Part shown: positions 1 through 64,000 of the stretch, in pieces | Layout: every line of letters begins with the position of its first letter | How positions within the stretch are numbered: position 1 is the stretch's first letter | Made by a program: the position numbers and the translations under genes | Source of the DNA: Halichondria panicea | Lineage: Eukaryota; Porifera; Demospongiae; Suberitida; Halichondriidae | NCBI RefSeq assembly: GCF_963675165.1 | Contig: NC_087386.1 | Span: forward strand, 6,392,066 to 6,456,065 | Direction: 5' to 3' | DNA length: 64,000 bases | Notes under the pieces: model-generated | Databases searched by the model: none | Told to the model about the DNA's origin: nothing | What the model saw: the letters and a program-made list of their open reading frames with translations, nothing else

Positions 1-3000
1 ACACAGTGGACCACCCCCCTATACTGCACTAGTGTGCGTGTTGTCTCCCCTCACACAGTGGACCACCCCCCTATACTGCACTAGTGTGTGTGTTGTCTCC
101 CCCCACACAGTGGACCACCCCCCTATACTGCACTAGTGTGTGTGTTGTCTCCCCCCACACAGTGGACCACCCCCTATACTGCATTAGTGTGTATTGTCTC
201 CCCCCACACGGTGGACCACCCCCCTATACTGCATTAGTGTGTGTGTTGTCTCCCCCCACACAGTGGACCACCCCCCTATACTGCATTAGTGTGCGTGTTG
301 TCTCCCCCCACACAGTGGACCACCCCCCTATACTGCATTAGTGTGCGTGTTGTCTCCCCCCACACAGTGGACCACCCCCCTATACTGCATTAGCGTGCGT
401 GTTGTCTCCCCCCACACAGTGGACCACCCCCCTATACTACATTAGCGTGCACTGCACTAGTGCGTGTGTTGTCTCCCCCCACACGGTGGACCACCCCCCT
501 GTACTGCACTAGTGGGTGTGTTGTCTCCCCCCACACGGTGGACCACCCCCCTGTACTGCACTAGTGGGTGTGTTGTCTCCCCCCACACGGTGGACCACCC
601 CCCTGTATTGCACTAGTGTGTGTGTTGTCTCCCCCCACACGGTGGACCACCCCCCTGTACTGCACTAGTGTGCGTGTTGTCTCCCCCCACACGGTGGACC
701 ACCCCCCTGTACTGCACTAGTGTGCGTGTTGTCTCCCCCCACACGGTGGACCACCCCCCTGTACTGCACTAGTGTGCGTGTTGTCTCCCCCCACACGGTG
801 GACCACCCCCCTATACTGCACTAGTGTGCGTGTTGTCTCCCCCCACACGGTGGACCACCCCCCTATACTGCACTAGTGTGCGTGTTGTCTCCCCCCACAC
901 GGTGGACCACCCCCCTATACTGCACTAGTGTGCGTGTTGTCTCCCCCCACACTGTGGACCACCCCCCTATACTGCACTAGTGTGCGTGTTGTCTCCCCCC
1001 ACACGGTGGACCACCCCCCTATACTGCACTAGTGTGCGTGTTGTCTCCCCCCACACGGTGGACCACCCCCCTATATTGCATTAGTGTGCGTGTTGTCTCC
1101 CCCCACACGGTGGACCACCCCCTATACTGCATTAGTGTGCGTGTTGTCTCCCCCCACACGGTGGACCACCCCCCTATACTGCATTAGTGTGCGTGTTGTC
1201 TCCCCCCACACGGTGGACCACCCCCCTATACTGCATTAGTGTGCGTGTTGTTTCCCCCCACACGGTGGACCACCCCCCTATACTGCATTAGTGTGTGGGT
1301 TGTCTCCCCCCACACGGTGGACCACCCCCCTGTACTGCATTAGTGTGCGTATTGTCTCCCCCCACACGGTGGACCACCCCCTATACTGCATTAGTGTGCG
1401 TGTTGTCTCCCCCCACACGGTGGACCACCCCCCTGTACTGCATTAGTGTGTGTATTGTCTCCCCCCACACAGTGGACCACCCCCTATACTGCATCAGTGT
1501 GCGTATTGTCTCCCCCCACACGGTGGACCACCCCCCTATGCTGCATTAGTTGTTCGTGTTGTCTCCCCCCACACGGTGGACCACCCCCCTATGCTGCATT
1601 AGTGTGTGTGTTGTCTCCCCCCACACGGTGGACCACCCCCCTATGCTGCATTAGTGTGTGTGTTGTCTCCCCCCACACGGTGGACCACCCCCCTATACTG
1701 CATTAGTGTGCGTGTTGTCTCCCCCCACACGGTGGACCACCCCCCTATACTGCATTAGTGTGCGTGTTGTCTCCTCACACACGGTGGACCACCCCCCCTG
1801 TACTGCATTAGTGTGTGTATTGTCTCCCCACACACAGTGGACCACCCCCTATACTGCATTAGTGTGTGTGTATTGTCTCCCCCCACACAGTGGACCACCC
1901 CCCTATACTGCATTAGTGTGTGTATTGTCTCCCCCACACAGTGGACCACCCCCCTATACTGCATTAGTGTGTGTTGTCTCCCCCCACACGGTGGACCACC
2001 CCCCTATACTGCATTAGTGTGTGTTGTCTCCCCCCACACGGTGGACCACCCCCCTATACTGCATTAGTGTGTGTTGTCTCCCCCCACACGGTGGACCACC
2101 CCCCTATACTGCATTAGTGTGTGTTGTCTCCCCCCACACAGTGGACCACCCCCCTATACTGCATTAGTGTGTGTTGTCTCCCCCCACACGGTGGACCACC
2201 CCCCTATACTGCATTAGTGTGCGTGTTGTCTCCCCCCACACGGTGGACCACCCCCCTATACTGCATTAGTGTGCGTGTTGTCTCCTCACACACGGTGGAC
2301 CACCCCCCCTGTACTGCATTAGTGTGCGTGTTGTCTTCCCCCACACAGTGGACCACCCCCCTATACTGCATTAGTGTGTGTTGTCTCACCCCACACAGTG
2401 GACCACCCCCCTACACTGCATTAGTGTGTGTATTGTCTCCCCACACACAGTGGACCACCCCCCTACACTGCATTAGTGTGTGTATTGTCTCCCCCACACA
2501 GTGGACCACCCCCCTATACTGCATTAGTGTGTGTTGTCTCCCCCCACACAGTGGACCACCCCCCTATACTGCATTAGTGTGTGTTGTCTCCCCCCACACG
2601 GTGGACCACCCCCCTATACTGCATTAGTGTGTGTATTGTCTCCCCCCACACAGTGGACCACCCCCCTATACTGCATTAGTGTGTGTTGTCTCCCCCCACA
2701 CAGTGGACCACCCCCCTATACTGCATTAGTGTGTGTTGTCTCCCCCCACACGGTGGACCACCCCCCTATACTGCATTAGTGTGTGTATTGTCTCCCCACA
2801 CACAGTGGACCACCCCCCTATACTGCATTAGTGTGTGTGTTGTCTCCCCCCACACAGTGGACCACCCCCTATACTGCATTAGTGTGTGTATTGTCTCCCC
2901 ACACACAGTGGACCACCCCCCTATACTGCATTAGTGTGTGTATTGTCTCCCCACACACAGTGGACCACCCCCCTATACTGCATTAGTGTGCGTGTTGTCT

Positions 3001-5910
3001 CCCCCCACACAGTGGACCACCCCCCTATACTGCATTAGTGTGTGTTGTCTCACCCCACACAGTGGACCACCCCCCTATACTGCATTAGTGTGTGTATTGT
3101 CTCCCCCCACACAGTGGACCACCCCCTATACTGCATTAGTGTGTGTTGTCTCCCCCCACACGGTGGACCACCCCCTATACTGCATTAGTGTGTGTTGTCT
3201 TCCCCCACACAGTGGACCACCCCCCTATACTGCATTAGTGTGTGTATTGTCTCCCCCCACACAGTGGACCACCCCCCTATACTGCACTAGTGTGTGCGTT
3301 GTCTCCCCCCACACAGTGGACCACCCCCCTATACTGCACTAGTGTGCGTGTTGTCTCCCCTCACACAGTGGACCACCCCCCTATACTGCACTAGTGTGTG
3401 TGTTGTCTCCCCCCACACAGTGGACCACCCCCCTATACTGCACTAGTGTGTGCGTTGTCTCCCCCCACACAGTGGACCACCCCCCTATACTGCAGTAGTG
3501 TGCGTGTTGTCTCCCCTCACACAGTGGACCACCCCCCTATACTGCACTAGTGTGTGTGTTGTCTCCCCCCCACACAGTGGACCACCCCCCTATACTGCAC
3601 TAGTGTGTGCGTTGTCTCCCCCCACACAGTGGACCACCCCCCTATACTGCACTAGTGTGCGTGTTGTCTCCCCTCACACAGTGGACCACCCCCCTATACT
3701 GCACTAGTGTGTGTGTTGTCTCCCCCCACACAGTGGACCACCCCCCTATACTGCACTAGTGTGTGTGTTGTCTCCCCCCACACAGTGGACCACCCCCTAT
3801 ACTGCATCAGTGTGCGTATTGTCTCCCCCCACACGGTGGACCACCCCCCTATACTGCACTAGTGTGTGTGTTGTCTCCCCCCACACAGTGGACCACCCCC
3901 TATACTGCATCAGTGTGCGTATTGTCTCCCCCCACACAGTGGACCACCCCCCTATACTGCATTAGTGTGCGTGTTGTCTCCCCTCACACAGTGGACCACC
4001 CCCCTATACTGCACTTGTGTGTGTGTTGTCTTCCCCCACACAGTGGACCACCCCCCTATACTGCACTAGTGTGTGTGTTGTCTTCCCCCACACAGTGGAC
4101 CACCCCCCTATACTGCACTAGTGTGTGTGTTGTCTCCCCCCACACCCCCCTATACTGCATTAGTGTGTATTGTCTCCCCCCACACGGTGGACCACCCCCC
4201 TATACTGTATTAGTGTGTGTGTTGTCTCCCCCCACACAGTGGACCACCCCCCTATACTGCATTAGTGTGTGTGTTGTCTCCCCCCACACAGTGGACCACC
4301 CCCTATACTGCATTAGTGTGCGTGTTGTCTCCCCCCACACGGTGGACCACCCCCCTATACTGCATTAGTGTGCGTGTTGTCTCCCCCCACACGGTGGACC
4401 ACCCCCTATACTGCATTAGTGTGTGTGTTGTCTCCCCCACACAGTGGACCTGCGTTGTCTCCCCCCACACGGTGGACCACCCCCCTATATAGTGTGTGCG
4501 TTGTCTCCCCCCACACGGTGGACCACCCCCCTATACTGCATTAGTGTGTGGGTTGTCTCCCCCCACACGGTGGACCACCCCCCTGTACTGCATTAGTGTG
4601 CGTATTGTCTCCCCCCACACGGTGGACCACCCCCTATACTGCATTAGTGTGCGTGTTGTCTCCCCCCACACGGTGGACCACCCCCCTGTACTGCATTAGT
4701 GTGTGTATTGTCTCCCCCCACACAGTGGACCACCCCCTATACTGCATCAGTGTGCGTATTGTCTCCCCCACACAGTGGACCACCCCCCTATGCTGCATTA
4801 GTTGTTCGTATTGTCTCCCCCCACACGGTGGACCACCCCCCTCTATGCTGCATTAGTGTGTGTGTTGTCTCCCCCCACACGGTGGACCACCCCCCTATAC
4901 TGCATTAGTGTGCGTGTTGTCTCCTCCCACACGGTGGACCACCCCCCTATACTGCATTAGTGTGCGTGTTGTCTCCTCACACACGGTGGACCACCCCCCC
5001 CTGTACTGCATTAGTGTGCGTGTTGTCTTCCCCCACACAGTGGACCACCCCCCTATACTGCATTAGTGTGTGTTGTCTCACCCCACACAGTGGACCACCC
5101 CCCTATACTGCATTAGTGTGTGTATTGTCTCCCCCCACAGTGGACCACCCCCTATACTGCATTAGTGTGTGTTGTCTCACCCCACACAGTGGACCACCCC
5201 CCTATACTGCATTAGTGTGTGTATTGTCTCCCCCCACACAGTGGACCACCCCCTATACTGCATTAGTGTGTGTTGTCTTCCCCCACACAGTGGACCACCC
5301 CCCTATACTGCACTAGTGTGTGCGTTGTCTCCCCCCACACAGTGGACCACCCCCCTATACTGCACTAGTGTGCGTGTTGTCTCCCCTCACACAGAGGACC
5401 ACCCCCCTATACTGCACTAGTGTGTGTGTTGTCTCCCCCCACACAGTGGACCACCCCCCTATACTGCACTAGTGTGTGTGTTGTCTCCCCCCACACCCCC
5501 CTATACTGCATTAGTGTGTATTGTCTCCCCCCACACGGTGGACCACCCCCCTATACTGCACTAGTGTGTGTGTTGTCTCCCCCCACACAGTGGACCACCC
5601 CCCTATACTGCACTAGTGTGTGTGTTGTCTCCCCCCACACAGTGGACCACCCCCCTATACTGCACTAGTGTGTGTGTTGTCTCCCCCCACACCCCCCTAT
5701 ACTGCATTAGTGTGTATTGTCTCCCCCCACACAGTGGACCACCCCCCTATACTGCATTAGTGTGTGTATTGTCTCCCCCCACACAGTGGACCACCCCCCT
5801 ATACTGCATTAGTGTGTGTGTTGTCTCCCCCAACACAGTGGACCACCCCCCTATACTGCATTAGTGTGTGTATTGTCTCCCCCCACACGGTGGACCACCC
5901 CCCTATACTG
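1..5910. repeat. 52-bp minisatellite array, block 1
   Basis: About 110 tandem copies of a 52-bp C-rich unit run from the window edge to about 5910. Each unit holds an ACTGCAT/CTAGTGTG core, TTGTCTCCCCCC, ACACAGTGG and ACCACCCCCC. Variants differ by single substitutions (CACAG versus CACGG, GTGTGT versus GTGCGT) and higher-order blocks recur, for example around 3300-3700 and 5300-5700. Open frames here are by-products: 52 is not a multiple of 3, so frames rotate, and the peptides are low complexity. The minus strand has G6 runs twice per unit and could form G-quadruplexes. The last unit runs into a decayed copy of a collagen-galactosyltransferase exon. Confidence 0.97.
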
Positions 5911-6490
5911 TACAGTCATTACATCTCTAGACCACCCCCTGTCAAGAACAACTTGGGATTTAATAAAATTTAATAGATGTATCTATGTGAATTTCCCATG
6001 AAAAGCAATGATGCCGTAGTTTGATGCTCCATCTTTTCATGGGTATGCAAAATTTTCAGCTGGTCTATCGCGCTGTGAAATGCATATGAATTTTAATGAC
6101 AATTCATGGCATACTTTATCCTAGATTTAATAGGTGTTATCAATGATTTGCCCAAGAAAAGGCAATTAAGTCATTGTGATCATTCCATTACATTTTCCCT
6201 GAAAAGTGTACCCATGCAGTTGAAAAGTTGATTGCGTGTCCGTTATGTCAACGCACGGGATGAATGCTCTACTGAGCATCTTGTTATAATAGCCACTGTT
6301 GGTCTGTCCAAGGGTGACCAGTATAGACAAGTCTTACTGTACCTCTCTTGCCCCCCAGATGATTGATGACGGAGGGTCTGGATCAAATCCTGATTCTGTA
6401 GGATGATGTCGTGTTTGAGCCCTACTTCCGACATGACCTCACTAGAGTGCTGGAAGAGTCCAATCGGATCACACCAAACTGGGACCTCAT
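5911..6490 (+). pseudogene. Decayed collagen beta-galactosyltransferase exon fragments (copy 1)
   Basis: Two exon relics of the copy at 16940-21860 are visible. At about 5926-5973 a TCTAG acceptor is followed by a frame reading RPPPVKNNLG that soon reaches a stop. At 6359-6490 lies the exon that in copy 2 encodes LILEDDVVFDPYFRHDL. Here it has a 4-base insertion after its first codons (ATGATTGATGACGG against ATGATGACGG) and a TAG in place of the GAG of the EDD motif. The exons between them are absent. From about 6235 the flanking DNA matches 21600 onward almost base for base, so this is a segmental duplicate that has lost function. Confidence 0.85.
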
Positions 6491-6730
6491 GTGAGAGCTC
6501 TGGAGATATACAGTCTATTATTATACGCAATGTCCGTATCTCGTTAGTCCAATCTTTGCTTACAAGTAGTTCAGTGCAACACCATAAATAAGGCACACCT
6601 TATAATCAGCTGACAGTAGTCTAGAAGTAAGAATATTGCTGTCTAATTTCCTTGAACTATAACCATGCAAGTTTGGATTGTCCAAGTTACAACAAATTAA
6701 CGCTAGATTGTTGTATATAGAGATGCATTT
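6491..6730. other. Duplicated intronic sequence without a gene
   Basis: Non-coding spacer between the galactosyltransferase exon relic and the ankyrin exon. It matches 21861-22077 almost exactly and belongs to the segmental duplication. Open frames here are short and show no family resemblance. Confidence 0.6.
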
Positions 6731-6740
6731 CATGATACAG

Positions 6741-7263
6741 GGGATGGTCTTCTTCACTGGGCCTGTGACCGTGGCAACCTGAACATGGTGAAACTACTTG
6801 TGAAGAGGGGAGCAGATGTTAATATTGAGGACACAGACAATCAGACACCTCTTCATTATGGTGAGAGATGGAGTATTCCTTTACAGAGGGTGCTTGTGTG
6901 TTAATACATGTTGAAGCTAGCTGTCTGTTTGTAGATCTTTGTTTGAGTCCAATGCTCCCTCTACTGAATAGTGAGGGAAGTCAGTTTGGCTGTGTATCTA
7001 TGGTAACCTTGGAGATCTTTTTGTATTTGCATTAATGATAGTGATCGAGGAGACATATTATACCCTATAGCTGTAGAAGTTGAGCTGGTTATTAGATTTA
7101 TTCACGGTAATAATTATTTGTCTTTTTTTGAATTCCTTATAATTATATTCGTGATTGTATTTCCTCTACAGCTGTGTCATGTGATCATCATGCTGTCATC
7201 TCTTATCTACTACAAGTGGGATTCCTATCTCAAGATGTGATTGAGAATCAAGCACCTATATAA
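6741..7263 (+). pseudogene. ACBD6-type C-terminal ankyrin exons (copy 1, partial gene)
   Basis: Exon 6741-6860 encodes GDGLLHWACDRGN followed by VKLLVKRGADVNIEDTDNQ and TPLHY. Exon 7172-7263 encodes AVSCDHHAVISYLLQVGF and ends at TAA. The LLHWACDRG and QTPLHY signatures are those of the C-terminal ankyrin repeats of acyl-CoA-binding protein 6. No acyl-CoA-binding domain lies upstream; a decayed galactosyltransferase exon does. An alternative acceptor (TATAG, exon from 6731) adds IDAFHDT in front. Both exons are open and nearly identical to 22078-22634, so I cannot exclude that they are still spliced into something. Confidence 0.7.
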
Positions 7264-7529
7264 TTATATAGCCTCGATTCCAGGCCGCACCTTTAGACAA
7301 ACAATTCAATCTAGTTTCAGGTTATTAATTTTGCACATTTCCCATTATTGACCAATTAACTTTCAAGTTTTACATGATCAGAATGTAACTTATGGTGAAA
7401 TACATGAGAAACCGTATATAGAAAAAAAAATTAATTATAAGACAAAATGATGTAGTGTATAAATTTGCAATCAACGTATCTATCAGAGGCTAGCTGCCAT
7501 GGTAACAGTACAGTTAATAAGATACAGAG

Positions 7530-10500
7530 TCAGTGTAGTAGTTCACACACTTGAGTGTGTCCATTCCTACTAGCCACATCATAGGCAGTACGTCCGTCCT
7601 GTATAGTGGGTATGTGAGCAGTTAGTGATGAAGGGAAATAAGGAATTTTAACAGTAATTACAAACAACCACTGATACACAGTTGCCATGGTTATGAACAA
7701 ATGCTACATTATCATATAGACATGCACTGTGACTCACATTCGTCTTTTTGTTGACATCAGCCTTGGCCTCCAACAACATTCTAACAACTCCACAGTGACC
7801 CTTCTCACTGGCCTTGTGCAATGCCGTCCAACCAACCTGTACAGACCAAATAACAATTATATAGAGTGAATTATAACTTAAATCTCACCTTTTGTTGAAT
7901 GTCCACTTGAGCCTCTGCAGCAATTAATAATTCCACTGCCCTCACATGACCATTCTGAGCAGCTACATACAACGCAGTGGCTCCATCCTGTACAGAGTCA
8001 AGATAGTGTGAGCAGGTGAACCATTATTCAGAGGAGTGCGAGGGTCAAAAGGTCATTTATTAAAATACCGGCTATAGATGTAAAACTGAGTTCACCCTCG
8101 CGCCCCTGAGTTTATACATCACCAATTAATACAACAGAAATCAGCTGATCCAGACAAACTAATTTGAGAGGACTTAATTGCAACCTTTGACCTTTTATTT
8201 GAAACCAGAAACTTAACCTTCTGTGACTAGGGTATGCATTTTGATGTATTGGTGTTTGCTGCGTGGATAGATCTAGATAATAAGCTTTTCAAGCAGGCAA
8301 ATAAACGATTAAGCAGAAGCGTTAGCTGCTATATGCAGCAAATTAAGGTCAAGAACCAAAAATGTTAATTTTTATAATCCCCTTAATATATATATAGCTC
8401 TGTGTATGACTTTCAAATTTGTATTCTTTGTCAGGATATTTTCACTGATAAAAATAGGAATTTACAGGAAAAATATCCATGCGCAAGCAGTCAGTAGCAG
8501 GCCTTATCTTTAATGGAAGCTGAGGTTCAGTGGCGGAAACAGTTAGGTCTAGGTCTAAACTATACTACCCTTCATTCTTTGTCAAAGTTATTGTGCATTA
8601 CATTGTAAAATTTTTGGAATGCAATTAAAAGAGAGATCACGAGATGCGTGTCGTACCTCGGTACACCAACTACCAGTGCTCTCTACACAAACATGACTAG
8701 CTCTGGTGTCTAATGGACCAGGTCAACAGAACATGGGGAGGCTCTGTGGCTAGTGGCCTCTGAGATGTGTGTACAGCTACTTACACTCACCTCTTTGGGT
8801 ACATCAACGTTGGCCCCAGCATCGATTAGAAGCTCCATACATTTCTGGTGACCACTGAAACTGGCTGTCCAAAGAGGGGTTGCTCCCGACTGTACATAGG
8901 AGGAAAACAATGTAAACAGCATGTTGTGGGAAATGTGTACAACAAAACTAACAACAGTCAAGATATAGTACAGATCCACTCATTACACAATATCACTCAT
9001 ACAATATCACATGACTATCTACACTAATGTCAGGGCAGAGGAGGTACGACATTGTTTTTTAATTGAATATTCCATTGTGATGACGTTTACGGGTTCAGCG
9101 ACGGATCTATGTCTAAACTATACTACCCTTGAGCCTTAGTCACAGAATAACAGAGTTATTGTGGGGAACACACTACATTGAAAACCAAATAAATGAAAGC
9201 ACCGCAGGTGGAGGTGCCAAAGCTACATAACATAAAGCTACTAATAGCTAGCTTTTATACACACATTGATTAACATTTTTAATTTTGCTGCATGCAATCA
9301 CAGGGAAACTCAAATAGTGGGTAATGATCGACCATGATTGTTGTTAAAAACGATCGATACCAAAAGTTCAAGTCTAAAATTAATGGCTGCCATCAGTAGA
9401 GCCTTGTAGCTCTCTTCTGACTCTTGCAGCTACCAATAGCTAGTGTTCTAGTGCAGAGCTAACTACTATAAGTAGAGTAGCAACACTCGGTAAACAAGTT
9501 TTGCTACGTGCTCTTCTGAAAAAGCTGCAATGGCATTCCAAGTAAGCAAAACTAAGGCATAACTCGAGAACAAAGCTTTATTTTGCAAACCCACAAATAG
9601 AAAGCCAAGAAAACATGACAAGAAGCCTATAGAAACTCTTACTTGCACTTCATTGATCATTGAGCAGCTGAAATAGTCTACACAGTACAGACACACACAC
9701 ACACACACTACCGTATACCTCGCTTGCGCATGCGCACTGAGCCTTAATTAATTAAAAGAAAGATCACGAGATGCGTGTCGTACCTCGGTACACCAACTAC
9801 CAGTGCTCTCTACACAAACATGACTAGCTCTGGTGTCTAATGGACCAGGTCAACAGAACATGGGGAGGCTCTATGATGTGTGTACAGCTACTTACACTCA
9901 CCTCTTCGGGTACATCAACATTGGCCCCAGCATCGATTAGGAGCTCCATACATTTCTGGTGACCACAGAAACTGGCTATCCAAAGAGGGGTCTGTCCCGA
10001 CTGTACATAGGAGGAAAACAATGTAAACAGCATGTTGTGGGAAATGTGTACAACAAAACTAACAACAGTCAAGATATAGTACAGATCCACTCATTACACA
10101 ATATCACTCATACAATATCACATGACTATCTACACTAATGTCAGGGCAGAGGAGGTACGACATTGTTTTTTAATTGAATATTCCATTGTGATGACGTTTA
10201 CGGGTTCAGCGACGGATCTATGTCTAAACTATACTACCCTTGAGCCTTAGTCACAGAATAACAGAGTTATTGTGGGGAACACACTACATTGAACACCGAA
10301 TAAATGAATTAAAGCACCGCAGGTGGAGGTGCCAAAGCTACATAACATAAAGCTACTAATAGCTAGCTTTTATACACACATTGATTATTATTTATATCAT
10401 GATGAACATTCTTAATTTTGCTGCATGCAATCACAGGGAAACTCAAATAGTGGGTAATGATCGACCATGATTGTTTAAAAATGATCGATACCAAAAATTC

Positions 10501-13500
10501 AAGTCTAAAATTAATGGCTGCCATCAGTAGAGCCTTGTAGCTCTCTTCTCACTCTTGCAGCTACCAATATCTAGTGTTCTAGTGCAGAGCTAACTACTAT
10601 AAGTAGAGTAGCAACACTTGGTAAACAAGTTTTGCTACGTGCTCTTCTGAAAAAGCTGCAATGGCATTCCAAGTAAGCAAAACTAAGGCATAACTCGAGA
10701 ACGAAGCTTTATTTTGCAAATCCACAAATAGAAAGCCAAGAAAACATGACAAGAAGCCTATAGAAACTCTTACTTGCACTTCATTGATCATTGAGCAGCT
10801 GAAATACTCTACACATAACAGACACACACACACACACACACACACTACCGTATACCTCGCTTGCGCATGCGCACCGAGCCTTAATTAATTAAAAGAAAGA
10901 TCACGAGATGCGTGTCGTACCTCGGTACACCAACTACCGGTGCTCTCTACACAAACATGACTAGCTCTGGTGTCTAATGGACCAGGTCAACAGAACATGG
11001 AGAGGCTCTGTGGCTAGTGGCCTCTGAGATGTGTGTACAGCTACTTACAGTACTCACCTCTTTGGGTACCTCAACATTGGCCCCAGCATCGATTAGGAGC
11101 TCCATACATTTTTGGTGACCATGGAAACTGGCTTCCCAAAGAGGGGTCGATCCCGACTGTACATAGGAGGAAAACAATGTAAACAGCATGTTGTGGGAGA
11201 TGTATTTGTACAACAAAACCAACCTTCTCCTTAGTGTTGATAGTAGCCTTGGCTGCTAAGAGGACCCTCACTATCTCATCATGTCCCTGGTGAGAGGCTA
11301 CAAACAGAGCTGTCTGGTTGTTCTGTTATAGACCATAAACCATATAATTATATATCACAGCAACTGGACAAGCTAATTGTACACTCTCCACTACTCAGTC
11401 CACTCATACACAGAGGTAGCCTCGTTCCCAGGCCAATTTTTTGTACGGAATGGAAGGGAGGAAAATGCGGCCTGGTGTCTACTGATAGTGCGCATGCACT
11501 TAGTTTTGCTGTAAAATATGGGGAATCCCCTTATTTCCCCTTATCTCCCATGCTGTGTTTCTATTGTGTTGATCAAGAAGGCTTTCACACTAGTCTGAAG
11601 CCAGAAGAGCCTCTCGTCTACTTCACGACAGTTGTATGGTCGGAATGTCTGAGCTTGGAAGGACTGGCTATAACAAGTCTTTGTGCATGCTTCCTATGGT
11701 ACTTCCAACTGCTGCTTGAGAAGACAACTATATGACCGTCGTAGAACTAGAGACTACTGGCCTCAGACTAAGTGTACCAGCTTTCTTGGCCAACGCAATA
11801 GAGGGCATAAGCCATAGCTTCAGTATGGAAGTACGTATTACGGAACATATTCCTAGTAAACGGACTAGTTTGCAAAAGTTTTACATTAGTGCACGATTAC
11901 CATGCGCACTAACACCCAAGCAATGGACACCAGGCCTTTTCCCCCTTCGAAAAAAGCGGCCTAGGAACGAGACTAACACAGAGGTGACAGTACACACACT
12001 CAACCATGGAATCAGCAGAGTACACAAAGACCACCATGCAGCGTGACTCACATTAGTCTTGTTGTGAACGTCAGCCTTGGCCTCCAACAACATTCTAACA
12101 ACTCCACAGTGACCCTCCTTACTGGCCATGTACAATGCTGTGGCTCCATCCTGTACAGAGTCAAGATAGTACAGATCCACTCATTACACAATAATATTAT
12201 CACTCATACAATATCACATGACTATCTACACTAATGTCAGGGCAGAGGAGGTATGACACTTATTTAATTGAATCTTCATTTGTGATGACGTTTGTTTAGC
12301 TGGTAGTTAAAGTTACGGTATACTGTTCCACCCACGCTCAAATCTGCGTGGGTGTTCAATGTAGTTCAGCTAGTAAAATGGCTCTCATCTGGCAATGGTT
12401 ACTCTGCGTTAATTCCAGGCACCAGGAAACCCCTCCTTACCGTATACTCTGCTGTTTCTTATTATACGAATAAAGGGGCAGGGCGACTCGAAGAGTTTTT
12501 CCCAAGAGAGTAAGTTACAACAAAGTTACGGCTATTTTTCTAGCTGTTTTTGTAGGCTAATATAGCGACTGTAGAGTAGTAACAAGGATATATTTTTTGC
12601 TGTAAGGTCTCTATGAACAAGATCTCTTCGAGTCGCCCTCCAGTAAGTCTTCAGGCATCGAATATACTGGTCAGAAAGACAACCTAGAAGCTATGCAGTC
12701 AACAAATTTGATGACAAAATACTCAGTTTTTCCAGCTGACCTCAGACCACTTCATTGGATTACAAGACATATAAACTCTGAGTTATTATTGTAGCTGGCA
12801 TTGTTCCATGTTCTCTTTCCATTGACAATCAAGGTCTCTATGGCTAGCTATAGTGTTTCTCCAGCTGAGGTCCTGGTTAGAACTCGTCCAGATGTATATG
12901 AAAGGTGCAGTGCTCTCAACATTTGTAGCAAGCATATCTCCTAACTGAATAGGGTTCACTGGGGTTCAGCGACGGAAACAGTTAGATCTAGGTCTAAACT
13001 ATACTACCCTTGAGCCTTAGTCACAGAATAATAGAGTTATTGTAGGGAACACACTACATTGAAAACCAATGTAAAAAAGATTGGAATGCAATTAAAAGAG
13101 AGATCACGATGCTGTTGTTACTGGCTACATGCATACAGAGCTGTCTGGTTGTCCTGTGTTATATAGACCATAAACCATAATTATAATTATGTATAACAGC
13201 AACTGGAGGGTTAGTGTAAAAGCTGGAATGCAGATATGGAACGGAACATGTAGCTGGCTGTAATCATCACATGACACCTGTTATTGGAAAGAGGATCAAC
13301 AACTTACACACACTGTTGCACAGTGGTAGATATTGAGATAACAGTTTCATTGTTGAGAGTATAAATGTGGAATTTGCTGACTCCACAACCCAATGTGTGT
13401 GGAAATCAATGGCAAAAGGCTTGGTCAGTGAGTCTCTTCAACACGCACAAATCGTTTTAAGTTTCACCAAGGGCCAAAACTTTGCAGGCATGCAGATAGA

Positions 13501-16500
13501 AGAAAGGTATAGCTTTGGAGTGTCCTGTATAGCTATAGACTTCACACTCCACCTTACTTTGGGCACAACATAATTACTTCGCTAAGTCTATAGACACGTA
13601 TAATTATGTGTATTTGTAATGTTCAATGTTGCTACTATAATTATACTCAGTCTAATTTTTTACTCCTATAGTAAGTCTTCTAAAATTCTGTAGCACAAGT
13701 ATTTAAGACTAAGAACACCATCAGCAGCTCTCTTTTTAGTCATTCCATCTTTCGTTCTATTCCGCATTCCAGCTTTTACACTAACCGGCAACTGGACCAG
13801 CTAATCCACTACTCAATCCACTACTCTAGTAAATCTCACCTTCTGTTGAATGTCAACTCTAGCTTTGGCAGCAATCAACAATTCCACTGCCCTCACATGA
13901 CCATTCTGAGCAGCTACCCACAATGCTGTGATCCCATCCTGTACAGAGTCAAGATAGTACAGATCCACTCATTACACAATATCACTCATACAATATCACA
14001 CAATATCACATGACTATCTACACTAATGTCAGGGCAGAGGACACTTTTTTAATTGATGACGTTTGCTCAGCTGGCAGTTTATCGTGACCTTGCTACGACA
14101 AACTCTAGGCTTGTACAACACTTGTAACTGACAATTTAGCTAGCTCTGTACATTGCTCAAGGTCTCTATGGCTAGCTATAGTGTTTCTCCAGCTGAGGTC
14201 CTGGTTAGAACTCGTCCAGATGTATATGAAAGGTGCAGTGCTCTAAACATTTGTAGCAAGCATATCTCCTAACTGAATAGGGTTCACTGGGGTTCAGCAA
14301 CGGAAACAGTTAGATCTAGGTCTAAACTATACTACCCTTGAGCCTTAGTCACAAAATAACAGAGTTATTGTGGGGAACACATTGCATTGAAAACCAATGT
14401 AAAAAAGATTGGATAGATCACGAGATGCGTGTTGTACCTCGGTACACCAACTACCAGCGCTCTCTACACAAACATGACTAGCTCTGGTGTCTAATGGACC
14501 AGGTCAACAGAACATGAGGAGGCTTTGTGGCTAGTGGCCTCTGAGATGTGTGTATAGTAGCCTCGATTCCAGGCCGCATTAAAATACTGCCTGGTACCTT
14601 CAGAATATGGGTAATCGTACTACAAACGTAAAACCTTAGTACCCGTAATTTAGTCCCTTTACTAAGAATATGTTTTGTAATATTTTATCTCCATACTGAG
14701 TTCTGTGAAGCTGTATCTATTGCTTAGAAGGCTTGAACACTAGTTTGGAGGCTCTCATCTACGTCTACGATGGTCCTATAGCCAGGTTGTCTTCGCAAGA
14801 AGCAGTCAAAAGGCACCATACACTTCCCATAGCCTGTACAGATCAAAGCTAAGATATCCTGACCATACAGCCGTCATAGAGGTGGATGAGAGCCTCTTCT
14901 GGCTTCAGACTAGTGTGAAAGCCTTCTGGAACAACGCAATAGAGAGCTAAGCTGATGTACATAGATAGCAAATAGATCGGGAAAAAAGAAAAGAGGGGAC
15001 TCCCCAGATCCTGGAGAATAAACTATCAAAACTATCACATGCTCACTATCACCATGCAATAAGTACCAGGCCGTACTTTAATCGGCCTGGAATTGAGGCT
15101 ATGTGTAGATAGCTACTTACACTCACCTTTTGAGGTACATCAACATTGGCCCCAGCATCGATTAGGAGCTCCATACACTTCTGGTGACCTTCAAAACTGG
15201 CTACCAAAAGAGGGGTCTCTCCCGACTGTACATAGGAGGAAAACAATGTAAACAGCATGTTGTGGGAAATGCAACAAACCAACCTTGATCTGAGTGTTGA
15301 CTGTAGCCTTGGCTGCTAAGAGGACCCTCACTATCTCATCATGTCCATTCATACTGGCCCAGAAAAGAGCAGTCCAACCATTCTGTAGAGACAATATCAT
15401 CAACCAACGGACATATTGGCACTGTAGACAGTATTCCCCTCACCTTGTCTGCCTGGTTGGGATCAGCCCCACACTCCAGTAGCTCCAGAACCACACCCAC
15501 ATCACCCGTCTCACAAGCATCCAGAAATGCCTGGGAGAAAATACACTCTCAGTAAACACACCCAAAAGATGGAATGACACAAATTGTATGTACATGTTAT
15601 ATACTGTTCAAGATTCTATAGCCACCCACACAGAAGTACCAGCATACAGTCGACACTAACACTATATAAGCTGACAATGCACATTTGATACCTCCACCCA
15701 CTCACTCACGTACCATCCTGGGGTGCTGTAGACACAGCTTTCTGAGTGAGACAATCACTTCGTCAACTGATGGTCTCTGTTGAGGTCGGTCATGGAGGCA
15801 GCTAACAACAAGAGGATAAAGAGCGTGTTTCTCCCCAATTTTGTCACCATGGACAGCAGTGCTTCGACGCATGAGCTCCACCTTTCCATCATCCACGTAC
15901 TTAATAGCATCGTGAGTTAAGTACGAGACTTTAGGGAAATCACCGATAACAGTGTGAATGATGAGATGACCGAATGAGACGATGTCCAGCTTGGTAGTGT
16001 AGGTGGGCTGTTCGTCATGACACTCGGGAGGCATGTATTTTGGATTTCCTGGGACGCTTGTCAGTATATGAGTCAATCTGTCCAGGTCAACATACCTGCA
16101 AATGAATATTAGGTTTTACATGTCTGCCTTTATTTTCCCACATGTATCGAACTCATTTAAAAAATCCTTTGTTGCAAAAAAATACGTACCTGGAGACACC
16201 CAGGTCTCCGATCTTGGCAGTGAGGTCCTCAGTGAGCAAGATGTTGGGAGCAGTGAGGTCACGATGGATGAGGGGAGGGGTCAGAGAGTGGAGATAGCGA
16301 AGGCCTTTGGATACATCATACAGGATATGGATTCTAGTGGCGATATTCGTGTCTCGATGGGTTTCAAGGAATTTAGCCAAGTCGGAATGAAGCCTCTCCA
16401 TTATTAGACTGATGTCGTTCTTATCGCGGCCGTAATGGACTCCAACGAAACCGACTATGTTGGGGTGATGTAAAACACTCAGAATATGACATTCATTTCT

Positions 16501-16713
16501 GAACTTGGTCACAATCCTCTCCCTCTGTCCAAGGGATTGCTCTTGGAGCAATATGTGATGCAGCTTCTTAGCAATGCAGTCTCTTCCATTCACCGTCACT
16601 CTAAAGACACAGCCATAAGCCCCTGAGCCAGCTTTGTTCTCCTCTAGATTCAATCCTTCCACCTGGACCACCAGAGCATCAAGGTCACTTCTTGATTTTG
16701 TAGCCATTTGCAC
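7530..16713 (-). CDS. Kinase-ankyrin protein A (TKL-like kinase plus ankyrin array)
   Basis: Minus-strand exons, 5' to 3': 16713-16190, 16095-15714, 15530-15444, 15382-15284, 15225-15127, 13938-13840, 12150-12052, 11322-11224, 11156-11058, 10000-9902, 8889-8791, 7987-7889, 7836-7738, 7598-7530 (TGA). Exons 1-2 encode a protein kinase: glycine loop GSGAYGCVF, probable lysine in CIAKKL, catalytic loop [18 protein letters not shown] in place of DFG, YMPPE in place of APE, and a C-lobe ending QRPSVDEV. The rest is ankyrin repeats; ten consecutive exons are exactly 99 bp, phase 0, one 33-residue repeat each. Residues needed for catalysis look present. ATG 16713 or the better conserved 16707 (MAT) may start it. 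I infer an intracellular signalling kinase; its ligand is unknown. Gene B is a paralogue. It sits head-to-head with the galactosyltransferase copy. Confidence 0.85.
9190..9750 (-). mobile_element. 560-bp interspersed repeat, copy 1
   Basis: One of five recognisable copies (9190-9750, 10280-10880, 24405-24995, 25976-26460, 61995-62580, in both orientations). One end reads GCACCACGGGTGCTGATGCC or a decayed form; the other has a short CA run, then CCGTATACCTCGCTTGCGCA. An open frame inside copies 1 and 2 (80-82 residues) is not conserved in the others and I do not call it a gene. Copy 4 is flanked by TCATTAT, which suggests a target duplication. Confidence 0.65.
10280..10880 (-). mobile_element. 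560-bp interspersed repeat, copy 2
   Basis: Near-identical to copy 1. It was duplicated together with the neighbouring ankyrin exon, so this is a segmental copy and not an independent insertion. It lies in an intron of kinase-ankyrin gene A. Confidence 0.65.
11417..11975. mobile_element. Non-autonomous Mutator-like element (9-bp target duplication)
   Basis: The left end reads TAGCCTCGTTCCCAGGCC and the right end its imperfect complement GGCCTAGGAACGAGACTA. The element is flanked by identical 9-bp copies of ACACAGAGG (11408-11416 and 11976-11984). No transposase frame is present. Long terminal inverted repeats with 9-bp duplications are typical of Mutator-like elements. The same insertion, in the other orientation, appears at 63811 with flank CCTCTGTGT, the complement of this duplication, so it predates duplication of the ankyrin exons. 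Confidence 0.85.
12152..13839. other. Large intron of gene A, repeat-rich
   Basis: 1.7-kb intron between ankyrin exons. Besides the MITE at 12481-12638 it holds a stretch near 12820-13110 repeated at 14150-14410, outside any exon. No gene seen. Confidence 0.6.
12481..12638. mobile_element. MITE with GGGCGACTCGAAGAG ends
   Basis: A 158-bp element with near-perfect terminal inverted repeats (GGGCGACTCGAAGAG at the left, CTCTTCGAGTCGCCC at the right) lies in a large intron of kinase-ankyrin gene A. No coding capacity. Confidence 0.6.
14558..15101. mobile_element. Mutator-like element with TAGCCTC ends, copy in gene A intron
   Basis: The left end TAGCCTCGATTCCAGGCCGC and the right end GGCCTGGAATTGAGGCTA are inverted repeats. 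Flanks are TGTGTATAG at the left and TGTGTAGATAG at the right, a slightly decayed 9-bp duplication. It lies about 25 bp from the ankyrin exon at 15127-15225. No transposase frame. Confidence 0.75.
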
Positions 16714-16939
16714 AGTTTACATATAAGGGGCATGACACGTGCTTACTGCGCATGCTCAGATGTCCAAGAATGGCAGTTAGACATCCTTCTCTTGTAATCG
16801 TCAAGATAAAGAAGCACAGTTCTCCGGTCCATCAAAGAAGCGAGGCTGTCACACAGAGTAAGGCTCGAGAAGCAGTGAAATAATCACCAGTCAGATGTTA
16901 AGATAAACTCCATCAAATTCCCAGCTCCACAGATCATCT
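16714..16939. promoter_or_regulatory. Divergent promoter interval, kinase A / galactosyltransferase
   Basis: 226 bp between two divergent start codons. It must hold both 5' flanks unless distant leader exons exist. It contains TGCGCATGCTCA; no TATA box was recognised. Confidence 0.45.
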
Positions 16940-19900
16940 ATGAATAGTCTCTCGATACACTGGATTGCACTTGCCGTGTGCATAGCTCTCCTAGTGACTG
17001 CCATACCGTCTGTATACACGTTGGACAATGGAGACTCCTCGTTAGAAGCAGCTGAAGTTCTGCCGAGTGTCTTCCTTGCTATTCTGGCTAGAAATTCAGC
17101 TCACATGCTACCCAACTTTTTCGGTTATCTGGAGAACTTGGACTATCCTAAAGACAGGATTTCATTGTGGTAAGTTGCACCTGCCACTATGCATCATAAT
17201 TAGAGGTTGTTACTCTATATCAGATGCATTGTATGTAATAGTTTGCAGAATTTCTATTTCTGTTTCTTGCACGCAAACAAAACCCTATTGTGTTCATACC
17301 AGCCCCACCCACCTATGAATATCATTAACTACACTGTAGGATCAGAACAGACCATAACGGTGACAACACCACGGCAATACTTGCTGAGTGGGCAGAAAAC
17401 GTTAAGCTCGTGTACAAATCTGTGGACTTGAAGTCATCAGACGAGTGGCTGTATCCGAACCTTGACCCTTTCGAGGAGCATGACGAGAGGTTCGTCCATG
17501 TTGCCCAGCTGAGACAGGAAGGTCTGGAGGCGGCCAGGCGTTCAGGGGCAGACTACCTCTTTGTGAGTTATCAGTGTGGCCATCTCTAGCCTCGTTCCCG
17601 GCCCATCTATTGTAACGACCTAGCTAGGCTATCTCTAGACGTACCATTATGATACAGTGAAACCTGTCTATAGTGGTCACCCTGTAAGCAGGTCACCCTC
17701 TATAATACAGCCAGGTTAATGGGGCCCAAAGTCTCCATAGCATGTGTTTGGACCTGTGTTAGCAGGCCACCTCTTTATTACAACCACTGTTGGTCTGCCC
17801 AAGACAGTAGTAGATACAGTTTTAGTTATTGCAATTTTGGTATCCACAGTATCTAGCTCAGATTAACTATACAATTGTTGTTTATCCAGCGGCTAGACTG
17901 TGACAACTTTCTGGTGAACAACAGGACACTACGGATTCTGATGGATCAGCAAAGGTAAGTCAGTAGGTGTACAGTCCATAGGGAGGGATAACTTGTCTAT
18001 ATGTACGAGGCTTGCACTGAATACATTATTTGCTGACCTGTGCACTTTATTATGGTACATGTATGTACATGTAGAACAAGTTTGAATTGTCCCCTTCCCT
18101 CCACTGTAGATCTGCCTATGCACATTCTGAACATCGAGGTGTTTGGGTTCATGGTCAAACCAGAGGACTATGAGAGCCTGGACCACGAAAACCTTGGTAA
18201 GCCTCTCCCCCTTAAGGCTGCGGTGTCATCTGCTCTTTGTTAGTATAGCCAGTAGCCATCTCAGTGTGTGCTGATGTAGCTCCATTGTTGCTGTGAACAA
18301 TGTGTGTGGGCGGGTATAATTAGTGCAGGTCATAATAGAGGGGCTCTTTTAATAGTGTTCCCACAACATCCTTGACTGTGTATCCATTAGTGTGTGTATT
18401 GTCTCCCCCCACACAGTGGACCACCCCCCTATACTGCATTAGTGTGTGTATTGTGTCCCCCCACACAGTGGACCACCCCCCTATACTGCATTAGTGTGCG
18501 TGTTGTCTCCCCCCACACAGTGGACCACCCCCCTATACTGCATTAGTGTGTGTGTTGTCTCCCCCCACACGGTGGACCATCCCCCTATACTGCATTAGTG
18601 TGTGTGTTATCTCCCCCCACACAGTGGACCACCCCCCTATACTGCATCAGTGTGTGTATTGCCTCCCCCCACACAGTGGACCACCCCCCTATACTGCATT
18701 AGTGTGTGTGTTGTCTCCCCCACACAGTAGACCACCCCCCTATACTGCATTAGTGTGAGTGTTGTCTCCCCCCACACAGTAGACCACCCCCCTATACTGC
18801 ATCAGTGTGTGTATTGCCTCCCCCCACACAGTGGACCACCCCCCTATACTGCATTAGTGTGTGTGTTGTCTCCCCCACACAGTAGACCACCCCCCTATAC
18901 TGCATTAGTGTGTGTATTGTCTCCCCCCACACAGTGGACCACCCCCCTATACTGCATCAGTGTGTGTATTGCCTCCCCCCACACAGTGGACCACCCCCCT
19001 ATACTGCATTAGTGTGTGTGTTGTCTCCCCCACACAGTAGACCACCCCCCTATACTGCATTAGTGTGTGTGTTGTCTCCCCCCACACAGTGGACCACCCC
19101 CCTATACTGCATTAGTGTGAGTGTTGTCTCCCCCCACACAGTGGACCACCCCCTATACTGCATTAGTGTGAGTGTTGTCTCCCCCCACACAGTGGACCAC
19201 CCCCCTATACTGCATTAGTGTGCGTCCCCCACACAGTGGACCACCCCCCTATACTGCATTAGTGTGTGTATTGTCTCCCCCCACACAGTGGACCACCCCC
19301 CCTATACTGCATTAGTGTGTGTGTTGTCTCCCCCCACACAGTGGACCACCCCCCTATACTGCATTAGTGTGTGTGTTGTCTCCCCCCACACAGTGGACCA
19401 CCCCCCTATACTGCATTAGTGTGTGTGTTGTCTCCCCCCACACAGTGGACCACCCCCCTATACTGCATTAGTGTGTGTTGTCTCCCCCCACACAGTGGAC
19501 CATCCCCCTATACTGCATTAGTGTGTGTATTGTCTCCCCCCACACAGTGGACCACCCCCCTATACTGCATTAGTGTGTGTGTTGTCTCCCCCCACACAGT
19601 GGACCACCCCCCTATACTGCATTAGTGTGTGTGTTGTCTCCCCCCACACAGTGGACCACCCCCCTATACTGCATTAGTGTGTGTGTTGTCTCCCCCCACA
19701 CAGTGGACCACCCCCCTATACTGCATTAGTGTGTGTTGTCTCCCCCCACACAGTGGACCACCCCCTATACTGCATTAGTGTGAGTGTTGTCTCCCCCCAC
19801 ACAGTGGACCACCCCCCTATACTGCATTAGTGTGCGTGTTGCCTCCCCCCACACAGTGGACCACCCCCCTATACTGCATTAGTGTGAGTGTTGTCTCCCC

Positions 19901-21860
19901 CCACACGGTGGACCACCCCCCTATACTGCATTAGTGTGCGTGTTGTCTCCCCCCCACACAGTGGACCACCCCCCTATACTGCATTAGTGTGTGTTGTCTC
20001 CCCCCACACAGTGGACCACCCCCTATACTGCATTAGTGTGTGTTGTCTCCCCCCACACAGTGGACCACCCCCCTATACCGCATTAGTGTGTGTGTTGTCT
20101 CCCCCCACACAGTGGACCACCCCCTATACTGCATTAGTGTGTGTGTTGTCTCCCCCCACACAGTGGACCACCCCCCTATACTGCATTAGTGTGTGTGTTG
20201 TCTCCCCCCACACGGTGGACCACCCCCCCTATACTGCACTAGTGTGTGTATTGTCTGTTGTCTTCCCCCACACAGTGGACCACCCCCTATACTGCATTAG
20301 TGTGTGTGTTGTCTCCCCCCACACGGTGGACCACCCCCCTATACTGCATTAGTGTGCGTGTGTTGTCTCCCCCCACACAGTGGACCACCCCCCTATACTG
20401 CATTAGTGTGCGTGTTGTCTCCCCCCACACAGTGGACCACCCCCCCTATACTGCATTAGTGTGTGTGTTGTCTCCCCCCACACAGTGGACCACCCCCCTA
20501 TACTGCATTAGTGTGTGTGTTGTCTCCCCCCACACAGTGGACCACCCCCCTATACTGCATTAGTGTGTGTGTTGTCTCCCCCCACACAGTGGACCACCCC
20601 CTATACTGTACAGTCAGTACATCTCCAGACCACCCCCTGTCAAGAACAACTTGGGGTTGGACGCGGTAAGCTGTCTCTACTATTACAGTTATGTTGTATG
20701 TGTACGGAAATCATAAAAGTTCACTGATAATTTCCAAACAATATTTTGGTAGGTGTTTATGATTGGGCTAGTACGGAGGCCAGAAAGAAGGAACCGGATG
20801 ATTTTAAGCCTGGACGAGCTCAACTTCAACTACACCCTCTTTGAGTGCTGTCGATGGAAGGTGAGAGAAAATTAACACATCGTATGGAGTAAGGTTTTAG
20901 ATAGTGGCTTATCACGTCCAACCCCAAATTGTCATTGAGAGAGGGTAGTCTTGAGATGTACTGCATGGTGTAGAGTATAGGTTCAGTGTGTGTGAGGGGA
21001 GACATAACTGGCTGTACAATACAGAGGGATGGGGGAGGAGACAATACACACTAATTGATACACAAGGATGTGGTGGGGAACTCATATTTAAAAGAACCTC
21101 TTTTGTTTATTTTATCCCTGGCCACACTACAGACAGTTGAATCAGAGCTACCTGGACAGTATGGGCGTCAAGTACCTACCTGGCTAGAAGGACCCTTGGA
21201 GAGAACGACCTATGACCTTTGGAGAGGTCGGCTGTTTCCTTAGTCACCACACGATATGGCAGCAGGTGAGTGGGCGTTAGTGGACACTTGTTGATGTGTA
21301 CAGAAAGTATTGCTACCTGTTGCATTGTGGGCACTTGTAACTGTGTGAAACCTGTCTAATGTGGTCACCCTCTATAATAGTACAGCCAGGTTAATGTGCT
21401 CCTAAGTCTCCTGTGTGCAGACACAAACATTAGCTGTTTGAGCGAACTAGACACTTTCATGAATTGCTTTAACTGATAATGAGACAGTGGTTGAAAAATA
21501 ATAAACTACTTGTCTTCAAAGGTGACAAAAAACACTGTTTTCTAATCGATCCAATCGTTGCTTTGTAGAATCCCCATAATGTTAAAGTCATTACAATAAA
21601 GTTGATTGCGTGTCCGTTATGTCAACGCACGAGATGAATGCTCTACTGAGCATCTTGTTATAATAGCCACTGTTGGTCTGTCCAAGGGTGACCAGTATAG
21701 ACAAGTCTTACTGTACCTCTCTTGCCCCCCAGATGATGACGGAGGGTCTGGATCAAATCCTGATTCTGGAGGATGATGTCGTGTTTGATCCCTACTTCCG
21801 ACATGACCTCACTAGAGTGCTGGAAGAGTCCAATCGGATCACACCAAACTGGGACCTCAT
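16940..21860 (+). pseudogene. Collagen beta-galactosyltransferase (COLGALT family), broken copy
   Basis: Exons: 16940-17169, 17340-17562, 17890-17954, 18110-18196, about 20629-20668, 20753-20860, 21137-21265, 21733-21860. The N-terminus has a signal peptide (hydrophobic WIALAVCIALLVTAIPSV), then the family blocks ILARNSAHMLPNFFGYLENL, RTDHNGDNTTAIL and the DxD-like RLDCDNF. Later exons carry FMIGLVRRPERRNRMI, MTFGEVGCFLSHHTIW and LILEDDVVFDPYF, the second GT25 half. Intact members glycosylate hydroxylysine of collagen in the ER. Three defects: the block between the DxD exon and 18110 (about 90 residues in relatives) is missing and the reading phase does not join; TAG at 21185-21187 stands where relatives have Tyr in LPGY; the C-terminal third is absent. 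A 2.2-kb minisatellite fills intron 4. Sequencing error could explain the TAG but not the missing blocks. Confidence 0.8.
18390..20610. repeat. 52-bp minisatellite array, block 2 (intronic)
   Basis: About 43 copies of the same 52-bp unit as block 1, more homogeneous, inside an intron of the broken galactosyltransferase gene. The last unit merges into TATACTGTACAGTCAGTACATC and then the exon at about 20629, the same junction as at 5906-5930. Each unit carries CTCCCCCCACACAG followed by TGGACCACCCC, a good match to a 3' splice site, and the real exon also opens with ACCACCCCCTG. Confidence 0.97.
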
Positions 21861-22077
21861 GTAAGAGCTCTGGAGATATACAGTCTATTATTATACGCAA
21901 TGTCCGTATCTCGTTAGTCCAATCTTTGCTTACAAGTAGTTCAGTGCAACACCATAAATAAGGCACACCTTATAATCAGCTGACAGTAGTCTAGAAGTAA
22001 GAAAATTGCTGTCTAATTTCCTTGAACTATAACCATGCTAGTTTGGATTGTCCGAACTTACAACAAATTAACGCTAG

Positions 22078-22634
22078 ATTGTTGTATAATTATAGAGATG
22101 CATTTCATGATACAGGGGATGGTCTTCTTCACTGGGCCTGTGACCGTGGCAACCTGAACACGGTGAAACTACTTGTGAAGAGGGGAGCAGATGTTAATAT
22201 TGAGGACACAGACAATCAGACACCTCTTCATTATGGTGAGAGATGGAGTATTCCTTTGCAGAGGGTGCTTGTGTGTTAATACATGTTGAAGCTACATGTA
22301 GCTGTCTGTTTGTAGATCTTTGTTTGAGTCCAATGCTCCCTCTACTGAATAAGTCAGTTTGGCTGTGTATCTATGGTAATTAACCTTGGAGATCTTTTTG
22401 TATTTGCATTAATGATGGTGATCGAGGAAACATAACCTATAGCTGTAGAAGTTGAGCTGGTTATTAGATTTATTTGCGGTAATAATTATTGTCTTTTTTT
22501 GAATTCCTTATAATTATATTCGTGATTGTATTTCCTCTACAGCTGTGTCATGTGATCATCATGCTGTCATCTCTTATCTACTACAAGTGGGATTCCTATC
22601 TCAAGATGTGATTGAGAATCAAGCACCTATATAA
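22078..22634 (+). pseudogene. ACBD6-type C-terminal ankyrin exons (copy 2, partial gene)
   Basis: Exon 22116-22235 (or from an upstream TATAG acceptor, about 22096) and exon 22553-22634 (TAA) encode the same ankyrin segment as 6741-7263: LLHWACDRGNLNTVKLLVKR, then AVSCDHHAVISYLLQ. The usual N-terminal acyl-CoA-binding domain of ACBD6 is not in the window. The upstream exon at 21733-21860 ends in phase 2, and the alternative acceptor (A then GAT GCA TTT) also takes phase 2, so an in-frame chimeric transcript is formally possible. I call it a gene fragment carried by the segmental duplication. Confidence 0.65.
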
Positions 22635-22902
22635 TTATATAGCCTCGATTCCAGGCCGCACCTTTAGACAAACAATTCAATCTAGTTTCAGGTTATTAAT
22701 TTTGCACATTTCTCATTATTGACCAATTAACTTTCAAGTTTTACATGATCAGAATGTAACTTGGTGAAATACATGAGAAACCGTATATAGAAAAAAAATT
22801 TATTATAAGACAAAAATTAATGATGTAGTGTATAAATTTGCAATCAACGTATCTATCAGAGGCTAGCTGCCATGGTAACAGTACAGTTAATAAGGTACAG
22901 AG

Positions 22903-25900
22903 TCAGTGTAGTAGTTCACACACTTGAGTGTGTCCATTCCCACTAGCCAGATCATAGGCAGTACTCCCAGCCTGTACAGTGGATATGTGAGCAGTTAGTG
23001 ATGAAGGGAAATAAGGAATTTAAAAGTTAACACACAACCACTGGATTCACTGTTGCCATGGTTATAAGTAAAATAATGCTACAGATTATAGATGATTACA
23101 ATCATACAGCGTGACTCACATTAGTCTTTTTGTTAACATCAGCTTTGGCCTCCAACAACAGTCCAACAACTCCACAGTGACCATTCCTACTGGCCTTGTG
23201 CAATGCCGTCCAACCATCCTGTACACATCTAAATAATTACTAACAGACAAGCAGTAAATCTCACCTCTTCTTGAATATCAATTTTGGCCTTCGCCGCAAT
23301 CAATACTTCCACTGCCCTCACACGACAATTCTGAGCAGCTACATACAACGCAGTGGCTCCATCCTGTACAGAGTCAAGATAAGTGTGAGCAGGTGAACCA
23401 TCACTCATCACAATATCACATGACTATAATTATATCTACACTAATGTCAGGGGATACACTAACTACCAGTGCTCTCTACACAAACATGACTAGCTCTGGT
23501 GTCTAATGGACCAGGTCAACAGAACACATGGGGAGGCTCTGTGGCTAGTGGCCTCTGAGATGTGTGTACAGCTACTTACACTCACCTCATTGGGTACATC
23601 AACATTGGCCCCAGCATCGATTAGGAGCTCCATACATTTTTGGTGACCATTGAAACTGGCTACCCAAAGAGGGGTCTGTCCCGACTGTACATAGGAGGAA
23701 AACAATGTAAACAGCATGTTGTGGGAAATGTGTTTGCACAATAAGTGTTAAGGTTACGGTACAGTGAAATCATGATTTTTGGCTTGTTTTTTTCTCTCCT
23801 TGGAGGACAAAAGAAGTCTACTGTTCAAGAATGAAATGATTATAAAGATGCATGAAAGAGACAACAAATCCGCTATTTTAATCAGCATTTTATGTGAGCA
23901 ATATGTACTTGCAGCTCTCATTCAAGGCTTGTAGATAAACACCTTCCAGAGGGCGATACCAAGAGATACAGCTTGTAAAATTTCACACGGAAGAGCTAAA
24001 GCTATAGAACTAGACGGTAAGTACCTACAAACTCGCTCGATCTCTCTACAAACTGACAGCTATAGCTCCAACTCAATTTAATATTTCTCTTCGTGTCACC
24101 CTGCCCATTCATTCATATAAATAGATAGACGCTTCAGTTCAATATTTCCTGGTCTACCGAGGCTAAATTTTGCCGACTGAGAAAATTTCTAGCATCTGTG
24201 TACAGATCCAAATAATTACTAACAGACAAGCAGTAAATCTCACCTTTTTTTGAATGTCAACTCCAGCTTTTGCAGCAATCAACAATTCAACTGCCCTCAC
24301 ATGACCATTCTGAGCAGCTACAATCAACGCAGTGGTTCCATTCTGTACAGAGTCAAGATAGTGTGAGCAGGTGAACCATCACTCATCACAGACCCACTCA
24401 TTATGCCTCAGTGCGCATGCGCAAGTAAAGTATACGGTAGCGTATTTGTGTGTCTGCATGTACACGTGTGTAGACTGATGCTCAAGGATATGGTAGTGTG
24501 TTTGTGTGTCTGTGTCTCTCTGTGTAGGCTGCTATAGCTGCTCAAGGATCAATGAAGTGCAAGAGTTTCTATAGGCTTCTAGTCATGTTTTCTTGGATTT
24601 TAATTCATGGATTTACAAAATAATGCTTCACTCTCGAGTTATGCCTAGTTTTGCTTACCATTGCAGCCTTTTCAGAAGAGGACGTAGCAAAACTTGTTCA
24701 CCGAGTGTTGCTAATCTACTTAGTAGTTAGCCCTGCACTAGAGCGCTAGCTATTGGTAGCAAGAGTGAGAAGAGAGCTGCAAGGCTCTGCTGAATCAGTC
24801 ATTAATTTTAGACTTGAACTTTTGGCATCGATCGTTTTTAACAACAATTATACCCACTCTCTTTGAGTTTGGATTCTGCCTGCATCATGCAAAATTAATT
24901 AATGCAAAAATGTTCATCATGATATAATGTGTGTATAAAAGCTATTAGTAGCTTTATGTTAAACAGCGGCATCAGCACCCGTGGTGCTTTCATTACAATA
25001 TCACATGACTATCTACACTAATGTCAGGGGATACACCAACTACCAGTGCTCTCTACACAAACATGACTAGCTCTGGTGTCTAATGGACCAGGTCAACAGA
25101 ACATGGGGAGGCTCTGTGGCTAGTGGCCTCTCACATGTGTGTACAGCTCACCTCTTTGGGTGCATCAACATTGGCCCCAGCATCGATTAGGAGCTCCATA
25201 CATTTGTGGTGACCATTGAAACTGGCTGTCCAAAGAGGGGTCGCTCCCGACTGTACATAGGAGGAAAACAATGTAAACAGCATGTTGTGGGAAATGTGTT
25301 TGTACAACAAGTGTTAAGGTTACGTTATAAGTGATTGCTCATGAATATTCATGAGTTTTTGTTCTCTCCTTGCAGGACAAAAGAATTTGTATGAAGATCA
25401 ATTCTATTGCTAATGAAATGATTATGAAGATGCATGAAAGAGACAAGATAAATCAAAACTGCTTTTTAGTCGGCATTTTATGTGAGCAATAAGTACTTGC
25501 AGCTCTCATTCAAGGCTTGTAGATAAACACCTTCCAGAGGGCGATACCAAGAGATACAGCTTGTAAAATTTCACACGGAAGAGCTAAAGCTATAAAACTA
25601 GACGGTAAGTACCTACAAACTCGCTCGATCTCTCTACAAACTGACAGCCGTCAGCTAGCCAGCTTCAACTCACTTCAATATTTCTCTTTGTGTTGCCCTG
25701 CCCATTTATTTGCTTCAGTTCAATATTTCCTGGCCTACCGAGGCTAACATTTGCTGACTGAGAAAATGTCTAGTGTACAGATCATAATAATTATAAACAC
25801 AAGCAGTAAATCTCACCTTTTGTTGAATATCAACTCCAGCTTTTGCAGCAATCAACAATTCCACTGCCCTCACATGACCATTCTGAGCAGCTACCCACAA

Positions 25901-28189
25901 CGCAGTGGCTCCATCCTGTACAGAGTCAAGATAGTGTGAGCAGGAGAACCATCACTCATCGCAGACCCACTCATTATGCCTCAGTGCGCATGCGCAAGCG
26001 AGGTATACGGTAGTGTGTTTGTGTGTCTGTACACGTGTGTAGACTGATGCTCAAGGATCAATGAAGTGCAATCTCGTGGATGTACAAAATAATGCTTCGT
26101 TCTCGAGTTATGCCTAGTTTTGCTTACCATTGCAGCCTTTTCAGAAGAGTGCGTAGTAAAACTTGTTCACCGAGTGTTGCTAATCTACTTAGTAGTTAGC
26201 CCTGCACTAGAACGCTAGCTATTGGTAGCTGCAAGAGTGAGAAGAGAGCTACAAGGCTCTGCTGAAGCAGCCATTAATTTTAGACTTGAACTTTGGCATC
26301 GATCGTTTTTAACAACAATTATACCCACTCTCTTTGAGTTTGGATTCTGCCTGCATCATGCAAAATTAGTTAATGCAAAAATGTTCCTCATGATATAATG
26401 TGTGTGTATAAGCAGCTTTAGCACCTCCACCGAGGCATCAGCACCCGTGGTGCTTTCATTATACAATATCACATGACTATCTACACTAATGTCAGGGGAT
26501 ACACCAACTACCAGTGCTCTCTACACAAACATGACTAGCTCTGGTGTCTAATGGACCAGGTCAACAGAACATGGGGACGCTCTGTGGCTAGTGGCCTCTC
26601 ACATGTGTGTACAGCTACTTACACTCACCTCTTTGGGTACATTAATATTGGCCCCAACATCGATTAGGAGCTCCATACATTTGTGGTGACCATTGAAACT
26701 GGCTGTCCAAAGAGGGGTCGCTCCCGACTGTACATAGGAGGAAAACAATGTAAACAGCATCTTGTGGGAAATGTGTTTGTACAGCAAAACCAACCTTGAT
26801 CTGAGTGTTGACTGTAGCCTTGGCTGCTAAGAGGACCCTCACGATCTCATCATGTCCATTGTTACTAGCCCAATAAAGAGCAGTTGCACCACTCTGAGGA
26901 ACAGAGATCAACCAACGGACATATTGCAGTATTCCCGTGGCCTCGTCTGCCTGGTTGGGATCAGCCCCACACTCCAGTAGCTCCAGAACCACACCCACAT
27001 TATCCGTCTTACAAGCATCCAAAAATTCCTGAGAGATAATGCATTATCAGTAAACACCCCCAAAAGCAAATGTACAGTTGGAATGACTATAATTATGTAC
27101 ACACACACACAGAAGTACCAGCATACTGTCGACATTAACACTAAATAAGCTGACAATGCACATTTGATACCTCCACCCACTCACTCACGTACCATCCTGG
27201 GGTGCTGTAGACACAGCTTTCTGAGTGAGACAATCACTTCGTCAACTGATGGTCTCTGTTGAGGTTGGTCATGGAGGCAGCTAACAACAAGAGGATAAAG
27301 AGCGTGTTTCTCCCCCATTTTGTCACCATGGACAGCAGTGCTTCGACGCATGAGCTCCATCTTCCCATCATCCACGTGCTTGACAACCTCAGGAGTAAAG
27401 TAAGAGACTTTAGGGAAATCACCGATAACAGTGTGAATGATGAGATGACCGAATGAGAAGATGTCCAGCTTGGTAGTGTAGGAGGGCGGCTCCACATGAC
27501 ACTCGGGAGGCATGTAGGTTGGATTTCCCGGGACGTTTGTCAGAACGTGAGTCAATCTGTCCAGGTCCACATACCTGCAAATGAATATTAGGTTTTACAT
27601 GTCTGCCTTTATTTTCCCACATGTATCGAACTCATTTAAAAAATCCTTTGTTGCAAAAAAATACGTACCTGGAGACACCCAGGTCTCCGATCTTGGCAGT
27701 GAGGTCCTCAGTGAGCAGGATGTTGGGAGCAGTGAGGTCACGATGGATGAGGGGAGGGGTCAGAGAGTGGAGATATTGAAGGCCCTTGGATACATTGTAC
27801 AGGATATGGATTCTAGTGGCGATATTCGTGTCTCGATGGGTTTCAACAAAATCAGCCAAGTCGGAATGAAGCCTCTCCATTATTAGACTGATGTCGTTCT
27901 TATCGCGGCCGTAATGGACTCCAACGAAACCGACTATGTTGGGGTGATCCAGACCGCTCAGAATATGACACTCGTTGCTGAAATTTGTTAATATCCTCTC
28001 CTTCTGTCCAAGGGATTGCTCTTGGAGCAATATGTGGTGTAGTTTCTTAGCAATGCAGTCTCTTCCATTCACCGTCACTCTAAAAACACAGCCATAAGCC
28101 CCTGAGCCAGCTTTGTTCTCCTCTAGATCCAATCCTTCCACCTGGACCACCAGAGCATCAAGGTCGCTTCTTGCAGCCATTTTGATCAT
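22903..28189 (-). CDS. Kinase-ankyrin protein B (TKL-like kinase plus ankyrin array)
   Basis: Minus-strand exons: 28189-27669, 27574-27193, 27028-26795, 26727-26629, 25915-25817, 25250-25152, 24342-24244, 23684-23586, 23363-23265, 23218-23120, 22971-22903 (TGA). The kinase part closely matches gene [39 protein letters not shown]. Ankyrin exons are again 99 bp, phase 0, ending with a 69-bp terminal exon. Exon 3 is 234 bp because the splice donor used in gene A is mutated, so the former intron is read as 16 in-frame codons ([16 protein letters not shown]). The repeat at 23265-23363 has NCR where others have NGH. ATG 28180 (MAARSD) is the start best conserved with gene A. Likely a cytoplasmic signalling kinase; substrate unknown. 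Confidence 0.85.
24405..24995 (+). mobile_element. 560-bp interspersed repeat, copy 3
   Basis: Inverted relative to copies 1, 2 and 5. It starts GCCTCAGTGCGCATGCGCAA and ends near CACCCGTGGTGCTTTCATTA, in an intron of kinase-ankyrin gene B. Confidence 0.6.
25976..26460 (+). mobile_element. 560-bp interspersed repeat, copy 4
   Basis: Same orientation as copy 3 and part of the 1.5-kb tandem unit. Flanks CTCATTAT at the left and TCATTATA at the right suggest a target duplication of about 7 bp. Shorter than the other copies because of an internal deletion. Confidence 0.6.
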
Positions 28190-28407
28190 GATCTATGACA
28201 CAACATGTCTGCACTGGATATCCCCTTAATGATCTTTACCAAATCAAACAGGACTCAGCAGACTTGTTGACAACATAAAGTTTCTACAGTTTTCGCAGTT
28301 GCAGTTAAAATATACTTTACACTCATGAAAATTAAACCATAAAGAGAATACATGCACGCACGCACGCACGCACGCATGCACACAAGTCAATTGCACAATA
28401 CACACAA
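28190..28407. other. Intergenic spacer, kinase B / Skp1-like
   Basis: 218-bp gap holding a short CGCA/ACGC microsatellite near 28351-28380. Both flanking genes are on the minus strand, so it contains the 3' region of the Skp1-like gene and the promoter of gene B. No TATA box or terminator recognised. Confidence 0.5.
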
Positions 28408-29504
28408 CTATACAGAAGTTTCTTTATGAGTTCTTCTATGTTCTGTGAGGGTGTGTGGGTGTGGGTGTTGAGTGTGGGGATGTGAGGCGTGAAAGGTTCG
28501 TCGTATTGTCTCGGGATCTTTCCCTTTGATGACCCCAGCCACAGTCTGACAGAGGAGGTCCAGTAGAGCCTTGATGTCCAGGTAGTTGGCAGCCTGCAGG
28601 ACAACCCATACATTATTGCTTAGCCTCAGTAGGTTATGCAGAATGTCCACAAATGCAGTAAAAGTTATAGCTGGGCTTGTTAAATAAGGCTGGGCTAGGC
28701 CTTGGATTTGTAAGATTGATGAAGATATGTGCAGACAGTATGTTACTGGACACACAAAATAGAGACCATGTGTTATATTTTAATAGACGGTCACTCTGTG
28801 TAATTATTTGCAGACAAAGACTATGTGCTGCTACTGGACACCACATAAACCCGATACTACCGTAGTTGATGTAATTACAGCGCCAGTCTAATTAAACGAA
28901 ATTCGAAATTGTTGGCCATATAAATTCCTTTGTTTTATGTATTATAGTCTAATTATTTTTTGCTGGCGCTGTAATTAACATCAACTACGGTATTACTTTG
29001 TATTTACCACAAGTAGTTGATAAATCTCATCTTTGTTCTTTTGTACGAACTCTTGCTCCCAGGTTGTGAGGGGCGTGGTGAGTGAGAGGCCCTCCCCTCG
29101 CTGGGGGACGTGTGACTGGAGACGAGGCTGGAGAGGGGGTGGGGTAGAAGTGGGTGTGGTTACTGAAGTCGGCGTGGCTGCTGAGGAAGATGTATCCTTG
29201 CTCAGATGATGATCGACCCATATCAGAATCTGCACAAGTATATATGGCTTATGTGCACTTGCTATTAAACCAACTCTACCTTTTTGAGCAGGCGTGATGT
29301 CACATTGGGCAGTGGGATCACATCATCAGGTTCATGGCCTAGATCTATTAAACCAAAGTGTGGTTACAGATACTACATATCTCACAGGTCAATCTTACCG
29401 TCTAGCATGGTGGCTAACATTCTGGAGGTCCTGGCTGCCGTAATGCTCACCACAAACACCTCTCCATCGCTACTTGCCAGTCGTACACAGCCTGGACAGG
29501 TCAT
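28408..29504 (-). CDS. Skp1-like SCF adaptor with altered C-terminus
   Basis: Minus-strand exons 29504-29399, 29338-29280, 29229-29008, 28593-28408. The protein follows Skp1 in order: [45 protein letters not shown], a Ser/Thr/Pro-rich linker of about 40 residues where Skp1 has an acidic loop, [40 protein letters not shown] and [14 protein letters not shown]. Skp1 links F-box proteins to cullin-1 in SCF ubiquitin ligases. After RRTF this protein turns into a His/Thr-rich tail ([18 protein letters not shown] and on) and lacks the usual acidic stretch ending in WCEEK, which helps bind F-boxes. It may be a divergent paralogue or a frameshifted end. Head-to-head with ACY1, 180 bp apart. Confidence 0.88.
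28858..28992. mobile_element. Small MITE with CCGTAGTTGATG ends
   Basis: A 135-bp element in the last intron of the Skp1-like gene. The left end reads TACCGTAGTTGATGTAATTA followed by CAGCGCCAG, and the right end is its complement. Flanking TA is consistent with a mariner-type MITE. No coding capacity. Confidence 0.7.
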
Positions 29505-29684
29505 CTTGTCTCTAGCTAGCTCTCAGCTCTAGCTTAGATACATTTTCTGCTGATATGACAAGTGGGTGTGGCTAAAACACGACCTTTGTCCTTTCATCAC
29601 CAATATGTTTGGACTTTGACCTCTGTTTTACCACTCACATGCATTAGTAAGCAAACTTCTTTTTTAACGCGTCTTTTTAAAGAG
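29505..29684. promoter_or_regulatory. Divergent promoter interval, Skp1-like / ACY1
   Basis: 180 bp between divergent ATGs. Any core promoters of both genes must lie here unless there are untranslated leader exons. No consensus element was recognised. Confidence 0.45.
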
Positions 29685-32574
29685 ATGACTGAGCCAGCTA
29701 ACAAGCGCGCCTGTGAGGAGCCCACCTCCAAGATGATAGAGTACCCTGGTGAAGATCCAGCAGTGAGACGGTTTAGAGAGTTCCTGAGTGTGTGGACAGT
29801 GTCTCTGACCTCACTGGAGTCTCCTGGACCACAGCCAGACTATGGTGGGTGACTGACTGTGTGTGTATACTGATGCACGCTCATAGTGTCATGCATGCAG
29901 ATGGTGCTGTCAGGTTCCTAGAGAGAGAGGCCAAAGATATCGGCCTCCCGTTCAAGTGTTTTGAGGTACGTATGAGTATAAAAAAGCATGTTACTTCTGA
30001 AAGAATGGGCCTGACATTTGGAGTTTACTTCGAGAGGCAATATAATTGTTTCTCGTGCAGTTGGCTCCCAATCGTCCTGTGGTGATCATTTCTTGGGAAG
30101 GTAGTGAGCCAAGTCTTCCATCGATCATGCTTAACTGTCACACGGATGTGGTCCCCGTGTACCAGGACAAGTGGGAGTGCGATGCGTTCGCTGGATACAA
30201 GAGAGAGAACGGTGATATTGTCGCTAGAGGATCACAGGTAAGGGGGTGTGGTTTGAGCCACCTCTACGCTACTAAAGTGTGACTGTCAGTTGATTCTATG
30301 TAGGACATGAAATGTGTTGGTTGCTGGTATTTAGAGGCTGTCAGAAACTTACGAGCTGCTGGAAAATCCTTTAAGAGAAGCATTCACATGACCTTTGTAC
30401 CTGGTAAGTGATACATTCAGAACAGTGTACAAAGCCTACTGTGTACACTGTAGCTAGTGGTTGACTTAGGCTATTAAGAAAGGTTGAACCTCCCCCCCCT
30501 CATTGCCCAGTGTGTGTCTCTTCAATTACTGATGTCACTTTCTCTCATCGTCTAATTTGTTTTTGTACAGTTGCAGCTTTAATACTTGTACAACTATAAT
30601 TATACAGAGGTACTGTGGGTGACTGTAGTGTGGTTGACTTATGTGTTCTCTAGTGAGGTTTGCATTTCAGTGAATAACAGATTATTTTATACAGATGAGG
30701 AGGTGGGCAGTGTCCATGGCATGAAAGCGCTGGTTAAGAGGGAAGACTTTAAGCAGCTTAACGTTGGATTTTGCTTGGACGAGGGATTGGCCAGTCCTAG
30801 TGATGTATTCACTGTATTCTATGCTGAGCGATCAGGATGGTGTACGTTGTGTGTGTGGTGTGTGTGTGTGGGTGTATGTGGGGGTGGTGTGTGTAATATG
30901 TGTGTACTGTTCATCTTTGGTGTGTATACCGTATAGCGCGAAATTTTCGAGGCACTTATATTTCGTGGATTAGCCTCTAAAAGCTATTTCGTTGCACAAT
31001 GTTCGCGGAATGACTGCTTACCGGAAGCCACGCCTTTAAATCTTGCACGTTATAGCAGGTAAAGAACGATTTTCGTGGACTTAATTTTCGTGTAGGATTG
31101 CTAACCCACGAAATCCACGAAAATTAAGCCCCTCGAAAATTTCGCGCTATACGGTATATAGGGTTCACCATCCATTGCCCTGGCAACCCTGGCCATGGCT
31201 CTCGATTCATTGAGAACACAGCTGTTGAGAAAGTGGTAGGTACATGCACTCACACACAATGGCTGTTAGTGTGAGACTACTGTGTGTGCTTGCAGAGGAA
31301 GATTCTAAATAAAGCACTCGACTACAGAGATGCACAAGAAGGAAAGTAAGTTACTAATACCGTGTGACGTTTTATAGGTGTTTAATTTCGCTGTTTTTTT
31401 GGGGGTTCTCCACGAAAATTAGGTCTACGAAATACTTAGCTAACAGAAGACACAACGTCATTTAACTAAATAGCATTCAACGGATGCTTCTAGAAGCCAT
31501 TCGACGAAATTTAAGTACCTTGAAAATATTGCGCTGTACAGTAGCAGGAGTTCATGAACTCTTGACGGTAGTTACAGTGAATAGCTGTTACCCTCCTCCC
31601 CTCTAGACTCAAGGCTGATCCGGCTATGAAGCTGGGCGATGTGACTAGCCTGAACGTGACCATGTTGGGAGGTGGTATACAATGGAACGTGGTACCAGAC
31701 GCCATGTCACTAGGTCTGGACATACGAGTCACACTCTCTGACAGTCACCAGGTGTGGGAATACTTTGTGCTTCTGGTGAAATACACATTCTAAAAGCAGA
31801 AATGCTACACTACATGTAACTGATCTAGTGTGGAGACTAGTCCAAAAGGCCTATGGTGTAATATAGTGGTTGACTTTACTTTCTCATTTCAAGTGAGGTG
31901 AAAAGTGTTGTGATGTTGTAAAAGTACCGAGTATTATAGTATGTTTCTCCGTATATAGGAGGTCATGGAGATGGTTGAAGGCTGGGTGAGAGAAGCTGGG
32001 GAAGATTGCACCATCGACTTCTTTACCAAGAATGTCAAGTCCCCCGTGGTGTGCACTGATGATACTGACCCGTGGTGGAGCGCCTTCTCTGGGGCATGCC
32101 ACAAACAGTGAGGGCATATCGTATAGCGAGTGTATTTCGAGGGTTTTAATGTTCGCAGTTTTCGCTGATTAGTCAAGTACTACGAACAAAACTTTAATAT
32201 CGTACATGCTGCTGCAAAAAAGGCTCTATTCCGTGAACATTTAATCTCTAAACTCTCAAAATATACCCACTATACAGTAACTCTCTGGTTAAATGTTGCT
32301 ATACTTTTACAGTGATATGAAGTTGGAGAAAGAGATATTTCCAGCAGCTACTGACAGTCGAGTGATACGACCGGTGAGTGACATCATAATGAGTCATAAT
32401 GACACTGTATACCCCCCACAGCTTGGTATTCCAGCACTGGGGTTCTCTGCCATTAACCACACCCCCATCCTCCTGCACGATCATAACGAGTTTCTTAACG
32501 AGAGGGTCTTCCTCAGAGGGATCAGTATCTACGAGGACCTCATCTCCAACCTTGCCTCAGTGGATGAACAATAA
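29685..32574 (+). CDS. ACY1: Aminoacylase-1 (M20 zinc metallopeptidase family)
   Basis: Exons 29685-29844, 29901-29965, 30061-30237, 30304-30403, 30695-30841, 31162-31235, 31296-31345, 31607-31751, 31959-32107, 32313-32373, 32422-32574. The product follows aminoacylase-1 end to end: [17 protein letters not shown] (metal-binding His-Thr-Asp), [14 protein letters not shown] (metal-binding Asp), [15 protein letters not shown] (catalytic and metal-binding Glu pair), [22 protein letters not shown] in the dimerisation domain, [10 protein letters not shown] and the C-terminal [13 protein letters not shown] with the last metal-binding His. The family hydrolyses N-acyl amino acids in the cytosol. Exon 5 is taken to the strong GTACGT donor at 30842 because that restores the conserved Trp-Trp and the frame. 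Introns 5, 7 and 9 each contain a CCGTATAGCG-type MITE. Confidence 0.93.
30927..31156. mobile_element. TA-flanked MITE, CCGTATAGCGCGAAA family (ACY1 intron 5)
   Basis: 230-bp element with ends TACCGTATAGCGCGAAATTT and the exact complement at the right, flanked by TA/TATA. Such TA-flanked short palindromic elements are usually non-autonomous mariner-type. It ends 5 nt upstream of the splice acceptor of ACY1 exon 6. Confidence 0.8.
31360..31545. mobile_element. TA-flanked MITE, diverged copy (ACY1 intron 7)
   Basis: Starts TACCGTGTGACG and ends near TTGCGCTGTACAGTA, with internal TTTCG/CGAAA motifs like the 30927 element. Clearly older. Confidence 0.5.
32116..32277. mobile_element. TA-flanked MITE, diverged copy (ACY1 intron 9)
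   Basis: Starts ATCGTATAGCGAGTGTATTTCG and ends ATACCCACTATACAGTA. It begins within 10 nt of the donor of ACY1 exon 9. Confidence 0.55.
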
Positions 32575-32651
32575 CTTCATGTGTCCCTATAATTGCATTG
32601 TTTGTATAATTATATTTTGTATTATACATTATTGTCGTAACTTGTCGATTT

Positions 32652-32698
32652 ATGGTTCATGGTTCATGGTTCATGGTTCATGGTTCATGGTTCATGGC
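32652..32698. repeat. 7-bp tandem repeat (TGGTTCA)n
   Basis: About six to seven perfect copies of a 7-bp unit in the 3' flank between the convergent ACY1 and AIMP1 genes. Confidence 0.9.
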
Positions 32699-32793
32699 TG
32701 CTTGACACAGAATACACGTAACGTATACAATTACAATTATTTACTTTCAACAATAGATCATATAAATCATGAAAATTAAGTTCAGAGTTCCAG

Positions 32794-33487
32794 TTATTTG
32801 ATGCCGACTTCCCTGAGTGTGGGGGCGGTGAACACACCCTCCCGGCCCACCACCTTGAAGGGTGTCGTCTTGTAACAAGCCACACCCATATCATTAACAT
32901 TTAAGTCAGGCTGTACATTCTCGAAGATTTTCTTCTTTGGATTCAAAACAGCGTCAGGAGCACCTGCATAAGAGAAAGTGTCATATTTATAATTATAGTG
33001 ATGGGTCCAGAATTTCCAAAGTGGTGGTTTTAATCATCAATCTTAATTATAACACAAATTTGCCTCTTTTATACGGTACACTAGGACTAACAGTGTGGGC
33101 ACAATGACATCATCACTGCATAAAAATATTATTAGCAATATATAATTATACAATTATTAGCTACTTAAACGGAATAACATGCACACACATACACACCTTG
33201 GTAGCCGTCACAGACGACCCTATCGCCAGGGATACAGCCAGGAGGTGGTTCAAGGATCTCCACCTTCTCAGGAGTACTGGCACACATGATCATCGCCGCA
33301 GACACTACATCACGCATCCTGTGGGGGTGGAGGGGGTGGGGTTAGTGGGGGGGGGGGCATTGACAGTTTCTTACTTGGCAGGCTTGAGGTTGCACATGAA
33401 CATGGCCACTCTGTCCTGTAATGGGCAGGGTGGTATATAAGCATGCACACACAGATGATTACACGCGCGCACACACACACACACACG

Positions 33488-33539
<52 letters not shown>

Positions 33540-33569
33540 CATACACACACACATGCACGCACACACATG

Positions 33570-33606
<37 letters not shown>

Positions 33607-34743
33607 GCACACACACATGCATGTACGCACACACATACACACACACACACACACACAAAGAGATGATTACACGTGCCTGCATTTGCTCCAGAGGTACATG
33701 CTTAGTGAGGCCACTGCAAACAATGCGAACTTCGTCCTCTCCAACATCCACTGCAGTATGTAACAATGTCTGTGCAACTCATAACAATTGTTATTTGGGC
33801 CCTCAAAGATAGCTACCACAAAACAATGGACTTTTGGGAAAAAGCACAGCATCATCTTTCAACAGCCATAACTTTATTAATGACAACGATTGTATGATCT
33901 TCTGAAAGCGAGATCTATCCAAATATGGTGTCATTAAGGCTCTACCTAGGGTAGCTACCAAAAAACAGGACAATTCGGCAAGGCTATTACAGCCCATAGT
34001 AACAACACAGCACCTTCCTCCACGTATAGTGCGTCTGCATTGGGATGCTTGTAGGCTTTGACAATCCTGCCAATCCTGAGGTCCAGTCTGGACACATCGA
34101 CAGGGGATGCAGATGTTGTAGGAGGTGGGGGTTTCTTCTTTTCCTTAGGCTTCTTGTTTGTCTTTGGTGCCTCCACTGGTTCTGCTGCCGGTTTGTTGGC
34201 AGGTGTGGCCTCCAGGACAGGCGGTGGTTTGGCACCTTGCTTTGGCACAGGGATCTGCGGAACTATAGAAGTGCCATCAAGATACTATAAATGTGGCAAT
34301 GATTTAATATCGTACCTCCGTTCCTAATCTCCATGGTGACCAGCTCCTGCTTTAGCTGTGTCACCTGAGCTCGTAATGAACTATTCTCCTCATCCAAACC
34401 TTTGGCCTCGGCCTGCGTATATCACATGACCAGTGAAATAATTATACTTATAAAATATATAATACATCACTGACTTACGGAGAATGCTCCAGTCGATGAC
34501 TCTGTAGGAAAGAAAACATTGAATAAAAACATCGAATAAATATATATTATTAGTTATTCACCTAAAATTATATAATTATTTGTTGACTTTTAATATAATT
34601 TTGATATCGTTGTTTACATATATACACACACCGTTTCCTTTGTCCTTCAGTAGTTGTATGTAGGCCTTGAGCTGCTGCAGAGCCATCTCAGCCTCCCGGG
34701 CCCGAGTCTCAAGCTTTGCTATCCGTCTCCTATCGTCAGCCAT
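32794..34743 (-). CDS. AIMP1: AIMP1/p43, multisynthetase complex protein with EMAPII domain
   Basis: Minus-strand exons 34743-34632, 34501-34479 (23 nt), 34412-34316, 34262-34014, 33750-33677, 33415-33375, 33318-33197, 32963-32794. The N-terminus (MADDRRRIAKLETRAREAE and LRAQVTQLKQELVTMEIRNG) is helical/coiled coil, as in AIMP1, where it binds arginyl-tRNA synthetase. A Lys/Pro-rich linker leads to the tRNA-binding OB fold: VDVSRLDLRIGRIVKAYKHP, DALYVEE, HVPLEQMQ, MCNLKPAKMRDVVSAAM and the EMAPII tail LNPKKKIFENVQPDLNVND ending in GIK. The role is tRNA binding and scaffolding in the cytosolic synthetase complex. The join after EQMQ needs a GC-AG intron (CAG then GCACGT), because no GT keeps frame. 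Head-to-head with TRMT10, start codons 75 bp apart. Confidence 0.92.
33462..33656. repeat. CA/GT microsatellite in AIMP1 intron
   Basis: Almost 200 bp of CA dinucleotides interrupted by CG, TG and TA, in the intron between AIMP1 exons 33677-33750 and 33375-33415. Frames through it (poly His-Thr, Val-Cys) are artefacts. Confidence 0.97.
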
Positions 34744-34818
34744 TGAAACAGCACATGGAACAGTACACTTGAATCTAGCTTTCAGACTTGTCCACCCTTT
34801 ACCCAACAACGTGGCAGA
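34744..34818. promoter_or_regulatory. Very short divergent promoter interval, AIMP1 / TRMT10
   Basis: 75 bp separate the two start codons, so the 5' ends probably overlap or sit in a shared nucleosome-free region. No TATA box. Confidence 0.5.
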
Positions 34819-36778
34819 GATGACAGTGCTTGGTCGCCAGCTCCGAGTACCTAGCTGGTTAAAGAAAGCCAAGCGTCTGGATGTAGTGGAGGCTATGAGA
34901 CCAGGAACTGGAAGGCTAAGGATCGCCATTGACTGCGGCCTAGACACCCAGCTAGAGAGGAAAAGACAGATGTCTGATAAGGTATACGCCCACCCTTCAG
35001 CCACACCAATTATATTATGCAGAATGACAAATCTTAATCAGAGCTGCAAGGGGGGGGGCGAGGGGGGTAATTCGCCCCCCCCCCTAGGATCTGGCAAATT
35101 TATTTGTACTGCTATAATTCTGATGACTTCGCCCCCCTACATATTTAATTTGCCCAAATCGCCCCCTGATCCAAAATCCTGGATGCAGCCCTGCAAATGC
35201 ATATTAAATTAATATGTGTGGCCTAGTGGTTAGGGTGGTGGCTTAGTAGATTAGATGATAGATAAGGCATGAGTTCGATTCCCTCTTGGGGGACTTTTCT
35301 TCATTTCTTTACAAATCAATAAGTAATTTCCCTAAGTTTTGATACACGGCTTACTCTGTTCAAGTACATAATCAAGTTGGGGCGTCGCCCGGTTTCTGTG
35401 AAACGAAGTTTCACGGAAACCGGGCGACGACCCAACTTGCCTTTTTTAGGTAGATTTGTAGAATTGGTCGAACTATGCTAAATCTTTCAGTTTGAAACCC
35501 TAATAAAAGTTCTCTCTTAGGCTAGTATTATTGAATTATTTCTCCCTGTAGGAGTTGTGCTCGCTGTCGATGCAATTGTTGCTGAGTCATAGTTCCAACC
35601 ACAAGTTCCCCCGCCCATGTCACCTGCACCTGGTCGGTCTGACAGAGGGTGGCAGGATTGAGACCGCCTTCACTCAGCACATCACTAACTACAACTCCAT
35701 GCTCGTGAGTTGTGTGACCAGTGTGTGCGTGGGTGGGTGTGTGTTGTGATTTGTGAAGACAACGTTAGTTAATTTGATGTACCATTTGCCTGAAATTGTT
35801 ACTGTTCAATTCACATAATTATGATTATGGCAATTCACTTGTGTTCTGTAGGTAACTAGGACAACTCAACCCCCGAACATGTATTTTCATAGCAACGATA
35901 TTGTGTATCTATCCCCTGACTCAACAGAAGGTGTGTGTGTGTCTTGTAATGTGTGATGTCATAATTATGTGATGTCATATTATGATCCCTGGCAGAGTTG
36001 GAGACTGTCACTGCTGACAGTGTATACATAGTTGGAGGTGTGGTCGATCGAACAGTCGACAAGGTGACCAATAATAGTGTAGCTTGTATGTGTAGGAAAC
36101 CTGTATGTGCAGTAGTACCTTCAGCACTGCACACATAAATGTTTGTTCATAATTATATATTTTAGCCTCGATTCCAGGCCGCAAGAAGGGGGAAAGACTC
36201 TTTCCAAGGGCCTGGGATTGAGGCTAAGTTAATCCCCTTCATCATGTGTTTCATACTGCTGCAAAACCACATTGAATTGAATTGAAATTGACATTAAATA
36301 ATTAATTTATGGTTTCCTTTACTGTAGTACCTTACTGAGAAGTATGCAGACCGGGTTCTCATGACAACAGCACGGCTACCAGTACATCAGCACATGAAGC
36401 TACTCCACCACGTCAATCTACCTCTCAATATAGGTATTGTATATATATAGCGGGTAATTTTCGTTAGGGAAATGTCGTTATAAGTTCCTTAAATATTCGT
36501 ACAGCTCAGGATAGTGACATAGAACCTACTGCAGTAGAATAATTTCGTAGTTTTAATTTTCGTACGATACTCTACAATACGAAATGTACAAATTCCCACC
36601 ATAACCCACTATACGGTACTCTAATTTGTTGGATTATAACCCCACACACACACACACACACACCCACACACACAAAACACACACCCACACAGTTGTTGAT
36701 ATCCTCCTCTCCGTGTACAACGGCCACTCGTGGAGGGAAGCATTCGAACAGTTTATTCCTCAGAGAAAACGATTGTAG
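34819..36778 (+). CDS. TRMT10-type tRNA (purine-9) methyltransferase, SPOUT fold
   Basis: Exons 34819-34981, 35552-35704, 35852-35929, 35996-36063, 36328-36433, 36693-36778. Recognisable parts: RLRIAIDCGLD at the start of the SPOUT domain, DIVYLSPDS, SVYIVGGVVDRTVDK (relatives have YIIGGLVDHN), ARLPVHQHMKL, and the tail HSWREAFEQFIPQRK, matching relatives' DWQEAFFTILPQRK. The family uses S-adenosylmethionine to methylate N1 of purine 9 in tRNA. Whether this is the cytosolic TRMT10A/B type or the mitochondrial RNase P subunit type (TRMT10C) is not clear; the VVDRTVDK variation suggests a divergent member. ATG 34819 is chosen; an in-frame ATG at 34667 would overlap AIMP1 exon 1 antisense. The last acceptor follows a CA-rich tract. 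Confidence 0.85.
35040..35193. mobile_element. MITE with CAGGGCTGCATCCAGGA end (TRMT10 intron 1)
   Basis: The right end ATCCTGGATGCAGCCCTGCA and the left end GAGCTGCAAGGGGGG are inverted-repeat remnants, with internal runs GCGAGGGGGG and TTCGCCCCCC. The CAGGG-type terminus suggests a hAT-like MITE. Left boundary approximate. Confidence 0.5.
35217..35295 (+). mobile_element. tRNA-like SINE head (A and B boxes)
   Basis: TGGCCTAGTGG matches the polymerase III A box and GAGTTCGATTCCC the B box, with tRNA-like spacing of about 45 bp. The anticodon arm is not convincing, so I call a tRNA-derived SINE or tRNA relic inside TRMT10 intron 1, not a working tRNA gene. Confidence 0.6.
35373..35440. repeat. 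Long perfect-type hairpin
   Basis: Inverted repeat with arms of about 32 bp, starting CAAGTTGGGGCGTCGCCCGG, separated by only a few bases (GAA). It would form a stable cruciform or RNA hairpin; it lies in TRMT10 intron 1 downstream of the SINE head. Confidence 0.8.
36163..36226. mobile_element. Minimal TAGCCTC...GAGGCTA foldback element
   Basis: A 64-bp palindromic remnant consisting of little more than the two ends of the Mutator-like family (TAGCCTCGATTCCAGGCCGC and GCCTGGGATTGAGGCTA). No clear target duplication. Confidence 0.55.
36440..36617. mobile_element. TA-flanked MITE, diverged copy (TRMT10 intron 5)
   Basis: Starts TATATAGCGGGTAATTTTCG and ends AACCCACTATACGGTA, related to the element at 30927. 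It begins a few bases after the donor of TRMT10 exon 5. Confidence 0.55.
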
Positions 36779-36917
36779 CAACTGTAATAATTTTTATGTT
36801 CTTCATTTTTGTTCTTCATTTTGTGTAATCAGCCCCCAATTAATTACGGGAAATCGTAGCAAAACGCAGAAAACTGTTTGTTCTATCGACGACCTTTCCC
36901 ATAGAGCTATATTGGAA

Positions 36918-36930
36918 TATATAAAAGGAA
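36918..36930 (+). promoter_or_regulatory. Possible TATA element upstream of TSC1
   Basis: ATATATAAAAGGA lies about 105 bp upstream of the TSC1 start codon in the 250-bp TRMT10-TSC1 spacer. Fits a TATA box in sequence; position relative to the transcription start is unknown. Confidence 0.3.
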
Positions 36931-37030
36931 ATAGTTTATATTTGTCTTTTGCTTGTTCTGAAGTTAAGTATGACTGAAGGACCACCTCACAACTGTGCTC
37001 TGAGATAACGCCATTCTATAAGCCAAGGCT

Positions 37031-37272
37031 ATGGAGGAGTTATGGAAGTTAGAGTCAGTAGAACTAAGTGAATCAAGACAGTTTATCAGTCGACTGTCAG
37101 ATCGCCTCAAGACCACTAGAGACCCTGGTCTACTAGGAGAGCTGGTCGAGTTCTACTTTAAGAATGGTTCAAAGCGAGCAAGAAAAGTACTTACATCATT
37201 GAGAGAGGCACACTCACAGGTACACTTCTCACACACACACCACCCACACACACACACTCACAGGTACACTTC

Positions 37273-37308
<36 letters not shown>

Positions 37309-38716
37309 TAATATGGCCTCAAGCTATCCATGCCTGAGGTGCTAGTATTCATACCTTGTGGTGATGCATTCACTACTGATGCAGAGATAGGTGTGTTTCA
37401 TTGTCTCCCTTTCTCTTGCAGGACTATTTTGACAAGTTGCATGAGAGCATACAAAAGACCTCCACTCGACTACCAGTGCTGAAACTACTAGCACATACCC
37501 TCAACTCTGAGGTAACTTTAATATTATACACTGTACAATATTCTATTGACTGCATTGCTCTCTTCTCCACTCTGCAGACAAGCTGGTTGTATCGCATTGT
37601 AGACCACCCCCTGTTCCCAGCCATACTGGAGCAGCTCAAGGTACGACCATGACATGTGATCACTGCTGTTTGTAGTCAGTCACATGGCCACTACACACTT
37701 TTATTAATATGGGTTCTGATTTGCCTGTCTATTTATGATCTTTTAAAGCCTTTGTGTTCTAATTATACATAATGCAGTTATGTTTATGGCCACTGGCCAC
37801 TGTACCGTAACACTGAAATATAGACTGCCCATGCTTTCAATATACTATTGCAAATTGGAAGTGTCGTTTTAGTGTCGTTTTGCCTGCCAGTTTATATGTA
37901 GCTCTATTTTGCCTGACATTATTGTGCAGTAAGGTAGCCTATTAACGATTGGATTGAAACCATATAGCTGCTCAGCAGGTGTCAGCTGGGGGCTACTGTG
38001 GCCTGTACCATCACCTTGTTGGGTTATATCATTTTTAAAAACTCCCTATCCACAGACGAGCCTGGACATTGTGGTCTTGTGCAGTGGCGTGTTTGTGGTT
38101 ACCGCAATTCTACCACTGGTCCCCTCGTACATCGCTCCACACCTCCAGGACCTATTCCAGATATTCTGTACACTGGCCACCATAAGACAAACTAAACTAC
38201 TAGGTAAGCGTGTGTCCCATGATTAACATAATGATACCTTTTATATACCTTAGATGAATATTTATGTACATACAGAAAATTCATTACTGTTTATCACCTC
38301 TGCAGGTTTAACCCCTAAGGAGCTGTGTCTCAACCTAGATGTAGCCATCTATTATTTTTTCCTACAATTGTACGCCCTTTTCCCCAACAACTTCTTCCAG
38401 TATCTGCGAACGCACTACAGTCAGCCGGACACATTGGAGCGCTTCAACGAAAGCATCGCAGTAAGTACTATAAGTACTATTACATCATACAACCTGGCAC
38501 ACGTTGGTGTCTGTTCTAAATATTCTATTTTTGACAAAACCAAACTATGCATATATTTGGGTAGCCCTATTAGATTGTGTGTTTAGATTAGTAAAAATGG
38601 TTTCTGCTTCTAATAAATTATTCTGTTTTTTGTTATAATAATCCCTGTGTTTTGTCTATAAGTCATCTTTCCCCCCCCCCCCACGCACACACACACACAC
38701 ACGCACACGCACACAC

Positions 38717-38786
<70 letters not shown>

Positions 38787-41700
38787 CCTCTGTTCTACCA
38801 GGTTCAGCTTCACCCTAGTTTAGTGACTGGTGGGAGCAGCTATGAGCTGAGTAGGCGTAAGTGGGGTACTATGGAACCTGACGATATCGCCACACTCTCA
38901 CTGCAGCTGTGTCTAGACAAACACCTCGCTCCCGAACAAGACGGTGAGGGACAAAAGGGTTAAATGTTACCGTATAGCGCAAAATGTTCGAGGCACTTAA
39001 CTTCCATGGATAAAAACGATTCGTTCACCCTTCTCCGTATGTTAATGTACTTTACATCCGCCATTAGCATGTTCGTAGAACCATTTTTGTGGAGGACTGC
39101 TAACCCTCGAAAGCAGCGAAAAAAATTAAGAGCTTAGAAATTTCGCGCTATACCGTATGAATGAGTTAACGATTTGTATAAGTAGTTTTGTCTATTTACA
39201 CTGAGCTGCCCATTGAGTGGTATTTCTCGTACGCTAATGACTAGTGGTTGTGTGGTATCCTGTTGTTCCCGGTAACCTGATTAGTGGCTATCCCTTGTCT
39301 AAATAAGTAGTATGGAAGTCATTTCTTGTTCTTCCAGAGAAGTCCAGTCACCACCATTGTGGCTGAAGTTATTCACGCTACAGGTGTTACAGAAGTACTA
39401 GTCATGTATTCATTGCCCCATACACAGACAGCTGCATGGAGCCATTGTTAGACCATTCATGATAAGCTGCATGGAGCCATTGTTAGACCATTCATGATAA
39501 GCTGCATGGAGCCATTGTTAGACCATTCATGATATGCTGTATACAATTGTAGTGTTGGGGATGTGCAACATTTTTCACCTCACTTGAAATGGGTAACCTT
39601 TTAATAGAGCAAAAGTAGACTTATCTACTTTGATTTACAATGTACACAGTGGGACACACTATAGGCTCTGTTGCAGGTCAATGCTTTTTGCTTTTAAAAT
39701 GTTATTTCTTGTAGGGTTGTATGCACGTATCTAATTGATTCATCACTTATCTCCCTCTCTCAGGCCGTCCCCTTCCTGAAGACCACCCCCCTCACACGGG
39801 CACGAGCCTCACAGAGTCACATTCAACACACACACTTATCGACACCCCCACACTGCCGCCCCCACACATAGTAACCACCCCTAGCAACAGCTCACTTCTC
39901 ACCGATCTTCCACAGCCAGCTGGTCTAAAAACTGCCGAAGAACTAGACAAATTCTGGAGCCCTCTCGTCACCCTCGGCTCTGTCACTCCTCATCACAGCT
40001 CCAATATATCACCCAATGATTCCAGTAGAAACTCAGTCACTTTTCTCACTCAACCCAGCACTGCTACGTCCACAGCTCCTAGTCCAGTGTCAGACTCTGT
40101 GGTTAGCAGTACTCTGCCAACTCCTAGAGGCACAAGTGCTTCTAACCTCTTCACGTTCAGGAACTACTCACCCACGGCTTCTATAGACAGTGATAATCGG
40201 CCGGCTGTCACTCAATCAGCCGTACACACGCCACTCGAGGATTCACACGGCAGTCTGCACTTTGACCCTCTCAGCCAGTCCATGCGGGTGGAATCAAGCT
40301 CACAAACATCACCTATTCGGAGGATGAAAAAAGACGTTCAAAATCAATCATTTAAAGAGAAAGTCGGTCGATTTATTAATGGACTGTTTGTAGCACATAC
40401 TTCCAAAGGGGACGATTTGACACGCACTAGCGAAGAATTTATCGAGATATATGCATCAGACGCTGATACCTCTAAATCCAGCAGTGTGCCCTCACCAGCG
40501 TCGGAAAATAGCGGACCATTGATACAAGTATACAGACCTTTGTCTGAAGAAGTCGGAGAAGAATGTTTGGCAGAATCGCTCAAGAAATCAAACAAATCCT
40601 CGATGGATACCACGACTACAGAAGAGGCTCATAAACCAATCAGCTTGCCTCAGAGTATACCATCCTCACGTCCATCACGCTCCAACAGTCAATCCTCCTC
40701 TGAAGAAACAACTGCCCCAAATCAATATTATGATTTCCGGGGGGGCTACCTCAGCCATCCAGTGAGCCTGGACAGAACGGGGGACCTGCCTCACCCGTAT
40801 TCCTTCTCCTACCCAGAGAGAGGCCCCACTGAGAGTGTAGTAGTGAAGAGACTGAGGTCCTCTAACTCAGAGTCTAACACACGACGGACTGTGCTGCTGT
40901 TACAGGAGCGGCTCCAGGAGTTGGTGGAGTCTGGTGAAGGTTATGAGGGACCTTCCCTTGATGCGTCTGTGATCACAAGCACTCCCGTAGCGGAAGGTAT
41001 GGAGTGTGTGCATGCAGTATTATATCGTCTCCCCTCTTTCCCCATTATACAAACACTGTCTGTACCGTTAGCAGCATCCATACTGAGTACATGTACTGTG
41101 TGTTGACTACTTACAGCACTGTAGCATATGGATGCTACAACAATTCATGTAATGCATGGCTATATACACTAGTGTGAATCACCATGTTTGTGATGTACAT
41201 TGTACAATGTATACACTGCTGTTACTAACCCCCCCCCCCCCCCCACACACACACACACATACACACGCACTGTAGGAGGTCTATTCTCTGATGAGTCAGC
41301 AACTCTGAACCTTGACCTCTCCATTGATAGCACCTCCACCGTCCTCCAACCTGCCACGCCCCCTACACACCCACTTAGCGGACCTATGACGCTCGGTCTA
41401 AACCTGGTTGCCAGCCCGAGCAGACCCACCCAACCCACCACCCTCTCATCCAGCCTACCCTCTGGGCCGTCTAACAACGCCAACACTCTTGGGGTGGGAC
41501 TGGCCAGCCGATTGTTCGTCAAGCGCGTCTCGGTCTGTTCTCGGAGGCCACGACATCATCAGTTCAGTGACTCTAGCGCTGAGAGTGCTGTCTCTGAATC
41601 TCTATCCTGCCTGCCTACGAGTAACCATCCATCACCCATTGCCCTACTGGACCAGTACATCAACAGAGGAGTCATGCTGCATAAGGGTCACTTTGAGACC

Positions 41701-42716
41701 ATCCCGCTCACAGAACTTGAGGGGGTGGATTGGAACCACTTTGGGGGATGTCCCCACGCCGAGGAGTCTGGGATGATGCAAGCCCAGGCCGTGTTGCTAC
41801 ACAGTCAGCTCATGTTTGAACGTTACCAGTGTATGCAGCATGCTCGGAGGAACAGGACGTTACTTAGTCAAGCGAGAGGTGCTTCTAAAGTGGCAGAGGA
41901 GGTCCAGGGTCTGGTGAGTGGAGTACTGGCATGTCATCTTTTAGAGCTAGTACATGCTTACGTTGACTAGTCAGCAATTTAAGCGTACCATGTGATATGC
42001 CTCAATCCTAAATACTAGTTTGACACTAGCAGCAGCCAAAACTTATGTGGCTACCTCTGCACAAGTGTTTTATATTCATTAAGTGATACAGTTTTCTGTG
42101 TATGGTTGTACTAACCCCCCCCCCTCACACACACAGCGTGAGCAGGTGCAACGTCAGAAGGAAGCTGTACAAAGTCTACAGACTGACCTCCAACACAGAG
42201 TGTACGCTCACAGCAGCTCCGTTAAACTACAAGAGAATCTGCGCTCCAGAAATCAAACACTGGCAACTGAGAATAAGCAACTCAAAGATAGCAACCTGAT
42301 ACTGAGTGAGGAGGTCCACGCCCTCAGGGAGAGCAACCAACAGCTGCAGAAGGTGGGCTAGTGTAGCTATTCTGTAGCTGTGACTGCAAAGGCCGTAGCC
42401 TAGTGTGCTTTTTCCGAGTTCAGCCTATTTGATAGCTATCTTGAAAGCCTATAATTTATGTTCAATTTCATGATGTGTTTTGTAGCTCTCGGGGATGACC
42501 TTTAAATCGAAGTCATGATGATCACACGTTGGTGTACACCGTATAGTACAATCATGTATGACATCATAATCTTACCGTGTATAGCAGTCTAAAGAGATCT
42601 TGATAACAAGCAGTGTACTAGTCTCTCACACACACGCCCACACACACACACACACACCCACACACACACACACCCACACACACACACGCCCACACACACA
42701 CACACTCACACACACA

Positions 42717-42755
<39 letters not shown>

Positions 42756-43434
42756 GCTGGACCATTCCAATGACAAGATAGTCTCACTGGAGAATGACCA
42801 CTCTCAACTGCACACACGACTGGAACATGCCGAGACACTGAAGCGTGAAGTGGAGCTGCTCTCGAGAGAACTACAAGTGTTAGGAGACCTCTACCAGCAA
42901 CAGAAGGACCGTACCAACACACTACTGTCACACACGTCCTCCGAGCTGGAGGCTACTACACTGTGTACAGCACTGGCCAGAGAGAGGGACTTTGCCGAGG
43001 CTAGGAGTGTAGGTGTGAGACAGGAAGTGGGCGTGCTCTCAGCAAAGGTACGGGAACTGGAGGGCCTATTAGAGAGAAGAGAGAAAGAGGTGTCACAGTT
43101 GAGGGGACAGTTGGAGCGCACCGAGGGACAGTGGGGGGTCAAGATTAAGGTGATTATATATATTAGTGTAGGGTGGGGGGTCAAGATTAAGGTGATTATA
43201 TATATTAGTGTAGGGTGGGGGGTCAAGATTAAGGTGATTATATATATTAGTGTAGGGTGGGGGGTCAAGATTAAGGTGATTATATATATTAGTGTAGGGT
43301 GGGGTCGGGTGGGGAGGGTGACAACACTTAGCAGCTATTGTTGAGAGCTTGTGTATACATGATTGTATGTTCAGTGGTTCCACTATGTAAGCCAGAACTA
43401 CTCCCCCCTTCACACACGAACGCATGCACACACG

Positions 43435-43496
<62 letters not shown>

Positions 43497-43664
43497 CAGG
43501 CACTTGAAGACAAGTACAAGTCCATGAAAGCCGTTGGCCTCCAGTTGGAGAATCACATCCTGGAGATGAAAGGAAGGACCCCTTTCATTAAGAGGAAACG
43601 CCACAAACGAAGCATTAGCCACCCTACAGAGGCACTCCCCCCCACCAATCACCCACCCTCATAA
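37031..43664 (+). CDS. TSC1: Hamartin (TSC1), TSC complex scaffold
   Basis: Exons 37031-37219, 37422-37511, 37578-37640, 38056-38203, 38306-38460, 38787-38943, 39774-40996, 41276-41913, 42137-42352, 42754-43149, 43500-43664. The N-terminal helical core fits hamartin: [84 protein letters not shown] long Ser/Thr/Pro-rich middle (exons 7-8) is poorly conserved. The strongest match is [13 protein letters not shown] with [22 protein letters not shown], which in relatives reads WTHFGGSP...[22 protein letters not shown]. The C-terminus is coiled coil (exons 9-11). TSC1 stabilises TSC2, the GAP for Rheb, and so restrains mTORC1. CA runs precede several acceptors. Exon 10 ends in four tandem splice donors. 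Confidence 0.93.
38691..38785. repeat. CA microsatellite abutting TSC1 exon 6 acceptor
   Basis: About 95 bp of CA repeats run straight into the acceptor CACACAG at 38786, with no ordinary polypyrimidine tract between repeat and exon. Confidence 0.95.
38968..39157. mobile_element. TA-flanked MITE, CCGTATAGCG family (TSC1 intron 6)
   Basis: Left end TACCGTATAGCGCAAAATGT and right end AAATTTCGCGCTATACCGTA; a close relative of the 30927 element. Confidence 0.7.
39431..39545. repeat. Three-copy 41-bp tandem repeat (TSC1 intron 6)
   Basis: GCTGCATGGAGCCATTGTTA plus GACCATTCATGATA is repeated three times in TSC1 intron 6. Confidence 0.9.
42630..42752. repeat. CA microsatellite abutting TSC1 exon 10 acceptor
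   Basis: About 120 bp of CA repeats with CCCA interruptions end in CACACACAG at the exon 10 acceptor (exon from 42754). Confidence 0.95.
43132..43303 (+). repeat. 42-bp tandem repeat duplicating the TSC1 exon 10 splice donor
   Basis: Four near-perfect 42-bp units, each holding GTCAAGATTAAG followed by a GT donor (GT at 43150, 43192, 43234, 43276). As 42 is 14 codons and no stop occurs, each downstream donor would add 14 residues ([14 protein letters not shown]) in frame. Confidence 0.95.
43432..43492. repeat. CA microsatellite before TSC1 exon 11
   Basis: CA repeats end in CACCCTCAG at the acceptor of the last TSC1 exon. Confidence 0.95.
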
Positions 43665-43974
43665 CGCTGAACCCTGAACTCTGAAAATTGAACTCTGTAC
43701 CCCCACCCTCGCAATCGAAAGCTTTAAATTTCGCAGGTTTAACAGTCATAATTCCCCAATCATTTTCAACCCCAGTTTGTCACTTACTTATTATCATTTA
43801 TTTGCTGTACATGTGTTTAATACCGTGTGAAAAAAACATTATTGCCTACAATGGAGAAAAAAAATAATGCTAAACTGTTCCCTGTGTCTATAAAGAAAGC
43901 TATAAGCTATTAATGTATATACAGCATGTATAATTATACGCATGTAGACTACAAGTAAGAAAATAATCGCTAAT

Positions 43975-43987
43975 AATAAAGTTTATT
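43975..43987. terminator. Palindromic two-way poly(A) signal AATAAAGTTTATT
   Basis: AATAAA on the plus strand (43975-43980) serves TSC1, about 310 nt after its stop. AATAAA on the minus strand (43987-43982) lies 9 nt after the stop of the AIG1-like gene. The two signals are back-to-back with one base between. Confidence 0.75.
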
Positions 43988-43995
43988 CAAGGTTC

Positions 43996-44835
43996 TTATT
44001 CAATGTAGACGGTCTTTCCCCATCGCAAATCAGCCACAAGCTTACCAACCAGATACAGTACTAGACTGAAGAACATGCTCCCGCCGCAAAACAATGTGAG
44101 GAACGGAAGAGGCAGAACTTTGAGAATCGGATATACCCAGAAACCAGTTTTGACAAAGATCCACACGATCCAGCTCAGATAACCGGCATTCACAGCAAAG
44201 TTGATACACGCTGCAGTTCCAGTAGAAGGATAGTGATGGAAGCATATGATCGTCTCGAACAAGACCCACGCGGCGATCGTAGTGTGCCAGAAATGGTTCA
44301 TGTAGGCCGGCACGAAGAGATCGAATCGCTCCGGATATACCAGACTACGGTCGTACGCGTAGATGGACCAGAAAGTGACGGCAACAAAGAAGGAAGTAGG
44401 AGCAGCCACGGTAGTGAAGAACACATCACACACCTTCTGAAGAATACGTTTTGCGATGGAGTTTGCAAGTAGATCAGTGAGAAACTGAACACCAAAGAAA
44501 CACAGTTGAAACCATTGGTTGATGTGTGTCAGGAACTTGAATCGACCACCATAACTTGGCATGATCCCTTTCGGGTCTAATACGTGCAAGTTGTCACTCA
44601 TAAGCTTGTTGCCATAGTATAGCAGTAGAGCATAGAACAAGGTCATGGCGAAATGATAGAACACAGCCAACAGCTCCAGATCATTGTGGGGTGGGACATT
44701 AGATGGGCTCACATACTCAGTCTCTAGTGTTCCCTGTCCTTGCTGTACTTGGCGGTGAGCATCTTCCTGAGTGTTCTCTCGGCCATTACGAAGAGCCCTT
44801 CGCTTCAAAAACTGACTAGACGGTGTAGTAGCCAT
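43996..44835 (-). CDS. AIG1/ADTRP-family FAHFA hydrolase-like membrane protein
   Basis: Single exon, about 280 residues from the ATG at 44835 (MATTPSSQFLKRRALRN); an in-frame upstream ATG at 44895 adds 20. It has about six hydrophobic segments. Family blocks are YGGRFKFLTHINQW, where relatives have YGGRWKYLTF with the nucleophilic Thr, and FVPAYMNHFWHTT, with the catalytic His in the same place as WLNHGMHTT, then FWSIYAYDRSLVYP and GFWVYPILK. AIG1 and ADTRP are multi-pass threonine hydrolases that cleave fatty acid esters of hydroxy fatty acids. Both catalytic residues appear conserved. The N-terminal 60 residues are longer than usual. Convergent with TSC1, sharing an overlapping poly(A) signal; divergent from CIMIP2B. 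Confidence 0.88.
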   Translation of the reverse strand: MATTPSSQFLKRRALRNGRENTQEDAHRQVQQGQGTLETEYVSPSNVPPHNDLELLAVFYHFAMTLFYALLLYYGNKLMSDNLHVLDPKGIMPSYGGRFKFLTHINQWFQLCFFGVQFLTDLLANSIAKRILQKVCDVFFTTVAAPTSFFVAVTFWSIYAYDRSLVYPERFDLFVPAYMNHFWHTTIAAWVLFETIICFHHYPSTGTAACINFAVNAGYLSWIVWIFVKTGFWVYPILKVLPLPFLTLFCGGSMFFSLVLYLVGKLVADLRWGKTVYIE

Positions 44836-45059
44836 AATTAAGTTTTCACAGCTACGCTCCAGGTACAAGCCACGCCCCTCTTTTTGCACTTGCACACTTG
44901 CACATGCGCACTAAGTTGTCATAGCTACTTTACTGCATACACTTAGCTAGCTAGCTGGTCCACCAGTGCCACAGTAAGTTAAGTACAGCCGGCCTACAGG
45001 ACCTCCCTGCAGATGCAAGACAGGTCTCTCAGCAGCCTATCATCACCGCAGAAGAAATA
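44836..45059. promoter_or_regulatory. Divergent promoter interval, AIG1-like / CIMIP2B
   Basis: 224 bp between divergent start codons, with TGCACTTGCACACTTGCACA repeats. No TATA box recognised. Confidence 0.4.
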
Positions 45060-46497
45060 ATGTCCAAAAAATCCTTTCTGATGACCCCAGATCCCTATCA
45101 TACTCCAGGGTAAACTATTAAACTGTACTGGTGCTGTACTGTACAGCTAGCTATAGCAGCTCCATTACATACACTGTAGCTTGTTGCTTGCTTATCTCAT
45201 AATGGCTATATTAACATCACACCTTCATATAAATTAGCCAGAACATTGCTCTTTATATGGTTTCACGACAATTAATTTACAATTTATTATTGACTATCTT
45301 CCCCATTCAATGCAGGTACTGTGGGTACGTTCCCCAGTTCAAGTACCGGATAGGGGAAACGTTTGGTACCAACACGCATCGTCTCCTCACGTCAACAGAC
45401 CCTCGAGTGGCAGCCTCAGGCAATCCTGTGCTCAGTGACACCTTACCCTCCACCACACATCCTCCCAAGACGGCTGAAGAGTTCTTCAGCAGTCCCGTCT
45501 ATCAGAATCGAACACGGAGTTGGGGCGACCAGAAATACGTCGCTCAGATGGTGCCTGGATATACAGGTGCAAAAATTAGTAGTAATTATTACCGTGCTGC
45601 CATTTGAGAGTGGTAACGATCGTAGCTATTAGCATATCCTAGGTGGCGTGAATTAGTGATAATTTATTCTTTCTACACAGGCTATATTCCTAAGAATCTC
45701 CACAACTTTGGATGTCGCTATGCTGAGAGTTGTCACTCAGCATTCTCCACATTCGAGCAAGATCAACAGAAACACAGGACCATTGCTGACGAGATGAAAT
45801 CGTTTCGTACCAACTCCAGCAGCAATCCTGAGCCACAGAACAACACTCCTCTATACCCTGTCAACTCTAAAGCCAAACCTTACCTATCGAGCTTTGCCAA
45901 GCAACATACCACCATGTCTCCATACAACATGCCTGATGATCATCCACACAAGTATTACATGTCCGGTTACACTGGCTTTGTGCCCAAAGCTCGCAAGTAC
46001 CTCGGTCAAGGCTATCCCGTCATCACTCGTAGTGCTCTGCAAGTTAGTGTAGTATACAACCTATTCAGCAAAATTCCATATCCCTCAGTCCTCCCCATTT
46101 TTTCCCATTATCCCCCAGCCCACTCTCTCCCATATTATCTCCCCATCACATTTGTAGGAACATGCTGCCGAGGAGAAGAGGTTGGCCAAGAGTTGGAATG
46201 CGCCGATACGATTGTTTCGTACCGAGCAGACAGGCGGGCAGCCCTCCACCACTCGTCTGTACATGAGTGACAATGGACTAGTACCCCACTACACCGGCCA
46301 CGTCCCAGGTGCATGACACAGTGTGTAGCAAGTGATATAATTATAAGCTAAAGCTTTTGTCAAAATAGACTTGTATAATGTATGTAGCATGTGATTGTTC
46401 CACAAAATTACTGCTTCTAACTTTTCCTGCAGGAGAGAAGTTTCAATTTGGGGCCACGTTTGGGACAAGTACCAAGAACCCCGAACTATCAATATAG
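45060..46497 (+). CDS. CIMIP2B: Ciliary microtubule inner protein 2B-like (FAM166B)
   Basis: Exons 45060-45109, 45316-45566, 45681-46042, 46158-46308, 46433-46497. The protein has the repeated GY(T/C)GxVP motifs of the FAM166 family: HTPGYCGYVPQFKYRIGETF at the N-terminus, MVPGYTGYIPKNLHNFG, KYYMSGYTGFVPKARKYLGQ with YPVITRSALQ, and HYTGHVPGEKFQFGATFGT at the C-terminus. Relatives read IPGYTGHCP, MIPGYTGFVP, FFMSGFTGYVP and YGGYVPGYKFQFGHTFG in the same order. The family lines the lumen of axonemal doublet microtubules, so the gene points to an animal with motile cilia or flagella. AATAAA at 46631-46636 is a likely poly(A) signal. Assignment to 2B rather than 2A or 2C is by motif spacing only. 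Confidence 0.85.
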
Positions 46498-46646
46498 AAA
46501 ACACTGTTGCGTCCCATAAAACAATACCCTCATAATTATACTACATGTTCAAATATTATAACGACAAATTGTTGTTTTTATATATACAAATCTCGTGAAA
46601 GAAGAATGTATAACAGATGTTGTGCGAGTGAATAAAATCAGAATAT

Positions 46647-47170
46647 CTATAATTTCCAAACAGGGAATGGATGTGCCTCAGTGTTGAGAACCCATTCGTC
46701 TAATTTCAATACATCAGGATCATCAGAGAATAACAAAAATAAATACTTGAGAGTTTCACTAATAAAAAAGCTCTCCATTTTGTCCTGTTTTTTGTTTGTG
46801 TTTAATACGCTAAAGACACCACTGTAGCCGCCGGTCTCTATCCTCGTGTGCTTCTCAAAGGCTTGAAAGATCTTCCAGCCCCAGTCTCGATAGCGAGAGT
46901 CTTTCGTGAGGCGGTACTGGTAAAACAAACTCTCAACTGTCTCCGGGCGTAGTATATTCGATAAGTCCTGGGACAGGAAAAACAATCTCTATCATATCAC
47001 AATCACACAAAACACGTAAAAATGAAAAATCAGACACTACATTGAGTTTACTGAACATTGTGTGTTGAATTGGGATTTGAGATTATTGAGGATTGAGTTA
47101 TTAGCAGCTCAAAGGATATTACAATCAAAGAGGGGGGGGCACACACACACACGCACACACGCACGCACGC

Positions 47171-47247
<77 letters not shown>

Positions 47248-49513
47248 GAGGGGAAGCACTCACTGTTGATTGCACTCCTCTCATGACAAAATCATCGCCA
47301 CCCTCTTGCATATTGAAGTGGAATATCTCTGGGGCCAGTCCACTGGGAGTCTTGGAGTATGCTGTGTAGCAGGTCTGAGTGAGGTCACTGGCCAGAGGTC
47401 GTTGCTCTGGGTGTAGCCCATTCATTAGGCCTAGAGCTAACATCCCGGGATAGAAACAAGAGAGGTGGTCCATCCAACCAGAGGGGAACGTGCCTCTGGT
47501 ATTGGCTCTACCAATGAACGCAAGGTTAGAGGGAAGGCTGTGACCTACGAGGTGAGAGGCAATGTCCTTGACTGATGAGGTGTAGGCAGTAACAAACCTG
47601 TGTGCGTGTGTGTGTGTGTGTGTACGTGCGTGGGTGTGCGTGTGTGGGTGTGCGGGGCTGGGGACAATAGAAAGCCCACTTATCAACACACGAGACAAAC
47701 ATCATTAACACTAGCCTCACTTGCTCTCAGTTTTTCCACTTTGTATCCATTGTTTCAAAAGATACTCATAATAAGAGTCGATGCCAGCCCCTACAGAGAA
47801 GCCAGTGGCATGGAGTCTTCCTGAGGAGGGATTGATCATCGAGGGCATCATAGACCCACGGCCTTGCTCCAATAACACGTTCATGTCCTTGTCACAAGCA
47901 GTCTGGAATGATGAGTCGCCTAGAGACCAAAAGATCGGAGATACACACTCTTGAACGATGTATTAAACAGGCTTGACCATTCTTTTTAGTAATGTACCCG
48001 GACAAGAAATAGCTAGCATACAATTATCCAGCTATATAATTATTAAAGTGAGATTATTGCTGCCATGAAAACCACTCTACCTGAAGCTTTGCTCACGTCC
48101 CTAAACTCTAGCTGTAATGTCCCAGCCTCGGCCACAGAGAGTGGTCTGATTCCTCGTTGACCAGAACTTGTTTTGAGGCCATACTTCAGGTTGACAATAG
48201 GGGATGGCACACCAGACGGGGTATCAAAGGCAGGAAGAAGGTGTCTGGCCAGCTCAACCTTGTTGTGTGTGGGGGAAAGGAGAAATGTATTACTTGAATG
48301 TCCATAACTCGAGTTAAAATAATCCAATTTCAACGATTTTGTAGTTTTCTGAAAGCCGAAAAGAAGCTCTTTCAAATGGTATTCTTAACTTCGAAATTTG
48401 CGATGTGTCCAAATTTCTCATTTTCAGCAAAGTATCATGGGCTATGCTCATGGTATTTTGCCGAAATTGGGTCAAAAAATGACTGTTGATTTTAACGCAC
48501 CAAGTTAATGGGCTTACTTTAAGCTTTGAGAAAAACATAAAATCAATGAAATCGAACAAACCAAACTTAAGTTATGGCCTCTCAAAGATACACATGCGAA
48601 TCAGACATTTCCCCACATAAAACTGCTAGTGTAGCATATTTGAACGTTCATAACTCAATTCATGATCTACATGTACTAGTGGTGTTCTGAAAGCTAATAT
48701 AAAAGAAGCTCTTTCAAATGGTATACTCAAACAACGATCAAGTTATGTTCAAAAATGCTAGACTAGAGGCTGGATAAATAAGATTTTACAGTGTATAATT
48801 TTTATACTTACAGCTTTATCCAGGAATAGATTGTCCAGTGAGAGATGGTAGGCACCTAATAGTCCACCCAGCACACGAATATTGGTCTCAAACAGACTAA
48901 CACGTTTGGTGTTTCCCTCGATATCCAAACTATTGGCTACCCATTCCCTCGCTTCATCGAACTCATCTTGTAATCCAACTAGCCATAAAGTGTCAAGACA
49001 ATCAATCAAGGTCATACCAAGGCCATAGGATGGAGTAAAACTTGTCATAGACACCGGTTTCACTTCATCAGCACCCCAAGCATACTTCGTGTATGCACTC
49101 CAGGCATGTTTGATAGCTTCAACAATGGCGGTCTGGTTTGAAGTATGCTGTGTTTTGAGAGCAAGGCCCAGCTTCATGGACGAGTGTACATAACGACTGT
49201 TTTGTGCCGCTACTGATGGAGCAGGAGCACTAACTGTTTCTTGGGGTGTGCGATCTTGTACAACTACAATTTCCGGTTTTTTAATTGATTTTTCCAGCAG
49301 TCGCATTTTCAGTGATTTTTGTTGATTACGATTCAGTTGATTTATAATCGCTAAGTATTCCCGTTGCTCCTCGGCCTCGGCCTCAACAACAACCTTGCTG
49401 TGTGTGTGATAGAGGAGGAGTACTATTCCCGTGAGTGCCAGTGCTAGTAGGACAATACTGGACTTGCGTCGTCGGAACAATTCCTGCAGTGAACACACAG
49501 CTATGTCGTCCAT
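46647..49513 (-). CDS. Mannosyl-oligosaccharide 1,2-alpha-mannosidase (GH47)
   Basis: Minus-strand exons 49513-48812, 48258-48081, 47919-47721, 47597-47274, 46967-46647. Type II membrane topology: short N-tail, then [19 protein letters not shown], a stem with Lys/Glu-rich helix, then the catalytic (alpha/alpha)7 domain. Landmarks: [120 protein letters not shown], and [11 protein letters not shown], whose Thr coordinates calcium. The acids in LDT, FE, LE and PE match relatives. The enzyme trims alpha-1,2-mannose from N-glycans in the Golgi or ER. Relation to MAN1A, MAN1B1 or MAN1C1 cannot be fixed by eye. Exon 4's acceptor is fed by a CA tract. Confidence 0.9.
47143..47244. repeat. CA/GT microsatellite after GH47 exon 4 donor
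   Basis: About 100 bp of CA repeats (GT on the gene's strand) about 30 nt downstream of the donor at 47273. Confidence 0.97.
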
Positions 49514-50082
49514 TATACAGAACACTGATAAAAACACTCTACAGTATAAATATTTGATCAATCAATCAATCAATCAATTGCAGATAGGGGCCAGGTTGGC
49601 ACAAATAGGCTCACAGCCTCTAGCTCAAGGTGCAGCAGTACAATACATGCCCACTGTCAACCCTTACCATTCTCTGGCTCTTTCCAACAGCAGACACGCC
49701 TCATGAATCTTAGCTTGCAAGGATTCTTGTCATGTGACAATGAAAACATTCTCTATGGCCAAAGCTCTGCTCTATGGCAACACTTCACTCTTGACTGCAG
49801 CTAGAGTTGCAATAAAACAATATCTTGGTAACAAAAGCTGCATCATACTTATACGAGAGACAGCGAAGAGGCCGAGGATGTTAGAGACCGTTTCCAGAGG
49901 GGTGGGGCTGGTCTGTTTCTTTGTAATAAGAAAATCCTCGAGTCTGTTCTAAATGTTCGGCTAATTAGAACGTACTTTTTTTAGTTCATGTATTTGTCAG
50001 TGAAACGACCATTCCCAATACTTCAATTTTACATTCACAATCATGATAAAAGCAACCACATGCACACAACATTCTAAACAGT
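49514..50082. other. Intergenic spacer, GH47 / RPL5
   Basis: 570 bp between the GH47 start and the RPL5 stop, both minus strand. Holds a (CAAT)n run at about 49556-49577. Short open frames on either strand have no recognised relatives. Confidence 0.5.
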
Positions 50083-51982
50083 CTACGTTTCCAAGGACTT
50101 GAGATACGCTGCCTTCTTTTGCTTGACACGATCTCTCTTCTGTTTGAGTGACAATTTGGAGCGGTTCCACCTGCAAGGAACAGACGAGACCATCGTAACT
50201 AACATGAAACCACATTACACAACACACAGATAAAATAAAATGTAAGAAGTTTCAGAAATAAGCAGATCTCATCAGAGACAATCAAGAGTAGCGATTACAT
50301 GTTCATCATTAGCTTCCAATATCAATATTAAAGACGCTACCACTTTTGACCATAATAATACCACTTGAATGTACCTCTTTACGACGATGCCTTTGCGAGG
50401 TTGTTTCTTTTCTTGCGATGGATCAGCTCTGATCTTGGCATGAGCATCACGATACATTTGCTCCATCTATAGAGAAAAAGTGGGAGAATGAAACGGCACA
50501 CGGCAACAAACCCTCCAGGATCTGTAACACTGCAGCAAATTACTAGTAGGGAGCTTCAGAGATCTTGGTGGTTAATCATCATAGGCAATCAAGAGTAGCA
50601 AATATAAGTGTACATCACTAGCTCCACTACTAGCAGTTTAATTAGCAATAAAATGGCATCGATAACACTACAGGCAAAGACGCAAATTTGGTATAAAGAA
50701 ATACTGTAATATAATTATAATGACAACACAGACTCACAGAGTCTGCAGTCACCCCCTCCTTGACGAAACGCGAGAAGTGAGCTTTGAATTTCTCCTCATC
50801 TTCTTCCTGAAGATAGCGCATGTAGTCAGCTACATGACCACCAAAGATGTACTGTCTGAGTTTGTCAGCCTCCAACTCTTTGCTTTCTGAGTCGTAGCCA
50901 ATGAAGCGACTTGCACTAGAGAGGACAAAGTTGGCATACCATTGATATATAGAGGTCACACACTATTAGAAACACTGGCTGTTATGTTATTACTAGTAGG
51001 GAGCTTCAGAGATCTTGGTGGTTAATCATCATAGGCAGTCAAGAGTAGCAAATATAAGTGCATCACTAGCTCCACTAGCAAATTGTATATTAGCAAAACA
51101 TCAGTATCTGTCCACACACACTTACCTGTGAGGCACATCGATGCCACCGTCCACCGCTCCCTTCATGGCTGCAAACACACGGTTCCCAGTCGTGGTACGA
51201 GTTAGTCCAACGTCAAGGAAGGCTCTGAAGGGGTGTGGTCCATCACCCATAGCCTCCACATTGTAGTCCTCTCCGTTCACGTCAGTCTGACCTTCGTACT
51301 TGTCAGCCAGACCAAGGTTGGAGAGAAGCTGCAGAAAGAGAGAGGGAAAGAGTTAAAGTTGATATTAAACATAGGCGACAATGTGATCTCTCCACTCTAT
51401 AATTATTCCTTTACCCTTCTTGCTAAGAGCAGTCCAGTGCAGTAAGCAGCAGCATAGTTAGTGAGCCCTACTTTGACTCCATAGCGAGGCAACTCATGTC
51501 CGTATGCGCTCACCAAGACCTTGTCTCCCTCAATCTTGGCATAAATGATCTGCGCCAGAGAAAGAAGTAATTATTATGACATGATACACATACACACAAG
51601 GTACGTACAAGCTCACCTGACAGATGACGTCAGTGTTGGTGAAGCGGACTACTAGACGATACTTGGGAGTGTTGTACTTATTCTTATCTTGGACCACAAG
51701 ACGTTTTCGTGCACGATAATCAGTCTTACCCTCTGGAGAGGGGTGGGGGGTCAGTGAATGCATGGATCGGGGGACATAGCAATGATGGCATTACCTCTGC
51801 GTCTCTTGAACTTGACCTGGTAGCGCTTGAAGTACGCCTTGTTCTTGATTACTTTGATGAACGGCTGCAAAGGTTGGAGAATGCAATGGTGACTCTACAC
51901 ACTCTTAACAGTTCATTGAGATACAAAAGGGCTACAGATACAAACATACGGTATTGCTCTAACAATTGCACATACTCACCAT
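50083..51982 (-). CDS. RPL5: 60S ribosomal protein L5 (uL18)
   Basis: Minus-strand exons 51982-51980 (only the ATG), 51864-51795, 51732-51617, 51549-51415, 51328-51126, 50915-50738, 50466-50375, 50170-50083. The product matches L5 throughout: [136 protein letters not shown] and a Lys/Arg-rich tail. L5 binds 5S rRNA and RPL11 and is imported with them into the nucleolus. An intron straight after the start codon is common in ribosomal protein genes. Introns 5, 6 and 7 each carry a C/D snoRNA-like sequence. Head-to-head with TRAPPC1. Confidence 0.95.
50248..50322 (-). ncRNA. Candidate C/D box snoRNA, diverged, RPL5 intron 7
   Basis: Same layout: C box AATGATGAA, D' TTGA after TAATCGCTACTC, C' CTGATGA, D box CTGA after GATCTGCTTATTT, about 80 nt from the 3' splice site. 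Terminal stem weak. Both guides differ from the other two copies and their targets are unknown to me. Confidence 0.6.
50542..50633 (-). ncRNA. C/D box snoRNA, U38-like, RPL5 intron 6
   Basis: A near-identical second copy with the same boxes and both guides and a longer terminal stem (CTAGTA and GGAGCT pairing with AGCTCC and TACTAG). It ends about 75 nt from its 3' splice site. A recent intragenic duplication. Confidence 0.85.
50997..51077 (-). ncRNA. C/D box snoRNA, U38-like, RPL5 intron 5
   Basis: On the host strand: terminal stem GGAGCT/AGCTCC, C box AGTGATGC, guide ATATTTGCTACTC, D' box TTGA, C' box ATGATGA, guide ACCACCAAGATCT, D box CTGA. The two guides pair with adjacent parts of the conserved large-subunit rRNA stretch AGATCTTGGTGGT|AGTAGCAAATAT. 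The D' guide with the plus-five rule selects the A of GTAGTAGCAA, which I recall as human Am1858, the U38 site. The 3' end is about 80 nt from the 3' splice site, typical for intronic C/D snoRNAs. Confidence 0.85.
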
Positions 51983-52148
51983 GTTGCTGGCGCTTGATTC
52001 CCCCAGTAAAAGATGGATTCTTTCACTACCCTACACTGCAAGAAGAGGACCACGTTGGAAGAGAATTATAATACGCATGCGCGTGACCTTCTGTGGACCA
52101 AAGATAAGTGTGCTCTAATTAGAAAAAAGGTAACCAAACTGAGCTAAA
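51983..52148. promoter_or_regulatory. Divergent promoter interval, RPL5 / TRAPPC1
   Basis: 166 bp between start codons, including TTTCACTACCCTACACTGC. Pyrimidine tracts on the RPL5 strand would suit a ribosomal protein promoter but no consensus is certain. Confidence 0.4.
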
Positions 52149-52583
52149 ATGACTGTCTATAACATCTATATATTCGATCGAAACTGTACCTGTCTGTACT
52201 ACAAGCAGTGGGTGAGGCACAAGGAGGCTGGGATCTCACAAGATGAAGAGTTTAAGCTCATGTATGGGATGATTTTCTCCATCAAATCTCTTGTTTCTAG
52301 ACTGTCCACCGTCAGCACCAAAGAGTCGTTTACTAACTACAGTACAACAAAATACAAGCTCCACTTCTTCGAGACGGCCACGGGACTTAAATTTGTACTG
52401 AATACAGACACAAATGTTGGGAGTTTGAATGATGTCTTGTATCACATCTACAGCAACATCTACGTTGAGTATATATCCCGTAACCCGCTGTGCAAAGCTG
52501 GGGAGTGGATCAAGAGCGAACTATTCTGCTCAGAACTGGACACTTATGTCAGAGGATTGCCTCTGTTTAATAAGACTTCCTAG
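52149..52583 (+). CDS. TRAPPC1: TRAPP complex subunit 1 (Bet5)
   Basis: Intronless, 144 residues (human 145). It matches TRAPPC1 throughout: MTVYNIYIFDRNCTCLYYKQ, EFKLMYGMIFSIKSLVSRLS, YKLHFFETATGLKFVLNTDT, DVLYHIYSNIYVEY, NPLC and ELDTYVRGLPLF. TRAPPC1 is a longin-fold subunit of the TRAPP tethering complexes, which act as Rab exchange factors at the ER-Golgi. Start is the first ATG after the divergent promoter and coincides with the family's MTV(H/Y)N start. No oddities seen. Confidence 0.97.
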   Translation: MTVYNIYIFDRNCTCLYYKQWVRHKEAGISQDEEFKLMYGMIFSIKSLVSRLSTVSTKESFTNYSTTKYKLHFFETATGLKFVLNTDTNVGSLNDVLYHIYSNIYVEYISRNPLCKAGEWIKSELFCSELDTYVRGLPLFNKTS

Positions 52584-52692
52584 TTAGATGGTGTGTACTT
52601 TTTTATATGCTTAAATTGTTTATTTGAGTTGCTTGATACCTATTAAAAATATTTTTAAGTCAATATGGCTGTAACGAATATTTAATAGGTAA

Positions 52693-53031
52693 TTATGAAG
52701 AGGCTCCTAAGTGTCCATTGAGTGTGTCTATCAGGTCCTTAGTCCATTCGCCTTGCTCTTCTAAGATTTGTATAAACTCTTGGAATACGGATGCTCTAAT
52801 CTTGACTCGGTCAGTCACTACAGCCGCGAGACGTGATGCTTTTCTTGAAGACGTCATCGTAGGCAGCTGTAACTCCTCTAGAATGCCAGGGGCAATGAGT
52901 CCAGCTGCAAACAGACTCGATGCCACAGAGAGTGGGTCTTGGGAGAGGATTGACGTGAGCTGAGTGGTACTTCTCACCATAGCAAAGTATTCTGGACTGC
53001 TCATGTTGACACGACCTCTTGTGTGTTGCAC
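52693..53031 (-). CDS. Stand-alone CARD-like death-fold protein
   Basis: Single exon of 112 residues, or 103 from the internal ATG at 53004 (MSSPEYFAMVRSTTQLTSIL). It looks like one six-helix death-fold domain: ILEELQLPTMTSSRKASRLA and VVTDRVKIRASVFQEFIQIL fit CARD helices 4-6. The start (SPEY) resembles the divergent CARD-TIR-Death neighbour (ESPEYKAISSCRDEL), so they are probably paralogous domains. A lone CARD could act as decoy or adaptor for its neighbour; that is inference. Convergent with TRAPPC1, about 110 bp between stops. Confidence 0.7.
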   Translation of the reverse strand: MQHTRGRVNMSSPEYFAMVRSTTQLTSILSQDPLSVASSLFAAGLIAPGILEELQLPTMTSSRKASRLAAVVTDRVKIRASVFQEFIQILEEQGEWTKDLIDTLNGHLGASS

Positions 53032-53280
53032 ATAATTATGGTACGGGGGTGGGGCATGTACACTTAGAAGGGGTTTTCCCTAGTTTGCGGCATACCTAGT
53101 ACAGTTCCTTATCTTATAAATTATATCCACTGCACTGATGCGCCATATGAGCTAAGTAACCAATTGTCTGTCTGCTGAAATTTATTGAGAGATAAATCAT
53201 GGTACGGTGATTGTAATAATTATTGTGTACATTGTAGAGCATCAGAATCAAGAATATTAATTATATCCTCACTCCTGTAG
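53032..53280. promoter_or_regulatory. Divergent promoter interval, lone CARD / CARD-TIR-Death
   Basis: 249 bp between the two divergent death-fold genes. AT-rich, with TTATCTTATAAATTATA; no certain element. Shared control of both genes would be a natural consequence. Confidence 0.4.
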
Positions 53281-54679
53281 ATGGAATCACCTGAATATAA
53301 AGCCATCAGCAGTTGCAGAGATGAGCTGGGTAGTCTACTCTCCACTTGTCTTGAAGAAGTGGCCTGTCCGTTACGTCAGAGTGAAGCACTAACTGACAAA
53401 CGATACAAGACTATTATCGGACGCGAAGATGGCACTGATCTGCTTATCGATGATTTCTTGATCTTCATCAAATCTTCCCCGTTGAATTGTTATGTTGAAT
53501 TCATGACAACTATAACAAAACATGGGAACAGACTTGTTAGAGATTTCGTCAAGAATACAATTGAAGCTAAACGAAAGAAGTTCTATAGAGAATTACTCAT
53601 AGTTCCACCAAGTATGTATAATAATGGTGATATGATCATGATTGAATTTTCCCATGCTCACAGGTTTCGTGGCATCTCAGGAATACGACGTCTTTGTCAG
53701 CTACAGCCATGAGGATGACACTATGCCCACAGTGGACACTCTTATGTCGCGGCTGAAGCAAGAAGGCCTCAGCGTGTTCGTTGGCGAACGTAGCATTCGG
53801 CCTGGGGACAAATGGCCATTTGAGATTTCCTCCGCTATCAAAACCTGCAAAGCATTTGTCGTTATGCTCACTAAAGAATACATGAAGTCCGTGTACTGCA
53901 ATGGAGAGCTGTACGAAGCAGAAGCTCTTAGCAAGCGTTTGTTCCCAGTGGTGTGTGAGCATGGTTGGGGAGATGTGCCTGGAGCTACCCCTGTGATTGA
54001 AGTGTTGAAGGTCTTTCAGGATGTGTCTCTAGTGGCAGGAAATAAGGAGAAGCAACTAACAAAACTGGTCCAAAGCATCAAAGGTCAGTCAGTAATGAAT
54101 CTCAGAAATTAGTGTGCCACCATCTTAATTGAAGTACTGTTACTAAGCAGTATTTCGTTTTGCAGGAGCTGTGGCACCATTATCACCTTTATCACCCGTT
54201 GCCGTAGCTCCAGATTCACCTAATCTGCCCACCGATCAGGCTGGTAAAATGTAGTCACTGTACTTCAAACCTTTACTCCCACACACACCACACACACGCA
54301 CACACACACAGACGGAGCTACACCTGAGAGGAAACAATCGTTAATAGCTGATGCTAAATTCGCTGCCTGGAAGGAAAAGCTTGCGCCAAAGCTGTCTCTA
54401 GAAATCAGGCAATATGATCTAATTTTGGTTGCTGGATTATTTGACAAAGTGGAGCCTTATTTAGATCAGTTCGGATTAACAGATGGTGAAAAGAGTGACG
54501 TGCGTGCTAGTGCTCTGCTCAATGGCACCCAGGTTGGAATGAACACTGCTTTTTCAACGTGGAAGTCCCACCAACCTTGGCATGCAACGTATGGGGCACT
54601 ACTGGATATTGTGTTGAGGCTGAAGAAAGTGAAGATAGCTCTTAGACTGTGCGAATTCCTGGACCAACTGCAATGTTAG
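53281..54679 (+). CDS. CARD-like / TIR / Death protein
   Basis: Exons 53281-53611, 53664-54083, 54166-54243, 54312-54679. Residues 1-110 form a CARD-like death fold (ALTDKRYKTIIG, FVKNTIEAKRKKFYRELL). Exon 2 is a TIR domain: EYDVFVSYSHEDD, LKQEGLSVFVGERSIRPGDK (BB loop), EISSAIKTCKAFVVMLTKEY, SVYCNGELYEAEAL, LFPVVCEHGWGDVP. YCNGE stands where NADase TIRs have WCxxE with the catalytic Glu. A Pro-rich linker leads to a C-terminal Death-type domain (VEPYLDQFGLTDGEKSDVRA, STWKSHQPWHATYGALLDIV). MyD88 has Death-TIR in the other order. I infer an innate-immune adaptor or NAD-cleaving effector. All joins keep frame. ATG 53281 aligns with the paralogue's start. Confidence 0.82.
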
Positions 54680-54969
54680 CAATGTTAGCAATTTAGCAAA
54701 CTGCTTTATTAATTTTATACATTTTGTAGCTCTATATTATGTATATAATTATTATTGTTATTATTGTTTCAGAGACTCAGTGTCATGAGTGTGAATAGAC
54801 ATGTCATCAATGGGGCCGGGCATGGTGGAGTATATACAGGGGTGTGGCACATAGAGGGGTCTTCCCAGGAAATACAGGGGTGGGGCATGTAGGGGGTTCT
54901 CCCAGCTGAGCTAGCTCAGCCCAATTTGTCCTTTGTTTATACTACACATGTATAATATTATAGTATTCA

Positions 54970-56998
54970 ATGACTACTGATACAGCGGAATACAAAGCCA
55001 TCTGTAGCTGCAGAGTGGATCTGACAGAGAGGCTCTCTAATTGCTTCAAAGATGTAGCTGAATACTTAAGTCAGAGTGGAGCACTGACTGACAAACAATG
55101 CCAGACAATCATCAGTGCTGAGATGATCCTAAATTATGTTCTTGTGGACATCAAAGACCCAGACACAACATTGGATGCATTTGCTTACTTTGTGACAGCA
55201 ATGAAACAAAGTGGAAACACATTCTTCAAAGCATTTGTCAAGAAAAAAATTGAAGCTAAACGAAAGGAATTCTATAGGGAACTGCTCCAAGTTCCACTAA
55301 GTAACGGAAAATGGTGATAATTATATGATCATGATTGAATTTTCCCATGCTCACAGGTTTCGTGGCATCTCAGGAATACGACGTCTTCATCAGCTACAGC
55401 CGTGAGGCTGACACTATGCGCACAGTCGACGCACTCTTCTGTGCTCTCGACTGACACAAAAAGGCCTCAGCGTGTTTGTAGACAGAGATGACATTCGTCC
55501 TGGGAACAGATGGCGATCTGAAATTGCCTCCGCCATCAAAACCTGCAAAACCTTTGTTTGTGTGCTCACTAAGTGCTATATTACATGAGGTCTGTGTACT
55601 GCAATGGAGAGATGTACGAAGCAGTGGCTCTTAAGAAGCGTTTGTTCCCAGTGGTGTGTGAGGATGGTTGGGGAGATGTGCCTGGAGGTGCTCCTATGAC
55701 AGAGGTAGTGAGAAACTTTCAGTATGTCTCTCTAGTGGCAGAGGACAGGGAGACACAACTGACAAGACTGGTGCAATGGATCAAAGGTCAGTCATTGCAT
55801 TGCAATCACTCTCATAGTGTTACTGAACTTATTTTGAAGTACTTTGATGATATCATTATTCATTTTGCAGAAACTGTGGCACCTTTATCACCTGTTGCAG
55901 TAGCTCCAGGCTTGTCTAATCTTCCCACCGATCGTGGTGGTAAGATGATGCTTGTGTTATTATCCCTCATGCAGACCCCTCGTACTCTGTAATGGAAGAT
56001 GTGTGTAAGAAGACTGGAGTGAGTGATCAACAACTCGATCAAGAAATCTCTGAGAGTGACATCATTCTATTGGTGGAGAAATGTCCTCACCTACTGAGCA
56101 TGCACAAGGTACGTAGTACATCTAAATCATATACGTCCTGACATTTTGGCGAGAAGAGAAATGGTGTATATGTATGTGTATGGGGGATTGATGACATGTA
56201 TCTAGAGGGTTCGGGGTATGCCCCCAGGAACTCATTACTACTGCTATTAAGAATATTGTTCACCAGAACCACTCAATTGTATTCCCATCGAGTTTCTTCT
56301 AGAAGGTATTTCTGAGGGGGCAACTCCCACCAAATGTAACCCTGTTGATTGTTGCTTTTGTGCAGGCTTTGACAATTTACGATCTACAATATGTTTACGA
56401 GAAACTTAAAAGTGTAAGCCCTCACTGGTTCGATCTGGGATTGGCTCTAGGTCTAACTCATCCTGTTCTCACCAACATTATATAGCGAGCATCGTGGAAA
56501 TAATGTGTTGTGCTTGCGTGAAATGTTGGCTCAGCTCCTGAGTACACAACGTGTAACATGGAGTCTCCTGTCAGATGGTCTCAAAAAGCCTACAGTGGAG
56601 CTCATCAATTTGGCTGATAGCATCACAGGTAACTATTTTTCAGTGTTTATGCATTTGACCCTGTGTGTTTCAGTGGTAATATGTACATCAAACGTCATTT
56701 AAATTTTTTTTCTTTGCATTCAGCCACAACTCCTAACCTGCTCAATCAACTCGACCTCACCCCAGCCAACCTTGGTGATGTAACTGATGTCACACGTCGT
56801 TATGGTAATCAAGCTGGAGTGGCTCATGCATTGAGAGTGTGGCAAAGAGTGAATCCTTCCAGAGCTACCTTCAGGGCCTTGGTGGGAATTGCCATAGGAC
56901 TGAGAAGAGGAGACACCGCTACAGACATTTGTAGATTCATTGTAAAGGAACTGAACAAAGATATTTTTTATTCTGTGTCTTCAACACATTGTTGACAT
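54970..56998 (+). pseudogene. CARD-like / TIR / Death-type paralogue with frameshifts
   Basis: Exon 1 (54970-55300) is open and CARD-like (MTTDTAEYKAICSCRVDL). The TIR exon (55357-about 55784) has two frame breaks against the intact gene: after TVDALFC (5 extra bases and a TGA near 55450) and at LTKCYIT (about 55570-55590, TGA). The rest, YCNGEMYEAVALKKRLFPV to LTRLVQWIKG, is intact. Later exons: 55870-55940, about 55974-56107 (VMEDVCKKTGVSDQQLDQEI), about 56368-56630 with a third break near 56484 (TAG) inside a Death-type domain (LCLREMLAQLLSTQRVTW), and 56725-56995 (second Death-type, FRALVGIAIGLRRG). Three lesions favour a pseudogene; assembly errors are possible. Confidence 0.72.
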
Positions 56999-58095
56999 TA
57001 GCCTCAATCCCAGACCGAGTTTTCGCTTTTATAACGGTTAGGTGAACAACTGGGCCTGGTACTAGTTGTCTGCGCATGCGTCAGTCGTTTGTCAGATTCT
57101 GACCAATGGATATTCTCGTTCACTTTCGTGACATTTATATTCGTGTACTATCGTGTACTAGAAGTCAGTTCCCGTTTTATCATTATTTGGAATGGCTCTT
57201 AGCTGAAGCTTCTCTTTTCTCTGAAGCTTATTCTGAAGACTGAACAACAAGGGAAGAGGTATAAAGCTTTGTCAAGCTTGTTAAGGTCAAATATTTTTGT
57301 GTGGGCCCTATGGCTATGCTATCAAGTCTTGTTCATGTTTGGCAAGATTACCGGTACGTAGGTAGACTATAGTTTCATCATTAATATGGTGGATCAAGTG
57401 AAGAGTGTGAGCTAGAGAACTTGGTGCTGCCATCATCAGCTCGTCGACACAATGACACTATAACCTGTTTAATACGAGAAATTTAATATGTATAGATCTA
57501 CACGTATTTAAAATGTCTACTTCTCTGTACAGGAGCAATGGCTAATATCCAGCTATCCCAACAGTGCTCCTCTTGGCTATACTAACGGACGAGACTGGAC
57601 AGTTTGAGGTAAGGGTTTAACCGTCTTTGGTTTATTTTAATATTGTCCTATACTCACAGGACTGGAGCATGACCTGCTCATTCGAGCGTTGCTGGGTAGC
57701 TCAGAGACATCAAGAGAATCTACGTTTTCTCAAGCAAAATTTAACTGAGTTACGAGTTGGGGCCTAGAATCAGAGAAGTCCAGCAACCTGCTAAATCTTT
57801 TTGAAACGTAATTTGAAGGCATTCAATCATCCTGAAGTTGCCCTGGGTCACTGTAATTGTGCTGCAGCACAACTGGCAACTCCCCAGGTCCTTGTGAAGC
57901 AGCTCCCTATGTGCATCTTTTGTGTACTCACTCTGTGCATTTTCTGTGTACAAATTTAGATTATTGATTTATTAAATATTTTTGCCAACCACAAATATAC
58001 AATGAAAATTTGACGCATGCGCAGACAACTAGTACCAGGCCCAGTTGTTTGCCTAACCGTTATAAAAGCGAAAACTCGGCCTGGGATCGAGGCTA
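56999..58095. mobile_element. 1.1-kb non-autonomous Mutator-like element
   Basis: Inverted terminal repeats of about 95 bp, left from TAGCCTCAATCCCAGACCGA, right ending CGGCCTGGGATCGAGGCTA, flanked by identical 9-bp TGTTGACAT (56990-56998 and 58096-58104). Longer ends than in the copies at 11417 and 14558. The interior has no transposase; the longest frame (57750-57953, minus) is unlike any family I know. It landed across the stop codon of the upstream Death-type exon, and the target duplication contains that TGA. Confidence 0.9.
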
Positions 58096-58466
58096 TGTTG
58101 ACATTAATGTTGTGGTGGTCTGTGTAAAGTTGAGCATGCGCAGTATGAGCACCTGGAAAACAGGGGTGGGGCATGTAGGGGTTTTTCCCAATTGAGCTCA
58201 CATTTGCTTTTAAAAAAATAGGCGTGCTCCCTCCCCCGGCCCCGGCCCCATCTATGTTGAGCAAGAATCAAAACAAGAATTTTCATTGTCTATTATTATC
58301 AGTTTAGCATTATTGTGTGAGATCACAACAGCTATAAAAAGGTACATGCATGCTGCACTGAGTCAACAGTATTTACACATTGCAATAAGATTATATCCCC
58401 GGCCCCCCTCACAGATAGTAAAGAAACCATCTGTCTGTAGCTGCAAAGTGTAGCCAATAGATAATA

Positions 58467-61400
58467 ATGGGGATCACTGTGGAGTTGTGGAGAGCTCGTA
58501 TTGGGCTGTTCGGTGGTGGGAGGGGATCCCGACCACACTGTAAAGCTCCCTCGACAAAACACCAGCCTCTACACTTCAGTGATACAGTGGATACAACTGC
58601 GAAGCTTGTTCAAGGAGGCTTGATTTTATTGTTAATTCTCAAGTTTCTGAGCTCTCAAGACAAATCACATTTGCTAAAACGCACAAGGAATGCTGGTCTC
58701 CTGGTGATTGCCATTGTTGGATTGGTCCACTCTCTTGCCCATCTCTTGCTGCTAGCTGGAGACATTGAGAGCAATCCTGGGCCTCGAATGGGTAAGTTTT
58801 AGTATAGTCTATATTGTGAAGGTTTGACTGCATGTAAAGGTAAATCATGATGGTAAAGGTCTCTACTAAGAAACTAAATTTCTTCGTTACAGATGAAGTT
58901 CTGACTCTGCGTGGCCATCTGAAGGACGCTTGCAGCAAGCTGTTCAAGGCTCGTACAGAATGGTTCAATATTGGGCTAACTCTCAGTGTTGATGACAATA
59001 CTCTTACTACTATCCGCCAGGAGCATTCTAGTAACCATGGTGACTGTCTCCGAGAAATGTTGGCTCATCGTATCCAGGCAACAGATTCACTAACTTGGAG
59101 AGATGTGTGCAAGAGTCTCAGACACGTCACAGTAGGACGCAGCGATGTGGCAGATGAAATAGAGGGATATGTTTCAGGTAGTTAAGTACAAGTAGCCGAA
59201 CCTCTCCAACTCAGAAGCTAAAAAAAGTTTTATATTGATGGCATTGATAATTTAAGCAAAGCTGAGCGCTAGCTGTTTGTTAGCCAGAAAAGAGCTGCAA
59301 AGCTGCATGCATGTTCCTTAATCTATGCATATACAATGTATACTGCCAGAAGCAGCCCGTCTTGTGAACTCTTTAAGCTCCTCTTCATTGTCAACAATTG
59401 CATTATACCTCTTCTATATAATTGTAACGCTCTATTACCTAATATGCATTTTGAGCGAAGGCGAGAGGCATTAGCACAGCGCACCTTGCATCACTCGTTC
59501 AGTAGAGCACTCAATAGCAAGTATACAGGAAAGACCTCTACTAACATTAATACAGCAGGATACGCATAATTATTGTTGAGTGTGTCATTCCATACTGTAG
59601 GGTACTCTGCTCAACCAGTGAGTGAAGTTCTTCAAGGACTAATGAACAAATATCAAATCACTACTTTTCAAGTCGACTGTGAAATCCAGCAAAAGGACAT
59701 ACCGTATTTGGCCCTCCACTTCGATAATGTTAACCTCTATGTTGATGTGATGGAATTAACCCCTGGGGAGCAAATGGATGTCAACCGTGCAGATACTAAT
59801 CAATTAGCCATGATCAAGTGCTTGAAACTCTGGAAAGGAAAAAATCCTGCACAAGCGACATTCAGGGCCCTTCTGGAGATGTTGGTAAAGCTAAAGAAGG
59901 AAGAGATTGCTAGTCAAGTCTTGAAGGTGAATCTATGTGCACTTAGTATCCATAAGCCAATGCTTCAGTGATGCTTTTGCCACGGAACCACTGATGTAGC
60001 CCAATCCAGGGGCGTAGCCAGGGTTTTGAGGAAAGGGGTGCTACCATGACAAGATTTTTAGCCGCGCAGCGCCGAAATTTGGTTGACCGGAAGCCACACC
60101 TCTTATTAATGACGTAACAATTAATAGTTGGGCGTAGCCCAATCTTCTATTTGCATAGAGAAGCCTATTTTGCTACGAAAAAGAACTAGTCTATAGATTT
60201 AGACCATTTTAAATACCAATTCGTTTTGCTTGCCTACTAGCTAGCTAACTGCAGCAAGATCTGGAAGAGAAGGGGGTGCTCAGCTAGACAATCTGGTACA
60301 CTTTGTGTACAATCTCAAATAGAAAGCGGGTGCTTGAGCACCATGAGCCCCCCTTTCTACGCCTCTGCAATCAGGTTGCAGTGTTCAAGCGTGTCTTATT
60401 AATGAATAAATATGCAACAGCACCAGCATGAGCCAGATACACTCCAAGTCAAGTTAGAGCTATAATGCATGGCATTCGAAGTTTCCTCTTGCAGTAGGTT
60501 TCCGCCCACTTGTGATTAATCATATTCATACCTAAATACCAGTGAACAAAACCAGTGCATGGTTCCCAACCGATCCACCTATAGCCACTGTTTGCACGTA
60601 CCGAGCGTTTTCATCAACTGTATATATATACATATTATACTCTTTAACCTGATTGTCTTCATTTAGGATCACATTATGTCTATTCACACCACCACCCCTT
60701 CTTTGAAGTTAAGGACACAGGAGGATATCATCACCTCACTTCCAACACAGTCTAGTATGCAAGAAGCATCTAACTCACCTAAAGGTCAGTTTAATTATTA
60801 TTGATGCAGTTATTTTAATATATCTATTCTCAGTTTCAAGAAGCTATACTCTCTCCTCCACCAAGTGGGAGCTGGACTCACTAGAAATGGACGAAAAGTT
60901 CTCAAAGTTGGTAATAAAACTTCGGCAATCTTTGGAAAGTCGAATTGTTTTGAAGAAGGTGACGGCTTGTTTAATGGATGTGAGCTGCTATAGACAAGTG
61001 TTCGAAGGCCCTAACCAGTGTTTGTTTCGGGAGAAACGAGAGGATCTACAAAAAGCGACCGATATCTACGATGTGTGGGATGTTATCCGTGGCTATTTTT
61101 CTTATTTTTCGTATGGATTGATTGACCATCTCACTGACCATCTTGGAAGCGAAGAAGACAAAGACAACTTCACAATTTATTTGAAAGAGTTTGAAGAGTA
61201 TGCTAAACGAAGGATTCAGTACCCAACAAAGTTTGGTTCTGGTTCCAGAGATGATAGTACAGAGATGGTTGTGAAGCTCGACTCTACTTATGACAAGTGT
61301 GAGCTTCTTTACTTGAAACAGTTTGAAGAAAATCTATCAAAAATACTTAAAGTCAATGCAAACATGTTATTACTTCGTGGAATTAATGAAGGCTGTATTC

Positions 61401-61528
61401 AACTTGTATTCGAGGTACCCTCTTTCATTCCTCCCAACATCTTCCCACTCACATCCGATCAAGAAACAGAACTAAAGAATCATGGAGTAATCCAACTGGA
61501 CTGCGGGGACTATCATTGCAAAGTACAG
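58467..61528 (+). CDS. 2A-motif / Death / Death / novel-domain protein (3' end open, probably runs into ankyrin exons)
   Basis: Exons 58467-58791, 58893-59177, 59601-59926, 60667-60784, 60834-61528. Exon 1 has two hydrophobic stretches (GGLILLLILKFL, LLVIAIVGLVHSLAHLLLLA) then GDIESNPGP at residues 98-106 (58758-58784), the complete 2A consensus D(V/I)ExNPGP. ATG 58467 is the first after an in-frame TAG 9 nt upstream. Exon 2 is a Death domain (WFNIGLTLSVDDNTLTTIR, CLREMLAHRI, LTWRDVCKSLR). Exon 3 is a second Death-type domain (FRALLEMLVKLKKEEI). Exon 5 encodes an unnamed domain of about 200 residues (YDVWDVIRGYFSYFSYGLID, EMVVKLDSTYDKCEL, LLLRGINEGCIQLVFEVPSF). Exon 5 ends in phase 0 at a GTAAGT donor without a stop, and the next exons on this strand are phase-0 ankyrin cassettes at 63490. 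If skipping works, a 105-residue hydrophobic peptide separates from a cytosolic Death protein. Confidence 0.85.
60010..60366. mobile_element. hAT-like MITE with CAGGGGCGTAGCCAGG ends
   Basis: The left end CAGGGGCGTAGCCAGGGTTT and right end CCTTTCTACGCCTCTG are inverted repeats of the CAGGGGCG type common in hAT-derived MITEs; CAATC follows on the right and precedes on the left. In intron 3 of the 2A-Death gene. Confidence 0.65.
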
Positions 61529-61994
61529 GTAAGTTATTAACCCAAGGGGGGCTGCGACCATGGGTTATATAGTAGTCTGTTGGTTATTTTATCAGTCTCA
61601 GTCTGCTCACCTGGATGCCTCCATACAATAAGTTAATATAGCGGTAGATTTTGATGAAGTTTTGTGTCGAATAAAAGCAAGTATATAGGAGCTGCATGCA
61701 AGTCTAGCCAAGGGACACCACTTGACATTTCTGCTAATTATGACTTATAATTAAAAGTCTATACCCATGCACGCTCTGCTATAGATCCGCCTAACTAATG
61801 GCAGCCAGTACTATAGACTCTGGAAACTACCACGGCAGCCTATAGCCTCTCGATTAGCCTCTCAACCCTTCGATCTTCTAGCTTAGAGCCTCCACATGTT
61901 CTGTTAACCTGGTCCAGAAGAGGTATACAACAATATCATATAGCATTGCCAGGATACAAGAATGCAAAGCTGATAAAGTATAGTACCCTAAAAA

Positions 61995-62580
61995 ATGAAA
62001 GCAGCACCGCGGGTGCTGATGCCTCGGTGGAGGTGTAAAAATTAACTACAGCTACTATATAGCTATTATAGCAATAACTTTTATACACTGTCACACATTG
62101 ATTATGATTATCATGATGAACATTTATACATTTTGCTGCATGTAGAACAGAGAAGCTCAACGAGTGGGTATTGATCGGCCATGATTGTTGTTAAAAACGA
62201 TCGATGCCAAAAGTCCAAATGGCTGCTAGTATAGTAGCATCAGCAGAGCCTTGCAGCTCTCTTCTCACTCTTGCAGCTACCAATAGCTAGTGTTCTAGCT
62301 AACTACTAAGTAGAGTAGCAACACTCGGTGAATAAGTTTTGCTACATACTCTTCTGAAAAGGCTGCAATGGCATTCCAAGTAAGCAAAACTAGGCATAAC
62401 TCGAGAACGAAGCTTTATTTTGCAAATCCACAAGTTAATGTCCAAGAAAATGTTACTAGAAGCCCATAGAAACTCTTACTTCAAGTTCATTGATCCTTGA
62501 GCAGCAGTCTACACACACACACACACACACAAACATATACTATACCGTATACCTCGCTTGCGCATGCGCACCGAGGTATA
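61995..62580 (-). mobile_element. 560-bp interspersed repeat, copy 5
   Basis: Same orientation as copies 1-2: starts GCAGCACCGCGGGTGCTGAT, ends CGCTTGCGCATGCGCACCGA. The copy outside the kinase-ankyrin genes, again near ankyrin exons. Confidence 0.65.
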
Positions 62581-62703
62581 ATGAATAGTGTAAGCAATTT
62601 CTATATAGCTATAGTAATTGTAGAGCGAGGTTCTGCATTAGGTGTGTATTTTATAAATAGGTGGTACAGGCTGGCCAATGCTGCCCTTCTTTAATTGCCC
62701 CAT

Positions 62704-63023
62704 ACAGGGGCGGATCCAGGAATTTTGAAAAGGGGGGGCAGTTTGAAGAAAATTTTTACTAAAAGAAAGGTCAACAGTTTTTAAAAGCCCAATCAGTGTA
62801 ACTTTTCTGATCACGGATTGATTGATGACCGTATGACATACATAGTAGCAGGAGATAGCAGAAATGGATGAAATCTTGCTCTTCAGCTTCAAAACTCTAC
62901 AACTAGAGATCGTCTGCTGTTCTGCATGCTGCAATAATTGATTGTTGCTCTAAGCCACACCCACTTCGTGAGCCAGAAAGGGGGGACACATGCCCCTTGT
63001 GCCCTGCACTGGATCCGCCACTG
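62704..63023. mobile_element. hAT-like MITE with CAGGGGCGGATCCAG ends
   Basis: Left CAGGGGCGGATCCAGGAATT and right CTGGATCCGCCACTG are inverted repeats. No coding capacity; target duplication not clear. Confidence 0.7.
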
Positions 63024-63489
63024 CCATGCAGTGTGAAGTCGAAAAATATGGCCGACTAGCTAGTAAACTATGGCATTTTTCTTCAGTTTGTAGATAGATA
63101 GGAGCAAGAACTCTTCGAGCCGCTCTCAGGAATATCATAAACTGCTGGTAGGTCACTGTTTAGTTCTTGTTAGAGTCTTTCTTTGTCTAATATTTGACGA
63201 CTAAAATCGGCAATGACCACACGATCTTTGTGGCAAATTTTTTGCCATCTAGTTAGCGTACTGATAGCTAGCAAGCGCTGTAATAGTTACTTATGAGTAG
63301 TGCAACAGTATAGACACATCAAATAATAGCAATATCTTCCTTTCTCACAAAAAACAAAAAACAAAAACTCATGAATAATTCATGAGCAAACACTGCATCG
63401 TAACCTTAAGCAGACTTTTAGCGCAAACTTTTGGACCATTTATATGTGGGTCTGTGATGAGTGATCACACTATATTAACTCTGTACAGG

Positions 63490-63738
63490 ATGGAACCACT
63501 GCATTGTATGTAGCTGCTCGGAATGGTCATGTGAGGGCAGTGGAATTGTTGATTGCAGCAAAAGTTCAAGTTAACATTCAACAAAAGGTGATCATTACTG
63601 CTAGTCAGCTCTTAGTAGTACTATTTGGATTTGTACAGGATGGTTGGACAGCATTGTACATTGCCAGTCAGGAGGGTCACTGTGGAGTTGTTAGAATGTT
63701 GTTGGAGGCCAAGGCTGATATCAACGTCAAGACTAATG
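63490..63738 (+). CDS. Two ankyrin cassette exons (array continuing past the window)
   Basis: Exons 63490-63588 ([20 protein letters not shown] onward) and 63640-63738 (DGWTALYIASQEGHCGVVRM onward), each 99 bp, phase 0, with CAG acceptors and GT donors. They are close relatives of exons 7889-7987 and 12052-12150 of kinase-ankyrin gene A, including the intron to the right with the same Mutator-like insertion. Here they are on the plus strand. The nearest upstream gene on this strand, the 2A-Death gene, ends its last visible exon in phase 0, so they may form its C-terminal ankyrin array. Alternatively they belong to a third kinase-ankyrin relic. Confidence 0.8.
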
Positions 63739-63810
63739 TGAGTCACGCTGCATGGTGGTGTTTGTGTACTCTGATTCCATGGTTGAGTGTGTGTACTGTC
63801 ACCTCTGTGT

Positions 63811-64000
63811 TAGCCTCGTTTCCAGGTCGATTTTTTTCGAAGGGGGAAAAGGCCTGGTGTCCATTGCTTGGGTGTTAGTGCGCATGGTAATCGTGCACTA
63901 TAATGTAAAACGTTTGCAAACTAGTCCGTTTACTAGGAATATGTTCCGTAATACGTACTTCCATACTGAAGCTGTGGCTTATGCCCTCTATTGCGTTGGC
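63811..64000. mobile_element. Mutator-like element, partial at window edge
   Basis: Starts TAGCCTCGTTTCCAGGTCGA after the 9-bp CCTCTGTGT. Sequence is the reverse complement of the 11417-11975 element, including its flank, so it is the same insertion copied with the ankyrin exons. Confidence 0.8.

Follow-up and report, generated by a model that had tools for sequence, protein, structure and literature searches.

The closest known counterparts of the system considered here are the N-terminal 2A-like leaders of sea urchin NLR genes, which both mediate ribosome skipping and act as signal sequences (Roulston 2016, PMC4981915). As in the sponge genes described below, the 2A sequence of these SpNLR2A genes, which are of immune type and encode death-fold and NACHT domains, lies N-terminally in a hydrophobic context, and cytosolic as well as membrane or secreted forms are expected from one mRNA. 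2A sequences are also found in APE-type non-LTR retrotransposons (Odon 2013, cited in PMC4981915 and PMC12846837). Among the viral StopGo sequences, classes 2 and 6 are defined by an S in the free position and an L-rich hexapeptide ending in (A/S/C)G before the D, and motif 6 was active when tested (PMC12846837). Demosponges have expanded NLR and Death gene families, resembling the present case in the large size of their death-fold families, and transmembrane segments are reported for some sponge NLRs (PMC12909245). The term '2A-like' is absent from the main text of that study, as are 'sponge' and 'Amphimedon' from the main text of PMC4981915 and 'sponge' and 'Porifera' from that of PMC12846837. 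A literature search, with most subscription papers outside its scope, returned no paper dealing by title with 2A sequences in sponge genes, and within the text searched NPGP and Amphimedon occur together only in PMC9925728, on antioxidant enzymes. The authors of PMC4981915 considered speculation on the origins of 2A sequences fruitless because these are so short; the longer leader shared by the sequences described here makes common descent with those of LINEs testable.

We analyzed a 64,000-nucleotide stretch of the Halichondria panicea genome (hereafter the window), in which a gene on the forward (+) strand opens with such a leader. Exon 1 (58467..58791) starts with an ATG at 58467, with A at -3 and G at +4, and is preceded by an in-frame TAG at 58458, the stop that the preliminary description had seen just 5' of the ATG. 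It is a coding exon of 108 residues (MGITVELWRARIGLF...LLLLAGDIESNPGPRM|G) that ends in LAHLLLLAGDIESNPGPRM plus one base of a split codon, followed by a phase-1 GTAAGT donor; the leader itself terminates in LAHLLLLAGDIESNPGP, with Death exons downstream. Its N-terminal part contains a WRARIGLF head motif (58488..58511), which recurs in further leader families and in a number of LINE ORFs. This is followed by a first hydrophobic segment at residues 43-61 (58593..58649, from a Kyte-Doolittle window), a second at residues 78-96 (58698..58754, from hydropathy) with its end 9 residues short of the Gly-Pro bond, and the StopGo/2A core LLLLAG-DIESNPGP (58743..58784), where skipping is predicted before the Pro codon at 58782-58784. 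The octapeptide DIESNPGP at 58761-58784 satisfies the core (D/G/C/N)(V/I)ExNPGP and holds every residue of D(V/I)ExNPGP, with a G before the D. The canonical 2A motif in a Death-domain gene and the hydrophobic run before it, both claimed at first reading, were thus borne out, the latter as an L-rich context and the segment at residues 78-96. The LLLLAG upstream and the S at the free position match the L-rich classes 2 and 6 of PMC12846837 as judged by eye rather than by the matrices of that paper. The likeness to the viral motifs 2 and 6 extends to (A/S/C)G before the D at p12, S at p15 and the L-rich hexapeptide, but the viral sequences lie inside polyproteins, whereas the sponge core lies in a host N-terminal exon. 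Exon 1 holds the only exact 2A motif in the window.

Downstream of exon 1, and in phase with it, exon 2 (58893..59177, +) follows a TTACAG and encodes a first Death domain, and exon 3 (59601..59926, +) a second one. The 118-nt exon 4 (60667..60784, +) encodes a putative linker, predicted from splice signals and frame together with matches at paralogous loci. The 695-nt exon 5 (60834..61528, +) encodes 231 residues of no recognized fold, which are conserved in families A and B of paralogous leader genes at 43-61% identity, have no match in Pfam or the PDB and gave a poor predicted model (pLDDT 63). Exons 6 (63489..63587, +) and 7 (63639..63737, +) each encode an ankyrin repeat, and more ankyrin exons lie past the window's end. 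The gene's architecture as read from these exons is accordingly 2A-Death-Death-(no recognized fold)-ankyrin. Of the preliminary view of a Death-Death protein the two Death exons stood; its completeness did not, as the 118-nt, 695-nt and ankyrin exons follow. The visible gene shows no NACHT-LRR portion downstream of the leader, only the Death, unassigned and ankyrin parts. Another Death-Death gene piece lies upstream of this gene (56303-56992, +), with its first Death exon split over two frames, with a TAG near 56482.

Taken singly, both Death exons score below the Pfam Death (PF00531) gathering cut-off of 22.6 bits, exon 2 with 16.2 bits and exon 3 with 19.6 bits (E=0.001). Ten of 21 exon 2 relatives have a Pfam Death match at E up to 0.1. 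With a limit of E up to 1, a profile of these 21 members recovered 15 distinct PDB sequences, of which 13, all FADD and PIDD, had E <0.001 (best 1e-4) and two, from CRADD, were weaker (E 0.08-0.1). The AlphaFold2 model of exon 2 (pLDDT 95.7) has six helices, and Foldseek placed FADD first, followed by PIDD, TNFR1, RIPK1 and ankyrin death domains; the top matches reached probability 1.00, yet E was 0.013 at best, none being <=0.001. As modeled, therefore, exon 2 has the six helices of the death fold.

That exon 1 is spliced to a Death exon, as had been proposed, finds support in an NCBI gene model for a paralogue. This record, P0021 ('ankyrin-3-like isoform X2 [Halichondria panicea]'), begins with exon 1 of genomic copy L011, which is 86% identical to that of the window, and runs on from it as ...NPGPRMNEVLSLRGHL..., joining at the inferred phase-1 donor with RM and then N from the split codon A|AT of L011. 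Pfam recognizes one Death stretch in P0021, at 22.6 bits exactly at the 22.6 cut-off, along with ten ankyrin stretches, and resemblance to the second exon-2-like match of L011 points to another Death-like stretch. An independently made model of a paralogue thus supports the splice predicted for the window gene, and in both a 2A sequence heads an immune-type gene of Death-Death-ankyrin type. A search for long proteins with the exact window leader (665 candidates) gave P0021 as the single match at E up to 10 and thus no LINE. Another record, P0027, resembled a cDNA but was rejected as one: its frame continues across the intron, so that it provides no transcript evidence.

A protein search of the genome with exon 1, a member of leader family A, gave 33 matches. 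The 18 strongest copies, including that of the window, match over the full 108 residues (E up to 6e-52). Of these, 17 are open, and the remaining one, L007, has an in-frame TAG outside the motif. The octapeptide D[VI]ESNPGP is intact in all 18, as is a GT at the donor position, whereas the broken copies (L019, L020/L022, L021 and L030) retain the exact motif in one case out of four. P0010 is a family A leader in which NPGA replaces NPGP and which would not be expected to skip. Across the eight copies that share the same type of exon 2, pN is 0.071 in exon 1 versus 0.112 in the Death-encoding exon 2, with pS of 0.17 and 0.20, respectively. The flanks of exon 1 have mean pairwise identities of 0.26 before and 0.49 after it, against 0.90 for the exon (gaps counted). 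Since pS is similar in the two exons, we rejected the notion of exon 1 as a separately moving exon in family A; ordinary duplication with fast change of non-coding sequence explains the unlike flanks.

The leader beyond the core is shared much more widely. In families A, B and D and in a type from contigs C13 and C15, a head of the form M..WRxRxGL is followed by a hydrophobic segment and then by the core. Hydropathy plots of eight leaders place the end of a 19-residue hydrophobic segment 7-11 residues before the Gly-Pro bond in six; in P0088 it ends 3 residues before, and in P0020 no segment exceeds the threshold. When 8000 candidate proteins were scored in a leader profile search, 213 matched at E up to 10, 120 of them listed; from this and two other searches we assembled 121 proteins. 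The exact core is present in 110 of the 121, while seven are one or two residues off and four lack it; a WRxRIG-like head is found in 112, both shares being biased upward because the searches share words with the motif. In another sponge, Amphimedon queenslandica, the leader heads a CARD-like protein (P0089) and a Death protein (P0088, 22.7 bits versus 22.6).

The same core recurs in LINEs, where P0099, P0112, P0020 and P0081 have the order head, hydrophobic or L-rich part, 2A and endonuclease-like sequence. P0099 and P0112, both outside the profile query, match PF03372 at 31.7 and 40.9 bits versus a cut-off of 24.5; P0020 (with P0019 a member of the query) and P0081 are LINE-type by resemblance. 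In a matrix built from 45 other heads, six LINE-type heads (P0020, P0081, P0091, P0099, P0112 and P0111) score 16.6-31.3, the best of 3 x 20,000 shuffled controls being 11.1; P0111 is classed here on weaker grounds, with no endonuclease in the available part. After its similar head and core, P0111 continues into what by eye appears to be a coiled coil. In the LINE-like frames of the Halichondria genome, no WRxRIG head was seen in the first 190 residues of the frames inspected; the ORFs combining head and endonuclease come from the protein search. The window leader differs from those of LINEs in being spliced to a host death-fold gene: neither endonuclease nor reverse transcriptase follows its 2A, and Death exons stand there instead.

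Relative to the sea urchin genes the parallel drawn in the preliminary description is apt, except that the sponge leader is longer and carries a conserved head. SpNLR2A leaders have 26 residues (PMC4981915), in contrast to the 76-143 residues of the host leaders measured here, and the WRxRIGLF-like head and the hydrophobic segment near the new C-terminus are features of the sponge leaders that SpNLR2A does not share. With this greater length and conserved head, the part that would be released resembles a small membrane protein more than a mere signal peptide. The genes downstream also differ, being Death-ankyrin, Death-NACHT and CARD-like in the sponge, and activity has been measured in the sea urchin, whereas the sponge system is known from sequence.

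The conservation of exon 1 could serve a membrane anchor alone. The leader would then be only a signal anchor or signal peptide whose 2A-like end was inherited, perhaps from a retrotransposon, and does not skip, and the gene would make one membrane-tethered Death-ankyrin protein. The hydrophobic segments fit this account, as does the net positive charge before the first of them in seven of the eight leaders; LINE ORFs headed by the same order of leader elements and the existence of variants lacking the exact motif are likewise in keeping with it. Yet in all pairs of the 18 family A copies dN/dS is 0.14 for the octapeptide, albeit over few sites, below the 0.36 of exon 1 as a whole and the 0.51 of the adjoining hydrophobic stretch (residues 76-98), which supports selection on the motif itself. 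Moreover, p11 is G in all 110 exact-core proteins while the free position x can be L, T, S, R, I, Q or V, and this constant G, a StopGo preference, would be superfluous for an anchor, although the argument is weakened by searches that favor the motif. We regard a non-skipping anchor as unlikely. A somewhat different possibility is that the leader acts mainly as a translational brake: with frequent drop-off during skipping, the 2A would set the amount of Death-ankyrin protein, perhaps under stress through eEF2, an eEF2-dependent control having been postulated by the authors of PMC4981915, and the upstream product would have no task of its own. Against this, residues 1-20 of the leader, which contain the head, have a dN/dS of 0.24 (all pairs of the 18 copies), and the head recurs across families and in Amphimedon. 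Such a conserved and recurring head suggests a task for the upstream product, and we hold such a brake to be distinctly improbable.

Over the 131 Mb of the genome there are 116 exact codon matches to D(V/I)ExNPGP (53 forward, 63 reverse) and none to the reversed pattern, by which we rejected a chance occurrence of the motif. At least 68 of the 116 have a Death exon 0-1500 bp downstream on the same strand, a lower bound as 150 of 611 candidate Death exons were scored, while one has such an exon upstream and none on the opposite strand; by position, the chance of a downstream Death exon is 0.0009 per motif. When sites with the same surrounding sequence are merged, 72 distinct sites are left. With a Death-like profile built partly from these very loci, after single-sequence matches, a Death-like exon is seen at 47 of the 72, no more than 2 kb away or inside the available sequence; the other 25, LINEs among them, have none within 2 kb. 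Under a loose GT rule, 39 of the 72 show a GT donor 7 nt beyond the Pro codon. A NACHT domain is encoded within 3 kb downstream of 11 of the 116 motifs, the window's not among them, and of none upstream or on the opposite strand. These counts draw on 102 scored matches of 265 candidates, all over the family cut-off; the same search on control genomes had matches in 11 of 14, over the cut-off in three. Eleven motifs, one being the query's own site, are followed within 400 bp by a match to a CARD-like exon from contig C7 (66 matches, 150 of 173 candidates scored), again with none upstream or on the opposite strand; no Pfam family exceeds its cut-off in this exon, and 'CARD-like' denotes resemblance to P0089, which itself scores 16.6 bits against a Pfam CARD cut-off of 23.9. 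Among the exons of leader family H found by protein search and reaching the motif, 45 of 47 keep it and two lack the exact form, a count that drops seven of 54 matches (six of G-type on contig C2 and one ending short of the motif). One of these six G-type matches, at C2:7771283, is without the exact motif. The 2A sequence noted for the window's Death-Death protein is therefore real and yet not peculiar to one such protein: it is one of 116, placed before Death, NACHT and CARD-like exons.

Other sites illustrate the range of contexts. An array at about 0.50-1.63 Mb on contig C14 holds 41 of the 116 motifs, with the leader LLLQSGDVEANPGP; Death exons follow most of them, and seven have a NACHT domain within 3 kb. 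No Pfam family exceeds its curated cut-off in the long 2A-containing ORFs L073, L082, L083 and L086, the first three of which are alike by eye in a cysteine-rich stretch. At least five of the 116 sites (L034, L036, L038, L050/L089 and L090) are LINEs in which the motif is followed by endonuclease-like sequence, with a putative PHD-like stretch in between. That exon 1 is a piece of a retrotransposon, or an independent repeat, standing by chance before a Death gene and outside its mRNA, as 2A sequences in LINEs and these LINE-like sites might suggest, is very improbable, and an unjoined remnant was rejected, given the splice of the paralogous exon to a Death domain in P0021, the Death exon at all 18 distinct family A sites with the donor conserved in all 18 copies, and Death exons downstream of so many motifs.

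We therefore consider it probable that exon 1 is a working StopGo leader, so that one mRNA would be translated into a membrane peptide, a cytosolic Death-ankyrin protein with an N-terminal Pro and, as a minor product, an uncleaved form. Most ribosomes would release the nascent chain at NPG|P, giving a 105-residue first product whose WRARIGLF head is basic and conserved and whose hydrophobic segment ends 9 residues before the C-terminus. As this segment would still be in the exit tunnel at release, the first product would have its anchor at the C-terminus, and it may become a tail-anchored or hairpin membrane peptide, a topology predicted from the hydropathy window alone. The second product would be a cytosolic Death-Death-ankyrin protein with Pro as its first residue, roughly eight residues ahead of the first Death helix in the exon 2 model, and its dose would match that of the first. 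Ribosomes that do form the Gly-Pro bond would make a minor full-length form, tethered to the membrane by the leader. The company of Death, ankyrin and NACHT domains makes innate signaling the likely field of the Death-ankyrin protein.

On a broader scale, we tentatively propose, with odds that we put slightly below even, that a leader module comprising head, hydrophobic segment and StopGo core has moved between LINEs and genes of animal innate immunity. In demosponges it would have multiplied as an exchangeable N-terminal exon, by which Death, CARD-like or NACHT genes co-produce a tail-anchored membrane protein and a cytosolic signaling protein at a fixed ratio. Apart from this proposal, the sponge leader offers a native animal system in which skipping would set both the dose and the location of Death-domain signaling; if the module did move and multiply in this way, ribosome skipping would be a standing genome-wide device of animal immunity rather than a viral rarity.
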